DNA from: Planctomycetota bacterium
Lineage (GTDB): Bacteria > Planctomycetota > Planctomycetia > Pirellulales > PNKZ01
Reading direction: 5' to 3'
Length of the DNA: 64,000 nucleotides
NCBI GenBank assembly: GCA_018242585.1
Contig: JAFEBQ010000032.1
Span: 62,001 to 126,000, forward strand
In this document: positions 1-64,000 of the stretch, in pieces
How positions within the stretch are numbered: the stretch's first letter is position 1
Layout of the letters: every line of letters begins with the position of its first letter
The notes under the pieces: generated by a model
Told to the model about the DNA's origin: nothing
Seen by the model: only the letters and a program-made list of their open reading frames with translations
Databases searched by the model: none
Position numbers and translations under genes: made by a program

Positions 1-1022
1 AACGGGCTGATTTCGCGCCCGCTGCCGCCGACGAAAATCGCGTCCGGGTCGGGCAGGTTCGCCCAAGCCTCGGGCGCGCGCCCCAGAATCGCCACCAAGT
101 TCCCGACCTGAAATCGCTCGGCGTTGGTTTGAATCAGGGCATGGTCCTCGGGGTCCATCTCAATGGCATAGGTCGTGCCCCCCGAGGCGATCTGCGCCGC
201 TTCGATCGCCACCGAGCCGCTGCCGGCGCCGATGTCCCACACGGTGCTCGTCGGCCCCAAGTCCATTTCCGACAGCGCCATACTCCGCACCTCGGCCGGC
301 GTGAGCAGTCCCTTCTTGGGCTTGGACTGCAGGAACGCATCGTCCGGGTTGCCGAACAACCGCTTGCCAATCGAATCGCGCGGCCGGTCGGGCGCATTGG
401 GGCGGCGGACCAGGATCATCACGTTCAACGGCGCGAACTCTTGCTCGATCAGCTCCGCCAACTCGGCGTGCGTCACGCGCTCGTCGGGCGAGCCCAAGTT
501 CTCACAGACATACGCCGAGAAGTAGTCGATTTTCCGGCGTAGCAGTTCCTCGGCCACCGCGCCCGGCGAGTGACGCTCGGTGGTGAACATGCCCGCCTTG
601 GTCGCCACGCGCACCTTGTCGACCACCAGGTCCAACGGCTGGGTGGCCAAGTTGGCCAGGTAGGCGTCCTCCCAACTTTCCTTCACGCGGGCAAAGGCGA
701 GCTGCATGCTGCTGACGTGGGGCACCACCTCGAAGCGATCCTTGCCGAGCCGATCGCACAGATACCGGGCCAGGCCATAGAACAGCGGATCTCCCGACAC
801 CAGCACGACCACGCGCGACTCGCGCGGCGCTGACAAGCGCTCGGCCACGCGCTCCAGATCGCTGCCGACGACAAACCGCTGGGCACGCCCGTCCGATACG
901 AGAGCCAGCAGGCTTTCCGGCCCCACCAACAGATCGGACTCGGCCACCAGTTGTCGCGCGGCTCCGGTCAAACCGGCCAGCCCGTCGTCGCCAATGCCGA
1001 CAATATGAATCTTGTTGCTCAC
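1..1022 (-). CDS. cobL: Precorrin-6Y C5,15-methyltransferase (decarboxylating), fused CbiE-CbiT (CobL), partial
   Basis: The gene runs off the left edge, so about 340 N-terminal residues are visible and the C-terminus is missing. It starts at GTG 1022 (product begins VSNKIHIVGIGDDG) with GAGAGGAA a few bases upstream. Residues 1-200 are a tetrapyrrole (corrin/porphyrin) methyltransferase domain with the typical GIGDDG start and VSGDPLFYG motif, as in CbiE. After a linker (KPKKGLLTPAEVRSMAL) comes a CbiT-type Rossmann methyltransferase with the SAM motif WDIGAGSGSVAIE. The fused enzyme methylates C5 and C15 of precorrin-6Y and decarboxylates the acetate side chain in aerobic-type cobalamin synthesis. 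No other cob gene is in the window and no cobalamin riboswitch was recognised upstream. Confidence 0.93.
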   Translation of the reverse strand, partial: MSNKIHIVGIGDDGLAGLTGAARQLVAESDLLVGPESLLALVSDGRAQRFVVGSDLERVAERLSAPRESRVVVLVSGDPLFYGLARYLCDRLGKDRFEVVPHVSSMQLAFARVKESWEDAYLANLATQPLDLVVDKVRVATKAGMFTTERHSPGAVAEELLRRKIDYFSAYVCENLGSPDERVTHAELAELIEQEFAPLNVMILVRRPNAPDRPRDSIGKRLFGNPDDAFLQSKPKKGLLTPAEVRSMALSEMDLGPTSTVWDIGAGSGSVAIEAAQIASGGTTYAIEMDPEDHALIQTNAERFQVGNLVAILGRAPEAWANLPDPDAIFVGGSGREISP

Positions 1023-1423
1023 GTACGGAGTTCCTCTCGGTTGACTGCTGGCCCAGTTAGTTGCTGGGGCAATTCTCGGGAGTATGTATCGTCGGCTCAC
1101 CCAAGCCGGCGGCTCTGCCGCCGACCTCGGTGGCAAAGCCACCGGCTTGGTAGATACGCACGCTACATGGAATCGAGAAGTGCTCTGGCCCAGTTGGCTG
1201 CGGGCACGTCCTTGCTGACGCCGATTCTAAGCCGCCGCCGGCGGAAAGAGAACCCGCTGCCCCGTACCGCTTGGCTGGCCTCGGGTTACAACCGGTTGAC
1301 CGACGCCTTGTTCGCGCTGTCTGGCTGCGGTAAAAACACTTCGAGTCGCTTGCCAGCCGCGCCTCGCTTCGCATCACCCTCGCATAGGACGGCGCCCGTC
1401 ACCACTCGGCGCCGAAGCTCAGT
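1023..1423. other. Divergent intergenic region with a 50-bp cruciform repeat
   Basis: This 400-bp gap separates the divergent cobL and 2-hydroxyacid dehydrogenase genes and must hold both promoters. The clearest structure is the two-hairpin repeat at 1101-1150, listed separately. Open frames here are short and lack a convincing ribosome binding site, so I call no gene. Confidence 0.6.
1101..1150. repeat. 50-bp quasi-palindromic repeat, copy 1
   Basis: Outer arms CCAAGCC and GGCTTGG enclose two hairpins, GGCGGC-TCT-GCCGCC and GGTGGC-AAA-GCCACC, so the element can fold as a cruciform. The reverse complement matches the copy at 27773-27822 at about 44 of 50 positions, with the hairpin stems conserved and the central spacer variable. 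Confidence 0.85.
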
Positions 1424-2407
1424 ATGCCCCGCATTCTGGTCATGCCCGCTCACTTTCGCCACGCGCCCGGTCCCTATCGCCAGGTTCTCGAACAGGCCGG
1501 CTTTGACATCCGTTGGCTGCCGGTCGATCCGCTCAGCCTGTCGCGCGGGCAATTGATCGAACAACTGCAAGGGATCGACGGCGTGATTGCTGGCGGCGAG
1601 ATTTACAGCGAAGAGGTCTTCGCCAACACCAAGCTCCGCTGCGTGGCCCGCGCCGGCGTCGGTTACGACGCGGTCGATGTGCCCGCCGCCACGCGCCACG
1701 GCGTGCCCGTGGTCATCACGCCCGGCACCAACGAACACTCGGTGGCCGAGCAGGCGTTGGCGATGATCTTTGCCTGCTTCCGCAACGTGGTCGAATTGGA
1801 CAGGTTGATGCGCGAAGGAACGTGGAAGCGAACGGCGCTGCGCCGACTGGCCGGCAACACCCTGGGCATCGTCGGCCTGGGGCGAATCGGCAAGGCGCTG
1901 ACCGTGCGCGCTCGGGGCCTGGGGCTGAACGTCGTCGGTTACGACCCGTTCGCCGACCAGAAGTTCTGCGCCGAGAACGGCGTCAAGCTTTGCACGTTCG
2001 ACGAGTTGCTGGCCCAGTCGGATATCGTCAGTCTGCACATTCCTTGCACGGCCGAGACCACCGACATCATCAACGCCAAGTCGCTGGCCAAGATGAAGCC
2101 CGGCTCGGTGCTCATCAACACCTCGCGCGGTGGACTGGTCGACGAGGTCGCGCTGCTGGCGGCTTTGAAGAACGGCCCGATCGCGATGGCCGGGCTCGAT
2201 GTCTTCAAGGTCGAACCGTTGCCAGCCGACAGCCCGCTGCTCAAACTTCCCAACGTGGTCGTCGCGCCGCACATGGGGGGCATCGATCAAGACGCGCTCG
2301 ACGCGATGGGAGGTCTGGCGGCGCAATGCCTGGTCGACCTGCACGCCGCCCGCTGGCCCACCGGCTGTGTCGTCAACGAAGAGCTGCACACCGGCTACCG
2401 CTGGTAG
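1424..2407 (+). CDS. D-isomer-specific 2-hydroxyacid dehydrogenase (phosphoglycerate dehydrogenase-like)
   Basis: This 327-residue protein has the complete layout of an NAD-dependent D-2-hydroxyacid dehydrogenase. The nucleotide-binding motif GLGRIG is at 151-156. The catalytic triad is visible as Arg235 (NTSRGG), Glu264 (KVEP) and His283 (PHMGG). The N-terminal substrate domain carries GVGYDAVD and TPGTNEHSVAE. It lacks the C-terminal ACT domain of long SerA proteins, so it may be a short phosphoglycerate dehydrogenase or act on another 2-oxoacid; the substrate cannot be read from sequence. It stands alone, with the cobalamin gene divergent and a repeat-rich gap downstream. Confidence 0.9.
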   Translation: MPRILVMPAHFRHAPGPYRQVLEQAGFDIRWLPVDPLSLSRGQLIEQLQGIDGVIAGGEIYSEEVFANTKLRCVARAGVGYDAVDVPAATRHGVPVVITPGTNEHSVAEQALAMIFACFRNVVELDRLMREGTWKRTALRRLAGNTLGIVGLGRIGKALTVRARGLGLNVVGYDPFADQKFCAENGVKLCTFDELLAQSDIVSLHIPCTAETTDIINAKSLAKMKPGSVLINTSRGGLVDEVALLAALKNGPIAMAGLDVFKVEPLPADSPLLKLPNVVVAPHMGGIDQDALDAMGGLAAQCLVDLHAARWPTGCVVNEELHTGYRW

Positions 2408-2515
2408 TTTGTGGCCGCTTTCCTCACACTCTGTCTGCTTGGCGCAGCAGTTTTTGCTCCCCGCGCCGCGACCAAGTAAAATGCGGAGCGCCTGGCGCCG
2501 AGCCACCCTATTTAC

Positions 2516-2570
2516 CCCTCTCCCTCGATGGGAGAGGGTGGCGAGCGCAGCGAGCCGGGTGAGGGTGAAA
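2516..2570. repeat. CCCTCTCCC hairpin repeat element
   Basis: A 9-bp perfect stem with a 5-nt loop, followed by the pseudo-palindromic GCGAGCGCAGCGAGC and a GGGTGAGGGT tail. Elements of this shape are common in intergenic DNA of several phyla. Only one copy of this exact type was noticed here. Confidence 0.6.
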
Positions 2571-2619
2571 ACGTCGCAGGCCAAATTCGCTTCCACTGGC
2601 GGACGCCTCTTAGACCGTG

Positions 2620-2670
2620 AACGTCTTTACCCTCCCCCTGCCCCTCCCTGAAAGGGAGGGGTGTTCGTTT
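2620..2670. repeat. AACGTCTTTACCCTCCCC repeat, copy 1
   Basis: Begins AACGTCTTTACCCTCCCC, then a hairpin CCCCTCCC-TGAA-AGGGAGGGG and a GTGTT tail. A nearly identical copy in the same orientation lies at 10351-10400, so the pair brackets the giant propeller gene as direct repeats. Confidence 0.8.
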
Positions 2671-2739
2671 TACTCTTACTCAAACGCGACGACGACACCC
2701 CCACCCCACAACGCTCCCACTCCCCTACCTGCTCCCGCC

Positions 2740-5700
2740 ATGCCACTAGCCCGCCCTTTCACGCTTGCCGCGTTGTTGATCGCGGCCGCGCTCACCACGG
2801 TCCGTGGTGACGACGGTTTCTCGGTGCCGCCGACGCCGGCCGATAAGGCCCTGGCCACGTTTGAAGTCCACCGCGACATGCAGCTCGAGCTGGTCGCGGC
2901 CGAGCCGCTGGTCATGGACCCGGTGGCCATTGACTGGGGACCGGACGGCAAACTGTGGGTCGTCGAGATGGCCGACTATCCCTTGGGCATCGACGGCAAG
3001 GGAAAGCCCGGCGGCCGCTTGCGCTACTTGGAAGACAAAGACGGGAACGGCACCTACGAATCGTCGACGTTGTTCCTCGACGGACTTAACTTCCCGACCG
3101 GCGTGATGGCCTATCGCCGCGGCGTGCTGGTCACGGCCGCGCCGGAAATCTTCTATGCCGAGGACCGGGACGGCGACGGCCGGGCTGACCATCGCGAGGC
3201 GCTCTACGTCGGCTTCGGCGAAGGGAATCAACAGCATCGGGTCAACGGCCTGCGCTGGGGACTCGACAATTGGATCCATTGCGCCAACGGCGACAGCAAC
3301 GGCGTGATCGAGTCGAAACTCACCGGCCAGAAAGTCGACATCAGCGGCCGCGACTTCCGCATTCGCCCCTGGACCGGCGAGATCGAAACACAAACCGGCC
3401 GCAGCCAGTTCGGCCGCGACACCGACGATTGGGGCAACTGGTTCGGCACCAGCAACAGCCGGCCGCTGACCCACTTTGTGATTCCCGACGAATACCTGCG
3501 CCGCAATCCTCAGGCGGCTGTCACCCTGACCACGCACGAAGTGCCCGAGATTCCCGGCCCCGCGCCGATCTTTCCGATCAGCAAGACGCTCGAACGTTTC
3601 AACGATTACGACCGGGCCAACCGGTTCACCAGCGCGTGCGGCTCGTGCTTTTACCGCGACGATCGGCTCGACGACCCGACCAACGGGCAGCCATCGGCCG
3701 AGCATTCCAGCTTTCGCGGCAATGCGTTCATCTGCGAGCCGGTTCACAACCTGGTCCATCGCGAAGTGATCACGCCCAGCGGGGCCACGTTCGTGGGCCG
3801 CCGCGCGCCCGAGGAACAGCAGCGCGAGTTCTTGGCCTCGCGCGATCCCTGGTTCCGCCCGGTGATGGCCCGCACCGGCCCGGACGGTGCGCTCTACATC
3901 GTCGACATGTACCGATTGGTCATCGAACACCCGCAATGGATTCCCGAGCATTGGCAAAAGCGGCTTGATCTCCGGGCCGGCCACGACCGCGGGCGAATCT
4001 ATCGCGTCTATCGCCGCGGAGTGAAGCCGCGCACGGTGCCACGAGTGAACAAGTTGGCGACCGCGGAACTGGTGGCGATCTTGGCGTCGTCGAACGGCAC
4101 GCTTCGCGATATGGCTCAGAAACAATTGGTCACCAATCGCGATTTAATGGCGGTCAAGGGCATTCGCAAATTGCTTGAAGACAATCTTATCGACGGTAGC
4201 GCGCTCACGGCCAGCGCTTGCCTAGCTACGCTTGATGGCCTTGGCGCAATCGATTCGGATTTAATTGCCAAAGCCCTCAAAGCGAAGCACGCAGGCATAC
4301 TTCGATTAGTGATTCGGCTGAGTGAGCCCTTTTACGACCGATCACCACGAATCGTGCAGCAACTTAGCGAACTTCAACCGAAGGATACGCAAGTCGCATT
4401 GCAGCAAACGCTAAGCCTTGGCAGCGTGGCTAATAGCGATCAGATTACCAAAGGTCGCATCGCCCCGCTCGCCGTTCAGTATGCAGATGATCCGTTAATC
4501 GCTTCGGCCGTCGCCTGCGCGATTCATGGACAGAATGCGACTGCAATACTCGCTGCAATCACGGAAGACGTCATTCTCGACTCCAAAAAATCTGCACCTC
4601 CAGAAATCACGTATCGGCTGGGGCTGGCAATTGGTAAGTCAGACAACCGGGAAGACATTTTTAATGCCGCGAAATATGCGACTTACAATATCGTGCCGCC
4701 TGGCGAACCCGTGACCAAGTGGCCAAAGTTTTGGCGAGTCTCGTTACTTCGCGGCCTGTTAGATGGTATCGATGCGCGCGGACGGGATTGGGAAAAGTTC
4801 TTTGGTGATACCCATTCATTTGAGTATCGACTTTTCGACGGAGGCATCAAAGCGTTTCTCGCGAACGAGATTCGCAAGTTGGTGCAAAACGACGGTGCCG
4901 ACGTCTCGCTCCGTGCCGAGGCGATTCAACTATTGGGTCGACGACCTGATGACCTTGCCACCGCTCGCATTATTCTGCTGGAACTGCTCGGCTCGCGCCA
5001 GCCGGCGGCGATTCAGCAAGCCGCCGCGCGCTCGCTGGCTCGACAAAGCGACGAAAAGTTGGCCGAGGAGTTCTTGAATCGGCTCTCCTCCCTATCGCCG
5101 TCCGTCCGCGGGACCATCATCGACAGCCTGCTCAATCGGACCATCTGGACCCAGCGCCTGCTCGATCGGATCGAGGCCGGCACGCTGCCGCCGACCGAGA
5201 TCGACGCCGCCCGCCGGCAGCGGCTGCTGAAAAGCAAAGACGACGGCATTCGCTCTCGGGCCGAAAAACTCCTCGCCCCCGACAGCAATCGCCAGCAGGT
5301 CGTCGATTCGTTCGCCGATGTCGCCACCCTGCCCGGCGACAAAGCCCGCGGGCTCGAAGCCTTCCGCCGCCGCTGTTCGACCTGTCACAAGTGGGGGGAC
5401 GTCGGCGTGCAGGTGGGGCCCGATTTGCTGGGCATGCGCGATCGGTCGCGGCAGTCGTTGCTGATTGCAATTCTCGATCCCAATCGCGCGGTCGAGACCA
5501 AGTACATCGGCTACACCGCCATCACCACGGCCGGCGTGGCCCATGTAGGCATCGTCGAGAACGAAACCGCGTCGAGCATCGTCCTGTTGGGACCCGAGGG
5601 GAAGCGCGTCGATCTGTTGCGCGCCGACCTGGACGAGTTCCAGAGCACCAGCAAGTCGATGATGCCCGAGGGGCTGGAAAAGGACCTGGGCAAGCAAGAC

Positions 5701-8700
5701 TTGGCCGATCTGCTGATGCTCTTGTCGACCGAGCCGCTGGCCGTGGCCGCGCCGGCCAAAGCGCCCACGCCAACGCCATTGCCAACCGACGCCGGCGCGA
5801 CGGATGAAGACGCGAATGAAGAAGACGATGAGGAGCCCGAGTATCGCGCTGGTCTGTCGGCGCGCTATCGCGACAGCGCCGGCACGGAAGTCCGCCGCGT
5901 CGACGCCGATGTGCAATTCAACTGGTCCGGCGCCACGCCCGACGAACGCCTGAAAGTCGGTCCGTTCGACGCCACCTGGGAAGGCCGGCTCTTCTGTCTG
6001 CCGGGCCGATACCAACTGCGAGTCTTCGCGGCCGGACGCGTGACCGTCACGCTGCAAGGGAAAGAACTCCTCGCCGCCGAGTCGGCCGAGCCGGCCTGGC
6101 TCGACGCCCAACCGGTCGACATCCCTTATGGGTTCCATCCGCTGAAGGTCACCTATCGCGCGGCCGGCAAGAACCACGCGCAAGTCGGTCTGTTCTGGAG
6201 TGGGCCGCAGTTTCAACTCGAACCGATCACCGACCGCTACTTCTTTCACGACCCCAAGCAATCGCCCGACGTCTCGTTCGAGCAAGGTCGGCAGTTGGTG
6301 CGGGCCTTGCGATGCGACGCCTGCCACTCGGCGGCGAACGACCCGGCACCATTGAGCGCGCCGAGCCTGACGCACGTGCGCGGCAACTTGGACGCCGACT
6401 GGTTGCAGCGCTGGCTGACGGCCGCGCCGGAACCGGCCAACGCCGGCGACAAGGGAGCGCCGACCGCTACTGGCGACGTGGCAACGGTGGCTGGCGTGCC
6501 ACGGCGGATGCCTCACTTGAACCTTTCGGCCGACGACGCGAGCGCCATTGCCGCCGTGTTGTACGACGCCTCGGCCGAATCGGCCGCGCCGGCGAAATAC
6601 GTTCCCGCCGTCCCCGACAAAAAGGTGAAGAAGAAGCCGCGGACCAAACCCGACCCCAAGGAAGGGATGCGGCTGTTCAACACGGTCGGCTGTCTGGCGT
6701 GTCACCGCGTCGGCGAGCGCGGCGTGCTGTCGTTGATGGGGGGCGGCGATCTCAGCTCAGTGGCTCGCAAACGCCCCGCCGACTTTTTCGCCCGCTGGCT
6801 GCGCGAGCCGGGGCAGGTGAACCCGGCCCATCGGATGCCGGTCTTCGCGCTGAGCGATCTGGAACGGGAAGACCTGCGGCTGTACCTGGAACTGCTGCTT
6901 GGCGAGAAGCCAGCGAAGGCTGAACGAGCAAAGGAGCCGAACGACCGCACGGCGCAACTCGCGCGGGGCAAGGAATTGATTGCGTCCAACCGATGCGCGT
7001 CGTGCCACGAGTTGCCCAAGGCGCTAGCCGCAGCCGCGCCGGCGCGCATTCCCCTGACGACACAATCGCGTTGGAGCGAAGGCTGCTCGGCGGCCGCCAA
7101 GCTGCAACTGGCGCAGCCTCGCTATGCCTTGAACCCAAAGCAGGCTGCGCTGGTGAAAAGCTATCTCAGCGCTCCGCGCCCGGCGGACGAGTCGCCGCAC
7201 AAGCTCACGGGCGCGACCGTGCTGGCCGAGCGGAACTGTCTGGCTTGCCACGCGCGCGGCAACGCGCCGGGCATTGCCGCCCATTTCGAGGCCCTGACGC
7301 GCGACGACCCGGAGTTGGCCACGCTGCTCCCCACGTTTCAACCACCGGCCCTCTCGGGCGTCGGCGACAAGTTGCACGACACGGCCCTGGCCGACGCGAT
7401 TCTGTTGCGACGCCCGCCGCTGCGACCGTGGCTGGCGATCCGCATGCCCAAGTTCCCCATCAACGACGCCGAGCTGGCCGCGCTGGCCGAGCACCTGATC
7501 GCGCACGATCGGATTCCGCAGCTCGCCGTGAAGCCCGACAAGCCCCTCGAACCGGCCGACGTGCTGGCCGCTCGGCGGTTGGTGACGGCCGATGGATTCG
7601 GCTGTACCAGTTGTCACAAGATCGGCAACGCCGAGCCGCAGAACGTGGCGCTGAACGCCCACGGGACCGATCTGACGATGCTCGGCGGGCGGATTCGCGA
7701 GGCCTGGTACGACCGCTGGGTGCGGAACCCGGCGCGGATTGTCCCGCGGATGGAAATGCCGGCCATCCAGAAACCAGTACACGGGCTGCTGGGTGACAAT
7801 GTCGACGCGCAACTAGCGGCCGTCTGGAACACGTTGAATACGCCGGGCTTCAACCCGCCGCCGCCCGGGCCGGTGCGCGTGGTTCGCTCGCGCAACGTGC
7901 CGGGGGCCGATGCGCAGCCCAGCGTGATTACCGACGTGTTCGAGACGCCGGGCCGCACGTACTTCAAGCCGGTGGTGATCGGCTTGGCCAATCGTCACAA
8001 CGTGCTGTTCGATTGCGAGAGTGGCAGCCTGGCCGACTGGTGGCTGGGGGACACGGCCTTCCAACGCACCCGCGGCAAAAGCTGGTTCTGGGAACCGGGT
8101 GGCGAGTCGCTGCTATCGAAATGGCGCGGTGAGGAACCGCTGTTGCCGGAGATTGAACTTGAGCTGCCCGACGGCAAGCGTGTAGGTCCGATTGCGCGCG
8201 GCCAGTGGCAAGCCACGCTTGATGAGTACCGAATCGAAGACAATGGCTTCGTGATGAAGTATCGGCTTTATTTCCCAGAACAAAACGGCAAGATGCCATC
8301 GCTGGTCGTCGAGCAAGGATTTCAGCCGATCGGCCATCCTCCTGGCGGCCGAGGCTTTAATCGCGCCATCCAGGTTCAGTTTGAAGGATGGAAAGGAAGA
8401 GTTTGGTTTCATCCACTGGGAAACATATCCGTCCAATATGCGGACAATACTCGCGACATACTTGAACCATTCCCAGCGAACGTCACACAACAAGCGGACA
8501 CGAAGTCGTCTCGAATGCGCATCGAAGCGAAAGGCCTCCGGCAGTGGCTCAAGCGGGTCGATCGAGGCGGCGGGCGACTCACGATGGCTGCTGAGCTGTC
8601 ACCGTTTGCGACGCTCCATCTGGCGTATCACGTCGCTCTCGTCGCGGACGCATTCCCCAACGAGCCCCCCCAAGCGCCGCCACGCCCTACAGTAAAGCTG

Positions 8701-10113
8701 AAAGTGACGCCTGGGTTCGATGCAGTGCAATTGCCATTACCGATGGAATACATGCCGACGGGCTTCGCTTGGCGCGGCGATCGCTCGCTGCTGTTTACTT
8801 CATTGAAAGGTCAGGTCTGCCAGGCCAACGATTCGGACGACGACGGCTTGGAAGATCAGGTTACTGTTCTGACCGACGGACTCGCAGCCCCGTACGGCCT
8901 GGCGCTGCATGAGTCGTTGAGAGCCGGCCCGGCGCTCGACATTATCACCAAGCTAGGGCTCGTTCGCTTTGATCTGATTGGTGGCAAGCGACTGGGTGAA
9001 ACGTGCAAAGTCGTCGCCGATGGTTGGGGCCATACCGACGACTACCACGACTGGGCCGTCGGCTTGCCGAGCGACAATCAAGGCAACTACCTGGTGGCCC
9101 TGCCCTGCCAACAAGACGACCGGAGCGAAGCAGCAGCCAAGTGGCGCGGACAATTGCTACGACTGAAACCGCGAAACCCGTGGAAGAATAATCCGCGATT
9201 GTTCGATGTTGAACCCGTCTGCGGCGGGTTGCGGTTCCCGATGGGGCTGGCGGTCAATCAGGCCGGCGATGTCTTTGCCAGCGACAACCAGGGGAACTAC
9301 AACCCGTTCAACGAGGTGAACCATCTGCGCCCCGGTATGCGCTATGGGTTCATCAACGAGTTGGAGAAACGCGCCGGCTTCACCGCGCCGGAAGAAATGG
9401 CGGCCGTCGCCCTGCCTCATCCCTGGACACGCAGCGTCAACGGGCTGTGCTTCCTCGACACTCCGCCGGCCGCGCGCGAGAAGCTGGGAGGCGACGCCTT
9501 CGGGCCGTTCGAGGGACATCTGATTGGCACCGAGTTCACCACGCTGCGGCTGATCCGCATGACGCTCGACCGCGTCGGCGACACCTACCAAGGGGCCGCC
9601 TATCCGTTCAGCGTCGTCCCGCCCCAGAACGAACCGACATTCGAGGGGCCGATCGTGGCGGCGGTTTCGCCGGCCGGGGATCTGTACGTGGGCAATCTGC
9701 GCGACAGCGGCTGGGGAGGCGGGCAGAACACCGGCTCGATCGTCCGCCTGCGTCCGCAGCTCGACAAGATACCGCTCGGCATTCGCCACGCCCGGGCCGT
9801 GGCCGACGGCTTTGAATTGGAGTTCACCGGCGAGATCGACGCCGCTCGGGCCGGCCGGCGCGAAGTTTATGCCGTCTCGTCGTACCGGCGCGTGTCGACG
9901 CCGGCCTATGGAGGCGAGAACATCGACGAGCGAACCGAACGTGTCAGTGCCGTCAAGGTTTCGGACGATCGGCGGCGGGTCCATCTGCGGGTCGATCACC
10001 TGCGGGCCGGGCACGTCTATGAATTGCGCGTCGGCGCCGTCGGGGCGACCGACGAGCCGCTGTTTCCGGCCGAGGCGATTTACACCCTGCGGGTGATTCC
10101 CGGCGGGAAATGA
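2740..10113 (+). CDS. Giant PVC-type hexaheme beta-propeller protein (secreted)
   Basis: A 2457-residue exported protein. The chosen ATG at 2740 opens a signal peptide (MPLARPFTLAALLIAAALTT). Residues about 30-430 form a PVC-type propeller (ELVAAEPLVMDPVAIDW, GPDGALYIVDMY), 440-850 are HEAT-like helical repeats, and a first c-type heme site CSTCH is at 879. About 1035-1165 resembles a PA14-like beta domain. Five more CxxCH sites follow: CDACH 1192, CLACH 1318, CASCH 1419, CLACH 1500, CTSCH 1622. About 1740-1990 is a beta-rich domain, about 1996-2340 a second propeller, and the last 100 residues look like a fibronectin/Ig-type fold. Such proteins are thought to be periplasmic dehydrogenases or electron carriers, possibly in polysaccharide breakdown; the substrate is unknown. 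Codon composition drops in GC at about 4090-4960 and 8240-8720. Confidence 0.9.
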   Translation: MPLARPFTLAALLIAAALTTVRGDDGFSVPPTPADKALATFEVHRDMQLELVAAEPLVMDPVAIDWGPDGKLWVVEMADYPLGIDGKGKPGGRLRYLEDKDGNGTYESSTLFLDGLNFPTGVMAYRRGVLVTAAPEIFYAEDRDGDGRADHREALYVGFGEGNQQHRVNGLRWGLDNWIHCANGDSNGVIESKLTGQKVDISGRDFRIRPWTGEIETQTGRSQFGRDTDDWGNWFGTSNSRPLTHFVIPDEYLRRNPQAAVTLTTHEVPEIPGPAPIFPISKTLERFNDYDRANRFTSACGSCFYRDDRLDDPTNGQPSAEHSSFRGNAFICEPVHNLVHREVITPSGATFVGRRAPEEQQREFLASRDPWFRPVMARTGPDGALYIVDMYRLVIEHPQWIPEHWQKRLDLRAGHDRGRIYRVYRRGVKPRTVPRVNKLATAELVAILASSNGTLRDMAQKQLVTNRDLMAVKGIRKLLEDNLIDGSALTASACLATLDGLGAIDSDLIAKALKAKHAGILRLVIRLSEPFYDRSPRIVQQLSELQPKDTQVALQQTLSLGSVANSDQITKGRIAPLAVQYADDPLIASAVACAIHGQNATAILAAITEDVILDSKKSAPPEITYRLGLAIGKSDNREDIFNAAKYATYNIVPPGEPVTKWPKFWRVSLLRGLLDGIDARGRDWEKFFGDTHSFEYRLFDGGIKAFLANEIRKLVQNDGADVSLRAEAIQLLGRRPDDLATARIILLELLGSRQPAAIQQAAARSLARQSDEKLAEEFLNRLSSLSPSVRGTIIDSLLNRTIWTQRLLDRIEAGTLPPTEIDAARRQRLLKSKDDGIRSRAEKLLAPDSNRQQVVDSFADVATLPGDKARGLEAFRRRCSTCHKWGDVGVQVGPDLLGMRDRSRQSLLIAILDPNRAVETKYIGYTAITTAGVAHVGIVENETASSIVLLGPEGKRVDLLRADLDEFQSTSKSMMPEGLEKDLGKQDLADLLMLLSTEPLAVAAPAKAPTPTPLPTDAGATDEDANEEDDEEPEYRAGLSARYRDSAGTEVRRVDADVQFNWSGATPDERLKVGPFDATWEGRLFCLPGRYQLRVFAAGRVTVTLQGKELLAAESAEPAWLDAQPVDIPYGFHPLKVTYRAAGKNHAQVGLFWSGPQFQLEPITDRYFFHDPKQSPDVSFEQGRQLVRALRCDACHSAANDPAPLSAPSLTHVRGNLDADWLQRWLTAAPEPANAGDKGAPTATGDVATVAGVPRRMPHLNLSADDASAIAAVLYDASAESAAPAKYVPAVPDKKVKKKPRTKPDPKEGMRLFNTVGCLACHRVGERGVLSLMGGGDLSSVARKRPADFFARWLREPGQVNPAHRMPVFALSDLEREDLRLYLELLLGEKPAKAERAKEPNDRTAQLARGKELIASNRCASCHELPKALAAAAPARIPLTTQSRWSEGCSAAAKLQLAQPRYALNPKQAALVKSYLSAPRPADESPHKLTGATVLAERNCLACHARGNAPGIAAHFEALTRDDPELATLLPTFQPPALSGVGDKLHDTALADAILLRRPPLRPWLAIRMPKFPINDAELAALAEHLIAHDRIPQLAVKPDKPLEPADVLAARRLVTADGFGCTSCHKIGNAEPQNVALNAHGTDLTMLGGRIREAWYDRWVRNPARIVPRMEMPAIQKPVHGLLGDNVDAQLAAVWNTLNTPGFNPPPPGPVRVVRSRNVPGADAQPSVITDVFETPGRTYFKPVVIGLANRHNVLFDCESGSLADWWLGDTAFQRTRGKSWFWEPGGESLLSKWRGEEPLLPEIELELPDGKRVGPIARGQWQATLDEYRIEDNGFVMKYRLYFPEQNGKMPSLVVEQGFQPIGHPPGGRGFNRAIQVQFEGWKGRVWFHPLGNISVQYADNTRDILEPFPANVTQQADTKSSRMRIEAKGLRQWLKRVDRGGGRLTMAAELSPFATLHLAYHVALVADAFPNEPPQAPPRPTVKLKVTPGFDAVQLPLPMEYMPTGFAWRGDRSLLFTSLKGQVCQANDSDDDGLEDQVTVLTDGLAAPYGLALHESLRAGPALDIITKLGLVRFDLIGGKRLGETCKVVADGWGHTDDYHDWAVGLPSDNQGNYLVALPCQQDDRSEAAAKWRGQLLRLKPRNPWKNNPRLFDVEPVCGGLRFPMGLAVNQAGDVFASDNQGNYNPFNEVNHLRPGMRYGFINELEKRAGFTAPEEMAAVALPHPWTRSVNGLCFLDTPPAAREKLGGDAFGPFEGHLIGTEFTTLRLIRMTLDRVGDTYQGAAYPFSVVPPQNEPTFEGPIVAAVSPAGDLYVGNLRDSGWGGGQNTGSIVRLRPQLDKIPLGIRHARAVADGFELEFTGEIDAARAGRREVYAVSSYRRVSTPAYGGENIDERTERVSAVKVSDDRRRVHLRVDHLRAGHVYELRVGAVGATDEPLFPAEAIYTLRVIPGGK

Positions 10114-10153
10114 ATTGGGGTGAGAAGGTCTAGCCCCCGAGTGTCAATTTCCC

Positions 10154-10309
10154 GGGTGGCACCGATGGCCCGACCATCGGTGTCGCGCAGCGACAAGAAA
10201 CTTGTTGAGTCACGCATTCACCGTGAAAGAAGTTGCCACGTTCGCTAAGCGGCGCTCATCGAGTTTCTTGCGGCCTGCGGCCGCCCAGGTGCGAGCACCT
10301 GGGCCACCC
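10154..10309. repeat. Inverted pair of REP-like elements (GGGTGGC...AAGAAACT)
   Basis: The left element (10154-10202) starts GGGTGGC, holds the palindrome CCGATGGCCCGACCATCGG, and ends AAGAAACT. The right element (10262-10309) is the inverted form, AGTTTCTT to GCCACCC, with the palindrome CCCAGGTGCGAGCACCTGGG. The conserved ends with divergent inner hairpins resemble REP/BIME units. Confidence 0.7.
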
Positions 10310-10350
10310 TTGGTTTGGCACGCCCGCGCAGTTGAATTCCCTTGGCCGGC

Positions 10351-10400
10351 AACGTCTTTACCCTCCCCCCTGCCCCTCCCTGACAGGGAGGGGTGTTTGT
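10351..10400. repeat. AACGTCTTTACCCTCCCC repeat, copy 2
   Basis: Same orientation and nearly the same sequence as 2620-2670: AACGTCTTTACCCTCCCC, hairpin CCCCTCCC-TGAC-AGGGAGGGG, GTGTTTGT tail. One base is inserted in the C-run and loop bases differ. Confidence 0.8.
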
Positions 10401-10502
10401 CTTCACTTGCGCATGACGGAATCTGCGAGTACGGCGACCGGCTGGTCAACGCCCGGCAATTCGCTACGATATTCGCAGCACCCCCAAGGAGGACTTTCGA
10501 GC

Positions 10503-11117
10503 ATGAGTACCCAACCGATGACCGATTGGCAGGAGCGCAAGACGGCGATCCGCGAACAGGCCCACGAGGCCCGCCGCGCTCAGGAGAACAAAGACGAACT
10601 CAGCCAGGTGATCTGCGAGAAGTTCGCCGCGCTGCCGGCCTTTGCCGCGGCGAAGACTGTGATGTTCTATGTCGACGTGCGTGCCGAGGTGCGGACGCGG
10701 CACTTCCTGCCCCACTCGTTGACGTTGGGCAAGAAGATCGTCGTTCCCTGGTGCAACGCCGACGGGGAACTCGAGCTGTTCCATCTGCAAAACATGGATG
10801 AGCTGTCGATCGGCATGTACAAGATTCTCGAGCCGCGTGAGGACTTGCGACTGCTGCCCGAGAAGCAAGTCCCGGTCGAAGAGCTGGACCTGGTGATGGT
10901 GCCCGGCGTGGCCTTCGACCGAACCGGCGCGCGGATGGGGCACGGCAAGGGTTACTACGACAAGCTGCTGGAACACGCCCGGGCCGACACGCCGCTGGTG
11001 GCGCTGGCGTTCGAGTGCCAGATGTTCCCCGAGATTCCGGTCCAGGATCATGACGTGTTCATGGACCTGATCGTGACCGAGACGGCGGTGTACCCCGGCC
11101 GCGGCCGGCAAGGTTAG
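10503..11117 (+). CDS. 5-formyltetrahydrofolate cyclo-ligase family protein
   Basis: 204 residues. The start ATG 10503 follows a strong AAGGAGGA site, although the frame is open further upstream through repeat DNA. The C-terminal signature MGHGKGYYDKLL (ATP/substrate-binding glycine loop) and the VPGVAFDRTG segment place it in the 5-FTHF cyclo-ligase family, which converts 5-formyl-THF to 5,10-methenyl-THF. The N-terminal half has the usual VMFYVDVRAEV and KKIVVPWCN strands. It lies 130 bp upstream of ftr, so both neighbouring genes concern one-carbon carriers. Confidence 0.9.
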   Translation: MSTQPMTDWQERKTAIREQAHEARRAQENKDELSQVICEKFAALPAFAAAKTVMFYVDVRAEVRTRHFLPHSLTLGKKIVVPWCNADGELELFHLQNMDELSIGMYKILEPREDLRLLPEKQVPVEELDLVMVPGVAFDRTGARMGHGKGYYDKLLEHARADTPLVALAFECQMFPEIPVQDHDVFMDLIVTETAVYPGRGRQG

Positions 11118-11246
11118 CGCAACGCGGTTGCTTCGACGTAGGGTGTTCGGTGAGCACCATTTTTCGGCTTGTGTCGTGTAACGGCCAAGGATTGCTCGAC
11201 CGATCGGATTCACCGTTCGACATTTGCACACTTCAGGTATCGCAGC

Positions 11247-12167
11247 ATGGCAGCCGAGGTCGACGATACTTACGCCGAAGCGTTTCGCAGCATCCATGCC
11301 GAGGTACTCGTCACGGCTCGCGACCGGCGCTGGCTGGACCAGGCGGTGCAAGCCGCCACCGGCAACGCCTCGAGCACGATTCTGTGCGATTGCGAGGCGG
11401 GGCTCGATCGCTATGTCGGCCCCGGCGGCGACGAATCATTCGCCACGCCCGACGGCCGCCCGGGGGCGATCCTGCAATTTCACGTCCCCCGGTTTCGCGG
11501 CGATCGCGTGACGGCGCTGGAACGAAGCCTGTTGGTGCGACTGAGCCAGAATGTGCTCACCTGTCCGACGACGGCCTGCTTCAACTTGCTGGACACCGAG
11601 GCCTATTACAAGCTGGGACGCAAAATCTCGTTCTTCGGCGACGGCTTTCAGTTCCGCGACGAGCGGTTCGGTCGCCGCGTCTGGGTGATTCCGATCCTGT
11701 CGGGCGAGTTCGTCATCGATCGCCGCTTTGGCTACCGCGACGGTTTGATGGGGGGCAACCTCTGGTTTATGGGCGACTCGCTCGACGCGGCCCTCGAAGC
11801 GGCCGAGCGGGCGCTGCCGGCCGTTCAGGCATCGCCCGGCGTGATCATGCCCTTTCCCGGCGGCGTGGCCTCGAGCGGCAGCAAGGCGGGAAGCCGGTAC
11901 AAGTTTTCGATCGCCAGCACCTTCGAGCAGTTCTGCCCCACGCTGCGCGAGCAGTTGGGCGGCGAAAGTCGCTTGCCCGACGGTGTGCAGTCGATCATGG
12001 AGATCATCATCAACGGCCGCGACCTGGCCGCGATCGCCGCCGCGACCCAGGCCGCCATTGCCGCCAGCGTCGACACGCCGGGCCTGTTGCGGATTTCGGC
12101 CGGCAACTACAACGGCCGGCTTGGCAAAAGCTTTATCTACTTGCACCGTGAACGCCAGCCCGCCTGA
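11247..12167 (+). CDS. ftr: Formylmethanofuran--tetrahydromethanopterin N-formyltransferase
   Basis: 306 residues, close to the usual Ftr length near 300. The ATG at 11247 (MAAEVDDTYAEAF) fits the family N-terminus better than the upstream GTG at 11169. Recognisable segments include LCDCEAGLDRY, TCPTTACFNLLD, the FFGDGFQ strand, GYRDGLMGGNLWFMG and the C-terminal SAGNYNGRLGKSFIYLH. Ftr moves the formyl group between formylmethanofuran and N5 of H4MPT; in bacteria it is a subunit of the Fhc complex (FhcD) acting in the formaldehyde/formate direction. No fhcA, fhcB or fhcC is in the window. Its last 20 bases overlap the start of the biotin ligase gene. Confidence 0.93.
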   Translation: MAAEVDDTYAEAFRSIHAEVLVTARDRRWLDQAVQAATGNASSTILCDCEAGLDRYVGPGGDESFATPDGRPGAILQFHVPRFRGDRVTALERSLLVRLSQNVLTCPTTACFNLLDTEAYYKLGRKISFFGDGFQFRDERFGRRVWVIPILSGEFVIDRRFGYRDGLMGGNLWFMGDSLDAALEAAERALPAVQASPGVIMPFPGGVASSGSKAGSRYKFSIASTFEQFCPTLREQLGGESRLPDGVQSIMEIIINGRDLAAIAAATQAAIAASVDTPGLLRISAGNYNGRLGKSFIYLHRERQPA

Positions 12168-12942
12168 TCCGCGCTTCGCGCCCTTGGACGTTGCCCGCTT
12201 GCGTGTGCAGTATCCTGCGCTGCCGATCGAACATCGCGCCAGCGTCGGCAGCACCAATGATCTGGCTCGCGAACTCGCGGCCGCTGGCACAGGCGCTCCG
12301 CTGTTGGTGCTGGCCGAACAGCAGACCGCCGGTCGCGGCCGCGGCAGCAATCGCTGGTGGACCGGCGCTGGCAGCCTGGCGCTGAGCTATCTGCTTGATC
12401 CAGCGACCTATGGCATTGCGCGACGCTATAGCGCGATGATGCCCCTGGCCGCGGCCAACGCCATCATCGACATCGTCGCGCGGCGGGCCGAACAGTTGCC
12501 CGTCGGGTTGCACTGGCCGAACGATGTCTACGTCGGCCCGCGCAAGCTGGCGGGCATTCTCGTCGAAGGGCTGGCCGACGGCCGGCAGATCGTCGGCATC
12601 GGGTTGAACGTCAACAACCGCTTCGACGACGCCCCGGCTGAGTTGCAGACGTTGGTGGCCACGCTGGCCGATCTGACCGGCGCGCCGGTCGATCGAACCG
12701 AACTGCTGGCCGAGTTGCTCGCGGCGCTCGAGGCCAACTGGCGGCAACTTGGCGCCCAGCCCGAGGCGCTGGGCCGCGCGAGCAACGGCCGCTGCCTGCA
12801 AGTTGGCGAGATTCTCACCGTGCGGGCCGGCGAGTCGACCGTCACCGGAACTTGCCTGGGCATCGCCGACGACGGGGCCTTGCTGCTCGAAACCGCCACC
12901 GGCCGCGAAGCGCTCTACTCCGGCGTGCTGGTAAAAGATTGA
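12148..12942 (+). CDS. birA: Biotin--[acetyl-CoA-carboxylase] ligase, short form
   Basis: 264 residues from GTG 12148, which lies inside the end of ftr; later starts would cut the conserved VGSTNDLA segment. The biotinyl-AMP-binding loop GRGRG is at 62-66, WPNDVYV at 123-129 and the conserved lysine at 133 (RKLAGILVE). The C-terminal SH3-like cap is seen in the VTGTCLGIADDGALLL strand. There is no N-terminal helix-turn-helix, so this is a monofunctional ligase rather than a repressor of biotin genes. It biotinylates carrier proteins such as AccB. The 20-nt overlap suggests translational coupling to ftr without an obvious functional link. Confidence 0.93.
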   Translation: MNASPPDPRFAPLDVARLRVQYPALPIEHRASVGSTNDLARELAAAGTGAPLLVLAEQQTAGRGRGSNRWWTGAGSLALSYLLDPATYGIARRYSAMMPLAAANAIIDIVARRAEQLPVGLHWPNDVYVGPRKLAGILVEGLADGRQIVGIGLNVNNRFDDAPAELQTLVATLADLTGAPVDRTELLAELLAALEANWRQLGAQPEALGRASNGRCLQVGEILTVRAGESTVTGTCLGIADDGALLLETATGREALYSGVLVKD

Positions 12943-12964
12943 ATCAGCGGAGATTTCACGACAA

Positions 12965-14005
12965 CTAGCGCAACGCCGCGACGCAGACTTCGTGACGGTT
13001 GTGTTGCAACTGCCGGGCTCGCACCTCGGTAAAGCCCCAGCGGCGAATGCGTTCCAACTGAGCCGGCAGATCGGCGGCCATTTCCCACTGGGCCAGCTTC
13101 AGCGTCAGCAGCAAGCCGCGGATGTTCACGTTCTGGTACGTGACGATCGACTCGACCGTGTCGAGCGTGACTTGCGGCGTGACGTTCATATCGGCCGTCA
13201 GCCAGCGGACACCGGCGAAGTCGCGCTTGCGGACGTCGGCGCCGCGCATTTGCCAGTGGGTGAAATGCTTGTCGTTCAAGACGCGCTCGTGCGGCTTGGC
13301 CGGGTCGACGCCGATCACCTGCAGGCCGCGCGCCAGGAGCGCCTGGCACGCGCCGCCCGGCGAGCAGCCCAGCTCGGCCACGACGTCGCCGGCGCGAACC
13401 GGCAATTGGGACCAGCGCAGTCCTTCTTCCATCTTGAGCCACGCCCGGCTGACGGCGTCGGCTGGCAGCTTCAAGTCGCCCAACCCACCGGGCCAGCGCG
13501 AGGTGCCGCTGCGCGTGACGTGATAACCGACGAAGGCTTCGTGCCGGTCGACCAGGATCACATCCAGCACTCGCTGCGACGAAGGCGTGGGCCACACGGC
13601 CGGCGGCAGAGGCTGGGAAGCCGCGGCGCGCAAGGCCGCCTCGGCCGCGCGCGAATCTTCGGTCAGCCCTGGCTCGAAATCGTGATCGCCGACGGCGTAT
13701 TGATCGCGCGGCCAGACGTGCAGCGCGCCATAAGCGGCATCGCCGGCCAAACGCCACACCGCGGCAATGCGGGCCGCTTCGTCGGCGTCGCTCACCCGGC
13801 CGAGCGAAAAGCCATAGGCTCGGGCAAAGACCGAATCGAGGTCAAAGTCGTCGGCCAGACCATGCCCCGCCGGCAACTTGAAGGTGAGAAAGCCGGGACG
13901 CGAATAGGCGAAGCGGAACTCGGGCCAGCGGCGGGCGAGTTCCTGCTTGACAGTCGCCTCGGCGCCAACCTGGCAGGTAATGAAAAGAAATGTCGGTTCA
14001 GGCAT
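12965..14005 (-). CDS. RlmM-like SAM-dependent rRNA methyltransferase (FtsJ fold)
   Basis: 346 residues. The N-terminal third resembles a THUMP-type RNA-binding module (FLFITCQVGAEATVKQELARRWPEF). The C-terminal half is an FtsJ/RrmJ-type domain with the SAM-binding motif VAELGCSPGGACQALL near 210, then VIGVDPAK and WLTADMN. This is the layout of RlmM, the 23S rRNA C2498 2'-O-ribose methyltransferase of enterobacteria, but similarity by eye is only moderate and the target nucleotide is not assigned. It is convergent with birA and about 80 bp downstream of the kbl end, with its own start at ATG 14005. Confidence 0.75.
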   Translation of the reverse strand: MPEPTFLFITCQVGAEATVKQELARRWPEFRFAYSRPGFLTFKLPAGHGLADDFDLDSVFARAYGFSLGRVSDADEAARIAAVWRLAGDAAYGALHVWPRDQYAVGDHDFEPGLTEDSRAAEAALRAAASQPLPPAVWPTPSSQRVLDVILVDRHEAFVGYHVTRSGTSRWPGGLGDLKLPADAVSRAWLKMEEGLRWSQLPVRAGDVVAELGCSPGGACQALLARGLQVIGVDPAKPHERVLNDKHFTHWQMRGADVRKRDFAGVRWLTADMNVTPQVTLDTVESIVTYQNVNIRGLLLTLKLAQWEMAADLPAQLERIRRWGFTEVRARQLQHNRHEVCVAALR

Positions 14006-14086
14006 GTGGGCAATCAGTTTGAAAGCGGGGAGTGAGCGACGTGATCTTAACCGTTCTCCCCCGAGGAAAAAGGTTTTGCGCCGTGT

Positions 14087-15274
14087 TTAGGGCCGCTTCA
14101 GGCTGGCGAAGGCTTCGAGTGCCCGGTCGATCTGGGCTTCGGTGTGCGCGGCGGACATTTGCACGCGCAGCCGGGCTTTCCTCTCGGGCACGACCGGAAA
14201 GCCGAAGCCAATCACGAACACGCCCCGCTTGAGCAATTGTTCGGACAAGCGGATCGCCTCGGCTGTTTCGCCGATGATGATCGGCAAGATGGCCGTCGGT
14301 GATTCGAGCACGTCGTAGCCCAGGCTGCGCAGGCCGCCGCGCATGCGGGCCACGTTCGCGCGCAGGCGCGCCAGCCGGGTGGGTTCGCGCTCCAATATCT
14401 CGATCGCCTTGAGCGCGCTCGACGCGACGCTCGGCGGTAGCGCGTTCGAGAACAGTTGCGGCCGGCTCCGCTGTATCAGGTATTCGATCAACTCGCGCGG
14501 ACCCGCCACATAGCCTCCGGCCGCGCCGCCGAGCGCCTTGCCCAACGTGCCGGTGAAGATGTCGACTCCCTCGGGGGCCGCGCCGGGCAGCATGAAATGC
14601 TCGTGCGTCCCGCGGCCGTACGCCCCCAGCACGCCGACCGCGTGCGAATCGTCAACGACCAGCGTGGCACCGTGCCGCCGGCACAACGCGACCAGCTCGT
14701 CCAACGGCGCAACGTCCCCCTCCATGCTGAAGACGCCGTCAGTCACCACCAGCTTGACCGGCGCGGCGGCCACGCTGGCCAGTTTAGCGGCCAGATCAGC
14801 CAGGTCGGCGTGCTTGTAGACAAGTCGCGTGGTTTGCTTGGGGGCGAGACGGCCAGCGTCGATGATGCTGGCGTGGTTCAGCTCGTCGGAAAGAATCGTG
14901 TCGCCAGCTTCGACCACGGTGGGAATGACGCCGGCATTGGCGTTCCAACAACTGACAAAGGTCAACGCCGCCTCGGTCCCCAGGAAGCGGGCGATGCGAT
15001 CTTCGAGCTGCCGATGGCATTCCATCGTGCCGCAGATGAACCGGACGCTGGCCGTGCCGGCCCCGTAGCGCCGCAGCCCTTCTTGGCCGGCTTCGATCAC
15101 CTCGGGATGCGAGGCGAGCCCCAGGTAGTCGTTCGAGCAAAAGACGAGCACCTCGCCGACTCCTTCGATCTTGACCGAAGGGCCCATCGGCGAGGCCAGG
15201 TATTTCAGGTGCTTGTACGTGCCGGCCGCGCGGAGCGAAGCAAGCGTCGAGTTGAGGCGTTGGGAGAGGGGCAT
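14087..15274 (-). CDS. kbl: 2-amino-3-ketobutyrate CoA ligase (glycine C-acetyltransferase)
   Basis: 395 residues, a typical alpha-oxoamine synthase. The PLP lysine is Lys246 in TGTLGKALGG. Other family marks are FCSNDYLGL, GTASVRFICGTMECH, the DELNHASIIDG-like DELNHASIID and VVDDSHAVGVLG. Kbl cleaves 2-amino-3-oxobutyrate with CoA to glycine and acetyl-CoA, the second step of threonine breakdown. The neighbouring tdh upstream on the same strand makes that substrate and supports the assignment over BioF. The two genes are 137 bp apart and the gap holds a small inverted repeat. Confidence 0.93.
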   Translation of the reverse strand: MPLSQRLNSTLASLRAAGTYKHLKYLASPMGPSVKIEGVGEVLVFCSNDYLGLASHPEVIEAGQEGLRRYGAGTASVRFICGTMECHRQLEDRIARFLGTEAALTFVSCWNANAGVIPTVVEAGDTILSDELNHASIIDAGRLAPKQTTRLVYKHADLADLAAKLASVAAAPVKLVVTDGVFSMEGDVAPLDELVALCRRHGATLVVDDSHAVGVLGAYGRGTHEHFMLPGAAPEGVDIFTGTLGKALGGAAGGYVAGPRELIEYLIQRSRPQLFSNALPPSVASSALKAIEILEREPTRLARLRANVARMRGGLRSLGYDVLESPTAILPIIIGETAEAIRLSEQLLKRGVFVIGFGFPVVPERKARLRVQMSAAHTEAQIDRALEAFASLKRP

Positions 15275-15314
15275 ATAAGAGGGGCTAGAGATTAGAGGCT
15301 AGGGACTAGTGGGT

Positions 15315-15401
15315 GTCAGTTGTCAGTTGTAAATAAGCAACTGGTGATGGTCCATCTTCACACGCTTCGAACCCGAGTGCGACTGACAACGGACAACTGA
15401 C
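15315..15401. repeat. GTCAGTTGTC inverted repeat between tdh and kbl
   Basis: GTCAGTTGTCAGTTGT at 15315-15330 faces its near reverse complement ACTGACAACGGACAACTGAC at 15382-15401. The arms could form a stem in the tdh-kbl message. Tandem GTCAGTTGTC-like units are common intergenic repeats; I see no evidence of function. Confidence 0.6.
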
Positions 15402-15411
15402 TACTGACCAA

Positions 15412-16434
15412 CTACCAATTCAAAACCACTTTGCCCGATTGGCCGGAGCGCATCACGGCGAAGCCTTCTTCGAACCGGTCGATGGGCAGGCGGTGCGTGA
15501 TCACGGGGGCAATTTCGAGGCCGCTTTGTAGCATGGTGCTCATCTTGTACCAGGTTTCAAACATCTCGCGGCCGTAGATGCCCTTGAGGTGCAAGCCCTT
15601 GAAGATCACCTGGCTCCAGTCGATGGCGACTTGCTCGGCAAAGATGCCCAGCATGGCAATTCGCCCGCCGTGGTTCATCGTCTCGAGCATCGATTGAAAC
15701 GCCAGCGAGTTGCCCGACATTTCCAGGCCGACATCGAAGCCTTCGGTCATTCCCAGCTCCGTCATCACTTCGGCCAAGGTGGTTTGCCGGGCGTTCACGG
15801 CGCGCGTGACGCCAATCTTCTCGGCCAGCCGCAAGCGGTAATCGTTGACGTCGGTAATCACGACGAAACGCGCCCCCACGTGCCGCGCCACGGCGGCGGC
15901 CATAATGCCGATCGGCCCCGCGCCGGTGATCAATACGTCTTCGCCGATCAGATCGAACGACAAGGCCGTGTGAACCGCATTGCCGTAGGGATCGAAGATC
16001 GCCGCCAGCTCATCCGGAATGTCGGTGGGCAGCTTGAACACGTTGCTCGATGGGACCGAGATGAACTCGGCAAAGCTGCCGGGACGGTTGACGCCGATGC
16101 CTTTTGTCTTGCGACATAAGTGGCGACGCCCGGCGCGGCAATTGCGACAGTGACCGCAGGTGATGTGCCCTTCGGCGGTCACGCGGTCCCCCGGCGCGTA
16201 ATCGACGACGTCGGCGCCGACCCGCTCGACCACGCCCATGAATTCGTGTCCGACGACCATCGGGACCGGAATCGTCTTTTGCGCCCACTCGTCCCAGTTG
16301 TAAATGTGGACGTCGGTGCCACAGATGGCCGACTTTTGCACGCGGATCAGGACGTCGCTCGCGCCGATGGTCGGCATGGGAACATCTTCCATCCACAATC
16401 CTTGGGCGCGTTCTCGTTTGACCAGCGCTTTCAC
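15412..16434 (-). CDS. tdh: L-threonine 3-dehydrogenase
   Basis: 340 residues, the normal length for zinc-dependent Tdh. The start GTG 16434 overlaps the stop of the upstream gene in a GTGA junction, and later starts would delete the first strand ([13 protein letters not shown]). Catalytic zinc ligands Cys38, His63 and Glu64 are present, as is the structural zinc set Cys93, Cys96, Cys99 and Cys107. The NAD-binding motif is [18 protein letters not shown]. Tdh oxidises L-threonine to 2-amino-3-oxobutyrate, which kbl downstream splits. The GTGA overlap shows translational coupling to the PLP enzyme gene. Confidence 0.95.
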
Positions 16435-18257
16435 GGTTTGCCTTTCCCCGTTTGTTTGGGCGCCGCCAGCAGCGTGCTGAGCTGGGGGCGCGATTCGACA
16501 TAGCGGCGATGTACGTCCAGGTGAACCTCGCGTACCAGCGCGTCGGCGTCGGCCGGCGCCATGAACCGCGACGAATACCCGGGCAAGTGCGGGTCGATCG
16601 TCAATCGCGCCGCCGCGACAAAGTGGGCGATCAGGTCGCTCGGGTCTTCCAGTCCCACCGCCAGACGAATCGTCGTCGGCGCGATGCCCGCTTCGGCCAA
16701 CTGGTCTTCGTGCAGCTCGCTGTGCGTGGTCAGGGCCGGGCAACTGACGATGGTGTTTGTCTGGCCCAGGCTGATCATATGGTCGAACGTCGGCGCCAGA
16801 CTGTCGAAGAACCGCTCGAAGGCGTCGCGCGGCACGCCGGGCATGTCAATCGTGAATAGCGGTGGCGCGAGCCCCAGGTAGGCCAGCTCGCGGGTCAGCG
16901 CGGCGTTGTCGCTGTCGGGCAATGCCCCGCAGTGGACGTTGATGTCGGGGTGCGAGGCCATGAATCGCGCGAGGATTTGCGTGTTGATGCACTTGGCCAA
17001 CATTCGCACATCGAGCGTCCGCATTCCTTGCAGCACTTCGAATGCCGCGTCGGCATTCAGGAACGCCCCCTTCACATAGTAGACGTTCCAGAACATAGTC
17101 TGGTCCCACGACGTGCCACCGGCCGATTCCCCCTTGGGAATGAACATATCGGCGTTGCGGCCAATGACCACGCCGGCGATCACCGAACCGCCGCCGGAGA
17201 GGTCCTTGGTATAGCTGTGGACGACAAAGTCGGGGCGCTCGTCGGCGTTGTCACGCACCAAGGGCCGCACCAGCCAAGGGGTGCCGACCGTGGCGTCGAG
17301 CATCACGCGCATGCCCCGCGCGTGGGCCGCGCGGCTAATCCCCGGCACGTCCAGCAAGTAGCCGTGCGGATTGCACGGCGACTCGAGATAGACGTACATC
17401 TTGCGCCCTGCGGCCAGTCGGTCGGCGAACCGCCGTGCCGCGCGCTCGCAGGCGGCCTCGAAGCTGGCGGCGTCAAAGCCGTCGAAGGTTTCGACGCCAA
17501 TGGCCAAATTGCCCGGCTTGGCGTACCAGTCGTGAATCAGTTGATGAGCGCCGCCGTACAAGTGCCTGCTGGTTACCAATACATCGTCACGTCCCAGTAG
17601 GTGCGCCAACACCGCGTCGATCGCCGCCATGCCACTGTTGAAGTTCCACGCCAGGTACTCGCCCGCGTATGGGCCGGCTTCAACGTCGACAATATGATTG
17701 GCCAGCGAGATCGAGGTGGGGTTCAAGAGCCGCGAATAGATTTCCAGCAGCAACTCTTTTCCCTGGAACGCGTCCTCGATCCATTCGGCGCAGGCGTAGA
17801 TATAGGTCGCCGTCCGCGCGATCACCGGATTGGCCGCGAAGATGGCCGTCACGTTATCGAAAACGGCGTACGGCCCCTTGGCCGACAACGTCGATTGGGC
17901 GTAGCCTAGGTTCTGGTAGCTGCGCCGCGTGGGGTTCTGCAAGTTGTCAAGCAGCTTGGCCAGTTGATAGGCTAGGAACTTCTTGGCGTTGAACAGCGCG
18001 ATCAGATCGCTGCGCGGCAAGCCTTGCATGCCCGCCAAGGCCGATTGCCAGAGGGCGTCGACATCGTGCTGACATTCATACAAGCGCGTGGCCAGTGCCG
18101 CGACCGAGCGTCCAAAGTCGCTGGTGCCTTCGACGCCAAAGTGGGCCATCTGCTCGGCCACCAGCGCGTCGAGGTCGGCGGCCGCGCTGGTCTTGCGTCG
18201 CGGCGACAATCGCCGCATGGCCGCCAGCGATGCATTTGGCCCAGGTTGCTTTGCCAT
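16431..18257 (-). CDS. PLP-dependent Cys/Met metabolism family enzyme with long N-terminal extension
   Basis: 608 residues, against about 380-420 for ordinary cystathionine synthases and lyases. The fold-type I PLP core starts near 195 ([20 protein letters not shown]). The PLP lysine is Lys351 in [11 protein letters not shown] and the ring-binding Asp is Asp321 in [13 protein letters not shown]. The C-terminal part has the family's [15 protein letters not shown] segment. The first 190 residues are a mostly helical extension I do not recognise. The gene is coupled to tdh by a 4-nt overlap, which suggests a role in homoserine, threonine or 2-oxobutyrate metabolism; synthase, gamma-lyase and other reactions cannot be told apart by eye. 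Confidence 0.82.
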
Positions 18258-18328
18258 ATTCTGCTTCGTCCGTGGTCAGAGAAAAGTTCGTCCTTGTTGC
18301 GTCGTGTCGTAACCCCTGGGGCTGGCCA

Positions 18329-19564
18329 TCAGCCCTGCCAGCGTGCAATCTGGCCGCTGCGCAGCGAGCGGTTGGCCAGATGGGCGGCATTGGCGGCCGT
18401 CACGCCCACTTCGGCCGGGCAGCGCGGCGTCTGGCGCGAGCGCACGCACTCGACCCAGTTGCCGACATGCAACAGTTCGCCATCGGGCTGGCTGAAAAAA
18501 TCGCTGCCGCGCGGCTCGGGGGCAATGACCAATTCGCTCGCCTTCTGCTGGCTCTTGGGCTCGGGATGGAACTCCATCCGGCCCCGGTCCATGTACAGGG
18601 TTCCTTCCGAGCCCATGATCTCGATCATGGCTTTGTTGTGCTGATTGCAAAAGGTTCCTTCGAAGTAAGCCTGCACCTTGCGGTCGGGGTAGCTCATCAG
18701 CGTCTGCACGGTGTCGGGAGTTTCCCAGACGCCGGCGGTGGTGAACTGGTCGCCGATTGACGCCGCCGTGGCCGGCGCGCCAAGGTCGAGCAGCCAGTTG
18801 GCGATGTCGATCTGGTGGACCATCAGATCGGTGAAGATGCCGCCGCCAAACGTCCAGAACCATCGCCAGTTGCGGAACTTGTATTCATCAAAGGGAATGT
18901 GCCGCGTCGTCGGCACCGGGGCCAAAAAGGCTTCCCAGTCGACCGTCTTGGGATCGATGTTCAGCTTGGTGATCTTGTGGCGCGGCTGGTTCCGGTTCCA
19001 CGTCATGTGGACTTTGTGAATGTCGCCGAGCGCTCCGGCCTTGACCAACTCGAGACCTTTTTGATACTGCGGCATGCTCCGCTGCTGCGTGCCGACCTGG
19101 ACGATGCGCTTGTGATGGTTCTGGGCGTCGATGACCGCTTGACCTTCGGACGGTTCATGCGTCAGTGGCTTTTCGACGTAGACGTCCTTGCCAGCTTGGC
19201 AGGCGGCAATGGTCAGGGGCACGTGCTGATGATCGGGCGCGCCGATAATCACCGCGTCAATATCCTGGCGGTCCAACACCCGGCGGAAGTCCTTCACCGC
19301 GACCGCCTTCTCGTCGGCCAGGTTCTTGCCCAGTTCCAGGTTCGTGTCCCAAATGTCGCACACCGCCGCCAGCCGAACGCCCTGAATCTTGGCCGCAGCC
19401 TTCATCAACTGACGACAACGGCCGCCGGTGCCAATGGCCGCGACGTTCAGCGTCTCGTTCGCCATATACCCCCGCGCCGTGGCGGTGTAGCCCGAGATCA
19501 CGGCAGCCGACATCGCGGCGGCGGCTTCCTGGAGAAACTGGCGACGATCGGTACCGGCGGGCAT
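18329..19564 (-). CDS. Gfo/Idh/MocA family oxidoreductase with Tat signal
   Basis: 411 residues from ATG 19564. The N-terminus has a Tat-type signal (DRRQFLQEAAAAMSAAVISG), meaning export of a folded, cofactor-loaded enzyme. The dinucleotide-binding strand is VAAIGTGGRCRQL, followed by VCDIWDTN. The catalytic-region motif EKPLTHEPSEG is present, then the C-terminal beta-sheet domain with GGGIFTDLMVHQIDIANWLL. Planctomycetes carry many such secreted oxidoreductases, thought to act on sugars or their derivatives; the substrate is not known. It is in line with the PLP-tdh-kbl operon, 71 bp upstream, and could be cotranscribed. Confidence 0.92.
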   Translation of the reverse strand: MPAGTDRRQFLQEAAAAMSAAVISGYTATARGYMANETLNVAAIGTGGRCRQLMKAAAKIQGVRLAAVCDIWDTNLELGKNLADEKAVAVKDFRRVLDRQDIDAVIIGAPDHQHVPLTIAACQAGKDVYVEKPLTHEPSEGQAVIDAQNHHKRIVQVGTQQRSMPQYQKGLELVKAGALGDIHKVHMTWNRNQPRHKITKLNIDPKTVDWEAFLAPVPTTRHIPFDEYKFRNWRWFWTFGGGIFTDLMVHQIDIANWLLDLGAPATAASIGDQFTTAGVWETPDTVQTLMSYPDRKVQAYFEGTFCNQHNKAMIEIMGSEGTLYMDRGRMEFHPEPKSQQKASELVIAPEPRGSDFFSQPDGELLHVGNWVECVRSRQTPRCPAEVGVTAANAAHLANRSLRSGQIARWQG

Positions 19565-19713
19565 GGATATTATTCCTGGCGTGAGTGACAGGGGGCGGTT
19601 GTGGCGAAAGGAGCAATTCTTATCGTGCGCGCCGAGGCGAACGGTTGCAACTGTTTCCGACGTTTTGGCGACGAAACCACGGCATTGGCAACATCTGCCA
19701 GTGTGACCAACGC

Positions 19714-19743
19714 TTGACACACCGCCGCGCGCGCCGCGACAAT
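19714..19743 (+). promoter_or_regulatory. Candidate sigma70-type promoter for nth
   Basis: A perfect -35 box TTGACA at 19714-19719 and GACAAT at 19738-19743 are separated by 18 nt, about 95 bp before the endonuclease III start. The -10 box matches consensus at 4 of 6 positions only. Confidence 0.4.
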
Positions 19744-19837
19744 CGGGCCGGTCGCTCACGCCCGTCAGCGTCGTATTCCGTTAGCGCCGTGGTCTCGGTC
19801 TTCCCGCTCGACTCTCCGCCCCACTGGTTTCTCGCTC

Positions 19838-20563
19838 ATGGTCCGTACTTCGACCGATCGGCTGGCTGAAGCCAAGCGGCACGCGCGGCAAGTGGTCAAG
19901 CTGTTGGACCGCTACTATCCGGCGGTCGAGTGCGCGCTCGAACACGATAACCCGCTGCAGTTGTTGATCAGCACGATCCTCTCGGCCCAATGCACCGACG
20001 CGCGGGTCAATATGGTCACGCCGGCGCTGTTTCGGCGCTACCCGACTGCGGCCGATTTCGCCCAGGCCAAGCTGCCCGAGTTGGAAACGCTGATCCACAG
20101 CACGGGCTTTTATCGCAACAAGGCCAAGAACATCGTCGCCTGCTGCCAGCAATTAGTCGCCCAGCACGGTGGCCAGGTGCCCGACACGCTGGAAGAGCTG
20201 GTCAAGCTGCCCGGCGTGGGTCGCAAGACGGGCAATGTGGTGCTGGGCGTGGCGTTCCACAAGGCGGTCGGCGTGGTCGTCGACACGCACGTCACGCGGC
20301 TGAGCCATCGACTGGGCCTGTCGCGCGCGAACACGGCCGAGAAAATCGAACAAGATCTGATGGCCATTGTGCCGCGCGAGGCGTGGATTGCCCTGAGCCA
20401 TCAGTTGATCCATCACGGCCGGCAGATTTGCCAGGCTCGCAAGCCCGACTGTGATCATTGTCCGTTCGCCGAGATTTGTCCGCGCATTGGGGTCAAGACG
20501 CCGGGTAAGAAGGCGGCAAAGCCGGCTAAGGCGCCGCGCCGCGCGCGGGCCAAGGCGTCGTGA
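19838..20563 (+). CDS. nth: Endonuclease III
   Basis: 241 residues. The helix-hairpin-helix LPGVGRKTGNVVL carries the catalytic Lys130, and the catalytic Asp149 is in VVVDTHV. The iron-sulfur cluster ligands Cys198, Cys205, Cys208 and Cys214 follow the C-x6-C-x2-C-x5-C pattern. The ISTILSAQCTD start of the fold is intact. The enzyme is a bifunctional DNA glycosylase/AP lyase removing oxidised pyrimidines. A basic Lys/Ala-rich tail of about 25 residues after the cluster is longer than in E. coli Nth. It is divergent from the Gfo/Idh gene. Confidence 0.96.
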   Translation: MVRTSTDRLAEAKRHARQVVKLLDRYYPAVECALEHDNPLQLLISTILSAQCTDARVNMVTPALFRRYPTAADFAQAKLPELETLIHSTGFYRNKAKNIVACCQQLVAQHGGQVPDTLEELVKLPGVGRKTGNVVLGVAFHKAVGVVVDTHVTRLSHRLGLSRANTAEKIEQDLMAIVPREAWIALSHQLIHHGRQICQARKPDCDHCPFAEICPRIGVKTPGKKAAKPAKAPRRARAKAS

Positions 20564-20632
20564 GTATTGTCAGGCAGACGAGCGTTACGTTTCTAGCTGT
20601 GTTACGGAAAAACGAGTAACGGAAAGCGGTCC

Positions 20633-21211
20633 ATGATTCTTTCTGGCCATGAAATTCGCCGGCAGCTAGGGACGAATATCAAGATCGAGCCGTTCGTAGA
20701 GAGCCGGCTCAATCCGAACAGCTATAACCTGACACTGCACAACGAGCTGTTGGTGTACGAGGAGCTGACGCTCGACATGCGGCGGGCCAACCGCGTGCGG
20801 CGGCTCAGCATTCCGCCCGAGGGGCTGGAACTCGATCCCAATCGGCTGTACCTGGCGCGGACTGTCGAACGGACCGAGACGCACGGCTATGTGCCGATGA
20901 TCGAGGGACGCTCGTCGATCGGCCGGTTGGGGCTGTTTGTCCACGTGACGGCGGGCTTTGGCGACGTGGGCTTCTGCGGCTTCTGGACGCTCGAGATGTT
21001 CGCCGTGCAAAAGGTGCGCGTCTACGCCGGCGTGGCGATCTGTCAGATCTTCTATCACCAGATCGAAGGGGACTACGCCGAATACGTCAGCGATAAGTAC
21101 CAGAACAACCACGACATCCAGCCGAGCATGTTGTTCAAGGAACTGAATCCGAACCAGCCGGAGGATGCTCAGATGAGATTCGGCTTCGGCATCGAACGCC
21201 GGATCGAGTGA
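20633..21211 (+). CDS. dcd: dCTP deaminase
   Basis: 192 residues, the normal Dcd length. The family signature EGRSSIGRLGLFVHVTAGFGD is present, with the conserved serine and arginine that contact the triphosphate, and the catalytic Glu in FWTLEM. RLNPNSYNLTL near the N-terminus is typical. The enzyme deaminates dCTP to dUTP for thymidylate synthesis; whether it also hydrolyses dUTP (as some Dcd-Dut enzymes do) cannot be decided from this reading. It follows nth by 69 bp on the same strand, so the two may share a transcript. Confidence 0.95.
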   Translation: MILSGHEIRRQLGTNIKIEPFVESRLNPNSYNLTLHNELLVYEELTLDMRRANRVRRLSIPPEGLELDPNRLYLARTVERTETHGYVPMIEGRSSIGRLGLFVHVTAGFGDVGFCGFWTLEMFAVQKVRVYAGVAICQIFYHQIEGDYAEYVSDKYQNNHDIQPSMLFKELNPNQPEDAQMRFGFGIERRIE

Positions 21212-21250
21212 GTCTTGCCGTGGCCGTGGGTATCGACCACGGAGAGGATT

Positions 21251-21460
21251 AACCACGGAGACACAGAGGGCACGGAGGAAGACACGGAGCGATTCGGAGT
21301 GATGGATATGGGGCGTGGCGCGCGGGCCTGTGGCCCTGCGGCTAAACGGGGGAAGGACGATTCGGTCCCCTTACTACTCTCTCAATTCTCCACTCCTTCG
21401 TCTCCTCTGCCCCCCTTGCTTTACCTCCGTGCAATCCTCCGCGTCTCAGTGCCTCGGTGG
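21251..21460. repeat. ACCACGGAG inverted repeat element
   Basis: Arms at about 21251-21297 (ACCACGGAGACACAGAGG...) and 21424-21460 (...CTCAGTGCCTCGGTGG) are imperfect reverse complements, and both carry a GCACGGAGG-type core. The 120 bp between them has no gene-like frame. The arrangement resembles a miniature inverted-repeat element. Confidence 0.6.
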
Positions 21461-21472
21461 CGAATCCGCTGA

Positions 21473-22972
<1,500 letters not shown>

Positions 22973-23298
22973 GAGCACCCTGCCTTCGACGAAACCGGAC
23001 CCGAAATGATTGGCCCCACCGATTGCTGCGTGGACGGCCGTCCGTGCCACGCTTGTCGCGTCGACAGTTCCGGCAACCACCATGCAAAAAATACGTTACG
23101 TCTTACCCGGGTCAAATCAGCCCGGCGGAAAGTGCCGGTTATGGCGGCTGTTCCGGTTATTTCCGATGCGATACAATCGGCTTTTTAACTCACTCGCACC
23201 CGGTGCGTCGGCTGCCGTTCGGCACGTGCCGCAGCGTCGGGCTTCTGCCATTTAATACTGAAACCACTGAAGGCCTGAGAATCTGAAGGATTGTGAAC
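22973..23298. other. Divergent intergenic region between ATPase and aconitase genes
   Basis: Contains the 5' regions of both genes. GATACAATCGG at about 23167 resembles a -10 box for aconitase but has no clear -35. The palindrome GGCACGTGCC lies near 23220. No gene is supported. Confidence 0.4.
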
Positions 23299-26031
23299 AT
23301 GACTGACGCCAAGAAACCGTATGATCCGTTCGGCGCGCGCGGCACCTTTGACGCGGGCTCGGGCCCGGTCGGCATCTATCGCCTGTCCAAGTTGGAGCAG
23401 GCCGGCCTGTGTAAGGTGCAGTCGCTGCCCTACTCGATTCGCATCATGCTCGAAGCCGTGTTGCGGACCTGCGACGGCTATGAAGTGACTGAGGATGACG
23501 TGGGGGCCTTGGCCGGCTGGAAGTCGGGGCCGCTGCCCGACGTCGAAGTGCCACTGAAGCCGGCGCGCGTGGTGCTACAGGACTTTACCGGCGTGCCGTG
23601 CGTGGTCGATCTGGCGGCGATGCGCGCCGCGATGAAGCGTCTGGGGGGCGATCCCAAGAGGATTAACCCGTTGATCCCAGTCGACCTGGTCATTGACCAC
23701 TCGGTGCAAGTCGACTCGTTCGGCACCGATCAGGCCTTGCAACAAAACGTCGACTTGGAATACAGCCGGAATATGGAGCGCTACGAGTTCCTGCGCTGGG
23801 GCCAGAAGGCGTTTCAGAACTTCCGCGTGGTGCCGCCGAGCGTTGGCATTGTGCATCAGGTGAACCTCGAATATCTGGCCAAGGGTGTCTTCGTCCGCCA
23901 GGACGCGGCCGGCCCGGTGGCGCTGCCTGACTCGCTTGTCGGCACCGACAGCCACACCACCATGATCAACGGCCTGGGTGTGCTGGGCTGGGGCGTCGGC
24001 GGCATCGAAGCCGAAGCCGTCATGCTCGGCCAGCCGCTGTTCATGCTCATGCCCGAAGTCGTCGGCTTCGAGCTGACTGGCAAGCTGCCCCAAACGGCGA
24101 CGGCGACCGATCTGGTGCTGACCGTGACGCAGAGCCTGCGCAAGGAAGGCGTGGTCAATAAGTTCGTCGAATTCTTCGGCCCCGGCGTCAGCGGCATGGG
24201 ACTGGCCGATCGGGCGACCATCAGCAATATGGCCCCCGAATACGGGGCCACGATGGGCTTCTTTCCGGTCGACGCCGAGACGCTGGCCTACATGCGTCGC
24301 ACGGGGCGCACCGCCGCCGAGGTGCAACTGGTCGAGCGGTACTGCAAGGAGCAGCAACTGTTCCGCACTGACGACGCGCCAACTCCCTCGTTCACCAAGG
24401 TGCTCAAGCTCGACCTGGGAACGGTTGAGCCGAGCCTGGCCGGGCCAAAGCGCCCGCAGGATCGCGTACCGCTCAAGAGCATGAAGCAGTCGTTCAACGA
24501 CGCCTTGCGAGCCCCCGTGGCTCAGCGCGGGTTCGCGCTCGACGATACGGCACTGCGCCGCACCGGCACCGTGGCCAACAACGGTCACTCGGCTCAGATC
24601 GGTCACGGCGCGGTCGTCATCGCCGCCATCACCAGTTGCACCAACACCAGCAACCCCAGCGTCATGCTCGGCGCGGGCTTACTGGCCAAGAAGGCCGCCG
24701 ACCGTGGCCTGAAGGTCAAGCCGTATGTGAAGACGAGTCTCGCGCCAGGCTCGCGCGTGGTGAGCGATTACCTCGACGCCGCTGGGCTGACCAAGGCGCT
24801 CGACGCGCTGGGGTTCCAGACGGTCGGCTATGGCTGCACCACGTGCATTGGCAACAGCGGCCCCCTGCCCGACCCGGTGGCCAAGGCGGTGACCGATGGC
24901 GACCTGGTCGTTTCGGCGGTGCTCAGCGGCAATCGCAACTTTGAAGGGCGCGTCAACCCGCTGGTCAAAGCCAACTATCTGGCCAGCCCGCCGCTGGTCG
25001 TGGCCTATGCGCTGGCCGGCACGACGGACATCGACTTGGCCAACGAACCGCTCGGCACCGACAAGGCCGGCAAGCCAGTCTACTTGAAAGAGATTTGGCC
25101 CACGCCTGAGGAAGTGGCCAAGGCGGTTGAGGAGATGGTCCGTCCCGAGATGTTCCAAAATCGCTACAACAACGTCTTCGAGTCGAACGAGCGCTGGAAC
25201 AAGCTGCCCGTCACCGGTGGCGACTTGTACCAGTGGGACGAGGCGAGCACCTATATTCACGAGCCGCCGTTCATCACGGACGTCAGCCCCGGCGAGCGGA
25301 AGATCAAGCCGATCGCCGGCGCGCGTTGCTTGGCGCTGTTTGGCGATTCGATCACGACCGACCACATCAGCCCGGCGGGCTCGATTTCGGCCAAAAGTCC
25401 GGCGGGCACGTATCTGCAATCGCGGGGCGTGACGCCGGTCGATTTCAACAGCTACGGCGCGCGCCGCGGCGATGATCGAGTGATGACCCGCGGCACGTTC
25501 GCCAACATTCGCATTCGCAACCAGGTCGCGCCAGGGACCGAAGGGGGCGTCACTCGCCACCTGCCCGACGGCCAGCAGATGTCGATTTACGACGCCGCGA
25601 TGAAGTACCAGCAAGAGGGGACGCCGCTGGTAGTGCTGGCCGGCGCCGAGTACGGCACCGGCAGCAGCCGCGACTGGGCCGCCAAGGGAACGCAGCTCTT
25701 GGGTGTGAAGGCGGTGATCGCGCAATCGTTCGAGCGGATCCACCGCAGCAACCTGGTCGGCATGGGCGTGTTGCCGCTGGAGTTCTTGCCCGGAGAGAGC
25801 GCGTATACCATTGGTCTCAATGGCGAAGAGGTTTACAACATCTTTTTTGACGACTCGCTTAAACCGAAACAAAGAATTCGCGTCTACGCGCAAAAACATG
25901 TCGTTCCAGGCGCTGGCGAAGTTGGCAAAGATTTTGAAGTCATCTGTCGAATTGATTCACAGGTTGAACTTGACTACTACCGCAACGGAGGCATCCTGCC
26001 AACCGTGTTGTTGAAGTTGTTCCAATCGTAA
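23299..26031 (+). CDS. acnA: Aconitate hydratase
   Basis: 910 residues, the AcnA/IRP length. ATG 23299 sits 8 nt after GAAGGA; the GTG at 23293 is too close to it. Iron-sulfur ligands are visible in [13 protein letters not shown] and [37 protein letters not shown] and the C-terminal swivel domain ([30 protein letters not shown]) are intact. It interconverts citrate and isocitrate in the TCA cycle. The last 75 codons (from about 25800) are visibly AT-richer than the rest, although the protein sequence stays normal for the family. A strong bidirectional terminator follows. Confidence 0.97.
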
Positions 26032-26077
26032 GCGGTGGCATTCGTCATTCCTCTGTGTCTCTCTGTAGTGAATAAAA

Positions 26078-26108
26078 AAGCCCAAGGGATGAATCATCCC
26101 TTGGGCTT
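26078..26108. terminator. Bidirectional rho-independent terminator
   Basis: A perfect 14-bp stem AAGCCCAAGGGATG-AAT-CATCCCTTGGGCTT. A-rich sequence precedes it (AATAAAAA) and GTCTTTAAT follows, so it can stop both acnA and the convergent gene ending at 26139. Confidence 0.9.
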
Positions 26109-26138
26109 GTCTTTAATGTGTGTGCCGAATAACGCTCA

Positions 26139-26627
26139 CTACGACCGCGCGGCTTCGTGCTGGACCATTTCCAGGTTGTCGTGATAGTGGGCAATCGCTT
26201 CGCTGGGGGTCAGGTTAAACAGCGAGCGTCCTTCGGTGTGCCAACGCCCGTTGACCAGCCCGAACACAGCCGTGGCCGCCCGCAAGTTGCCGACCGCTTC
26301 GACTCCTTCCATCGTGCCACCTTCGATCGCTTCGAAGCCGATGGTCACCGACACGAACGCGCACAGTTGACCCGTCGAGCGTTGCCGAGCGTAGGTCACG
26401 TCGTCTTCAAAATCGATTTCGGTCCAGCGCAGTCCGCGGGGCTTGCCGCTGTTGCTCGACAGCTCGAAGAACTTGGCTTCCAGGCGTTCGCGCTGTCGAT
26501 GGAACTCGCGCCGCGCGGTTTCAAACTCGGCTTGTTGACGGGCCTGGCGCGAGGGGCGCTTGACCACCGAGAACATCCGCCGCAGGGCGGCGCGCAACTG
26601 CTCGACTGATCGAGACCACCATCGCAT
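26139..26627 (-). CDS. Hypothetical protein, NTF2-like in its C-terminal half
   Basis: About 162 residues from ATG 26627 (MRWWSRSVEQLRAALRRMF); the frame is open to a TTG at 26681, and no strong ribosome binding site separates the choices. Residues 1-60 are a basic, helical, Arg/Gln-rich segment likely to form a coiled coil. The rest (LRWTEIDFEDDVTYARQ...ALVSVTIGFEAIEGG-type strands, then GRWHTEGRSLFNLTPSEAI) looks like a small alpha/beta domain. It ends convergently with aconitase at a shared terminator. I do not recognise a function. Confidence 0.65.
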   Translation of the reverse strand: MRWWSRSVEQLRAALRRMFSVVKRPSRQARQQAEFETARREFHRQRERLEAKFFELSSNSGKPRGLRWTEIDFEDDVTYARQRSTGQLCAFVSVTIGFEAIEGGTMEGVEAVGNLRAATAVFGLVNGRWHTEGRSLFNLTPSEAIAHYHDNLEMVQHEAARS

Positions 26628-26910
26628 GGTAGCAAGACTCCCCAGGCCGAACCGCAAGACAGGCCGGCATTCGAGGGACAAGGAAAAATGAGCGGCGAAG
26701 CAAGTCTGTTTATTCTACTGCCACGCGCAAATTGCAATCAAGCAAATTGCCTGCTGGCGGCGCCAAACACCGCAGACGCGGAAACACCCAGGCCGTGCAA
26801 TGCAGAGACTTTGCCCAGAGCGGGAAAGTGGTCGGCGGCTGGGAAAAGCCAGCGGTTTCGGGTGTTCCGGGCCGGCTAGCAAACAAGCGAAACCGCGGTG
26901 CAAAACCTGT

Positions 26911-27180
26911 TCAGGCAGCCCGCTTGGTGGCGACCTGTTCTTCAAACAGGTTGATCGTCCGGACCATATTCCCTTCGGCGTCGTACACCTGGACGAAGCC
27001 TAACTCGGCAAACCACATGGCCATCAGGCCGGCGGCCTTGAACGACCGGCCGCGATATTTGCCGTCGCGGACCAGAATGGTCTCGGAAATAGCGCTAGCG
27101 GCCAACGCCTGTTCGCACAGTTCGCTGAGCGCCCGCCGAACGACATTTCGCACTTCTTCCGTGTGCGGAGCAACCTTCAT
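26911..27180 (-). CDS. Small conserved-looking hypothetical protein
   Basis: 89 residues (MKVAPHTEEVRNVVRRALSEL...). A helical first half is followed by a beta-rich second half with KYRGRSFKAAGLMAMWF and VQVYDAEGNMVRTINLFEE. Codon use is like the neighbours, and the ATG start with an open, uninterrupted frame supports a real gene. It resembles small soluble proteins found next to housekeeping genes in planctomycetes; no function can be given. Confidence 0.6.
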   Translation of the reverse strand: MKVAPHTEEVRNVVRRALSELCEQALAASAISETILVRDGKYRGRSFKAAGLMAMWFAELGFVQVYDAEGNMVRTINLFEEQVATKRAA

Positions 27181-27490
27181 GGGCTCGCATCCTTGTGCGC
27201 TCTGATCGACGGCTCTTACCGGAAAACAACCTGGCTCTGCATCCGTGCCGCAGACCGCCTGAGCCGAACGGCTATCGAGCGCCTAATCAGCATCGGCGGC
27301 CGCACGGTCGGCGCTTTGCTCGCGACTGTGCTAGCAGGTTCAGCTTCGCCAGTCGTTAAAGTCCCCTGAAAACTCCGGCGAACCAAATTAGTTGACAAAC
27401 GTATAGTAGTGGATAGAATGCCAGGAAGAACCCATTGAGTGGCAGAATTTGCCAGATCGAAAAAGCTTACCGGGTCGGAAGGAGGAACTC
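27181..27490. other. Intergenic region with a consensus promoter
   Basis: Lies between the minus-strand 89-residue gene and the plus-strand 81-residue gene. The promoter at 27392-27419 is listed separately. No other supported feature. Confidence 0.5.
27392..27419 (+). promoter_or_regulatory. Sigma70-type promoter
   Basis: TTGACA at 27392-27397, a 16-nt AT-rich spacer, TAGAAT at 27414-27419. It sits about 70 bp before the gene at 27491, which also has a strong ribosome binding site. Confidence 0.65.
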
Positions 27491-27736
27491 ATGGTCATCG
27501 CCGTCGCCGATCATCGCTTCGCCGAACGCATGGGGCCGGCCGATCGACCGGCCCTGCTGGGCGAGTTGTTGACGAACCTGGCAAGCTTCTATGCCCTGGG
27601 CGACGCGGGCGGTTCAGGGCAAGTATCAGTCGAACCACTGGGGCTTGGGGAGCGAACGCTGCCGCTTGGCTCGTCTCGCGTCGAGTTTGCTGCCGGGCTG
27701 TTGGTGCCCGGCCAACTCACGCCCTTTCCGAGCTAG
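27491..27736 (+). CDS. Small hypothetical protein
   Basis: 81 residues from ATG 27491, preceded by GGAAGGAGGAACTC, one of the best ribosome binding sites in the window, and by a near-consensus promoter. This makes expression likely despite the lack of recognised homology. The product (MVIAVADHRFAERMGPADRPALLGELLTNLASF...) is soluble, with a helical first half and a Gly/Leu-rich second half. It is followed by repeat-rich non-coding DNA. No function is proposed. Confidence 0.6.
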   Translation: MVIAVADHRFAERMGPADRPALLGELLTNLASFYALGDAGGSGQVSVEPLGLGERTLPLGSSRVEFAAGLLVPGQLTPFPS

Positions 27737-27772
27737 AACGCTAATTGATTCAACTTAGCGTTAGCGCATTTA

Positions 27773-27822
27773 CCAAGCCGGTGGCTCGGCCACCGCTCTT
27801 GGCGGCAGAGCCGCCGGCTTGG
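27773..27822. repeat. 50-bp quasi-palindromic repeat, copy 2
   Basis: CCAAGCC and GGCTTGG arms enclose GGTGGC-TCG-GCCACC and GGCGGC-AGA-GCCGCC. It is in opposite orientation to copy 1 at 1101-1150 and matches it at about 44 of 50 positions. Confidence 0.85.
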
Positions 27823-27927
27823 GGCTGCAACCAAGCGAACTCGTGAGAATTGCTCGATCGGTTCGCACTCGATCAAGAGCGCACTCGACATCGCCCGTGC
27901 GCGGCCAGACATCGGCGCATAAAAAAA

Positions 27928-27992
27928 CCTCGCAGGTGGGGCAGGAACCTGCGAGGCATAACCCCCGCAGGTGGGGCAGGAACCTGCGAGGG
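27928..27992. repeat. Two tandem copies of a 26-bp hairpin unit
   Basis: CGCAGGTGGGGCAGGAACCT followed by GCGAGG occurs at 27931-27956 and again at 27967-27992, identical over 26 bases. Each unit can form a GCAGGT/ACCTGC stem. Ten bases separate the copies. Confidence 0.8.
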
Positions 27993-28688
27993 CAAGAACG
28001 AGTTTTTATTTTCAAGATCGGCCAGCGCCTACATCAAGCTGGCGATCAAATCGAACACTCCAAGTTTCGCCGTGTATCCCTGTCTCGACAATACGTACTC
28101 CGGGGTACTCGAATCGGATTTAATGTTGATTGCTATTGCGCACGTCTCAACGGCCCACGCGCTTGAACATGACTACCTGCTGGACATGACTGGCTGTTAA
28201 GTCTACCGGCACGTCAAACCACGCAGCACTTTTTTGCTCTGACGCGCGGATTATAGTCACCCGATTTCGCGACGCGCCACAAGTTAACGGTTTTTTCAGA
28301 CCAGCCGCCAATCGCGTACCACCATTATCGGCTGACAGGGTGCGCCGATTTGACTGGACGAACAATCTATGAAGAAATGCTTAGTTCACGAGCGCCGCAG
28401 GTCTGACAGATTGACGCGGAAGGATGTCGGGAGGCCATCGCATCGAAGTATCATCTAGCCACGGAAACGGGCTGATTCTTCGGCGTTTCTACAAATGTCG
28501 ACAGGGTGGCGCGAGTTCGCCAGTGTCTCATTCAGCTACAACTTATTGACAGCGGTTGGTTACAGTCAGACCTGCTGGCGACGGCCAGCGCGGCGCGTGA
28601 TTAAGGCCCGCTGGCTGACAGCAGGCCGGCGATTGTTAGGGGGCCTCGTAATGTTTGTTCTTATGAACCTAGTGGGCGAGTCGTCATC

Positions 28689-29234
28689 ATGAAGCAGCAC
28701 GGCCCGTGGCGGATTGTCGACTCGCGCGAAGTGTATCGCGATCCGTGGATCGATGTCCGCTGCGATCACGTCATTCGCCCCGATCGGCAACCCGGCACCC
28801 ATTGCGTCGTGGCGCTCAAGGCCGGCGTTTCGGTGTTGGCGCTCGACGACCAGCGGCACGTCCACCTCACCGAAGAGTTTCACTACGCCGTGGGGCGCGT
28901 CGGCTGGGAGGCCGTCAGCGGCGGTATCGAAGCGGGCGAATCCCCCGAGCAATGCGCTGCGCGCGAGCTGCGCGAAGAACTGGGCCTCGACGCGCGACGT
29001 TTAACCGTCTGGGGCGTGGTCGATCCATTCACGACCGTCGTCACGTCGCCGACCGCGCTGTTCTTGGCCGAAGACTTGCACGCGGTCGCCAAAACGCCCG
29101 ACCCGACCGAGGTGATTCACACGATCCGCCTGCCACTGGCCGAAGCGGTCGAAGCGGCGCTGACCGGGCGCATCACCCACGCGCCGACGTGCGTGTTGCT
29201 GCTGCGCGCGGCGCTGCATTTCAAGCTGCGCTAG
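28689..29234 (+). CDS. Nudix hydrolase (ADP-ribose pyrophosphatase-like)
   Basis: 181 residues with a complete Nudix box: GGIEAGESPEQCAARELREE then LGL, matching G-x5-E-x7-R-E-U-x-E-E-x-G-U. The preceding strand LALDDQRHVHLTEEFHYAVGR is like the ADP-ribose/nucleoside-diphosphate-sugar pyrophosphatase branch, which hydrolyses X-linked nucleoside diphosphates using divalent metal held by the REUxEE glutamates. The exact substrate is not readable. It stands alone upstream of the convergent hemD-hemE gene. Confidence 0.9.
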   Translation: MKQHGPWRIVDSREVYRDPWIDVRCDHVIRPDRQPGTHCVVALKAGVSVLALDDQRHVHLTEEFHYAVGRVGWEAVSGGIEAGESPEQCAARELREELGLDARRLTVWGVVDPFTTVVTSPTALFLAEDLHAVAKTPDPTEVIHTIRLPLAEAVEAALTGRITHAPTCVLLLRAALHFKLR

Positions 29235-29261
29235 AGCGTAAGGGTCGGCGCCTCGCGGGCA

Positions 29262-31199
29262 TCACCCGCCGCGCTGCGGGCCAAACTCATGCACCGCGTC
29301 GATCAGCGCCCGGGCGTGATCGAACGACGTCTGCTGCAGCACGCCGTGCCCCAAGTTGAAAATATGCCCCGGTCGCCCGGCCGCCTGGCGCAGCACCTCG
29401 CGGGCGCGGCGACGAATCTCAGGGATCTCGGCCAGCAGCGCCGCCGGTTCGAGGTTCCCTTGCACCGCGCGATCGTAGCCCACCGTCTTCCAGGCCTCGT
29501 CCAGCCGCACGCGCCAATCGATGCCGATCACCGTACCGCCGGCTTCGCGCATCACGGGCAACAGCGACGGGTTACCGGTGCCGAAGTGGATCGACGGCGC
29601 ATTTTTCGGCAGCGAGTCGAGCACCGTCTTCGTATGCGGCAGCACGAAGTTCCGGTAATCGTCCGGGTCCAAGCAGCCGACCCAGCTATCGAAGATTTGC
29701 ACGCATTGCGCGCCGGCTTCAAGTTGCGCGTTCAAGTAGCGACCAATGCTGCGGGCCAGACGTCCCATCAGCTCGTGCCACGCCGCCGGCTCGCGATACA
29801 TGAGTGTCTTGGTCGCGGTGTAGCTCCGGCTGCCGCTCCCTTCGATCACATAGCTGGCCAGGGTGAACGGCGCGCCGGCAAAGCCGATCACCGGAATGTC
29901 GGCTCGCAAGCCGGCGCGCGTGAGTCGCACCGTCTCGAACACGAATTCGAGTTGATCCAGGTCTTCGAGTTCGTGGAACCGCTCGATGTCGTCGGCCGAC
30001 CGAATGGGGTTGTGAATCACCGGTCCTTCGCCGTGGGCGAATTCGAGGTCGATCCCCATCGGCTCGAGCATCGGCAGCAAGTCGGAAAAGATGATCGCCG
30101 CATCGACGTCCAGCAACTCAACCGCCGTCAACATCACGTCGGCGCACAGGTGCGGGTTCTTGCACAGTTCCAGAAAGCTCACCTGCTCGCGAACCGCGCG
30201 ATACTCGGCCATGTACCGACCGGCTTGGCGCATCAGCCAGACCGGCTGGCGATCGACCGGCTCCAATCGGCAGGCTTTCATGAATGGGCTGTCGTGCCAG
30301 GCCGGCTTGCCGCCATGCTCGGTCTTGCCACTCGGCTTGCTCGCGACCGTGACACGAGTCGGCCCGCGCTTGGCCGCCACCAGCGCCGGCCCGCGCTCGG
30401 CGACGGCAATGACCAGTTGTCCCATCTTGCCGTGTTCGGGTTCCAGATCGACGGGCAGCTCGCACTCGCGCAACATATCGCTGGTGGTCGGCCCGATCGA
30501 GGCCACGACCACGCGCTGCAATGCTTCATGCACCGGCTCGGCCAGTCCCAATTGCTCGGCCATCCGCAGCACGTTGGCCACCTGATGGGCTGACGTGAAC
30601 ATGGCCACGTCGACTTGCCCGGCTACGAGTGCCCGCAGGTTCGCTTCGAGCGGGGCCGTGTCGACCGGCAGCTCCCAGTGATAGACCTTGATCGAGCGAA
30701 CCCGGGCGCCGCGCGCTTCGAGCCCCGCAATCAAGCTGACGTTCGGCAGTCCGTATTCCTGGACCACGACGTTCAACTCGGCCACCGGCACGTCCCGGTC
30801 GATGGTCTTGAGCAACTCGCGCCAGGTATTCGGTTCGGGCACGCGGACGGTTGGCTCGATGCCAAACTCGCGCATCACCGACAGAGGTTTCGGTCCGCGG
30901 ACCACGGTGGTCACATCGGACAATGCTTCAAGAAAGCGTTGCCGATCGACGCGGCGTTCGACCTGCGCGACCAGGTGACGCAGGCCGACCCCGGTGAGCA
31001 GGACGACCACGTCGACCTGGCCGGCCATCAGCCGGTGGGCGAACTCGACCGCGTCGGGGTTGTCGTCGAGCGGCACTTCGCGCATCGACGGACTGACCAG
31101 CGGCAAGCCTCCGTGACGTTCGATCAGCCGTTCCATCTCGGCCGAGCGGCGGCTTTCGAACGAGGCGATCCGCAATCGTGCTGTAGCTTCCTGACTCAT
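29262..31199 (-). CDS. hemE: HemD-HemE fusion: uroporphyrinogen-III synthase / uroporphyrinogen decarboxylase
   Basis: 645 residues holding two consecutive heme-pathway enzymes. Residues 1-280 resemble uroporphyrinogen-III synthase: FESRRSAEMERLIERHGG at the start, VVLLTGVGLRHL, VQEYGLPN, VAMFTSAHQVANVL and IGPTTSDML. From about 305 it is a full uroporphyrinogen decarboxylase with the signature WLMRQAGRYMAEYRAVRE, the catalytic Asp in IIFSDLLPML, GFAGAPFTLASY and IFDSWVG, ending NLGHGV. The fused protein could pass uroporphyrinogen III directly from ring closure to decarboxylation. The link region (about 280-300, Lys/Gly-rich) looks like a flexible spacer. No frame break is seen. Its start is divergent from the gene at 31461. 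Confidence 0.92.
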   Translation of the reverse strand: MSQEATARLRIASFESRRSAEMERLIERHGGLPLVSPSMREVPLDDNPDAVEFAHRLMAGQVDVVVLLTGVGLRHLVAQVERRVDRQRFLEALSDVTTVVRGPKPLSVMREFGIEPTVRVPEPNTWRELLKTIDRDVPVAELNVVVQEYGLPNVSLIAGLEARGARVRSIKVYHWELPVDTAPLEANLRALVAGQVDVAMFTSAHQVANVLRMAEQLGLAEPVHEALQRVVVASIGPTTSDMLRECELPVDLEPEHGKMGQLVIAVAERGPALVAAKRGPTRVTVASKPSGKTEHGGKPAWHDSPFMKACRLEPVDRQPVWLMRQAGRYMAEYRAVREQVSFLELCKNPHLCADVMLTAVELLDVDAAIIFSDLLPMLEPMGIDLEFAHGEGPVIHNPIRSADDIERFHELEDLDQLEFVFETVRLTRAGLRADIPVIGFAGAPFTLASYVIEGSGSRSYTATKTLMYREPAAWHELMGRLARSIGRYLNAQLEAGAQCVQIFDSWVGCLDPDDYRNFVLPHTKTVLDSLPKNAPSIHFGTGNPSLLPVMREAGGTVIGIDWRVRLDEAWKTVGYDRAVQGNLEPAALLAEIPEIRRRAREVLRQAAGRPGHIFNLGHGVLQQTSFDHARALIDAVHEFGPQRGG

Positions 31200-31460
31200 G
31201 ACCCAAGCGATTCCATCGTTGCCCGGCGGCAGCCCTGGCCGCGTAATGTGCCGTAGTTTTTGACCGCGTTATGCTACCGCAGGTTGCGCGCGGCCAAAAG
31301 AGGAGCCGCCCAGCATTGGCGACGCCCGCCCCTGCCCCGCCGAAATGCCGGGGGTGTGCCTTGCTGGCGAACGCCCGAGGGGGCATGATGAAGTGTCTGG
31401 CACGACCAGCATCCCGCCGACGTAACGCCCCCCCTTCCCAGCAGCACGCGAATCTTGCGC

Positions 31461-32639
31461 ATGAACGACCAACTGTACGACGAATTGCAGTCCACGCTCG
31501 ACCAGGGGGGCGCCGATCGGCTGCTCGCCATGCTGGCCGCTCGGCTCCGCACCGAGGGGCGGTATCACGAATTGTTCGATTTGCGCTTGCTCGAGGCCCG
31601 CCGCCGCGAGGGGTTGCCGCTGGTGGCCTCGCGTAGTCTGGACGATCTGGAAGAGCCGCTGCGGTCGAAGATGGAAAACGCCTATCTGACGGCCTGCCGC
31701 GAGATCGGCGGTTTGCTGTTGGCCGAAGGGCGCGTTCGCGACGCCTGGCTCTACTTGCGGCCAGTCGGCGACAAGTCCGGCATCCGCGCCGCGCTCGAAG
31801 GAATGTCCGACGAGGATCAATACGAGGAAATCATCGAGTTGGCCATCTACGAGGGGATCGCCCCGCGGCTTGGCTTCGAGCAAGTCCTCAAGCACTATGG
31901 GCTGTGTAACGCGATCACGATGTTCGAAGGGCAACTGGCCGAACGCTCGCGAACCGATCGTGCCGAAGTCGCGCGACTGCTGGTCAAGCACTTGCACGAA
32001 GAATTGACCGCGTCGCTCGTAGCCGACATCGAACGCCAGCAAGGCACGCGCCCCAAGCCGGCCAGCATTGCCGAACTGGTGAAAGATCGGGACTGGTTGT
32101 TCGTCAACGAAAACTACCACGTCGACACGACTCACCTGGCCGCGATCGTGCGATTTGCCATGATGGTTGACGATCGCCAGACGCTTGAGCTCGCGCTCGA
32201 TCTATGCAGCTATGGGCGTCACCTGAGCCCGACGTTCCAGTTTCCCGGCGAAGAACCGTTCGTCGACTTGTACCCGACGGCGGCCATGTACTTTGGCGCA
32301 CTGTTGGGGCGAGATGTCGATACGGCGGTCGCCTGGTTCAAGCAGCGCGCCGACGATCGCCCGGTCGATCAGTACGGCAACGCGCCGGCCGAAGTCTATA
32401 TCAGCTTGCTCGCTCGCCTGGGTCGTCAAGAAGAGGCTCTGCGCGAGGCGGCCCGGTTGTTGCCGGCCGGCTCGCGCGGCGGGCAATTTGGTCCGAACCT
32501 GTTCGAGTTGGCCGAGCAAGGGCAGAACTACGCCACGCTGGCCGAAATCAGCCGGCAGCGCGACGACCTGATGGGCTTTGTGGTCGGCCTGGTCGGCGGC
32601 ACGCAGCAAGCCGCGCCGGCCCCCGCGGCGCAGGGCTAA
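31461..32639 (+). CDS. Helical-repeat (TPR-like) hypothetical protein
   Basis: 392 residues from ATG 31461 (a TTG two codons earlier is less likely). Almost all predicted helix, with repeated Leu/Ala-rich pairs such as RLRTEGRYHELFDLRLLEARRR and LLARLGRQEEALREAARLLP, which look like TPR-type helices at both ends. No signal peptide or membrane segment, so probably cytoplasmic, and an Ala/Pro-rich tail. The stop lies 6 bp before the dehydratase gene, so the two are an operon. No function is recognised. Confidence 0.75.
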   Translation: MNDQLYDELQSTLDQGGADRLLAMLAARLRTEGRYHELFDLRLLEARRREGLPLVASRSLDDLEEPLRSKMENAYLTACREIGGLLLAEGRVRDAWLYLRPVGDKSGIRAALEGMSDEDQYEEIIELAIYEGIAPRLGFEQVLKHYGLCNAITMFEGQLAERSRTDRAEVARLLVKHLHEELTASLVADIERQQGTRPKPASIAELVKDRDWLFVNENYHVDTTHLAAIVRFAMMVDDRQTLELALDLCSYGRHLSPTFQFPGEEPFVDLYPTAAMYFGALLGRDVDTAVAWFKQRADDRPVDQYGNAPAEVYISLLARLGRQEEALREAARLLPAGSRGGQFGPNLFELAEQGQNYATLAEISRQRDDLMGFVVGLVGGTQQAAPAPAAQG

Positions 32640-32645
32640 CCGACT

Positions 32646-34643
32646 ATGAGCCGCGCGCAGGGTGTCGAGTTCAACTGGCAGGAAATCGTCGACACGTCGA
32701 CGCCGGCGCTGCATGAAGTGGTGACCCACGCGGCTGGTCCGGCGGGGCGCATTCCGATCAGCGCCGACATGCTGCTCAACTGGCCGAGTGGCGATCTATT
32801 CGGCCTGACCCAGAACGCCGGCATGGGGTGGCCGCCTCAGGAAATGCTCGGCCCGCAGTTCTTGATTCTATCGACGCACGGCGGGCTGCGCGCCGATGAT
32901 GGCACGCCGATCGCGCTTGGTTATCACACCGGGCATTGGGAAGTTGGTCTGCTGGTCAAGGCCGCGGCGGGTGTCTTGAAGCGAGCAGGTGGTGTGCCGT
33001 TTGCCGCCGCCGTGTCCGACCCTTGCGACGGTCGCAGCCAGGGCACGACCGGCATGTTCGATAGTCTGCCCTATCGCAACGATGCCGCCACGGTCTTTGG
33101 CCGGCTGATTCGCTCGCTGCCGACGCGGCGCGGCGTGCTGGGCGTGGCGACTTGCGACAAGGGGCTGCCAGCCATGATGATGGCCCTGGCCCGCGCGCAC
33201 GACCTGCCGGTGGTGCTCGTTCCCGGTGGTGTGACGTTGCCGCCATCGACGGGGGAAGACGCCGGCAAGGTTCAGTCACTCGGCGCGCGCTACGCCCAAG
33301 GGGAAGTCACGCTCGAAGATGCTCAGGAGTATTCGTGCCACGCCTGCGCCAGCCCTGGCGGCGGGTGTCAGTTTCTGGGAACCGCGGCCACCAGCCAGGT
33401 AGTAGCCGAAGCATTGGGATTGACGGTGCCGCACGCGGCGCTAGCCCCGAGTGGACAGCCGATTTGGCTCGACATGGCCGAGCGGAGCGCTCGGGCCCTG
33501 TGGATGCAAACGCGCCGTGGCATCAAGTCGAGCGATCTGGTGACCGAAGCCTCGGTCCACAATGCCATGGTCGTCCACGCCGCGTTCGGCGGCTCGACGA
33601 ATCTGTTGCTGCACATTCCGGCGGTGGCCTACATGGCCGGCGTGCGCCGTCCGATGGTCGACGATTGGACGGATGTTAACCGTCGCGTGCCGCGACTGGT
33701 CGATGCGCTGCCCAATGGGCCGGTCGGGCATCCCACGGTCCAGGTCTTCATGGCCGGCGGCGTGCCCGAGGTGATGCTCCAGCTGCGCGAGCTAGGGCTG
33801 TTGCAGCTCGACTGCCTGACGGCCAGCGGCGAGTCGCTGGGCCGGGTGCTCGAATGGTGGGAGAAGTCGTCGCGAAGGGCCGAGCTGCGCGCTCGCCTGA
33901 AAGCGGTTGATGGGATCGACCCCGACAACGTGATCATGTCCCCTGCCCGCGCCGCCGAGCGCGGGTTGACCAGTACGGTTTGCTTCCCGCGCGGGAACTT
34001 GGCGCCGGAAGGCTCGGTCATCAAGAGCACGGCCATCGACCCGGCCGTCGTTGATGCCGACGGTGTGTACCGCAAAACCGGTCCGGCCCGGGTGTTCATT
34101 CGCGAGCGCGACGCCGTGGCGGCGATCAAGGGTCAAAGTGATCGGCCCGTGCGACCGGGGGACGTGGTGGTACTCTGTTGTCGTGGGCCACTCGGTTCGG
34201 GCATGGAAGAGACGTACCAGATCACGTCGGCCCTGAAGTACCTCTCGTGGGGGCGCGACGTCGCCGTGTTGACCGACGCCCGATTTTCCGGCGTGAGCAC
34301 CGGTGCGTGCATCGGTCACGTCAGTCCCGAGGCTTTGGCCGGTGGACCGATTGGCCGCCTGCGCGACGGGGACCAGATTCAAATCGTGGTCGACCGGCGC
34401 ACGCTGGTGGGCAGCGTCGATCTGGTCGGTGACGGCACAAAGACCTTTGGCACCGAAGAAGGAACTCGCGAGTTGGCCCGGCGTACGCCGCGACCCGACT
34501 TGCAGCCCGATGCCGACTTGCCACCGGAAACTCGCCTGTGGGCGGCTCTGCAAGCCGCTAGCGGCGGGCCGTGGCAAGGCTGCGTGTATGACGTCGAGCA
34601 GATTGTCGCCGCACTCGAACGGGCACGCCAATCAAATAAGTGA
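32646..34643 (+). CDS. IlvD/Edd family dehydratase, YjhG/YagF (D-xylonate dehydratase) type
   Basis: 665 residues. The sequence follows E. coli YjhG/YagF closely: [53 protein letters not shown] and [21 protein letters not shown]. The cluster-binding cysteines are in SDPCDGR, ATCDKG and [13 protein letters not shown]. The C-terminal [22 protein letters not shown] is intact. YjhG/YagF dehydrates D-xylonate to 2-keto-3-deoxy-xylonate; this homologue may use xylonate or another sugar acid. No aldolase or sugar dehydrogenase is nearby, so pathway context is missing. Confidence 0.92.
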
Positions 34644-34692
34644 CGAGAGCCGCTGACGTAAGTCGACGGAAAAACATGCCGCAGTGATCGCG

Positions 34693-35916
34693 TTACTTCG
34701 CCGGCGCGCTCTTGGCCGCGTCGAGATTGGCGTTGACGACTTGCCACGGCCATTTGCCGCGCCAGATCGACAGCGAACGCCCGGCGTGCGACAGGTACGT
34801 GAAGTACTCTTCGGTCTTTTCCGGCGTCAACTCGTCAATCGTCTTGACCATCCATTGCCCGGCCGCGGCTAACACGCCACGCGGCGGGTGCAGCGACTCG
34901 GGGGCCATCGCCCACCATTCCAGGGCGTGGCCCGTGGCCAGGATCCGATCGGCCACCGTGTCGCCGCTGGTGCGGCCGGCATCGGTGGTCTTCTTGCGCA
35001 CGGTCGGCCAGTTGCCGTCCCAGTACCCTTCCGTGCTTTGCGAGGCAACAAGCAGTTGCGTGATGCGGAACAGGTAATCGTGAACTTCGCCGCGGACCTG
35101 CTCGCTGAACAGCGGCGTCTGCTCATCATGAATTCGCAGCATGCAGGTCAGCGTGTACAAGCGATGGTTCGCGAAGCAGACGCCCTGCGGCATTTCTTGC
35201 CGCATGATCCGACGAGCCAGCATGTCGAAGGTGATCTCCTGCCCTTCGCTGGTCACGTAATGCGCGCCCGGCGCGAAGAACAGCGTGAATGCCAAGGCCG
35301 ACCATTCGTATTCGAGTTGATTCAGGCTGAAGTCGCGCAGCGTCTGTTCGAGCATGGCGCGATAGGTCGTTTGGCGCAGTGGCGTGACCAGGGGGAAGTC
35401 GAGCGGCGTGCCGACCTCGGCCAGACCGGTCAGGGTGTGATCGACGTGGCTCGACGTTTGGTGCCCTTCCTGGGTACGGACGCGGACGCCGCGCTCGAAA
35501 TCAATCAGCAGGGCCGGAACCTGGTCGCCGTACAGGGCCTTGAACTTTCGCGTGTCGGTCAACACGTCGCGCAGTTCTTCGCCCGAGAACAGCGACTTGT
35601 CCGTAAACTTCGCGGGGATGCCCCAGAATCGCAATGCGTGGTCGATGTGATTGAGCTTGGTCTTGGGCCCCAGGTTGTGCGGGCCGAGCTTGCGAAGCAC
35701 GCGTTCCAACTGCTCGTCGGTCACCACCACCGAATAATCATGCGGCGGCGCGACCAGCCGCGGCTCGGACAGCAGCTTGGGAAGCGCGTGCCAGGCGCTC
35801 AGCTTCAGAGCGCTATACGAGGCCCAGGTCACGCCGGCGCCCAGCACCAGAACTTGCAACGCGACAAAGCCCGCCCAGCGGCCGGTTTGATTCAGGTTTG
35901 GATTCATGGGAGTCAT
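34693..35916 (-). CDS. Hypothetical membrane-anchored protein
   Basis: 407 residues with one N-terminal hydrophobic segment (WAGFVALQVLVLGAGVTWASY, about 13-33), so most of it is likely outside the membrane. The rest is helical with conserved-looking segments ELVLRKLGPHNLGP, HVDHTLTGLAEVGTPLDFPL and WDGNWPTVRKKT. The C-terminal half resembles the alpha/alpha barrel of terpene-cyclase or squalene-cyclase type proteins seen in planctomycetes, but this is a weak impression. It follows the integral membrane protein gene upstream by 40 bp on the same strand. Confidence 0.7.
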   Translation of the reverse strand: MTPMNPNLNQTGRWAGFVALQVLVLGAGVTWASYSALKLSAWHALPKLLSEPRLVAPPHDYSVVVTDEQLERVLRKLGPHNLGPKTKLNHIDHALRFWGIPAKFTDKSLFSGEELRDVLTDTRKFKALYGDQVPALLIDFERGVRVRTQEGHQTSSHVDHTLTGLAEVGTPLDFPLVTPLRQTTYRAMLEQTLRDFSLNQLEYEWSALAFTLFFAPGAHYVTSEGQEITFDMLARRIMRQEMPQGVCFANHRLYTLTCMLRIHDEQTPLFSEQVRGEVHDYLFRITQLLVASQSTEGYWDGNWPTVRKKTTDAGRTSGDTVADRILATGHALEWWAMAPESLHPPRGVLAAAGQWMVKTIDELTPEKTEEYFTYLSHAGRSLSIWRGKWPWQVVNANLDAAKSAPAK

Positions 35917-35956
35917 CAGCGGTTACTCGGTTAATGGTCGTTGATCGGCGGCGCGA

Positions 35957-37639
35957 CTATTGGCCCAGGCCGGCTTGCTGGCTCGGCACAGGCGCGGTCG
36001 GCTCGGGAGGATTGCGCGGGTTGCGGGTAAAGACAATGGCCTGATCGTCTTCGTAGCGCGGAGTCCACTCGGGACTGCGGCGCATGATGCGGATCATCAC
36101 TGGTTGGACCTTTTTGTCGATCACTGCGGTTTCGATGTTGTAACGATCGAACACCCCTTCCCAGCCGGCCTCGACCATGCTCACGCGCTGGTGGTCGGCC
36201 CAGACCTGGCGAGGAAGAACGTGCAGATTGGTCGTGGCAAACACGCGCAGATTGGCAGGCCCGTCCCAGACGAGCCAGTCGCCCCACCACTGCGGGTTGT
36301 AAATCTGACCTTTGGGCGGGTGTTGGCGCAGGTACTCGGTGACGCGCCACGGAGTCATGTCGCTGTAGAGCGAGTCCTTGCCGCGCGGCGTGCCCCCCAT
36401 CAGCGGCCGGCTCAGGCCCGAGAAGACAAACGTCACCCAGACCAACATCACGGCCACCATCAAATAGCGCCACGACCGGCCGGCCGGCAGCTTGCCCGCG
36501 TCGAACTCGGCGGGGCTGACCTCGGGTTCGAGCTTGCGCGGGAACCAGCGATCGGCTAGATCGGTCAGATGGGGCGTGAGGATCCAAGCCAGGGCCGGCG
36601 CGAGCCAGCCCAGAAAGCGATGATGCGAGAGGGCTTGCCAGGTGAACAGCGCCAACAGCAACCCGTCATAAACGTGAAATGACCGCTTGCTCAACCGCAG
36701 GACGAACACCAGCACCACGGCGCCAACGGCAAACTCGTATCCGCCGGTGCCGCGCCACGACAGCGGCTGCCACTCGCTAATCGCCTGGACGACCGGATTT
36801 TTGTCGAACGCGGCGACTTCCAGCCACAGGTTCATGCCATAAGGATTGACCAGCGACGCGGCCGCCACCACTTCGGCGAACAGGATCCATTGCTGCGTCG
36901 GCCGGTCGGCGAAAGCGGCCTTGAACGACCAGTTCCGCCAAGCCACCTCGATAAACTTGCCGGCGGCGATCAGGCCGACGAACAACACGCCGCAAACAAA
37001 CGTGCCGTGCAGCCCGGACCAGACAGTCATCAGCAGCGGCGTCGCAATCCACAGCAGTCGGCTGGGCCCGCGCAGGGTGAGCTGTCCGCCACAATCATGT
37101 GCCTGGCGCGCCAGCATCCACAGCAACACCGCCAGGCAGAGCAACGAGAAAACTTCCGGACGCAGCGTTGTTAGTCGGCTCCAACCGACCGTCAGGGTCA
37201 GCAGCGCGCCAAACATGGCGACCGACAGCCGGCCCGACAGCAGGAAGAACGAACGCGTCAGCAAGATATAAGTCAGCAGCACCGTGACGGCGAACAGCGC
37301 GCACAAGCCTTCGGGGCCGGCAAGCTGTTCCAACTTGGCCAGCAACACTTGCGAGACCCACCAAGAGTCGACATAGCGCATGCCTTCGGCCAGCGGCTGC
37401 ACGGGATCCTGAGTGGGAAGCGTGCCATGTTCAACGATCCAACGGCCGATGCTGACATGGCCCCACAGGTCGGTATTGCGCAGCGGCAAATGGTTAACGC
37501 CCAGGAACAGCGCACAGAACGCCGCCGTCGCCACCAGATGGCGCAGTCGCAACGCACAGCTCACGCTGAGCACCGGGCGCAATACCGGCTCGGCCGGCGC
37601 GGTCAAGGAATCGTCCAATACCTGAGGATCGGTCGCCAT
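35957..37639 (-). CDS. Polytopic membrane protein, possibly glycosyltransferase-like
   Basis: 560 residues from ATG 37639 (open frame continues to 37720 without a better start). About ten hydrophobic segments are visible between residues 30 and 440, for example LVATAAFCALFLGVN and LLMTVWSGLHGTFVCGVLFVGLIA. After the first segment comes LPLRNTDLWGHVSIGRWIVEHG with an Asp/His pair, as in GT-C type membrane glycosyltransferases. The C-terminal 130 residues are soluble (PPKGQIYNPQWWGDWLVW). Proteins of this layout are common in planctomycetes. The acceptor and donor are unknown. Likely cotranscribed with the gene at 34693. Confidence 0.7.
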   Translation of the reverse strand: MATDPQVLDDSLTAPAEPVLRPVLSVSCALRLRHLVATAAFCALFLGVNHLPLRNTDLWGHVSIGRWIVEHGTLPTQDPVQPLAEGMRYVDSWWVSQVLLAKLEQLAGPEGLCALFAVTVLLTYILLTRSFFLLSGRLSVAMFGALLTLTVGWSRLTTLRPEVFSLLCLAVLLWMLARQAHDCGGQLTLRGPSRLLWIATPLLMTVWSGLHGTFVCGVLFVGLIAAGKFIEVAWRNWSFKAAFADRPTQQWILFAEVVAAASLVNPYGMNLWLEVAAFDKNPVVQAISEWQPLSWRGTGGYEFAVGAVVLVFVLRLSKRSFHVYDGLLLALFTWQALSHHRFLGWLAPALAWILTPHLTDLADRWFPRKLEPEVSPAEFDAGKLPAGRSWRYLMVAVMLVWVTFVFSGLSRPLMGGTPRGKDSLYSDMTPWRVTEYLRQHPPKGQIYNPQWWGDWLVWDGPANLRVFATTNLHVLPRQVWADHQRVSMVEAGWEGVFDRYNIETAVIDKKVQPVMIRIMRRSPEWTPRYEDDQAIVFTRNPRNPPEPTAPVPSQQAGLGQ

Positions 37640-37965
37640 GGCAGAGTGCTCGTGTCGATCGTGACGTAGAGATAGGTCAGGGCGCGCGACGCACAGAATT
37701 CCAGCGCCAGCCGCGCGCAATTTCCACTGGGGAACTGTGGGTCGAAAAAGCAGGTCTGTCCAACGTGACTCGTTTCGGGCATTGCGGAGGAATCAGGGCC
37801 TGACTGGCCTGAGCGGCTCAACCGTTACCACCGGCAGAACCGGCCCCTGACAGCCGAGGACACCCCAGCGATTTCGGGCTGACCCAAAGCGACTTTGCGT
37901 AACGGCGAGCTAATATGGATAGTCTGCGTAGAATAAGTCGAACGATAGCCACACGGTAGGTAACT

Positions 37966-38541
37966 GTGAACACCGAAACATTAATCCTTACTGTGATTGT
38001 CGTTGCGTTTACCGCTGTGGCGGCCGTGACGGACTTTCGCACCAAGCGATTGCCCAACTGGCTGACAGTTCCGTGTTTTGCCACCGGACTGGTCTTTCAC
38101 ACCGCATTGGGCGCCTATCACGGCGGCCTTGGCGGCGCGTGGCAGGCGTTGCTCTGGTCGCTGGGCGGCTTTGCGGTTGGGTTTGGGATTTTGCTCGGGC
38201 TGTGGCTGATCGGCGGTGGTGGCGCTGGCGACGTCAAGTTGATGGGCGCCCTCGGCGCGTGGCTCGGTTGGAAGGGAACCATGTACGTGTTCGTCATCAG
38301 CACCTGCCTGGTGATGGTGTTCGCCATGCTCAGCCTGGCGTCGCAAATGATCGGGCGCGGGATGGGCTTTGTGCGGCGTCGTTACCTGACGCCGATCGAC
38401 GGCAGTGCCAAAACAAGTGATGAAGCGCGCGTGGCGATGAAGACTCGCCGCCGCCTGTTGCCGTACGGCGTGCCGGTGGCGCTGGCCACTTGGGCCGTAC
38501 TGGCCGCGCAGTTGGTGATCTTTGCTCACGTGACGAAATAG
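37966..38541 (+). CDS. cpaA: Tad pilus prepilin peptidase (A24 family, CpaA/TadV)
   Basis: 191 residues from GTG 37966, preceded by GGTAGG. The two aspartates of A24 peptidases are present, in TDFRTKRLPNW and GGGAGDVKLMGA. Several hydrophobic segments make it an inner-membrane enzyme. CpaA/TadV cleaves the leader of Flp-type pilins and the TadE/TadF pseudopilins after a glycine. It is the short form without the N-methyltransferase domain of PilD, as usual in Tad loci. It is the first gene of a seven-gene plus-strand cluster and its stop lies 3 bp before tadE. Confidence 0.92.
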   Translation: MNTETLILTVIVVAFTAVAAVTDFRTKRLPNWLTVPCFATGLVFHTALGAYHGGLGGAWQALLWSLGGFAVGFGILLGLWLIGGGGAGDVKLMGALGAWLGWKGTMYVFVISTCLVMVFAMLSLASQMIGRGMGFVRRRYLTPIDGSAKTSDEARVAMKTRRRLLPYGVPVALATWAVLAAQLVIFAHVTK

Positions 38542-38544
38542 CGG

Positions 38545-38997
38545 ATGAGCGAGATGGGATTGATGAAAAACCAAGACGTGAAGGTTGAGAAGCTGCGAGC
38601 CAATCGTCGCCGGCGCCGTTTGGGCGCGGTGGTGACGATGGAGTTGCTGCTGGTGTTGCCGATCGTGTTGGCGCTGTTGTTGGGGCTGGTCGAGTTCAGC
38701 ATGTTGTGGATCGCCCGGCAACACGTCCAGGAGTCGGCGCGCTCGGCCTGTCGAGTGGCGACCTTTTGTGGAAACAATCCCGCGGCGGTCACCGAGGCGG
38801 CCCAGTTGGCGTTGCGCAAGCAGTCGCTGGTGCAGAATGCCCAAGTGCTGATTCGCGGCGGACAGTTTAGCGGCGATCTGGTGGCGGTTCGCGTGGCGGT
38901 GCCCATGCGAGCGGCGGCACCCGATCTGTTGAGCATGTTTGGCCTGGGCTTTGGCCAGGCCGAGATCGCCGCCGAAGCGGTGATGCGAAAAGAGTGA
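38545..38997 (+). CDS. tadE: TadE-like pseudopilin
   Basis: 150 residues. A basic N-terminus (RANRRRRRLG) precedes the hydrophobic segment AVVTMELLLVLPIVLALLLGLVEFSML, the TadE hallmark. The likely prepilin cleavage is after Gly27, which puts the conserved Glu at +6 of the mature protein rather than the more usual +5. Two cysteines (SACRVATFCG) follow the helix and may form a disulfide. TadE is a minor pseudopilin needed for Tad pilus assembly. It overlaps cpaA closely (3-bp gap), so translation is probably coupled. Confidence 0.9.
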   Translation: MSEMGLMKNQDVKVEKLRANRRRRRLGAVVTMELLLVLPIVLALLLGLVEFSMLWIARQHVQESARSACRVATFCGNNPAAVTEAAQLALRKQSLVQNAQVLIRGGQFSGDLVAVRVAVPMRAAAPDLLSMFGLGFGQAEIAAEAVMRKE

Positions 38998-39075
38998 GCG
39001 TACGCGGCGAACAACTAACCGTTTAGATCAAGGTTCTGACTGGGCGAAAACCGCTCGGCAACAAGGGTTTTAATC

Positions 39076-40200
39076 ATGGGTCGATTCAACACCGGTACGA
39101 TGACCGTCGGCATTTTTGCCGTCCTGTTCGGGCTTGTGGGGGCCTACGCCCTGCGCGCCGCGCTGGTGCGCGAAGCGCCGCCGGCCAAAGAGCCGCCGCG
39201 AACCGTGAATGTCCCCTTGGCGAACAATCTGCTGCCCGAGGGACGCAAGGTCGCACTCAGCGACATCGCCCTGGTGCCGATGACCCAGGAAATGATGTTG
39301 CAGCGCAAGCTGCCACTCGAGACGTTGATGATCAGTGCCGAGCAGATCGTCGGCCGCACGATTCGTGAAGGCTTGAAGCCGGGCGAGCCCTTCCTGACCA
39401 CGAACTTCTATCCCGATGGAACCGGTCCCGATCTGTCCAAGAAGCTCAAGCCGGGCCTGCGGGCAATCACGATTCCGATCGACGATCTAAGCTCGGTCGG
39501 CGCGTCGACCGCCGTGGGTTCGATTGTCGATGTGCTGTTCCGCGTCAAGCCGGTTGACGGCGATCGGGCCAAGCGCAAGCTGCCGATCCCCGAAGCCACG
39601 GTCACCTTGGTGCAGGCGGCCGAGATCATTGCCATCAATCGCAACGAGCCGACCAGCCGCAATCCGAACGGCGCGGTTGACGTGCGAATGGCCAACCAGA
39701 TGCCAAATACGAACGCCTTCCGTTCGGTGACGCTGGCCGTGACGCCCGAACAGGCTCACATGCTGCGAACCGCGATGGGGCACGGTGACTTGTACTTGAT
39801 GATGAGTTCGACCAGCCAGCCGCCGGCCCACGCCATCGAGCCGACCACGCTGGAGCAGATGCTCGGCATCAAGGCGCCGCCGGAGCCGTTGACAACCGAG
39901 ATCTATCGTGGCGGCGGACGCCAGACGCTGATCTTTGAAGACAGCCAGCTCGTCGAAGAGCGGTTTGGCGGCGTGCCGGCCGACGCCTCGAAGGCCACCA
40001 TTGCCGATCCCAAGGCCAACGACGCCAAGCCGAACAACAACGATTCGAGCTCGAACAACATGAACAACTGGAATTGGTCCCGCTTCCGGCCGACGAACGG
40101 CATGGGGGGCGGCTATGGTGGCGGATTCCCCTACGGAACCACGCAGTATCCGGTGGGTTACCCGGGCACCCCTTCCTACCCGCCTGGCTACGGCAACTAA
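39076..40200 (+). CDS. cpaB: Flp pilus assembly protein CpaB/RcpC (SAF domain)
   Basis: 374 residues. The N-terminal segment MTVGIFAVLFGLVGAYALRAAL is a membrane anchor or signal. A SAF-type domain follows (VNVPLANNLLPEGRKVALSDIALVPM...GRTIREGLKPGEPFL), then RAITIPIDDLSSVGASTAVGSIVDVLFRV, the second CpaB strand set. The C-terminal 60 residues are low complexity: Asn-rich, then Gly/Tyr/Pro-rich (GGGYGGGFPYG, YPVGYPGTPSYPPGYGN), unusual for CpaB and perhaps a wall or matrix contact. CpaB works with the secretin in the periplasm, although no secretin gene is present here. Confidence 0.9.
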   Translation: MGRFNTGTMTVGIFAVLFGLVGAYALRAALVREAPPAKEPPRTVNVPLANNLLPEGRKVALSDIALVPMTQEMMLQRKLPLETLMISAEQIVGRTIREGLKPGEPFLTTNFYPDGTGPDLSKKLKPGLRAITIPIDDLSSVGASTAVGSIVDVLFRVKPVDGDRAKRKLPIPEATVTLVQAAEIIAINRNEPTSRNPNGAVDVRMANQMPNTNAFRSVTLAVTPEQAHMLRTAMGHGDLYLMMSSTSQPPAHAIEPTTLEQMLGIKAPPEPLTTEIYRGGGRQTLIFEDSQLVEERFGGVPADASKATIADPKANDAKPNNNDSSSNNMNNWNWSRFRPTNGMGGGYGGGFPYGTTQYPVGYPGTPSYPPGYGN

Positions 40201-40234
40201 CCGCCACACGCTTCAGTGCTCAGTGAACCCTGTT

Positions 40235-40269
40235 AACGAGCCCTGGGGCCACCTACCCCTGGGCTCGTT
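40235..40269 (+). promoter_or_regulatory. Strong hairpin between cpaB and tadG
   Basis: AACGAGCCC (40235-40243) pairs with GGGCTCGTT (40261-40269), extended by an inner GGGG/CCCC stem. No T-run follows, so it is more likely an mRNA processing or stability element, or a partial attenuator, than a full terminator. Confidence 0.6.
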
Positions 40270-40320
40270 GCACAAACGACCTGCCTGCCATCCCGCCTGC
40301 AAACCCAGCCCCTGACGAAC

Positions 40321-41586
40321 ATGTATCGCCAATCGATCATCAAGACGAGCGGTTCGCGCCTGCCTCGGCGAGCGAGCGCCGGTCCAGCGCGCCCTTGCGA
40401 CGCCAAGGTCCGGGCCGCCAGCCGCCGCGGCAACGTCACGATTGCGATGATCGTCGTGTTGGTGGTGGTGTTGATGTTCGCGGCCGTGGCGTGGAACGTG
40501 GCCTGGCTGCGGCATACGCATAGCGAACTACAGACCGCGTGCGAGTCAGCCGCTTTGGCCGGCGCGGCACAGTTGGCCAACCCGCTGGGGGGCAGCGATC
40601 GTTCGCAAGCGATTCTCAACGCGCGGCAAGCGGCGCTGTCGATTGCCACGTTTCATCATGGCGCTGGTCAACGCATCGCGCTGCTGGACAACCCCAAGAA
40701 TCTGCCGACCGGCGATGTGGTTGCCGGCCTGATTGCCGAACCGACACAAGTCGGCGCGCCGATGCAGCCTTGGCAAGGGACCGGCGATGTGAACACGATT
40801 CGCATCGTGGCTCACCGCAACCATGGCCGCGGCAACCCGTTGGGGGTGCGGCTGGGCCAGATGGCCGGCGTGATGACCGCCGACGTCAGCGCCCATGCCC
40901 AGGCCACGATCGATCGACGCGTCTACGGCTTCCGTCCCAAAGGGGTGGCTACCTGCCCAGTGATGCCGCTGGTCGTGGATCGCTCGGCCTGGAACATGGC
41001 CACCAGCAACCAGTCGGTGACGGATCGCTTTACCGTCGACGTTCGACATTCCCAGGTCCTTCTCGGCGGCGACGGCGTGGCCGAGATCACCGTCTCGGCC
41101 TATTTGAACGCGGCGGCCATGAGCGCCGACCCGAACGCGACGCCAGCCACGCTGTGCCGACTGGCGCTCAGTGACGACGCGCAGGGCAACGACACCGAAT
41201 TGAGTCGACAAGTCAGCCAAGGCCTGACGGCTCGCGATCTGCGTGCCTGGCAAGGCGCGCTGCTGATCCCGACGGGAGGCTGCCCCGCCCCGGTCTACAA
41301 CTTTGTGCCGGCGGAGTTGACTAGCTTGTTGCTAAGCGTGCGCGGTCAGCCGCGGGCGTGGCCGTTGGCCCAGTTGGCCACCTCAGCCACCGGCGCCGTG
41401 GCCTCGCAAGTGACGTTGGTCGATTTCATGGCGGCCACGGTGGTCGATGTGGAACTCGACACCGTGTCGCAGCCTCCCCGCTTGTTGGTGACTTTGCAAC
41501 CGACGCCGCTGGCCACGAGCAGCGCGTTGGCGGCTCCTGGATACCCGGCCAACCCCTGGTTGGCCAAGTTGATGTTGTCTCGATAA
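40321..41586 (+). CDS. tadG: TadG-like Tad pilus protein
   Basis: 421 residues. After a basic start comes SRRGNVTIAMIVVLVVVLMFAAVAWNVAWLRH, the pilin-like N-terminal helix typical of TadG/TadE-type proteins; this copy has no Glu in the mature helix. The following LQTACESAALAGAAQLA matches the start of TadG pilus proteins. The remaining 330 residues are mainly beta, with RSAWNMATSNQSV and PSQVTLVDFMAATVVDVEL-type segments, and no von Willebrand MIDAS motif was recognised. It probably lies in the periplasm or on the surface, anchored by the helix. Confidence 0.82.
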   Translation: MYRQSIIKTSGSRLPRRASAGPARPCDAKVRAASRRGNVTIAMIVVLVVVLMFAAVAWNVAWLRHTHSELQTACESAALAGAAQLANPLGGSDRSQAILNARQAALSIATFHHGAGQRIALLDNPKNLPTGDVVAGLIAEPTQVGAPMQPWQGTGDVNTIRIVAHRNHGRGNPLGVRLGQMAGVMTADVSAHAQATIDRRVYGFRPKGVATCPVMPLVVDRSAWNMATSNQSVTDRFTVDVRHSQVLLGGDGVAEITVSAYLNAAAMSADPNATPATLCRLALSDDAQGNDTELSRQVSQGLTARDLRAWQGALLIPTGGCPAPVYNFVPAELTSLLLSVRGQPRAWPLAQLATSATGAVASQVTLVDFMAATVVDVELDTVSQPPRLLVTLQPTPLATSSALAAPGYPANPWLAKLMLSR

Positions 41587-41666
41587 CCCTGGCGGCCGGC
41601 GCCACCGCGTGGGGCCGACCGACGAAGCAGACGAACGCGACGAGTAACGAACCCGAGGAACCGATC

Positions 41667-43007
41667 ATGATCAACATGACTGCGACACCGGCGAGCGAAG
41701 CCTTGAACGCCGAGCATGAATTCCAGCGCGTCAAAGCCCGAATTCATGAACAGTTGGTCGAGTCGTTCGACTTGTCGCGCGTGGGCAAGATCGACGTCAA
41801 GGTGCTGCGCAACGAAGTGCATGGCATGGCCAAGGCGGCCTGCGACTCGCGCAAGGAGCTGCGCGGCGTCGACCACGAACGCCTGGTCAACGAGCTGATG
41901 GACGAAATCTTCGGCCTCGGTCCCTTGGAGCGGCTGATGGCCGACGAGACCGTCTCCGATATTCTGGTCAACGGTCCCGGGGCGGTGTACGTCGAACGGA
42001 ACGGCCGGCTGGAGCAGACCGACATTGTGTTTGCCGACGACGCGCACCTGTTGCGGATCATGCAGCGGATCGTCGCCAAGCTGGGCCGGCGCATTGACGA
42101 GTCGAACCCGATGGTCGATGCCCGTCTGGCCGACGGCAGCCGTGTGAACGCCGTGATTCCGCCGTTGTCGCTGGAAGGCCCGACCCTGTCGATTCGTCGT
42201 TTCGGCCATCACCCGTTGACAATCGACGACTTGCTGGCCAAGCAATCGATTTTGCCCGACATGGTCAAGTTCTTGCGGGCCGCGGTCGACGCCCGGGTGA
42301 GCATGTTGATCTCGGGGGGCACCGGCGCCGGTAAGACGACGCTGTTGAATGTTCTGAGCCGGTTCATCCCGGCCGAAGAGCGGATCATCACCATCGAGGA
42401 CTCGGCCGAACTGATTCTGCAACACAAGCACCGGGTACGCATGGAAACGCGCATGCCCAACACCGAGGGACTGGGCCAGGTCACGCAACGCGATCTGGTG
42501 CGAAACAGCTTGCGTATGCGGCCCGACCGCATTGTCGTGGGCGAAGTCCGCGGCGCCGAAGTGTGGGACATGTTGCAAGCCATGAACACCGGTCACGAAG
42601 GTTCGCTGACCACAATCCACGCCAACACCACGCGCGACGCCCTGACTCGCTTGGAGATGATGTCGGCCATGACGGGCTTTGAACTGCCGATCGACGTCGT
42701 GCGACAGTACATCGCCTCGGGTATCACGCTGGTGGTGCATGCATCGCGCTTGAAGGGTGGCCCGCGCCGGATCATGCAGGTGTCGGAAATCCTCGGGGTT
42801 CGCAACGGCCAGTTCGAGATCGAAGACGTATGCGGATTTGAGCAGACCGGCGTCGACGCCAATGGCGTGGCGGTCGGCGAGTTCTTCTTCACCGGTTACC
42901 AGCCCAAGTGCCTGACGCGGATTCAAGCGGCCGGTGGCAATCTGCCCGCCGAACTGTTTGTCAAACGCCGCCTGGCCGTTGGCACGCCGCGGTCGGCCGG
43001 AAACTAA
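41667..43007 (+). CDS. cpaF: Tad pilus assembly ATPase CpaF/TadA
   Basis: 446 residues from ATG 41667, with GAGGAA 6 nt before it; the open frame upstream overlaps tadG and is not used. The secretion ATPase core has VNGPGAVYVERNGRL, the Walker A GGTGAGKTT at 217-225, the Asp box around EERIITIEDSAEL, Walker B RPDRIVVGEVRGAE and the His box GHEGSLTTIHANT. This is the GspE/VirB11-family hexamer that powers Tad pilus extension and, in this family, retraction. It sits in the canonical order before tadB and tadC. Confidence 0.96.
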   Translation: MINMTATPASEALNAEHEFQRVKARIHEQLVESFDLSRVGKIDVKVLRNEVHGMAKAACDSRKELRGVDHERLVNELMDEIFGLGPLERLMADETVSDILVNGPGAVYVERNGRLEQTDIVFADDAHLLRIMQRIVAKLGRRIDESNPMVDARLADGSRVNAVIPPLSLEGPTLSIRRFGHHPLTIDDLLAKQSILPDMVKFLRAAVDARVSMLISGGTGAGKTTLLNVLSRFIPAEERIITIEDSAELILQHKHRVRMETRMPNTEGLGQVTQRDLVRNSLRMRPDRIVVGEVRGAEVWDMLQAMNTGHEGSLTTIHANTTRDALTRLEMMSAMTGFELPIDVVRQYIASGITLVVHASRLKGGPRRIMQVSEILGVRNGQFEIEDVCGFEQTGVDANGVAVGEFFFTGYQPKCLTRIQAAGGNLPAELFVKRRLAVGTPRSAGN

Positions 43008-43073
43008 GCTGAAACCTCCGGCTGCCGCGACCAGCAATGGCCGACAGCTTGAGCCCAGAGGGAATGAGACATC

Positions 43074-43994
43074 ATGGATACGACACTGCTGCTGTACGCG
43101 AGCTTGCTGGTGGTGCTGGTCGGCGCCACGGTGGTGCTAATGGTGCGCGACCTGAACGCGGCCGGCAACAGCGGCGCCGCTGTGGAAGAAAGCATTCGCC
43201 TGTTGCCGCCGCCGGTGGCTGACGCGTTCAAAGGTCAGTTCACCGATCGGATCGACTGGCGGTTTCGTCGTTTGGTCTACCAGACCGGGCTCGACATTAC
43301 CGCCGAACCGGCGTTTCTGTTAATTATCCTTTGCGGCCTGGCCGTGGGGGGGACGGTATTCGTCGCCCGCGACGACATCCTCGAAGCGGTGATGGCATCG
43401 CTGGTCGGACTGGCCGCGCCGGTGGCGTTCTTCACGTTCCGTCGTGGCCGGCGCTTGGCGGCCATTCGCGCTCAGTTGCCCGAGGTGATGGACCTGATGT
43501 CGCGGGCCGTGCGCGCCGGCGAGACGCTGGATCAGGCGATCGGCCAGGTGGGCGTGTCGATGCCGGTCCCACTGGGAATTGAGTTTCGCCGCTGTGCCCG
43601 ACAACTCGACATGGGCTTGTCGCTGCCGGCGACCATGCGGGCCTTGATCGCTCGCGCGCCGTTGACCGAGGTGCGAATTCTGGCCGCCACGTTCAACGTG
43701 CAACGTCGCAGCGGTGGTAATCTGGCCATCACGCTCGATCGTCTAGCCGGCGTCATTCGCGACCGCATCAGCTACCAGCGACAGTTCATGGCGGCCACCG
43801 GCGCCAGCAGAATCGCCACCCTGGTCGTTTCGCTAGCCGGCCCGACCGTGTTCACGTACATGATGATGTTCGAGCCCGAGTATGTCGGGCAATTCTTTGT
43901 GGTGCCGGGCGGGCAGTTGCTATTGGGGCTGGCCTGCGTGCTGCAATTCGTGGGGCTGGTCTGGGTGGCCGGGCTGCTGCGCAACGACTACTAA
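43074..43994 (+). CDS. tadB: Tad pilus inner-membrane platform protein TadB
   Basis: 306 residues. Hydrophobic segments at about 3-23, 80-120 and 250-300 surround a cytoplasmic GspF-type domain with LPEVMDLMSRAVRAGETLDQAIGQVG and IRDRISYQRQFMAATGASR. TadB pairs with TadC to form the platform that transmits CpaF ATPase motion to the pilus. The gene follows cpaF by 66 bp and has GAGGGA upstream of the ATG. Confidence 0.93.
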   Translation: MDTTLLLYASLLVVLVGATVVLMVRDLNAAGNSGAAVEESIRLLPPPVADAFKGQFTDRIDWRFRRLVYQTGLDITAEPAFLLIILCGLAVGGTVFVARDDILEAVMASLVGLAAPVAFFTFRRGRRLAAIRAQLPEVMDLMSRAVRAGETLDQAIGQVGVSMPVPLGIEFRRCARQLDMGLSLPATMRALIARAPLTEVRILAATFNVQRRSGGNLAITLDRLAGVIRDRISYQRQFMAATGASRIATLVVSLAGPTVFTYMMMFEPEYVGQFFVVPGGQLLLGLACVLQFVGLVWVAGLLRNDY

Positions 43995-44042
43995 ACTGAC
44001 TCTTGCTGATACGACCGCGCTTGACGCGGGGAGCCGACGAGC

Positions 44043-44960
44043 ATGTTAATCGAACTTGTGACCCTGGCGGCGTTCTTCGGAATCGTGGGCCTGGTCTTCT
44101 TTCTGCGATCGCTGGTGCGCGGCTGGCGCGGCGGGATCCAGGAACAAATCGCCAATGAAGCTAGCGAGGCTCCGACTCGCGGCCCGTTGTTTGGTGAATG
44201 GACCGAGGCTTTGGCGTCCCAACTTCCGTCGCTGATGGGCTCGACTGACGATCTGACCCGCGACTTGCAGCGCGCTGGCTACTACAAGCCAACCGCTCGC
44301 AGCGAATTCCTGGCGCTGCGTAACGCCTTGGCGATCTTTTGCATTGTCATGACCGGTATCTATGCCGTAATGGTCGGTCCCGAGCGCCGCGACTTGACGG
44401 CGCCAATCTTGATCTGGGGGATGGCGATCAGCGCGTTGGTCTATGTCTTGCCGTGGATTGTCTTGCGGATGCAGGCCAAGCGGCGGTTGCACATGATCCA
44501 GCGCAGCATGCCCGACGCGTTTGATATGTTGACCATGTGTATGACGGGCGGTCTAGCATTCAACGACGCGCTGGGGCACGTTTCGCGCGAAGTGGTGTTC
44601 GCCCATCCCGACATGGCGGTCGAGCTTGAAATCGTGCGCCGTCACGCTGACATGAATACGATGGGACGCGCGTTCGAGAACTTTGCCAAGCGCATCGACA
44701 CGCCCGAGGTGGTTTCGATGGCGGGGCTGGTTTCGCAGAGCGAACGGCTGGGCACGAACATGGTGGCCGCGGTGCGCGAATACGCCGACGGCGTCCGCTT
44801 GATGCATCGCCAAAACGCCGACGAGCGCGCCAACAAGGCCGGTATCAAGCTGTTGTTTCCGATGGTGCTTTGTTTGGCCCCCGCAGCGATGATCATATTG
44901 TGGGGCCCGGCCATCCTTGAACTGCGGAACTTCTTCCGCACGTTTAACGTAACGAACTAG
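44043..44960 (+). CDS. tadC: Tad pilus inner-membrane platform protein TadC
   Basis: 305 residues, similar in plan to tadB. N-terminal segment LVTLAAFFGIVGLVFFLRSLV, a pair of segments near 95-140, and a GspF domain with SMPDAFDMLTMCMTGGLAFNDALG and VSQSERLGTNMVAAVREYAD, then a C-terminal pair around LLFPMVLCLAPAAMIILWGP. It is the last gene of the operon. A clear rho-independent terminator follows within 45 bp. Confidence 0.93.
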   Translation: MLIELVTLAAFFGIVGLVFFLRSLVRGWRGGIQEQIANEASEAPTRGPLFGEWTEALASQLPSLMGSTDDLTRDLQRAGYYKPTARSEFLALRNALAIFCIVMTGIYAVMVGPERRDLTAPILIWGMAISALVYVLPWIVLRMQAKRRLHMIQRSMPDAFDMLTMCMTGGLAFNDALGHVSREVVFAHPDMAVELEIVRRHADMNTMGRAFENFAKRIDTPEVVSMAGLVSQSERLGTNMVAAVREYADGVRLMHRQNADERANKAGIKLLFPMVLCLAPAAMIILWGPAILELRNFFRTFNVTN

Positions 44961-45004
44961 CGTCGCTTGGATCGGCGCTGCCCGTCGAAAAAACGAGCCA
45001 ACTC

Positions 45005-45039
45005 ACAGGGAGTTCGGGCACCAGGTCCGAACTCCCTGT
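45005..45039 (+). terminator. Rho-independent terminator of the tad operon
   Basis: ACAGGGAGTTCGG (45005-45017) pairs with CCGAACTCCCTGT (45027-45039), a 13-bp perfect stem with a 9-nt loop, followed by TTGCTTTT. Confidence 0.88.
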
Positions 45040-45226
45040 TTGCTTTTCGGTGGCTCCCGATAGGGACACCTTTAGCCAGCAACCGGATCAGGCGGTTGCC
45101 GCTTTAACTCCTGCCCCTGCTGATGTTTACCACTATCGAGAAAACCCGATGTAAAGAACTTGATAAAATGGGTAATTTGATTAGTGTGAAGAACTGTGAT
45201 GATTCTTCACCGGAGAGCCCAAGAAT

Positions 45227-45589
45227 ATGTCTCGCTGCCTTTCGAACCTGTGTATTGAGACCGACGCCGCCATCATTTCGGCCGAATTGATCATCATCCT
45301 AACTGTTTTGGTCATTGGTGTTTGTGTCGGTGTGACCTCGATTCGCGACGCTATCGTGACCGAAATGGCCGACGTCGCCCAGGCGATTGCCAACCTGAAT
45401 CAGAGCTTTGGGTTCAGCGGAGTGGCAGGTCACGCGACCGCCTCGGCCGGGAGCGAGTTCATCGACCGAGCCGACTTCTGTGACCGGTCGAACGCCACTG
45501 GCACCAATGTCCAGCAATCCAAGTGCGTGGTTGTAGGAGGGTTCGTCCACCCATTGGGCGCGAACACCGACGGAGCAAATAGCCCGTAA
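45227..45589 (+). CDS. Pilin-like small protein, family copy 1
   Basis: 120 residues. A short N-terminus (MSRCLSNLCIETDA) precedes AIISAELIIILTVLVIGVCVGV, a class III/Flp-like helix with a Glu six residues after an Ala that could be position -1. Then comes the block shared with 46021 and 47884: RDAIVTEMADVAQAIANLNQSF, FSG, GH, AGSEFIDRADFCD. The C-terminus (QQSKC, then LGANTDGANSP) is shared with 46021 only. It lies just after the tad terminator, with CCGGAGAG before the ATG, so it is transcribed separately. A weak promoter candidate is TTGATA at 45160 with TAGTGT at 45182. Proposed role: pilus subunit or surface protein processed by CpaA. Confidence 0.82.
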   Translation: MSRCLSNLCIETDAAIISAELIIILTVLVIGVCVGVTSIRDAIVTEMADVAQAIANLNQSFGFSGVAGHATASAGSEFIDRADFCDRSNATGTNVQQSKCVVVGGFVHPLGANTDGANSP

Positions 45590-45680
45590 AACACAGGCTT
45601 TTTATCGAGCCATCAACGAACGGCTCGACCGCAGAACCGGTGAAGAATCGGGCCTGCGATCGAGCCGACAAGACAAAGAA

Positions 45681-45714
45681 AAAGGGCGGCCAACCTATGG
45701 GTGGGCCGCCCTTT
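45681..45714 (+). terminator. Rho-independent terminator
   Basis: AAAGGGCGGCC (45681-45691) pairs with GGCCGCCCTTT (45704-45714), followed by TTTCGTTT. It ends the transcript of pilin-like copy 1. Confidence 0.88.
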
Positions 45715-45793
45715 TTCGTTTCCAGTCGAGGTGTTCCAAAGAAAACGATCTGGATGAATAAATAAAATAGATGATTTAAATAGATAAAATAGC

Positions 45794-45822
45794 TTGACAC
45801 GAATAAATCGACTAAATAGTAT
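45794..45822 (+). promoter_or_regulatory. Near-consensus sigma70-type promoter
   Basis: TTGACA at 45794-45799, 17-nt spacer, TAGTAT at 45817-45822. It is about 200 bp upstream of pilin-like copy 2 and is one of the two best promoter matches in the window. Confidence 0.72.
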
Positions 45823-46020
45823 CGGATGTGTTGAGTGAATGAGTGGCTTTGAGAGTGTGGTGACTTTCTTGGCTGCCCTCGCTCGGCTGGCTGGTATTTC
45901 CCCCAAAGCTTACCGGAGGACGATCGCGAGCCGACGCAGCATGCGTCAACACAATTTGAAGCGCAGTCCAGCGTGGGCAGCGCGAAATCTCGTTAGTGCT
46001 TCATTTTTTGGAGAGAGAAA

Positions 46021-46380
46021 ATGAAGGTTGTTCAGCGTCTGTGGAGTGAACAGGAAGGTTTCTTGTTGTCGGCGGAGGCCGTCTTGTACGCGAGCATTGC
46101 GGTGCTCGGCGTGATCGCTGGTTTCGGCGCCGTCCGCGAAGCGGTGGTCACCGAATTGGCTGACGTGGCTCAGGCCATTGCCAACTTGGACCAGAGCTAC
46201 TCGATCAGCGGTACCTTCGGCCACTGCGCCGTTACTGCTGGCGGTCAGTTCGTCGACTTGCCGGACTTCTGCGATAGTTCGGTCACCACGACCAACTTCC
46301 AGCAGTCGAAGTGTGTGCAACTGTGCGTCAGCGTGCATATCCCCGGCGCGGCCAATTTCGACGGCAGTACCTCGCCGTAG
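46021..46380 (+). CDS. Pilin-like small protein, family copy 2
   Basis: 119 residues, with GGAGAGAG before the ATG. The N-terminus MKVVQRLWSEQEGF leads into FLLSAEAVLYASIAVLGVIAGFG, again with a Glu at +6 after a Gly. The shared block reads REAVVTELADVAQAIANLDQSY, SISG, GHCAVTAGGQFVDLPDFCD. QQSKC and the ending IPGAANFDGSTSP match copy 1. Cysteines in GHC, DFCD, SKC and QLC could form disulfides outside the membrane. It has its own promoter and terminator. I infer a Tad-associated major or minor pilin; a periplasmic or surface role unrelated to pili is the alternative. Confidence 0.82.
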   Translation: MKVVQRLWSEQEGFLLSAEAVLYASIAVLGVIAGFGAVREAVVTELADVAQAIANLDQSYSISGTFGHCAVTAGGQFVDLPDFCDSSVTTTNFQQSKCVQLCVSVHIPGAANFDGSTSP

Positions 46381-46681
46381 TCGTTACTTGGTCGATCGAC
46401 CGGATTGTTGGGTCGCATGATGCAGACCCACAGCCAAATGAAAAGCCAGGTTCGAGCATGCCTCGAACCTGGCTTTCTTTGTTTTTCCACCGTGACTCTT
46501 TGCCAGGCAAGACTTGCTGATCCCTAAGTCGAGCCCGGCCACGGGTGCGAGGGGCGACATTTCACGTCATCGAATCGGCGGTCGAAGGAGAGAGAAGTTT
46601 TTCTTCCGCTGAATCTATTGATGAATGAAGCTGTTGTCCTCGTTGGTGACACCCGTGACACGCGGCCCGACTGTCTTTGGT
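46381..46681. other. Convergent intergenic region
   Basis: Separates pilin-like copy 2 from the convergent LRR gene. Holds the terminator at 46442-46476. From 46480 to 46681 I see no supported gene. Confidence 0.5.
46442..46476. terminator. Rho-independent terminator, probably bidirectional
   Basis: AAAGCCAGGTTCGAG (46442-46456) pairs with CTCGAACCTGGCTTT (46462-46476), a 15-bp perfect stem, followed by CTTTGTTTTT on the plus strand. Confidence 0.9.
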
Positions 46682-47884
46682 TCAACGGATCACGGTCAGG
46701 TGGGGTAGTCCCTTTTCGAGCCTGGCCCAACCCTCGGCCGAGATTTGCGCCCAGGGAAGCGACAACATCTGCAAGTTTTTCATTTTTAGGAGCGCGTCGA
46801 CTCCCTTGTCCGAGATGCCACCGCTGACGATGAACAACCGCTTCAGCGTGCCAATCTCGGCCAACTCGGCCAGTCCGGCGTCGGTGATCTCGCTGCCGAC
46901 CAGGTGCAGCTCTTCCAACTCGCCGAGCTTTTTCAGGTAGATCAACCCGGCGTCGGTCACGCCGCTGCCGGCAATCTGCAACACGCGCACCCCCGGCATC
47001 GTTGACAACTGCTTGAGTTGCTCGTTGCCGACCACGTTGAACCGCATATCGATCCCTTGGGCCTGTTGGGCGCGCACCACGACCGCTGGTGCCGGGTGAA
47101 TTGGCGGAGGCGTGAACATCACGCGCGGGCCAGCGTTGTATCCTTCGGGCAGCCCCCCGCCGAGGCAATGCAGACAGCCGTACCCAAAGCCTGGGGCATG
47201 GACACAACCCGAATTGGCTGCGATCAGTCCCCGCAACGCGGCACAGTTCGGAACGACCGGCGGGCAGACCGGCGCGACAGCCGGAGGCGGGCATGGAGGA
47301 GCCGGCGGTGGGCATGGTGCCGCGGGAGGCACAATCGTGGCCGTCGTGGAAACCGTCACGGTAATCACGCCGGACTTGGTTGTGACCGTGACGCAAGGCT
47401 GCGAGGTCTGAACCGCCGTTGCCGTCACCGTCGCGGTCGCGACTGGAGCCGGCGCGGGAATAACGACTGGCGGCGCGGCAGCCACTTCTGGCTGTGGAAC
47501 GACTGCTGGTGGCGGTAGAACAGGCGGAGTGGGTGGCGCGACCGCGGGAGCTTGCGCCATCGGCGTGCTGCCGAACACATCGGCACAGACCAGAATCTTG
47601 CCCGGCGCGTGCGCCACCAGGCCACGATCGACCGAGTCGGCGCGATCGATGAACGAACTGCCGGCGGTGAACGAGCTGTGACCGACCACGCCGCTATAGG
47701 CGTAGCTTTGGTCCAAGTTACCGATGGCGGTGCTGATGTCGGCCATCTCTTCGACGACCGTGTCGCGCAAGGCCGTCCAGCCGACGACGCCGCCGACGAC
47801 GACCATCGAGCCGGCCAGCACCAACTCGCTCGCAGCCAGGAATCCAAACTGTTCGCGCCACAGGCGCCGCAAAAGCAATCTCAT
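46682..47884 (-). CDS. Pilin-like domain fused to leucine-rich repeats, family copy 3
   Basis: 400 residues from ATG 47884, with GGAGAG before it. Residues 1-95 match copies 1 and 2: WREQFGFLAASELVLAGSMVVVGGVVGW with a Glu at +6 after Gly, then RDTVVEEMADISTAIGNLDQSY, YSG, GHSSFTAGSSFIDRAD. Residues 110-215 are a Pro/Ala/Val/Thr linker rich in PCPPP-type repeats. Residues 215-260 hold a Cys/Gly-rich knot (GCVHAPGFGYGCLHCLGG). From about 295 to the end are four to five LRRs of the ITDAGLAEL type. The likely product is a pilin-like anchor presenting an LRR head. It has many more cysteines than its neighbours. No cell-wall anchor motif is seen. Confidence 0.85.
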   Translation of the reverse strand: MRLLLRRLWREQFGFLAASELVLAGSMVVVGGVVGWTALRDTVVEEMADISTAIGNLDQSYAYSGVVGHSSFTAGSSFIDRADSVDRGLVAHAPGKILVCADVFGSTPMAQAPAVAPPTPPVLPPPAVVPQPEVAAAPPVVIPAPAPVATATVTATAVQTSQPCVTVTTKSGVITVTVSTTATIVPPAAPCPPPAPPCPPPAVAPVCPPVVPNCAALRGLIAANSGCVHAPGFGYGCLHCLGGGLPEGYNAGPRVMFTPPPIHPAPAVVVRAQQAQGIDMRFNVVGNEQLKQLSTMPGVRVLQIAGSGVTDAGLIYLKKLGELEELHLVGSEITDAGLAELAEIGTLKRLFIVSGGISDKGVDALLKMKNLQMLSLPWAQISAEGWARLEKGLPHLTVIR

Positions 47885-48057
47885 GATGGTCTCTCCACGG
47901 GGTAGTCGGGTGGGCTCGTCGCGCGCGATCCGATGGTGTGCCACCATCTGGTCGCGACGACATTCGCCACTTTCGCGAACGCCTCGGGGGCGCGATACAC
48001 AAGCCCTGGTGGCGGCCAGGTGGCGCGCTGGTGAATGCGAATAACCGGTAAAGCTCG

Positions 48058-48924
48058 TCATTCACGCGGCAACGATTGAAACTCGCCGCTCGCGAACCAG
48101 TCAGGGCGCGCCAACGTCCAGAAGTCGCCGGCCAGGCGCTCTTCGACATAGCGATAAGGCAGCCAGCCGCAGCCCGCTTCACCCCAGTCCGAGTCAAAGA
48201 ACGCGCGCACGCGCAGCGCTCCGCGGTGTGAACGCCAACGATGTTGATCGTCGTAGCCCACCACCAACAGCGCTTGAGCCGACGTGGCCGCTTCGTGTCG
48301 CGTCGGAAAGCCGATCTCGCCGTTGGCGGCCAATAACTCGGGGAGCACGCCGCCAAATACGGCCACGAAACCCGCGGCGAGAAACGCTTTGACCACGCGC
48401 AGCGACAACGCGCCGGTAGCTTCGGGGGCGTCAAGTCGCACGTAGCGCAGCTCGCGCCACTCGCGCGCATAACCGAACAAAACCGGGTCATTTATTGCAG
48501 AAAACGGGCTGTTTTCCGCGGTTTTCCACAGTTCGGCCGGTGGCGCGCCAAACCGCGACAAACTCTTCAGCGTGTCGCGCAAGCCTGCTGGTTCATCGAG
48601 CGGTCGCCCCGTGACCCGTTGAGTGACCGCCTGCAGAAACCAGGGGGAAAGATCGATCAACTGCCCGCTGGCCCGGCGCTCGAAGTATTGGGCCATGGCG
48701 ACACACGCCCGCGCCGGTGACAGACAGGCGGGCAGCGCCAGCGACTCGTTCGGCTCGATCAGGTATTCGCGCCAATCAACTTTCGACGGGCGAGCGGTGC
48801 GCGCGGAACGCGATCGAGGCAACGCGCCAAACAGCGAGCGCAGAGCGTCGCTGTCGGGGCGAAAATCGCGCGTGTCGGGTAGGTCGCGAACCCAGCCCGG
48901 GCCTAATCGGCGCAAGCGAACCAT
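48058..48924 (-). CDS. Papain-fold (C1-like) protein, probably inactive
   Basis: 288 residues. WVRDLPDTRDFRPDS resembles the pro-like start of bacterial C1-type peptidases. The segment LPACLSPARACVAMAQYFERR lines up with the catalytic-Cys helix (QGxxGSCxAxA), keeping a Cys but not the oxyanion Gln. SAQALLVVGYDDQHRW lines up with the GHAVLVVGYDD catalytic-His strand, with Gln in place of His. FFDSDWGEAGCGWLPYRYVEE lines up with the NSWGxxWGxxGYG strand, with Asp in place of Asn. Two catalytic residues therefore seem replaced. It lies 173 bp upstream of the LRR pilin-like gene on the same strand, so a scaffold or binding role on that protein is possible. Confidence 0.7.
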   Translation of the reverse strand: MVRLRRLGPGWVRDLPDTRDFRPDSDALRSLFGALPRSRSARTARPSKVDWREYLIEPNESLALPACLSPARACVAMAQYFERRASGQLIDLSPWFLQAVTQRVTGRPLDEPAGLRDTLKSLSRFGAPPAELWKTAENSPFSAINDPVLFGYAREWRELRYVRLDAPEATGALSLRVVKAFLAAGFVAVFGGVLPELLAANGEIGFPTRHEAATSAQALLVVGYDDQHRWRSHRGALRVRAFFDSDWGEAGCGWLPYRYVEERLAGDFWTLARPDWFASGEFQSLPRE

Positions 48925-49091
48925 CGTGCCGGCATCCTGTGGCAGTTGTCCCGCGCTGGCCCAAAACGAGGCGCAGGGGATGCCGATAGCATGCCGACCA
49001 CATCGTGTGAAGGTCTACCGAAGCGCTGGTGAAAGCGAGGTGACGCGTCGGGGAAGCGCTCCCCTGCCCTCGTATGGCGCGCTGGTGACGA

Positions 49092-49997
49092 CTAGCCGCG
49101 CGAGTGGCCGCGGCGCGAGAACCGCCGACGACACTTGGCCACGCAATGAGCCCAAGCAATTCGGCTTAACAACGCCGAGTTCGAGGCGATCTGCCGCCGC
49201 AGCTTCTCGGGCTGTTGCACGAAGGCTGGCAGCGATCCATAGCCGGCGCGGCGAATCCAGGTGTCGCCACATGGCTTTTCGCCGGCGCGATAGCCGAACA
49301 TCGTTCCCACCGCGGCGCAAACTCGCGTGTCGAGCAAATCGCGGTGATCGTGAATCCAACGCTCCTGGACGGGGCTCCCCATGCCGACGAGCAACAAATG
49401 CGGGCGATGACGATTGATGTCGCGCAAGGCCGCGGCACGGTTGCCGGCGTGCAGGTAGCCATGATGAAAGCCGGCCAGCTCCCAGCCGGGGAACATCTGG
49501 GTAGCCAATTGCGCCGTGCGGCGAACCGATTCGGGGCTGCCGCCGAGCATGTAGTAGCGATAGCCTTGGTCGGCGGTCGCATGGAGCAAGGCGGGAATCA
49601 ACTCTTCGCCGTTCAAGTTGGCCCGCAGTCGTTTGCCCTGTAGTCGTGCCGCCCAGCGAACCGCGGCCCCTTCGGCAAAGACGTAGTCCCCTTCGTTCAG
49701 TACGCGGCGAAAATCGAGATCGCGCGCGGCCAGATTCAAAGCCTGGCTGTTCACCGAGTACAGCGTCATGGGCTCGCCCGGCTCGTCGATTAGCAGCGAT
49801 TCGAGCAACGCCACGGCCCCGTCGAAGGTGACGTCCAACAGCCGCACGCCCAAAATCTCGTACGCCTGGCTCGAAGCCTGGGCCTGTGATTGATTGACCT
49901 CCTCGTCGATGGCAACTTCCGCCGCCGGCCAATCGATCGACTTCACGGACGCCGACGGTTCCTTGGACACCAGTTCATCGACCTGGTCGACACTCAT
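49092..49997 (-). CDS. WecG/TagA/CpsF family glycosyltransferase
   Basis: 301 residues from ATG 49997, which overlaps the stop of the upstream GT4 gene in an ATGA junction. Family segments are EILGVRLLDVTFDGAV, LYSVNSQALNLAARD, DYVFAEGAAVRWAAR, LLLVGMGSPVQERWIHDH and VGTMFGYRAGEKP. These enzymes add the second sugar (such as N-acetylmannosaminuronate or ManNAc) to undecaprenyl-linked intermediates of surface polysaccharides. It is the last gene of the minus-strand wzz-GT4-wecG operon. Confidence 0.92.
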   Translation of the reverse strand: MSVDQVDELVSKEPSASVKSIDWPAAEVAIDEEVNQSQAQASSQAYEILGVRLLDVTFDGAVALLESLLIDEPGEPMTLYSVNSQALNLAARDLDFRRVLNEGDYVFAEGAAVRWAARLQGKRLRANLNGEELIPALLHATADQGYRYYMLGGSPESVRRTAQLATQMFPGWELAGFHHGYLHAGNRAAALRDINRHRPHLLLVGMGSPVQERWIHDHRDLLDTRVCAAVGTMFGYRAGEKPCGDTWIRRAGYGSLPAFVQQPEKLRRQIASNSALLSRIAWAHCVAKCRRRFSRRGHSRG

Positions 49998-51163
49998 GTT
50001 CCCAGTACCTCGCGATAGACCGCGGCCACGCCGGCCGCCATGCTGCGATCGGAGAACCGCTCGGCTTGCCGGCGGTGGGCGCTTTGTCGAACTTGCCGCC
50101 AATCGAAATTGCCGTTCACGAACTGCCCGATCGAATCGGCCAGCGAGACAGCATCACCCGGCTCGGCCAGCAAGCCATCGACGCCGTCGCGAATGGCCTC
50201 GGGCGCGCCGGCCACTCGGGTGGCCACGACGGGGACACCTGCGGCCATCGCTTCCAGGATGACCATCGGCAGCCCTTCACCGAACAAACTGGGCAACACG
50301 AACAGATCCATCATCGCCAACTCGGCGGCGATGTCTTGCCGGAAGCCGCGCCATTCGATCCGCGACGCCAGTCCCAGCCGCGCCACGCGGCGCATGATTT
50401 CGGCTTCGTAGTCGGGGGTTTCAAAAGCGCCGACGGCGTGAATTCGCAGGTCGTCCCCCGTCGCCACGCGGGCCGCGACGGCGTCGAGCAGCATTTCCAA
50501 GCCTTTGCGCGGACGGAACAACGCCATCACGCCCACCGTCCAAGTCGGGCCAGGTATCGCGCGCTCGGTCAAGTCGCCGACGCACGGCACGCCATTGCAG
50601 ACCACGTGTGCCGCTCCCCGAGTCAGCTTGCGCTGGGCCACATAATTGGCCAGTGCCGCCGAAACGGCGATCACTTCGCTGGCTTGGCGGACGCTGAACG
50701 TCTCGACCTTGGCATTTGCCCAGTTGCGCAAACGCTGCGTGGTGTCGGCGGCGGCGGGGCTATGGACATGATGAACCAGCGGAACGCCGGCCCACCGAGC
50801 GGCCAGCGCCCCCAGCAAGGCCGAACGGGCCGTGTGGGTGTGGATGATCGCGGCGTTCCGCTCGCGCGCCAGCCGGGCCAGGTCGCGTACCGGACGCAGG
50901 TCGAACTTGCCCCGCATGGGCAGCAAATGGAGCGCATTCTGCTGGCTGCGGCGCATGCGCGGGAACTGATCAGGCTTCAAGCAAGCGAACTCGACCTCAA
51001 AGCCGAACTCGCCCAGCCGCATGGCCAGCAAATCCTGCACACGCTCGGCGCCGGCGAAATGCTGGCCGTTGATCACGTGCAAGACACGCACCGGCGTGGC
51101 GATGGTGTGAACGCTGGCCGACGCTTGATCGATCGCCTGGCCAATAGGCAGAGTGGTCGTCAT
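49994..51163 (-). CDS. GT4-family glycosyltransferase
   Basis: 389 residues with the two-domain GT-B fold. N-terminal VLHVINGQHFAGAERVQDLLA and the HVHSPAAADTTQ segment; C-terminal GVMALFRPRKGLEMLLDAV, LFVLPSLFGEGLPMVILEAMAAGVPVVAT and GDAVSLADSI. The E-x7-E motif lies in GEGLPMVILEAMAAG. It transfers a sugar from a nucleotide donor onto a lipid-linked glycan. The preceding gene is the Wzz-like protein and the following one is the WecG-like transferase, so the operon builds an exopolysaccharide repeat. Confidence 0.93.
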   Translation of the reverse strand: MTTTLPIGQAIDQASASVHTIATPVRVLHVINGQHFAGAERVQDLLAMRLGEFGFEVEFACLKPDQFPRMRRSQQNALHLLPMRGKFDLRPVRDLARLARERNAAIIHTHTARSALLGALAARWAGVPLVHHVHSPAAADTTQRLRNWANAKVETFSVRQASEVIAVSAALANYVAQRKLTRGAAHVVCNGVPCVGDLTERAIPGPTWTVGVMALFRPRKGLEMLLDAVAARVATGDDLRIHAVGAFETPDYEAEIMRRVARLGLASRIEWRGFRQDIAAELAMMDLFVLPSLFGEGLPMVILEAMAAGVPVVATRVAGAPEAIRDGVDGLLAEPGDAVSLADSIGQFVNGNFDWRQVRQSAHRRQAERFSDRSMAAGVAAVYREVLGT

Positions 51164-51184
51164 GGTGAATCCGTCGTGCGAAGT

Positions 51185-52648
51185 CTAGGCGGCGGGATGG
51201 GTCACGCGGGCCAGCGCTTGTTTCAGCGACAGCCGCTTGGCCGGGGCGTTGGTTTCGGTCGACGCTGATTCGATCACGGTTTGGTTGGCAGGTCGCGCGC
51301 CGAACCCGGCGGGCGCGGTGAGCAGCAGCACGCCGACGCCGACGGCAAGTCCGCCGGCCAGGCTCGCCGCCAACAGCGTGGTTCGCCCGGGCCCGACCGG
51401 CTTGGGACCGGTTTCGGGGCCGTCGACCCGGCTGATCAAGCTGGTCTTCACGGTGCTGGCCTGGACCGCTTTGGCTTCGACCAGCTTCCGTTCCATCTCG
51501 CTCAGGTATTTGCTGCGCTGTTCGCTTTCGGCGATCAGGTTGGTGTACTCGGCTCGTAGTCCGGCCAGTCGCACCAACCGCTCACGCGATTCGTCACGCT
51601 GCTCATTTAGCGAATCGACCCGGTCGTGGGCCAACTGGATGTCGATGCGCAAGCCGCGAATGGCCGTCGCCAACTCCGCGTGAAGATGGTCGCTGATCTC
51701 TTGTTCCGAGATTTTGGCGGCGCGAACCAGCGGATGCTCGGTCGACATGGTGCCCAGCAACTGCGATGTGCGCACCTGGGCGTCGATCAGACCTTCGATC
51801 AGCTTCTTGAGCGTTGGCTGCGTTTCGAGCAGGCCGTTGGGAATGGTCTGCAAGCCGCCGCGGCCCGTTTGGGCTTCTTCGAGCGCGGCCAGCAACACCT
51901 TGCGATTGGCTTCGATGATGACGGCCTGGCGCAATTCGTTTTCCAGTTCGAGCGAGCGGCGTCGCAGGTCGCTTTCGCTGCCGCCGCCACCCTGGTGCAA
52001 GTGGCGCAACTCGGATAGATCGCTGCCGACGCTCGCTTCGAGTTGTTTGAGCTTGACGGTCGTGGCCGCCAGGTCCGTCTGGGCCAGTTGCACGCCCGCT
52101 TCAAGTTCGTCGACCAGGCTGCCGGCCCGCTGGCCGCGCAACTGGGCAAAGCGTGTTTCAATTTCTTTGCAAAGCACTTCGGTCAGCTTGAGCGCTCGCG
52201 GGCGCTCGCGGTCGCGGACCTTCAGATAGAACATCTCGGTTTTGCCGTACTCGGCCCCCTTGGGGGGCGCGAGCTTGATCGTGTCGCTGAAGTCGGCGAC
52301 TTCCTGCTCGCTAGGCCAGGGGCCGGCCACCTGGCGATCGCTGGGCGGGCCGACGGCCACCAGGGTATCGCGGGCGACGTTCGGCGTTTTCGAGACTTCG
52401 AGCACCGTTTCCAGAATCGCCTTCAGCTCGTCGCTGTGGCGGAACTTGCCGGGCTCGCTCAGGTTGCCGTTGGCTTCGTTGCGCACCACGAGCGCCTGAG
52501 ACGCTTCCCACGTGTCGGGTCGCAGCAGCGCATAGGCCGCGCCCCCCGCGGCCACAAGCACCAGCGGGATGATCCAGCGCGCCGGATAGCGCAGGAACAA
52601 GCGGGCAAAGTCAGTCGGAGTCGGAAACGTCGTCGCCGGAGTGTTCAT
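51185..52648 (-). CDS. Wzz-like polysaccharide chain-length protein without kinase
   Basis: 487 residues from ATG 52648; the open frame extends upstream but the extra 36 residues precede no signal. The first membrane segment WIIPLVLVAAGGAAYALLRP is at about 25-44 and the second, LAASLAGGLAVGVGVLLL, is near 425-442. Between them are long helical coiled-coil stretches, e.g. LVDELEAGVQLAQTDLAATTVKLKQLE. No Walker motif or tyrosine tail follows the second segment, so it is a pure Wzz-type regulator. It sets or scaffolds glycan export across the envelope. It heads the minus operon. Confidence 0.85.
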   Translation of the reverse strand: MNTPATTFPTPTDFARLFLRYPARWIIPLVLVAAGGAAYALLRPDTWEASQALVVRNEANGNLSEPGKFRHSDELKAILETVLEVSKTPNVARDTLVAVGPPSDRQVAGPWPSEQEVADFSDTIKLAPPKGAEYGKTEMFYLKVRDRERPRALKLTEVLCKEIETRFAQLRGQRAGSLVDELEAGVQLAQTDLAATTVKLKQLEASVGSDLSELRHLHQGGGGSESDLRRRSLELENELRQAVIIEANRKVLLAALEEAQTGRGGLQTIPNGLLETQPTLKKLIEGLIDAQVRTSQLLGTMSTEHPLVRAAKISEQEISDHLHAELATAIRGLRIDIQLAHDRVDSLNEQRDESRERLVRLAGLRAEYTNLIAESEQRSKYLSEMERKLVEAKAVQASTVKTSLISRVDGPETGPKPVGPGRTTLLAASLAGGLAVGVGVLLLTAPAGFGARPANQTVIESASTETNAPAKRLSLKQALARVTHPAA

Positions 52649-52993
52649 CGTCGTGATTACCGCGGAGTCGGAAATGACAGCTATGTAAACGTAGTCCGCT
52701 CTTGGCCATGACTTGCGGCAAATTGGCCCGTGATTCGGACGACCGACGTGCGCCACCCGGGGACGCCGTTACAACTCGCACCTTCGTTACCAGCGGAACC
52801 GTGTAGGTCGATGCGGCACTGTGGCGAATCGCCTCACCCAGCGCCGGCGCTCACGATAACTGGAACCTAGAGTTCATGCGGTCACCCTGCGCGCGGGGTG
52901 TGTGCGACGGCGAACTTGCTCGTTCGTCGTCGAAACACATTGCGCAAGAGGTGACCAGGGGCGGCTCGCATCGCTAACGCACGCGCACTGACC
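52649..52993. other. Divergent promoter region of two exopolysaccharide operons
   Basis: About 345 bp between the wzz-like gene (minus) and the first acetyltransferase gene (plus). It must hold both promoters, but I find no near-consensus boxes or clear operator. No gene is supported. Confidence 0.45.
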
Positions 52994-54199
52994 ATGAACG
53001 TCCAACTTTTCACCACCGAAGATCAATTGACGGCCATCCGTCCCCAGTGGGAGCAGTTGACGCGCGGCGTACCGTTCCGCGGTTGGCGTTGGCTGCAAAC
53101 GTGGTGGTGGCACTTTCAGGGGGCGACCACGGCTCGTTGCCAGCGCCAGTTGTACGTCTTGGCGCTCTATGACGACGACCAGTTGTTGGCCCTCGCTCCC
53201 CTGTATCTCGAACAGTCGCCGCGCCAAGGGCGAGTGTTGCGCTGGCTGGGCTCGGGCGAGGTTTGCACCGATTATCAAACGGTTCTCTGTCGGCCGGGCT
53301 GGGAAGCTAAGGCTGCCGTGGCGATCGCCGATTTCCTGGTCGCGCGGGCCAACGTGGCAAACGATCCTTCGAGTTGGCACCAACTGAGTCTGGAGGGGGT
53401 CGACGCCGAAGACGCGATGATGTGTCGATTGGGCCAGGAACTCGCGGCGCGCGAGCTGCTGGTCTATGGGCATCCCGACCTGAGTTGCTGGCGCATTGAG
53501 CTGCCGGCCACGTGGGACGAATACCTAAATCAAGTGTCGACTTCGCATCGCAAGCAACTGCGCAAAGTATTGCGGCGGTCGATTCATTCGGGCCGCGCGG
53601 TCATGCGCTCGGCTAGCAACGTCGAAAGTCTGACCGCAGCCTGGCCGATGCTGCTCGATCTGCATCACCGCCGGCGAGCCAGTCTGGGCGAAACAGGTTG
53701 TTTTGCACAATCACACGTGGCGGCGTTCCACTTGGAAGCGGCGCAATTGTTGGCCGCCGAAGGGCGCGCCCGGCTGCACTGGCTCGAATGGGACGGCCGA
53801 CCGGTGGCCATCGAGTATCACCTGCTCGGCGACGGCGTGACGTACGCCTATCAGTCGGGTCTCGAACCGGCGGAACTGCGACGAGAGCCCGGCCGGGTGT
53901 TGCAGGCGGCGCTGATTCAACTGGCGCTGGCCGAGGGGATGCGCACGCTTGATTTGATGCGTGGTGATGAACCATACAAGGCCCACTGGCGGGCGCAGCC
54001 GCGCGCGGCATTGCAATTGTGGGTGCTGCCTCGCAGCTTCGCTTCGCACGTGCGCCACAGCGTCTGGGCGGCGAGTGACAGCCTGCGTGACTGGATGCGT
54101 GGGCCGTTGCCGGTGGCTCGTTTGCCGAATGCGTCCACGCCGAACATTGTAAGCTTGAGCCAGACGATTGAGATTCCACGATCAGTTGGGGCTTCCTAG
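52994..54199 (+). CDS. CelD/FemAB-like GNAT acyltransferase, tandem copy 1
   Basis: 401 residues. The central GNAT-like domain (about 150-320) has HRKQLRKVLRRSIHSGRAV, LHWLEWDGRPVAIEYHLL and YAYQSGLEPAELRREPG, ending LMRGDEPYKAHWRAQPR, the signature of CelD/BcsL or FemAB-related acyltransferases found in exopolysaccharide clusters. It probably adds an acyl or amino-acyl group to a glycan. It is in tandem with a paralogue 14 bp downstream, and the pair clearly arose by duplication. Confidence 0.88.
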   Translation: MNVQLFTTEDQLTAIRPQWEQLTRGVPFRGWRWLQTWWWHFQGATTARCQRQLYVLALYDDDQLLALAPLYLEQSPRQGRVLRWLGSGEVCTDYQTVLCRPGWEAKAAVAIADFLVARANVANDPSSWHQLSLEGVDAEDAMMCRLGQELAARELLVYGHPDLSCWRIELPATWDEYLNQVSTSHRKQLRKVLRRSIHSGRAVMRSASNVESLTAAWPMLLDLHHRRRASLGETGCFAQSHVAAFHLEAAQLLAAEGRARLHWLEWDGRPVAIEYHLLGDGVTYAYQSGLEPAELRREPGRVLQAALIQLALAEGMRTLDLMRGDEPYKAHWRAQPRAALQLWVLPRSFASHVRHSVWAASDSLRDWMRGPLPVARLPNASTPNIVSLSQTIEIPRSVGAS

Positions 54200-54213
54200 A
54201 AGCGAGTTGCCGA

Positions 54214-55449
54214 ATGTCGACGACCGAATCAATTCCAACTGAAGTAACCAGCGGCGCGAGCTTCATCGTTCCGTTGACTGCCGCGCCCGCTGTGGTGGCA
54301 ATCAATCGCGACATGACAACCTTGCGTGCCACGGTAGTCCAGGCCAATCCAGCCGAAGTCGTCAGTCGCGACGATTGGAACCGTTTGGCCGGCGATGTGC
54401 CGTTTCGACAATTCGATTGGCAAACCGGCTGGTGGCGTCACTATTCTCGTTCGGCCAGCCGCCCGTGGACGATCACCGTGCGCGATGGCCACGGCGAACT
54501 GGTCGGTTTGTTGCCCTTGTTTCTGCAAGCCACACCCATTGCCGGTCGCGTGTTGCAGATGCTCGGCTCCGGCGAGGTCTGCTCGGACTATCTGACGTTG
54601 ATGGCCGTGCCCGGCTGCGAAAGCGCCGTGGTCGATGCCGTCGCCGCCTGTCTGTCGAGCGAACAGGGGAGCCACTGGGACGCGCTGGTGCTCGACGGCG
54701 TGACCGCCGCGGACCAAAACATTCAATTGCTGCGGCAAGCACTCGAACGGGCCGGTCATCAGTCCCTGGTCAGCCAACCTTACAGCACGTGGCGGATCGC
54801 CCTGCCGCCGACCTGGCCCGAGTACGTGGCCGGGCTGTCCAAGCGGCGGCGCGACTGGGTCAAGAAGCTGCAGAAGCAATATTTCGACACGGGCCGGGCT
54901 GTGGCGCGAATCATCACCAGTGAAGCTGAACTCGACGCCGCCTGGCCGATGTTTCAGGATCTGCACCAGAAGCGCCGCACCAGCTTGGGCGAGAGCGGCT
55001 GCTTTGCGTCGACCGAGTTCGATCAATTCCACACCGAGCAGGCCCGAGTGCTGCTGGCCGCCGGCCAGTTGCGGTTGCACTGGGTTGAACTCGATGGCCA
55101 GCCCGCCGCCGTCGAATACGGCGTGGTCGCCGGCCGGACGTTGTACCTGTATCAAAGCGGCTTTGAGCCGACGCTCGGCAAGCACAAGCCGGGCTGGTTG
55201 AACACGATTGCTTCGGTGCGGACGGCGATCGATCAACAGCTTGAGGTCATTGACTTCATGCGCGGCGACGAGCCGTACAAGGCGTCGTGGCTGGCCCGGC
55301 CTTGTCCCCTGAACGAGGTCCGCGTGGTTGGGCGTCACGCCATCGCCCGGCTTCGCCAGCGGGTGCTGCTGCTGGGCGCCTCGGTTCGCCGTCAGTGGCG
55401 CAAGTATCACGAATCGTCGCCAACGCCGGAAACGCCGACCGAAGAATAA
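54214..55449 (+). CDS. CelD/FemAB-like GNAT acyltransferase, tandem copy 2
   Basis: 411 residues, a paralogue of the preceding gene. Shared segments include GRVLQMLGSGEVCSDYLTL, AAWPMFQDLHQKRRTSLGESGCF, LHWVELDGQPAAVEYGVV, YQSGFEP and FMRGDEPYKASW. It has a longer N-terminal extension (about 30 residues) than copy 1. Divergence between the copies suggests different acceptors. It continues the plus operon into the deacetylase gene. Confidence 0.88.
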   Translation: MSTTESIPTEVTSGASFIVPLTAAPAVVAINRDMTTLRATVVQANPAEVVSRDDWNRLAGDVPFRQFDWQTGWWRHYSRSASRPWTITVRDGHGELVGLLPLFLQATPIAGRVLQMLGSGEVCSDYLTLMAVPGCESAVVDAVAACLSSEQGSHWDALVLDGVTAADQNIQLLRQALERAGHQSLVSQPYSTWRIALPPTWPEYVAGLSKRRRDWVKKLQKQYFDTGRAVARIITSEAELDAAWPMFQDLHQKRRTSLGESGCFASTEFDQFHTEQARVLLAAGQLRLHWVELDGQPAAVEYGVVAGRTLYLYQSGFEPTLGKHKPGWLNTIASVRTAIDQQLEVIDFMRGDEPYKASWLARPCPLNEVRVVGRHAIARLRQRVLLLGASVRRQWRKYHESSPTPETPTEE

Positions 55450-55486
55450 CCCCGTCGTCGCCACGTCCTTGCGGAGCGCAAGTCCC

Positions 55487-56350
55487 ATGCCCTGGTGGAA
55501 GCTGTTGATTCTGAACGCCTATTATCACGGCACGCTGCCGTATCGCGCGTGGCGTAGCGCGCGCGACTCGGCCCGGTTCCAGGCGCCGGTAATGATCCTG
55601 TTCTATCATCGGGTGGCTGACACGACGCCGAATGGTTGGACCTGCCCGACCGAAGTGTTCGTGGCCCAGATGCGCTGGTTGCGCGAGCATTTTGATCTGG
55701 TCACGCTAGCCGAGGCCCAGGCGCGCATTTCATCGGGAGTGAACGATCGCCCTTGCGTTCACGTGACGTTCGACGATGGCTACGCCGACAATTGCCGCGT
55801 GGCGCTGCCGCTGTTGATCGAGCAGCAGATTCCTTGCACGTACTTTGTCGCGTCGCAGTTCGTGATCGATCAGACGCCGTTTCCGCACGACGTGGCCCGC
55901 GGCGAGCCCTTGGCGCCGAACACTCCGAAGCAATTGCGCGAACTGGCCCAGGCGGGCATCGAGGTCGGCGCCCACACGCGGCACCATCGGAGCTTGGGCT
56001 CGATCACCGACGCCCGAGTGTTGGAGGACGAAATCGCCGGGTCGCGGAACGACTTGGAAGCAATTCTGGGGCAACAGGTCCGCTACTTTGCTTTCCCCTT
56101 TGGCATGCCGGCCAACATGAGTCAGCAGGCGTTCCAGGTGGCGTATGACGCCGGCTTCGAGGCGGTTTGCTCGGCCTATGGCGCGTACAACTGGCCAGGG
56201 GACGATGCGTATCACTTGCGGCGGATTCACGGCGACCCCGACTTGTTGCGCTTGAAGAACTGGACGACGGTTGACCCGAACAAATGCCGCCGCCGTGCCA
56301 AGGATCCCATCTTTGTCCGCCAGTCGTTCCAGGAAGAGGTGACCGCATGA
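55487..56350 (+). CDS. Polysaccharide deacetylase (NodB/CE4)
   Basis: 287 residues from ATG 55487, preceded by CGGAGC; the open frame upstream overlaps the acyltransferase gene. The NodB motif 1 THFDDG equivalent TFDDGYAD is at 94-101, and metal-binding motif 2 appears as GAHTRHHRSLG. VILFYHRV-like MILFYHRVADTT at the start is typical of exopolysaccharide-cluster deacetylases. It removes N- or O-acetyl groups from the glycan. The stop TGA overlaps the next start in an ATGA junction. Confidence 0.93.
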   Translation: MPWWKLLILNAYYHGTLPYRAWRSARDSARFQAPVMILFYHRVADTTPNGWTCPTEVFVAQMRWLREHFDLVTLAEAQARISSGVNDRPCVHVTFDDGYADNCRVALPLLIEQQIPCTYFVASQFVIDQTPFPHDVARGEPLAPNTPKQLRELAQAGIEVGAHTRHHRSLGSITDARVLEDEIAGSRNDLEAILGQQVRYFAFPFGMPANMSQQAFQVAYDAGFEAVCSAYGAYNWPGDDAYHLRRIHGDPDLLRLKNWTTVDPNKCRRRAKDPIFVRQSFQEEVTA

Positions 56351-57561
56351 TTGGTTTTCGCCGCTCGCGTTTGGCCCATCCCGATGACCGTGGCCCCTTG
56401 CGCGTGATGTTCGTCATCACCAGCATGCCGGTCGGCGGCGCCGAAACGCTGTTGGTGAACCTGGTGCGGCGGATGGACCGTTCGCGGTTCGCGCCGGAAC
56501 TCTGCTGTTTGAAGCAATTCGGCCCCTTGGGCGAGGTGCTGGCGCAGGAGATCCCGGCGTTCACCGGATTGTTGTCACACAAGTACGACGTGGCCGTGCT
56601 GCCGCGGTTGACGCAACTGATGCGGGCGCGGCGGATCGATGCCGTGGTGACCGTGGGGACCGGCGGCGACAAAATGTTCTGGGGCCGGCTGGCCGCGTGG
56701 CGCGCCGGCGTGCCCGTGATCTTGTCGGCACTTCACTCGACGGGGCTACCCGACCGGGTCGAGCAAATGAATCGCTTGCTCACTCCGTTGACCGACGGAT
56801 TCATTGGCTGTGCCGTGCCACACGGGAAATACCTGGCCGAGCACGAAGGCTGCCCTGCCAGTCGGGTGTTCGTCATTCCCAACGGTGTCGACACCGGTCG
56901 GTTTCGGCCGCTGCCGGCTAACGAAACGCTGCGCGCTTCGCTGGGCTTGTCGGCCGAAGAGCCGGTGGCGACGATCGTGGCCGCCCTGCGCCCCGAGAAG
57001 AACCATGAATTGTTCCTGAACATCGCGGCCCAGGTCCACCGCCGCTTGCCCGAGGCCCGGTTCCTGGTGATCGGCGACGGCCCACGGCGCGGCGAATTGG
57101 AAGCCTTGTCGCGTCAGCTTTGCCTTGATTCGGCCGTGCGATTCCTGGGAACCCGAGCCGACGTGCCCGAGTTGCTGGCGTTGAGCGACACGCTGGTCCT
57201 CACCTCGCACATGGAAGCGAACCCGGTGTCGATCCTGGAGGCGATGGCTTGCGGCAAGCCCGTAATCGCCACCCAGGTCGGGTCGATTCCCGAAACGGTT
57301 CGGCACGGCGTCAACGGCTTGATGGCCCCGGCTGGCGACCTGGACGGGCTGGCCGATCATGTTTACGCCTTGCTGAGCGATCGAAAGCGCGCGGCGCAAA
57401 TGGGGCATCAGGGTCGGAGCGTCGTCGTTGACCACTGGTCGCTCGATCGCATGGTCGCGGGATATCAAAATCTGATTCGCGACGTCTATTTGGCCAAGTG
57501 CCGCATGCCCAAAACACGCCCGGCTGCTGCGTCCAAGGCCGTCGTACCGGCGGGTTGGTAG
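56347..57561 (+). CDS. GT4-family glycosyltransferase
   Basis: 404 residues from ATG 56347, overlapping the deacetylase stop by 4 nt. N-terminal MFVITSMPVGGAETLLVNLVRRMD; C-terminal FVIPNGVDTGRF, ALRPEKNHELFL, FLGTRADVPELLALSD and SHMEANPVSILEAMACGKPVIAT with the E-x7-E motif. Together with the deacetylase and acyltransferases it resembles exopolysaccharide clusters of the XrtA/EpsA type, although no exosortase is in the window. Confidence 0.93.
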   Translation: MIGFRRSRLAHPDDRGPLRVMFVITSMPVGGAETLLVNLVRRMDRSRFAPELCCLKQFGPLGEVLAQEIPAFTGLLSHKYDVAVLPRLTQLMRARRIDAVVTVGTGGDKMFWGRLAAWRAGVPVILSALHSTGLPDRVEQMNRLLTPLTDGFIGCAVPHGKYLAEHEGCPASRVFVIPNGVDTGRFRPLPANETLRASLGLSAEEPVATIVAALRPEKNHELFLNIAAQVHRRLPEARFLVIGDGPRRGELEALSRQLCLDSAVRFLGTRADVPELLALSDTLVLTSHMEANPVSILEAMACGKPVIATQVGSIPETVRHGVNGLMAPAGDLDGLADHVYALLSDRKRAAQMGHQGRSVVVDHWSLDRMVAGYQNLIRDVYLAKCRMPKTRPAAASKAVVPAGW

Positions 57562-57886
57562 CCAACCGTCCAGCCACTTTCTGGTCAATCAGGCCCTCCC
57601 ATGCCGGTTCTAATACCCTGTAATAGGGGGTTATACAGACAAATAAGTCTGCCAGTAGGCTTCGTGTTTTATTTATCCTTTCTATCTTATCTAAACTCGC
57701 AAGTCGTTGTCTCGTCGCGACTTAAATATTCTGAATATTCTTGTTTTTCGCCGCAAACTTCTCATAATTCCCATGACGTGGAAATGAATCCATGTTGCCC
57801 CTTTGTTTTATCTTGCTGCCTCGCGAAAGGAACTTCGCCTCGGGCAACGGGAATGTTTGGCGGATATCAAGGACGGCTCGAGCGCA
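57562..57886. other. AT-rich intergenic region with inverted repeats
   Basis: Noticeably AT-richer than its surroundings. The clearest structure is AATATTC-T-GAATATT at 57725-57739, a 15-bp palindrome that could be an operator or promoter element. ACCCTGTAATAGGGGGTT near 57617 is a weak hairpin. No gene is supported. Confidence 0.5.
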
Positions 57887-58630
57887 ATGTTTCGACCTTC
57901 AAATCGACCTGACGACCACGGTGCCAACGAGCGATCGCGCGACGATCGCAAATTGTCACACGTTTCGTCCGCGCGCTTGTTGCGCGGCCTGAGTCGGTTG
58001 CAGCGAGCCTATGAATATGGGCTCGACTTGGAAGGTGGCGCCTGGGAGTTCGCCATCGAGATCGGCGAGTTGCTGGCCGCCGACATGACCCGCAGCGATC
58101 TTCGCTGGCTGGTGCGCAAGGGTTTGGTGCAACATGCGCGCGAAGTCACGTTGCCCGGGGAAGAGACTCGCGACTTTCATCCTTCGCGCGGTTTGATCTT
58201 CACGCGCCGCACGTGCTTCGTCCTGACCGAGGCGGGCGTCGAGTTCGTCGCCGAGATGCAGGAGCAGTCGCCGCGCAAGAAGCGCGCCGACAAGCCGCAT
58301 GCCCGTGTCAAAGCGCCGCTGGCCACCCCTCACTGGGATGCCGAACTGCAAGAGTTGCGGCTGGGCTCGGCTTTGATCAAGCAATTCAAAGTCCCCGCGC
58401 CGAACCAGGAGATGGTCCTGGCCGCGTTTGAAGAAGAAGGCTGGCCCGTGCGGATCGACGATCCATTGCCGCCACAGCCACAACAGGACTCGAAGCGCCG
58501 TCTGCACGACACGATCAACAGCCTGAATCGGAATCATCGCGTCGCCCGGTTGCGATTCATCGGCGACGGCACTGGCACCGGCGTGCGCTGGACAATGAGC
58601 GACGTTAACGAGCCGGCGGCGGAAGAATAG
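57887..58630 (+). CDS. Putative winged-helix protein
   Basis: 247 residues from ATG 57887. The middle holds two winged-helix-like segments: GEVLLAADMTRSDLRWLVRKGLVQHARE and, after a basic linker (KKRADKPHARVKAPL), QKEMVLAAFEEEGWPVRI-like helices then RLHDTINSLNRNHRVARLRFIGDG. The first 30 residues are charged and probably disordered. This looks like a DNA-binding or ribosome/regulatory protein with no membrane part. It may be regulated from the AT-rich palindrome upstream. Family name unknown. Confidence 0.65.
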   Translation: MFRPSNRPDDHGANERSRDDRKLSHVSSARLLRGLSRLQRAYEYGLDLEGGAWEFAIEIGELLAADMTRSDLRWLVRKGLVQHAREVTLPGEETRDFHPSRGLIFTRRTCFVLTEAGVEFVAEMQEQSPRKKRADKPHARVKAPLATPHWDAELQELRLGSALIKQFKVPAPNQEMVLAAFEEEGWPVRIDDPLPPQPQQDSKRRLHDTINSLNRNHRVARLRFIGDGTGTGVRWTMSDVNEPAAEE

Positions 58631-58673
58631 TCACGCGCCGCGTCAGACGTCCCGCGACGTAGATCAACTCAGC

Positions 58674-59927
58674 TCAAATTCGCGTGGTGCGCCCTTCTTG
58701 CCGACTGGGACCGCGCAGGCCATGCACTTCGGTGTGTTCCAGCTCGCGCTCGAACGGGCTGCCGGTCTGGCTGAGCCGCGTGCCCCAGCCCAAGCGCATC
58801 ATCGTGCCGCGCCAGCCAATTTGCTGGACAAACAGCGCGCGGAACCAACTAGCGGCCAGCAGCAAGTCTTTGACCGGCGCCAGCAGCATGAAGGCCGGTC
58901 GCATGGCCGTGCCGCGCAGCCAACGCAGCACGATCGTGTCGGCCACAATCCGCACGAGGCAGGCCGCGAGAAACGCCGGCAGCACGCTCAGCCCCACGCA
59001 CATCATCATGGCGAATGTCAGCGAGACCGGGTTGATCAGCAGCAATTCGAGCGGAAATGTCCAGGGGGACAAGCGGAAGCGCAAGGCGGCGTGGCGAACC
59101 GCGCGATTCCAGAATCCCGACCACGACCAGCGGACGTGTACGGTGCGCGCGGCAACGGGGGCCAACTCGACCAGCCAGCCCGCCTTGTGCAAGGACTGGC
59201 CCAATACATAGTCCTCGGCGGCCACATCGGCCACGGCCGGCCAACCGCCAATGCTGTCGAGCGCTTCGCGGCGGAGCAACATCCCCTTGCCCATCACGGC
59301 GTCGGCGCCGATGACATGCTTGAGGGCCGTGATCCCGGCACCGGCAAAGTCGCTGAGCTTTAGATTTTCGAGCGCGGCCCAGACCGATTGTTCCCCCACG
59401 CCCACGACTCGTTGATAGACCAGCCCGATGTTCGGGTCGGCGGCGACCGTCATCAGGCTGCCCAAATCGTCGGGCTCGGCCTGCACGTTGCTGTCACTGA
59501 TCATAATAAAACCATATTTGGCGTGCCGAGACAGCATCTCGAGGACTTGCACCTTGGGGTTGGCATAGTCCAGCGTTGGCTCGCAAATCACCTGGATGTC
59601 GACTGCGGGAAAGCGCTCGGCGACACGGCGCGCCACGGCCAGCGCCGGATCGTGCGCATCGGCCGCGCCCAGTAGAATCTGCATCGGTCGCCACGACTGC
59701 TGGGCAAAGCTGGTGAGGTTCTGTTCCAACTCCTCGTCGCAGCCGCACAGCGGCTTGAGCACGGTTACGCCGTGCGGTTCGGCCATCGGGTCGTGTCGGT
59801 GTGCGAGGGTCGAACGATCGGCCTTGGCGCGCAGGCGCATCGCCGTCAGCGCAATGACGTGGTAAATCACGCCTCCCGCCACGAAGCACCAGCCCAGGCC
59901 CAAAAAGTCGATCAGTTGGAGTGTCAT
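58674..59927 (-). CDS. GT21-type glycosyltransferase (HpnI/ceramide glucosyltransferase-like)
   Basis: 417 residues from ATG 59927 (a TTG at 59942 is less likely). An N-terminal membrane segment (FLGLGWCFVAGGVIYHVIALTAM) precedes a GT2-fold catalytic domain: VTVLKPLCGCDEELEQNLTSF, LLGAADAHDPAL, MISDSNVQAEPDDLG and DVAAEDYVLGQSLHKAGW. C-terminal segments FPLELLLINPVSLTFAMMMCV and FLAACLVRIVADTIVL anchor it. These features match ceramide glucosyltransferase and the hopanoid HpnI enzyme. No hopanoid genes are adjacent, so the lipid acceptor is uncertain. Confidence 0.88.
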   Translation of the reverse strand: MTLQLIDFLGLGWCFVAGGVIYHVIALTAMRLRAKADRSTLAHRHDPMAEPHGVTVLKPLCGCDEELEQNLTSFAQQSWRPMQILLGAADAHDPALAVARRVAERFPAVDIQVICEPTLDYANPKVQVLEMLSRHAKYGFIMISDSNVQAEPDDLGSLMTVAADPNIGLVYQRVVGVGEQSVWAALENLKLSDFAGAGITALKHVIGADAVMGKGMLLRREALDSIGGWPAVADVAAEDYVLGQSLHKAGWLVELAPVAARTVHVRWSWSGFWNRAVRHAALRFRLSPWTFPLELLLINPVSLTFAMMMCVGLSVLPAFLAACLVRIVADTIVLRWLRGTAMRPAFMLLAPVKDLLLAASWFRALFVQQIGWRGTMMRLGWGTRLSQTGSPFERELEHTEVHGLRGPSRQEGRTTRI

Positions 59928-60058
59928 CAGCTCGAGAACCAAGCGTGCTAAACGCTCGCGGCTTCAACGCGCGAGCCATCGCCACACGCCATTATCTGAA
60001 TCATTTCATGTTGTTTCTGCCAGGGGGGCCTTGGCCATTGCCACTTGGCATTGGCCGC

Positions 60059-60754
60059 TCAAAGACTTAAGCGCGCGGCCAGCGCCACCGCCGCCGTCTC
60101 GACACGTAGGATTCTTTCGCCCAGTGAAACCGGCTGCCAGCCTGCGCCAGCCGCCAGGTTTGCTTCCTCGTCGGTGAAGCCCCCTTCCGGGCCAACGGCA
60201 AATTGAACCGCTAGCTGGCTGCTAACAATACTCATGTCCGCGGATTGATGGCCCGGGTGAGCCAACAACCGGCAACCTGTCGTCGCCTCTGCGACATATC
60301 GCCTCCACGCACGCGGCTCGCCGATTTGCATCAAGCGATTGCGGCCACATTGCTTCGACGCCTCGATCACGCCGCGCCGCAAGCGTTCGAGCGCTTTGGT
60401 TCCTGGCTCGGCCACGCTTCGTTCCGTCTGCAAGGGAATCAACTCCGCCACGCCCAACTCGACCAGCTTTTCGACCAGCCACTGCTGGCGATCCCCTTTG
60501 GGCAAGGCCACGGCAGCGACCAGTCGTCTGCTCAGTTCGCGGTTCACCTCACGCCGCTCGACGACAGCCAGTTCGACCTCGTGCCGGCCGCAACGCGTGA
60601 CTCGAGCGAGGAATTCAAAGCCTTGACCGTCGAACAGCGTGACCTCGTCGCCCGCGCGACCACGCATCACATGGAGCAAATGGTGCGCCTCGGTCGCGGT
60701 CAAAACGGCTACGTCCGTTTCGATGGGCTGTTCGACGTAATAGCGTGCTGTCAT
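60059..60754 (-). CDS. rsmE: 16S rRNA (uracil1498-N3)-methyltransferase
   Basis: 231 residues, a SPOUT-class methyltransferase. The N-terminal PUA-like domain has ATEAHHLLHVMRGRAGDEV. The SPOUT core has PKGDRQQWLVEKLVELGVAEL, the SAM-binding knot segment VGPEGGFTDEE and LGERILRVETAAVAL. It methylates N3 of U1498 in 16S rRNA. It is divergent from the ExeA-like ATPase gene. Confidence 0.96.
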   Translation of the reverse strand: MTARYYVEQPIETDVAVLTATEAHHLLHVMRGRAGDEVTLFDGQGFEFLARVTRCGRHEVELAVVERREVNRELSRRLVAAVALPKGDRQQWLVEKLVELGVAELIPLQTERSVAEPGTKALERLRRGVIEASKQCGRNRLMQIGEPRAWRRYVAEATTGCRLLAHPGHQSADMSIVSSQLAVQFAVGPEGGFTDEEANLAAGAGWQPVSLGERILRVETAAVALAARLSL

Positions 60755-60931
60755 AGACTCGCCAGCCTTGGGCAGTTTGACCAGTTTCGCAGTCCAACGG
60801 GGCTAATCGGCCGACTTTGGTAAAATGTAACGCCGCGGCCGACTGATTGCCGATTCTAGAGATTACCGGGCTGTGTTCAAACCGCTCGGGTCGATTCCCT
60901 CCCACCGGCGATGTCTCCGCGGAAGCCAGCC

Positions 60932-61750
60932 ATGTACGAAACCTATTGGGGCCTGAAGCCGCGCCTGGCTGGCGAGTCGCTCGACCCGACGGGCTTCTAC
61001 CGCGGCGCCAGCCACCTAGAGGCGCTCGCGCGGCTGCACTTCCTGGTTGAACAGCATTGCCGGTTGGGCCTCGTCTATGGTGACTGGGGCGCAGGCAAGT
61101 CATATCTGCTGGCCGTCGCGGCAGCCGAATTCCGCAAGCCGGGGTGTGTGGTCACGCGACTGGCTGCGGGCGGTCTTGGTCCCGACGACCTGGTTTGTCA
61201 GTTGGCCCAGGCCTGGTCATTAAATCCTGATGCCGATTGGTCAACGGCGCGGCTGTGGCAAGCGATCGGTGACCGCGCTGCCGAGTGGCACTATCAGCGC
61301 CGCGAAGTGGTGCTGTTGCTCGACGACTTGGACGAGGCCGATTTGTCGCTGATGGCGTACGTGGCACGGCTGATTGCGCTGGCCCAGACGATTGGCCTGC
61401 AACTGACGGTCATCGCTTCGGCCCATGCACACCACCTGGGCGCGCTGGGTCGGCGGTTGCTCGAGCTAATCGAGCTGCGCGTCGAGTTGCTGCCGTGGGA
61501 CCTGGCCGACACACACGGCTTTGTCCAAGCGACACTTGCTCGCGGTGGCCGGCAAGCACCGGCTTTTGAACCCGCCGCGGTCGAAAGGCTGTACGATTTG
61601 ACATTGGGCAACCCACGCCGGGTACAGCATCTGGTGCATCTGTCGCTGGCGGCTGGGGCGGGCCAGCGTCTGAAGCTGGTCGACGAACACACGGTCGAAA
61701 CCGTGGTGGCCGAGCTGGGCATTCCGGCCCCTTCGCCGCTGCCAGCTTAA
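60932..61750 (+). CDS. ExeA/GspA-like AAA ATPase
   Basis: 272 residues from ATG 60932, with GGAAG upstream (an ATG at 60911 is less likely). The start MYETYWGLKPRLAG is typical of ExeA/MshM-type ATPases, with Walker A GDWGAGKSYLL and Walker B VVLLLDDLDEADLSL. RLLELIELRVELLPWDLADTHGFVQATLARGG and NPRRVQHLVHLSL form the C-terminal part. Such ATPases help assemble or position secretion and pilus machines, although no such machine is adjacent here. Confidence 0.88.
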   Translation: MYETYWGLKPRLAGESLDPTGFYRGASHLEALARLHFLVEQHCRLGLVYGDWGAGKSYLLAVAAAEFRKPGCVVTRLAAGGLGPDDLVCQLAQAWSLNPDADWSTARLWQAIGDRAAEWHYQRREVVLLLDDLDEADLSLMAYVARLIALAQTIGLQLTVIASAHAHHLGALGRRLLELIELRVELLPWDLADTHGFVQATLARGGRQAPAFEPAAVERLYDLTLGNPRRVQHLVHLSLAAGAGQRLKLVDEHTVETVVAELGIPAPSPLPA

Positions 61751-61897
61751 GCCGGTGCCAAGGCCGGCGTTAGCAGGGCCGCCATTTGGTCGTAACCCGT
61801 GGCGCAGCAAGCTGCTCTGGCATTCAAGCGGCCGATCCATACAATGCTCGTGCAGGTGCCCGCAACGACGGGCCGAGCTGTCTTCAAGGATTCGATT

Positions 61898-62563
61898 GTG
61901 CCCAAAGCCACGTCCAACGCCCCTGCCCCGGTCGACGCTTCGCACGTACGCGGACCCGACGGCGAAGTCATCGATCTGAAGAACCGGGCTTGGGCCGCGT
62001 TTTTGGCCTGGCTGATTCCGGGCCTGGGACACTGGTATCAGGGCCGCCGGGCCAAGGCGGTGCTCTACTTCCTCTGCATCAGCACGACGTTTATCTGGGG
62101 CATGTATCTGGGGGGCGGGCGTGTCGTCTATGCCCAGTGGACGCCTCACGATCAGCGCTGGCAGTTTTTCTGTCAGGCGGGCGTCGGCTTGCCGGCGATT
62201 CCGGCCGTGCTGCAAAGCCGACGGTTCAGCGCTACGAATGCCTATTGGACTAACCAGGTCGACGCCTTCAAAAGTCCTTCGAAGGGGCAAGAAGCCAAGG
62301 CCAACTTGCCGCGCGCCCGGCTGACCGATTGGTTCATGGCACCGCCGCTGGCTTGGTCGCAAGACTTGCAGAACGTGCCCGACGAGTTGGACGACCTGCA
62401 CAAGCGACTGCACCGGTACTTTGACCTGGGAACGCTGTTCACCATGGTGGCAGGTTTGTTGAACATTCTGGTCATTTACGATGCCTTTGCCGGGCCGGCG
62501 TGGAACGAGCCGATGCCCGAGCGCAAGCCCCCTGATGACGAGTCGGACAAGCCGAAAAGCTGA
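61898..62563 (+). CDS. Small membrane protein, planctomycete-type (DUF6677-like)
   Basis: 221 residues from GTG 61898, with AAGGA 8 nt before it; the frame is open to an earlier ATG at 61799, but that adds a non-family N-terminus. The first hydrophobic segment AWAAFLAWLIPGLGHWYQGRRAKAVLYFLC resembles TM2-type domains, with a Pro-Gly-Leu-Gly turn. A second segment around FTMVAGLLNILVIYDAF is at the C-terminal part, followed by an acidic/Pro-rich tail. No function is assigned. It starts a short operon with the next two genes. Confidence 0.78.
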   Translation: MPKATSNAPAPVDASHVRGPDGEVIDLKNRAWAAFLAWLIPGLGHWYQGRRAKAVLYFLCISTTFIWGMYLGGGRVVYAQWTPHDQRWQFFCQAGVGLPAIPAVLQSRRFSATNAYWTNQVDAFKSPSKGQEAKANLPRARLTDWFMAPPLAWSQDLQNVPDELDDLHKRLHRYFDLGTLFTMVAGLLNILVIYDAFAGPAWNEPMPERKPPDDESDKPKS

Positions 62564-62620
62564 TCGACGCGCGCAGCGAAGTAAGACACAAAAGAGTTTC
62601 TCCCCAAGGCGCCGACGCTG

Positions 62621-62818
62621 ATGACTCCCGAACCGGTCACGATCAACGATCTTTGGTACGCGATCCCGCTGATCGTTTCGGTGTCGCTGGTTTATTCCGC
62701 GACCCGAGCCGAGTCGATGGACACGATCTGGCGCGGGGCCGTCCGCTTTGGCGGTTGGGTGTTGACCTTCTTGGGGATCATTCTGGCGGTGGTGCAGGCC
62801 GCCTCGTGGATGACATGA
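62621..62818 (+). CDS. 65-residue membrane protein
   Basis: Two hydrophobic segments, LWYAIPLIVSVSLVYSATR and GGWVLTFLGIILAVVQAA, make it a two-span membrane protein. It lies 57 bp after the preceding gene and its stop overlaps the next start in an ATGA junction, so it belongs to the operon and is very likely real in spite of its size. Function unknown. Confidence 0.78.
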   Translation: MTPEPVTINDLWYAIPLIVSVSLVYSATRAESMDTIWRGAVRFGGWVLTFLGIILAVVQAASWMT

Positions 62819-64000
62819 CCTGGAACCATCGTTTTCACGTCGGCGCTGATCACTCTCGTTTCTCTTTGCGCCGCGCTTCGGCGGTGTTGATTGTCGCCCC
62901 TCTGCTTGTTGTGTTGCTGGTCACGGCCGCCGTTGCGCAAGGGCCGCGAGTGCCGCAAACCGTCGTGCCCGCCGCGCCGTCGGCCAAGTACAACGACGGC
63001 TTGCAGCAATGGCTCGAATATGTCGAGCCGCGGGCGTCGGACGACGCGCTCGACGACCGTAAAGAACTATCGGCCGAGCTGACCCGCGCGTCCCAGTCGA
63101 TTGAACGCTGGTGCGCGAACCTGGGGACGTTCAACGGCGTGCAATCGTACGAAGAAGCGCTGGCGACGACGCGCCGGCTGTTGGGCGTAAAAAAGCGGGT
63201 CGATGGCTGGCTGGCCGATGCGCTGGCCCGCCGCACCAAGCTGGCCGCGCGTAAAGACGAGCCGAACGCCAAGGATCGCGTCCGCCGCTATCTGCGGGCA
63301 ACGTCAGTGCTGATCGACCTGAGCGGTCGGTTGCGCTATTCACAGCACGACATGCTGAATAATTTCGCCGTTCGCTGGGCCGACACACCCCAGCGCCAGG
63401 CCCAGTTGCTCGACTTGTTGATCGAATATCGCAGCACCGTCGGCGCCGGCGTGGCCGCGGTTTACCTGCAGCCGACAGCCCCCGCGGCGCCGGCCCCAGG
63501 CCCCCTGCGCCAGCGCGCCGCGGCCGCCACGTCGACGCGCGCCAGTGATTCGACCCGTGAGAAGGTATTGCAACTGATTGTAGCGGCCCAAGCGACGGCC
63601 TTGTTGCCCAACGTGGTGCAAGTGCTGAACGAGGAGAACCTGTCGGCGGGTATGTTGTTGGCCACGGCCGAGACGATCCGGAAGCTTGGCTTGCCCCAGG
63701 AGCCCAGGGCCGACACGCCCAAGGATTTGCCCAAGCCAGCCATTACGCCCAACCAGTTGCAGGTGCGGCTGGCGACGTTGGGCACGCGGCAATTGACGGC
63801 TTCGCAGTACCAGCGGTACGAGGCGCTGAAAACCTGGCTCGACGAGCGCGTGGCCCGCGGCGTGACCGAGTCGACGTTCAAAGTAGCCGGCTACGAGTTG
63901 CAACCCGGCGACTGGCTGCTGATGCGGAACCCTTCGCCGTACAACCTGTTCACCGATCTGTCGCCGGGTTTGTTCACGCACGTCGGCGTGGTGACGCTCG
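62815..64000 (+). CDS. Exported permuted papain-like (YiiX/YaeF-type) protein, partial
   Basis: Starts at ATG 62815 in an ATGA overlap and runs off the right edge, giving about 395 residues. The N-terminus has a signal-like segment (ASAVLIVAPLLVVLLVTAAVAQG). Residues about 40-300 are helical with low-complexity Ala/Pro linkers. Near the edge comes LQPGDWLLMRNPSPYNLFTDLSPGLFTHVGVVTL, which matches the first part of the permuted NlpC/P60 (papain-like) domain of YiiX-type proteins: a GDW/VLM strand followed by the catalytic-His strand THVG. The Cys-bearing part would lie beyond the window. Likely a cell-envelope hydrolase or lipid-modifying enzyme; substrate unknown. Confidence 0.82.
   Translation, partial: MTWNHRFHVGADHSRFSLRRASAVLIVAPLLVVLLVTAAVAQGPRVPQTVVPAAPSAKYNDGLQQWLEYVEPRASDDALDDRKELSAELTRASQSIERWCANLGTFNGVQSYEEALATTRRLLGVKKRVDGWLADALARRTKLAARKDEPNAKDRVRRYLRATSVLIDLSGRLRYSQHDMLNNFAVRWADTPQRQAQLLDLLIEYRSTVGAGVAAVYLQPTAPAAPAPGPLRQRAAAATSTRASDSTREKVLQLIVAAQATALLPNVVQVLNEENLSAGMLLATAETIRKLGLPQEPRADTPKDLPKPAITPNQLQVRLATLGTRQLTASQYQRYEALKTWLDERVARGVTESTFKVAGYELQPGDWLLMRNPSPYNLFTDLSPGLFTHVGVVTL

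Follow-up and report, generated by a model that had tools for sequence, protein, structure and literature searches.

Which protein forms the fibre of a Tad pilus whose operon has no classical Flp gene? This question is raised by three genes at positions 45227-47884 of the window (the whole 64,000-nucleotide stretch of DNA from a Planctomycetota bacterium analysed here). The initial annotation had proposed that their products, P0001, P0002 and P0003, are structural or minor subunits of the neighbouring Tad pilus. FAM is used below as a working name for the pilin family formed by these three products.

The Tad operon and its neighbouring genes

Using Pfam and NCBIfam models, we found a Tad operon at 37966-44960 on the plus strand, with the gene order cpaA-tadE-cpaB-tadG-cpaF-tadB-tadC. 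It encodes a CpaA/TadV-type prepilin peptidase of the A24 type (37966-38541; PF01478, E=3e-22), a TadE-like pseudopilin (38545-38997; PF07811, E=7e-10), CpaB/RcpC (39076-40200; TIGR03177, E=4e-30, above its cut-off), a TadG-like Tad-domain protein (40321-41586; PF13400, E=2e-10), a CpaF/TadA ATPase whose exact start is uncertain (41658-43007; PF00437, E=3e-63; TIGR03819, E=6e-103, just under the cut-off) and the T2SSF platform proteins TadB (43074-43994; PF00482, E=1e-15) and TadC (44043-44960; PF00482, E=2e-8). CpaF, TadB, TadC, CpaA and CpaB, the components by which a Tad pilus system is recognized, are all present. No Flp-type match was found in or near this operon. A secretin (CpaC/RcpA) and CpaE/TadZ, both present in the system on contig C2 of the same genome, were likewise not found near it.

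The three open reading frames were recovered as annotated, with P0003 on the minus strand. P0001 (45227-45589, plus strand, 120 aa) and P0002 (46021-46380, plus strand, 119 aa) are stand-alone proteins with a common C-terminus (..QQSKCV.....G....G..SP), as had been reported. P0003 (46682-47884, minus strand, 400 aa) is convergent with P0002; its pilin domain (47600-47884) is followed by a C-terminal part (46682-47599) consisting of a Pro-rich linker and then a leucine-rich repeat (LRR) domain at about residues 299-397 (PF13516, E=6e-6). Single-sequence AlphaFold2 gave alternating strands and helices for residues 321-400 at pLDDT 72-90, the model being good for the LRR part only. This type of C-terminal part is kept in Pirellula sp. 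PB1.007 (L077:11156-12331), where the LRR-bearing gene likewise converges with a plain FAM gene. The gene beyond P0003 (48058-48924, minus strand) looks papain-like by eye (CLSPARACVAM..., FDSDWGEAGCGWLPY) and gave no Pfam match.

All three products share, in the order first noticed, a Glu-containing helix, the block [ED]xAD[VI]xxAI[AG]NL[DN]QS[YF], an SG, a GH, an AG and F[IV]D..D. Judged by sequence, their likeness is far from chance, because a search with P0002 recovered the other window copies at E=1e-29 and 3e-22 (self-match E=2e-75), and an alignment of the ten copies in this genome has 13 invariant columns. Pfam and NCBIfam hold no model for FAM, and scans gave chance-level matches only (CinA/PncC, DUF2627).

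An intrinsic-terminator-like hairpin with a 15-pair stem and a T-rich tail follows tadC (45005-45039, plus strand). Therefore, the FAM genes in the window seem to be transcription units separate from the Tad operon. The initial description of pilin-like genes right after an Flp-less Tad operon thus holds for position and for the lack of Flp, but a single operon is not indicated. Similar hairpins with T-rich tails follow P0001 (45681-45714, plus strand; stem -25.8 kcal/mol) and P0002 (46442-46476, plus strand; 15-pair stem, -25.7 kcal/mol). A sigma-70-like promoter match upstream of P0002 (45794-45822, plus strand) is weak, with 1 found against 0.7 expected by chance. A terminator scan of the whole region gave 5 sites against 4.2 expected in shuffles, so single weak sites carry little meaning. 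Across the genome, a hairpin of -18 kcal/mol or lower follows 8 of 10 FAM genes compared with 17% of 120 other genes (p=2e-5). Strong terminators would be expected of single-gene units, and such units would fit pilins needed in quantity. An Rfam scan of the region gave no match.

Protein features and relation to Flp

Alignment of 206 distinct FAM members revealed a leader ending in W-x-[DE]-[ED]-x-G; 96% of the members have this Gly at the cleavage site, and 83% have Glu six residues beyond it. After the Glu comes a hydrophobic helix with two near-invariant Gly, R39, E45, D48, A52 and [DN]QS[YF], and the C-terminal part has conserved columns at G74, D79, D82, C84 and D85. In the window the leaders, with a slash at the predicted cleavage site, are MSRCLSNLCIETDA/AIISAEL in P0001, MKVVQRLWSEQEG/FLLSAEA in P0002 and ..WREQFG/FLAASEL in P0003. 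This is the arrangement of a class III leader (Gly at -1, Glu near +5), except that Glu is at +6 and that P0001 has Ala rather than Gly at -1. In Flp, Tyr stands directly after this Glu and makes core hydrogen bonds (PMC11067988); in FAM, Tyr occupies that column in only 17% of the 206 members. Flp/Fap pilins consist of a lone helix with no added domain; for P0002, AlphaFold2 predicts one continuous helix at residues 11-54 with a confident core, followed by a low-confidence hairpin and small C-terminal extension. Foldseek against the PDB returned no match, and FAM had no significant match among sequences of solved structures.

Profile comparison points to a relation with Flp. With hhalign, FAM aligned to Flp over 53 of 61 columns (87%, E=4e-6, score 32.8) with Gly and Glu in register, compared with 10.4 +/- 2.2 (max 16.3) for column-shuffled and 16.5 for reversed Flp controls. 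The value was 38% with a smaller FAM alignment, and therefore we rate homology between FAM and Flp as likely but distant. The match to TadE was 33% (score 26) over 24 columns only, and PF07811 does not detect FAM. PF04964, the Flp model, gave no match up to E=10 for P0001-P0003 or for short relatives. Hence the view of FAM as a family distinct from Flp is borne out in that it lies below PF04964 detection, but not in the sense of an unrelated family, since the profile alignment extends over nearly all of Flp. The short relatives (56-67 aa; GGVFVEYLLL, GGLVAAEY), found in related contigs, stand between FAM and Flp.

FAM variation was also seen in tandem arrays of 3-9 genes each, unlinked, in other genomes (L265-L270), with core tad genes not seen beside them except for CpaA next to the L270 array. 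Identities were obtained for four arrays. In L265 and L266 (9 copies each), mean identity is 96% over the leader-helix part and 58-59% over the C-terminal part; the corresponding values are 95% and 66% in L267, and 82% and 53% in L268.

FAM and Flp genes on the CpaF tree

For 102 CpaF sites, up to 20 kb of surrounding sequence was taken; with the window added, FAM, Flp and Tad genes were called in the neighbourhood of 105 CpaF genes. FAM was found within 8 kb of 54 of them, classical Flp within 8 kb of 27, and both near none. Neither pilin was found at 12 CpaF loci with at least 7 kb upstream; 11 further loci were too short, and one CpaF was dropped because its locus was already represented by another. 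For the loci whose upstream sequence was long enough, the mutual exclusion of FAM and Flp gave a Fisher p=1.2e-12, a value that overstates independence because the loci come from related genomes. As for the sampling, adjacency had already been noticed in hit lists when some of the first ~40 loci were chosen, and the later 60 were taken by score rank; the CpaFs were picked by similarity to the window's copy, so that distant ones are undersampled.

A maximum-likelihood tree was built from 93 CpaFs. The window falls in a clade of this tree (support 100/99) that comprises 54 loci with FAM, 8 with neither pilin and 0 with Flp. Outside this clade there are 27 loci with Flp, 4 with neither and 0 with FAM. 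This clustering was equalled in 0 of 500 label shuffles. Moreover, the genomes of all 8 loci with neither pilin inside the clade carry FAM elsewhere. The usual layout is 1-5 FAM genes directly before cpaA, cpaB or cpaF, which is the Flp slot of other systems. In the window FAM lies after tadC, most relatives having it before cpaA or cpaB. Some 4 kb from a FAM-type CpaF, a secretin gene is present in L168-L174, L202, L203, L227 and L229, on the opposite strand in L168-L174. In another locus (L195, G320:C3), two CpaF genes stand 1.4 kb apart and neither pilin type was found.

Distribution of FAM and its copies in the window's genome

In an even sample of the phylum, FAM occurs in 15 of 246 genomes, all in the window's class. 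Within that class it occurs in 98 of 249 sampled genomes, with up to 18 matches per genome; named relatives that bear it are Planctomycetaceae, Pirellula and Pirellulales MAGs. A tblastn search of plasmids with FAM gave no match. The 249 genomes of the class sample were also searched for CpaF, absence meaning no match at E<=1e-60. That FAM might occur mainly in genomes lacking Tad genes, a possibility raised at the outset, is not the case, as 97 of the 98 FAM-positive genomes have CpaF. FAM is present in 1 of 21 CpaF-less and 97 of 228 CpaF-bearing genomes (Fisher p=3e-4), counts for which, as for the other genome-level counts below, shared ancestry is handled by the CpaF tree only. The sole CpaF-less genome with FAM is a draft (G414) containing three FAM genes, in which either an incomplete assembly or loss of the machine could account for the lack of CpaF.

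FAM as a marker of Tad in general was considered and rejected, since 228 of 249 genomes have CpaF and only 98 have FAM. Rather, the presence of FAM is predicted by the CpaF clade: of the 56 genomes whose CpaF is of the window's type (at least 536 bits), 54 have FAM, compared with 44 of the other 193. Within genus g285, FAM and CpaF are both present in four genomes and both absent from four, and a ninth genome has CpaF alone.

The window's own genome (5.57 Mb) has ten FAM genes: three in the window, a tandem pair on contig C27, two singles on C15, and one each on C7, C12 and C53. Seven of the ten are unlinked to tad genes. Two further Tad systems, on C2 and C26 (L033, L037), each have their own Flp-type pilins. 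The C2 locus has a classical 61-aa Flp, a secretin and CpaE, and the C26 locus has CpaE and four paralogous Flp-like VEYA proteins. Orphan classical Flp genes that resemble the C2 type lie away from any tad operon on C2 and C12 (L034:9912-10097; L036:9932-10117; E=4e-9 and 6e-6). An extra short Flp-like main pilin, sought in this genome with the short FAM relatives, was not found. As to whether a true Flp elsewhere serves the window's pilus, the genome does have Flps, but the tad-adjacent ones belong to the C2 and C26 machines, and the two orphans are C2-like.

Proposed role of FAM in the Tad pilus

We consider it highly probable that FAM is a divergent group of Flp-type Tad pilins and that it stands in for classical Flp within a single planctomycete Tad lineage, the window operon included. 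This reading builds on the identity of the family, its linkage, the replacement of Flp, the leader motif and the distant homology to Flp. The role as structural or minor subunits proposed by the initial annotation gains support from the linkage to CpaF and from the replacement of Flp within one CpaF clade. FAM thus probably supplies the building blocks of a planctomycete surface fibre. A leader of about 13 residues would be cut by the adjacent CpaA-type peptidase before Ala or Phe. The mature N-terminus, with Glu at +6 and a helix of about 45 residues, would pack into a filament driven by CpaF, TadB and TadC, and the 50-65 residues after the [DN]QSY block (G/H, AG, DFCD and SKCV motifs) would form a small surface-exposed extension. 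The NLxQSY segment may lie outside the cell, as the initial annotation proposed. Several of the FAM copies in the genome are perhaps interchangeable. The LRR-fused P0003 may carry its LRR domain on a stalk, possibly as a minor pilin or tip adhesin; a division into major and minor roles, like adhesion, is a proposal.

It is unlikely that FAM provides only minor pilins, tip adaptors or TadE/F-like pseudopilins while another protein forms the main subunit. Many diverse copies per genome, the LRR fusion and the variable C-termini would suit tip proteins, and adaptable minor-pilin tips on one Flp fibre have a precedent in the Kil system of Myxococcus (PMC12075869). However, the surroundings of the 62 CpaF genes in the FAM clade yielded no Flp at all, and the window's genome has no extra short Flp-like relative to serve as that subunit. 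In addition, FAM aligns with nearly all of Flp and with TadE over 24 columns only, and the window already has a separate TadE and TadG.

A Tad-derived secretion device lacking a long filament, in which FAM would form a short periplasmic pseudopilus, has a small chance of being correct. Because the secretin and CpaE are missing from the window operon, no outer-membrane exit is encoded beside it. Against this, several related loci have a secretin gene about 4 kb away, and the window's machine might make use of the secretin encoded with the C2 Tad system. For planctomycetes, 12-nm pili-like fibres are also reported (PMC5394234), with no tie to the FAM system.

That FAM is an unrelated small membrane-anchored family, beside tad genes by chance or inherited gene order, would fit the location of most copies away from tad genes in some genomes but is strongly disfavoured, and of very low probability, in view of the CpaF tree, on which FAM and Flp loci separate 54 to 0, the prepilin leader and profile match to Flp, and the largely agreeing presence and absence of FAM and CpaF within genus g285.

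FAM as the Flp-type pilin of this lineage explains why these operons seem to lack a pilin when searched with the Flp model, and it suggests that a longer pilin bearing an additional exposed segment can serve a Tad machine. An HMM built from the FAM alignment can annotate members in 98 of 249 sampled genomes of the class. For planctomycete surface fibres, seen by microscopy (PMC5394234), a defined gene family and machine lineage can now be put to the test. A more tentative idea, which we rate as doubtful, is that this Tad lineage builds its fibres from dispersed interchangeable pilins, with a near-constant helix, variable exposed ends and in some cases adhesive domains such as LRRs, and that such fibres could be the pili-like ones observed on crateriform structures. 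Any link between FAM and the 12-nm fibres is speculation.

Comparison with known systems

A literature search found no paper naming a planctomycete Tad pilin or the pilins of surface fibres, and the consulted passages of PMC5394234, which describe 12-nm pili-like fibres on planctomycete crateriform structures, give no gene for them. Like the Flp/Fap pilins (PF04964; e.g. Caulobacter PilA and Flp1), FAM has a short Gly-ended leader and a Glu early in a long hydrophobic helix. FAM genes lie in tad loci (54 CpaF loci), before cpaA in many relatives, and the profile similarity covers nearly the whole Flp length. By contrast with Flp, FAM is below Pfam detection, has Glu at +6 and usually no Tyr after it, and occurs in many copies per genome, mostly unlinked in the window's genome. 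The middle half of its members are 106-120 aa long with a conserved 50-65 aa extension, whereas the Flps of the window's genome have 61 aa. TadE/TadF pseudopilins (PF07811) share with FAM a leader, a Glu-containing hydrophobic helix and a place in Tad loci, but their profile match is weak, covering 24 columns, and the window has a separate TadE. The closest functional parallel is the Kil Tad pilus of Myxococcus, in which numerous minor pilins make up adaptable tips on a single Flp fibre (PMC12075869). In both systems the Tad machine comes with a large set of pilins and with tip proteins that vary, but the major pilin of Kil is a single true Flp (KilP), whereas no Flp was found for the FAM machine.

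Follow-up and report, generated by a model that had tools for sequence, protein, structure and literature searches.

A candidate modular pilin with a leucine-rich repeat head, related to a variant Tad pilin family of planctomycetes

The window, i.e., the whole stretch of 64,000 nucleotides from a Planctomycetota bacterium that was analysed, raises the question of whether a pilin-like N-terminus and leucine-rich repeats (LRRs) have been joined in one protein, and whether the repeats could thus be displayed on a pilus. A single protein with these two ends and a Pro-rich linker had been proposed in a first-pass annotation and was confirmed as one minus-strand frame (46682..47884), which encodes 400 amino acids plus a stop codon without internal stop, has conserved orthologs, and carries the ribosome-binding-like sequence GGAGAG immediately 5' of its ATG. 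The pilin module (residues 1–88; 47621..47884), recognised by alignment and structure model, comprises a short basic leader, a glycine (G14) separated by five residues from a glutamate (E20), a single long helix (residues 13–58), and the motifs ExxDxxxA...DQS and GSxFxDxxD. The sequence LVCADVFG (residues 98–105; 47570..47593) marks the junction of this module with the Pro-rich linker (residues 106–265; 47090..47569), and the LRR head (residues 266–400; 46685..47089) completes the protein; all of these parts lie on the minus strand.

The fusion is not a chance reading frame, since it is kept in five further genomes. By sequence search and ORF reading, full-length copies were found in six of the family's seven genomes, namely the window's own and G001, G003, G004, G005, and G006. 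No fusion was detected in the seventh genome (G002, 960 contigs), where the best-matching place is a 208-residue pilin ORF without LRR. Among the matches listed for 396 genomes of the order (including the family's seven; the best four candidates were scored per genome), no other full-length fusion appeared. A contig scan yielded 33 loci, which comprised four fusions (L109–L112), 12 gammaproteobacterial loci, and 17 further small-pilin loci, almost all of them with planctomycete titles. Homologs matching the LRR part only (E-values down to 3.5e-33) were rejected as fusions because nine of the ten that were read have leaders that by eye resemble signal peptides or those of lipoproteins, and no pilin part.

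The five orthologs share 34–39% overall identity with the window protein, but this value is unevenly distributed, with 45–52% in the pilin module, 38–40% in the LRR, and 19–26% in the linker. Judged from this pattern, with a drifting linker between two conserved ends, the fusion arose long ago and has been kept since. The Cys-rich knot that had been read into the linker is present in the window species (8 Cys and 38 Pro), but it is not a conserved element of the family: the linkers of the five orthologs contain 0–2 Cys, and the knot is thus local to this species. In a tree built from 64 pilin domains, the fusions of the five other genomes formed a supported clade, whereas the window's fusion had a long branch and grouped apart from them with L113. 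When L113 and L135_4970 were removed, a single clade of all six fusions was not rejected (p-AU 0.43) and occurred in 21% of the bootstrap trees; the shared junction, LRR, and neighbouring gene argue for a single origin.

The affiliation of the N-terminus with two small proteins encoded nearby, copy 1 (45227..45589, plus strand, 120 amino acids) and copy 2 (46021..46380, plus strand, 119 amino acids, convergent with the fusion gene), was likewise upheld. The N-terminal ~90 residues of the fusion are 46–48% identical to copies 1 and 2 (E 1.8e-18 and 8.6e-21, respectively) and retain nine residues that are invariant across 17 aligned members from two phyla. The condition that would have refuted the proposal, a lack of profile similarity between the first 95 residues and the two copies, therefore did not hold. 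A leader followed by a single long N-terminal hydrophobic helix, as characteristic of Tad pilins, is present in both the fusion and copy 2, the model of which has a helix spanning residues 10–56. The family is absent from Pfam and NCBIfam. None of the pilin models in these databases matched the fusion N-terminus, which was counted against its reading as a pilin; in NCBIfam nothing credible was obtained for the pilins, and the fusion had only a match below the cut-off in its LRR region. In separate domain searches of the two ends, as had been proposed, the C-terminal 122 residues matched Pfam LRR_6 (E 1.7e-8, compared to 6.4e-6 with the whole fusion), whereas the N-terminal 90 residues had no Pfam match. 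A PDB profile search with the small pilin family, a PHROGs search, and a plasmid search with the Pseudoalteromonas pilin returned no matches.

Genome context supports the assignment of the family to the pilins. The Tad operon of the window (37966..44960) has its own prepilin peptidase, and copies 1 and 2 are located at its far end. On the plus strand it encodes the prepilin peptidase CpaA/TadV (37966..38541; Peptidase_A24, E 3.1e-22), a TadE-like minor pilin (38545..38997), CpaB/RcpC (39076..40200), a TadG-like protein (PF13400; 40321..41586), the TadA ATPase (41661..43007, with an approximate start codon), and the T2SSF proteins TadB (43074..43994) and TadC (44043..44960). Inspection by eye of the ORFs listed around this operon (29262–54199) revealed neither a secretin (CpaC) nor TadZ or TadD. 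The small family is encoded with Tad machinery and a prepilin peptidase; the fusion adjoins a Tad operon in the window only. A general role of the fusion as a Tad-operon gene was rejected, since the fetched flanks in G001 and G003–G006 lack Tad genes and the operon is located elsewhere. This position outside the operon in five of the six genomes was counted against the Tad-pilin reading, as were the placement of the Glu at +6 from the Gly, the weak direct profile match to Flp, and the separate tree position of the window's fusion.

The linkage of the small family to Tad genes recurs in the planctomycetes that were compared. A family member lies no more than 6 kb from TadA in 14 of 15 genomes (the family's seven and eight picked for listed small-pilin matches), the exception being the fragmented G002. 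All ten fetched planctomycete Tad loci contain one to four small pilin genes within ~3.3 kb of CpaA, which starts the operon (CpaA-[TadE]-CpaB-[TadG]-TadA-TadB-TadC); in these ten loci the small genes run in the direction of the operon in five and are divergent in five family genomes. Within a phylum-wide sample the variant family occurred in 19 of 294 genomes, all belonging to the window's class. In one genome (G638, contig C1, 5178885–5184611), variant pilin genes follow one another in a long tandem array, which perhaps serves antigenic or functional variation.

A corresponding arrangement was found in a second phylum, at 12 gammaproteobacterial loci from Pseudoalteromonas, Shewanella, Alteromonas, Psychromonas, and Zhongshania. 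In 11 of them the small gene is preceded by CpaC and TadD-like genes and followed by CpaB, and ten also have TadA; the flanks of the Zhongshania locus L122 contain none of these genes, and L134 matches CpaC, TadD, and CpaB only. Canonical Flp_Fap above the cut-off was absent from seven of the eight genomes searched (out of the 12), with Zhongshania as the exception, and the small gene is therefore the only recognisable candidate for the major pilin in those seven. A second pilin-like protein with the G-x5-E spacing is encoded after TadC in the gammaproteobacterial variant Tad operons (L133:10206–11369, with equivalents in L123, L131, and others); its head of ~350 amino acids has no Pfam match.

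The relation of the family to the Flp pilins was examined at the level of motif and profile. The variant family and the fusion share a G-x5-E motif, which places the Glu at +6 from the Gly instead of the canonical +5. Of the 65 parsed family ORFs, 61 have Gly at this site and one has Ala, while two were matched at the wrong place; L124 is outside the motif pattern yet reads GFVMTSE. The canonical x4 spacing was found in 48 of 49 Flp candidates collected by regular expression, including the Flp pilins of the window's genome. The TadE of the variant lineage also has G-x5-E, both in the window and at six further loci (L187, L189–L193), which suggests that the whole lineage, together with its prepilin peptidase, may use a Glu at +6. 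PF04964 did not match the fusion, copies 1 and 2, or the N-terminal 90 residues. When the profiles were compared directly, Flp was matched with low probabilities of 13% for the whole family, 20% for its planctomycete part, and 3% for its gammaproteobacterial part, with scores of 21, 23, and 16, respectively, compared to at most 8.5 for 30 column-shuffled controls and 6.6 for the reversed profile; membership in PF04964 could not be claimed on this basis. The link runs instead through three short bridge pilins, two near the same Tad loci (L185:117–299 and L186:593–778) and one on the minus strand of L094 near 2187. They have Flp length or are slightly longer, lack Pfam matches, and combine an EY motif that is separated from the Glu by four residues with a second half typical of the family (GLxxVRxAxxxELxDLxxAI). 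Their alignment scored 99.2% (2e-19) against the family and 95.4% (1.9e-8) against Flp, but 0.6% against reversed Flp. We thus refer to the family as Flp-related and not as a member of PF04964. The pilin-like character first ascribed to the N-terminus is consequently backed by the genome context in two phyla, the prepilin peptidase of the window's Tad operon, and these bridging sequences.

Structure prediction recovered both ends of the fusion. In the AF2 model, built from 17 rows, a helix (residues 2–7) and a break precede an unbroken helix (13–58) that starts at the G14 site. The region after it is mostly disordered apart from a low-confidence beta-hairpin (residues 164–179), and the LRR extends from residue 268, with pLDDT values of ~87–97 over residues 281–400. 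Outside helix and LRR the models are weak (mean pLDDT 63), and nothing was inferred from the linker or the tail of the small pilin because of this low confidence. The top PDB matches obtained with Foldseek were LRR domains. Where "four or five LRRs" had been announced, four repeats of 24–25 residues and an N-terminal cap-like half repeat were counted; Pfam, model, and Foldseek agree on tandem units arranged in a solenoid, as in other LRR proteins. The components that define a modular pilin, i.e., a pilin module, a linker, and a domain not specific to pili, are thus all present. Five planctomycete members of the pilin family (L215, L216, L219, L220, and L221) have long Cys/Pro-rich tails (CETPC, GCGTGC, PCPP) without LRR that resemble the linker of the window's fusion.

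Directly upstream of the fusion gene and in the same direction lies a gene for a papain-like (C1) protein (48058..48924, minus strand). The same arrangement was observed at all six fusion loci, with a distance of 168–270 bp. The window protein alone had no match in Pfam or NCBIfam, but the profile of the group matched the cysteine protease 3ois over the whole domain (positions 10–268; E 2.1e-23). Cys, His, and Asn are the catalytic residues of papain. In the window, L109, L110, L111, L112, and L063, the respective columns read S/S/T/T/A/S, Q/A/A/T/A/T, and A/S/T/S/S/A, whereas the more distant L241 retains all three residues; the neighbour is, as far as its residues reveal, catalytically dead. 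Searches with this protein found it in the six fusion genomes (E 1.9e-138 or better) and not in G002. Weaker relatives occurred in 17 of 139 other genomes, and the short flanks of the 14 examined contained no pilin or fusion match. Relatives in other families (L228–L241) display a graded loss of catalytic residues. As pure inference, the neighbour may aid secretion, folding, or ligand binding of the fusion.

Taken together, the sequence data establish a genuine fusion that has been conserved. At its N-terminus lies an authentic member of a pilin family associated with Tad operons, and at its C-terminus an LRR domain. We consider it fairly likely that the protein serves a variant Tad (type IVc) pilus as a modular pilin, with the LRR head displayed on it. 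The Tad prepilin peptidase would remove the basic leader after G14, and the helix (residues 15–58) would then join the small variant pilins in the filament, or in a minor-pilin complex that starts the filament. The Pro-rich linker of ~160 residues could keep the LRR domain off the filament, where its surface may bind a protein or surface ligand to serve in adhesion, in recognising another cell, or in sensing surfaces. The head could sit at the tip, and the length and flexibility of the linker make the shaft possible as well. In either case the bacterium would probably present a module for protein binding on a filament at its surface.

This reading has to be weighed against others. The pilin helix could be an uncleaved anchor by which an LRR protein is held in the inner membrane, on its periplasmic side, so that it never enters a filament. 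The location of the fusion gene outside the Tad operon in most genomes fits such an anchor, as does the fact that several conserved motifs fall into a stretch predicted to be disordered; moreover, the export of an LRR does not need a pilus, since planctomycetes have other LRR proteins that lack a pilin part and start with ordinary leaders resembling signal peptides. However, the leader, G14, E20, and all residues invariant in the Tad-linked members have been kept after long divergence, and a plain anchor is not expected to retain ExxDxxxA..DQS and GSxFxDxxD, which makes this explanation unlikely. That the frame is an assembly or gene-calling artefact fusing two genes might be suspected because the genome encodes numerous separate relatives of each half: seven more small or partial copies of the N-terminus are scattered through it, and a large number of unrelated LRR proteins match the other end. 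The occurrence of the same order, one open frame, and an invariant LVCADVFG junction in six independent genomes already refutes this suspicion, to which we assign a practically negligible probability.

A further alternative retains the pilus but assigns the LRR a different task, namely the control of assembly or surface sensing by a Tad tip or initiation subunit instead of adhesion, possibly with the papain-like protein as partner. It draws on Caulobacter CpaL, a vWA-headed minor pilin that acts in surface sensing (PMC12607857), and on the co-occurrence of the dead papain-like gene with the fusion in the family (six of six genomes with the fusion compared to zero of one lacking it). Its functional side would be a proposal, and the pilin part looks like the small pilins, not like TadE or TadG, which are encoded separately in the same operon; we regard it as rather improbable. 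A broader and more speculative view, possible but doubtful in our opinion, is that planctomycetes and some marine Gammaproteobacteria share a separate Tad lineage outside current models, with the Glu at +6 also in the planctomycete TadE, and that one planctomycete family has equipped it with an LRR-headed pilin which, jointly with the dead papain-like protein, recognises other cells or surfaces. The fusion would in that case be an LRR receptor that acts by contact and is carried on a bacterial pilus.

If the modular-pilin reading is correct, the protein would offer a handle on what planctomycete pili recognise. The grafting of modules onto pilins, for which type IVa pilins and the recently described Tad tip proteins are examples, would extend to LRRs, a classic protein-binding scaffold. 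The analysis also brings to light a family of Tad pilins, overlooked by current models, that has a different Gly-Glu spacing, and it becomes testable whether pilin assembly requires a Glu at +5.

Among known systems, the LRR head has the same repeat type and fold as the LRR_6-type repeats of LegL1, RipG/GALA, and the internalins, none of which is, to our knowledge, fused to a pilin. The N-terminus resembles Flp (PF04964) in its basic leader, the acidic residues before the Gly, the succession of Gly and Glu, and the single hydrophobic helix, but differs in that its Gly and Glu are one residue further apart, the helix is followed by a conserved extension, and a long tail and the LRR are present. 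Searches of open-licence PMC articles, which also covered planctomycete and alteromonad Tad pilins, brought up no pilin-LRR fusion among the entries listed. Modular pilins have been defined, with 264 architectures counted via the IPR012902 signature, in a study whose main text contains no occurrence of "leucine-rich" or "LRR" (PMC8179133). As in the modular type IV pilins described there (PilB and PilC of Streptococcus sanguinis), a module is grafted via a linker to an N-terminal pilin for display on the filament; unlike in these, the pilin module has no Pfam pilin match, an LRR forms the head, and the linker is much longer. Tad minor or tip pilins with large heads are represented by CpaL of Caulobacter crescentus (PMC12607857) and by the KilN/TadG proteins with variable heads, for which the cleavage motif is given as G/XXXXE in an article whose main text mentions neither LRR nor "Planctomyc-" (PMC12075869). 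From these precedents, display of the LRR by the fusion can soundly be inferred (PMC8179133, PMC12607857, PMC12075869). CpaL and KilN/TadG, as described in these articles, share with the fusion the Tad system, a pilin-like N-terminus, and a large distal domain, but the fusion's pilin module belongs to the small-pilin G-x5-E family, whose operon has its own TadE and TadG, and where their heads have vWA or unknown folds, that of the fusion is an LRR (PMC12607857, PMC12075869). Modular pilins as such are already known, and the use of an LRR as the head of a pilin appears to be what is new.
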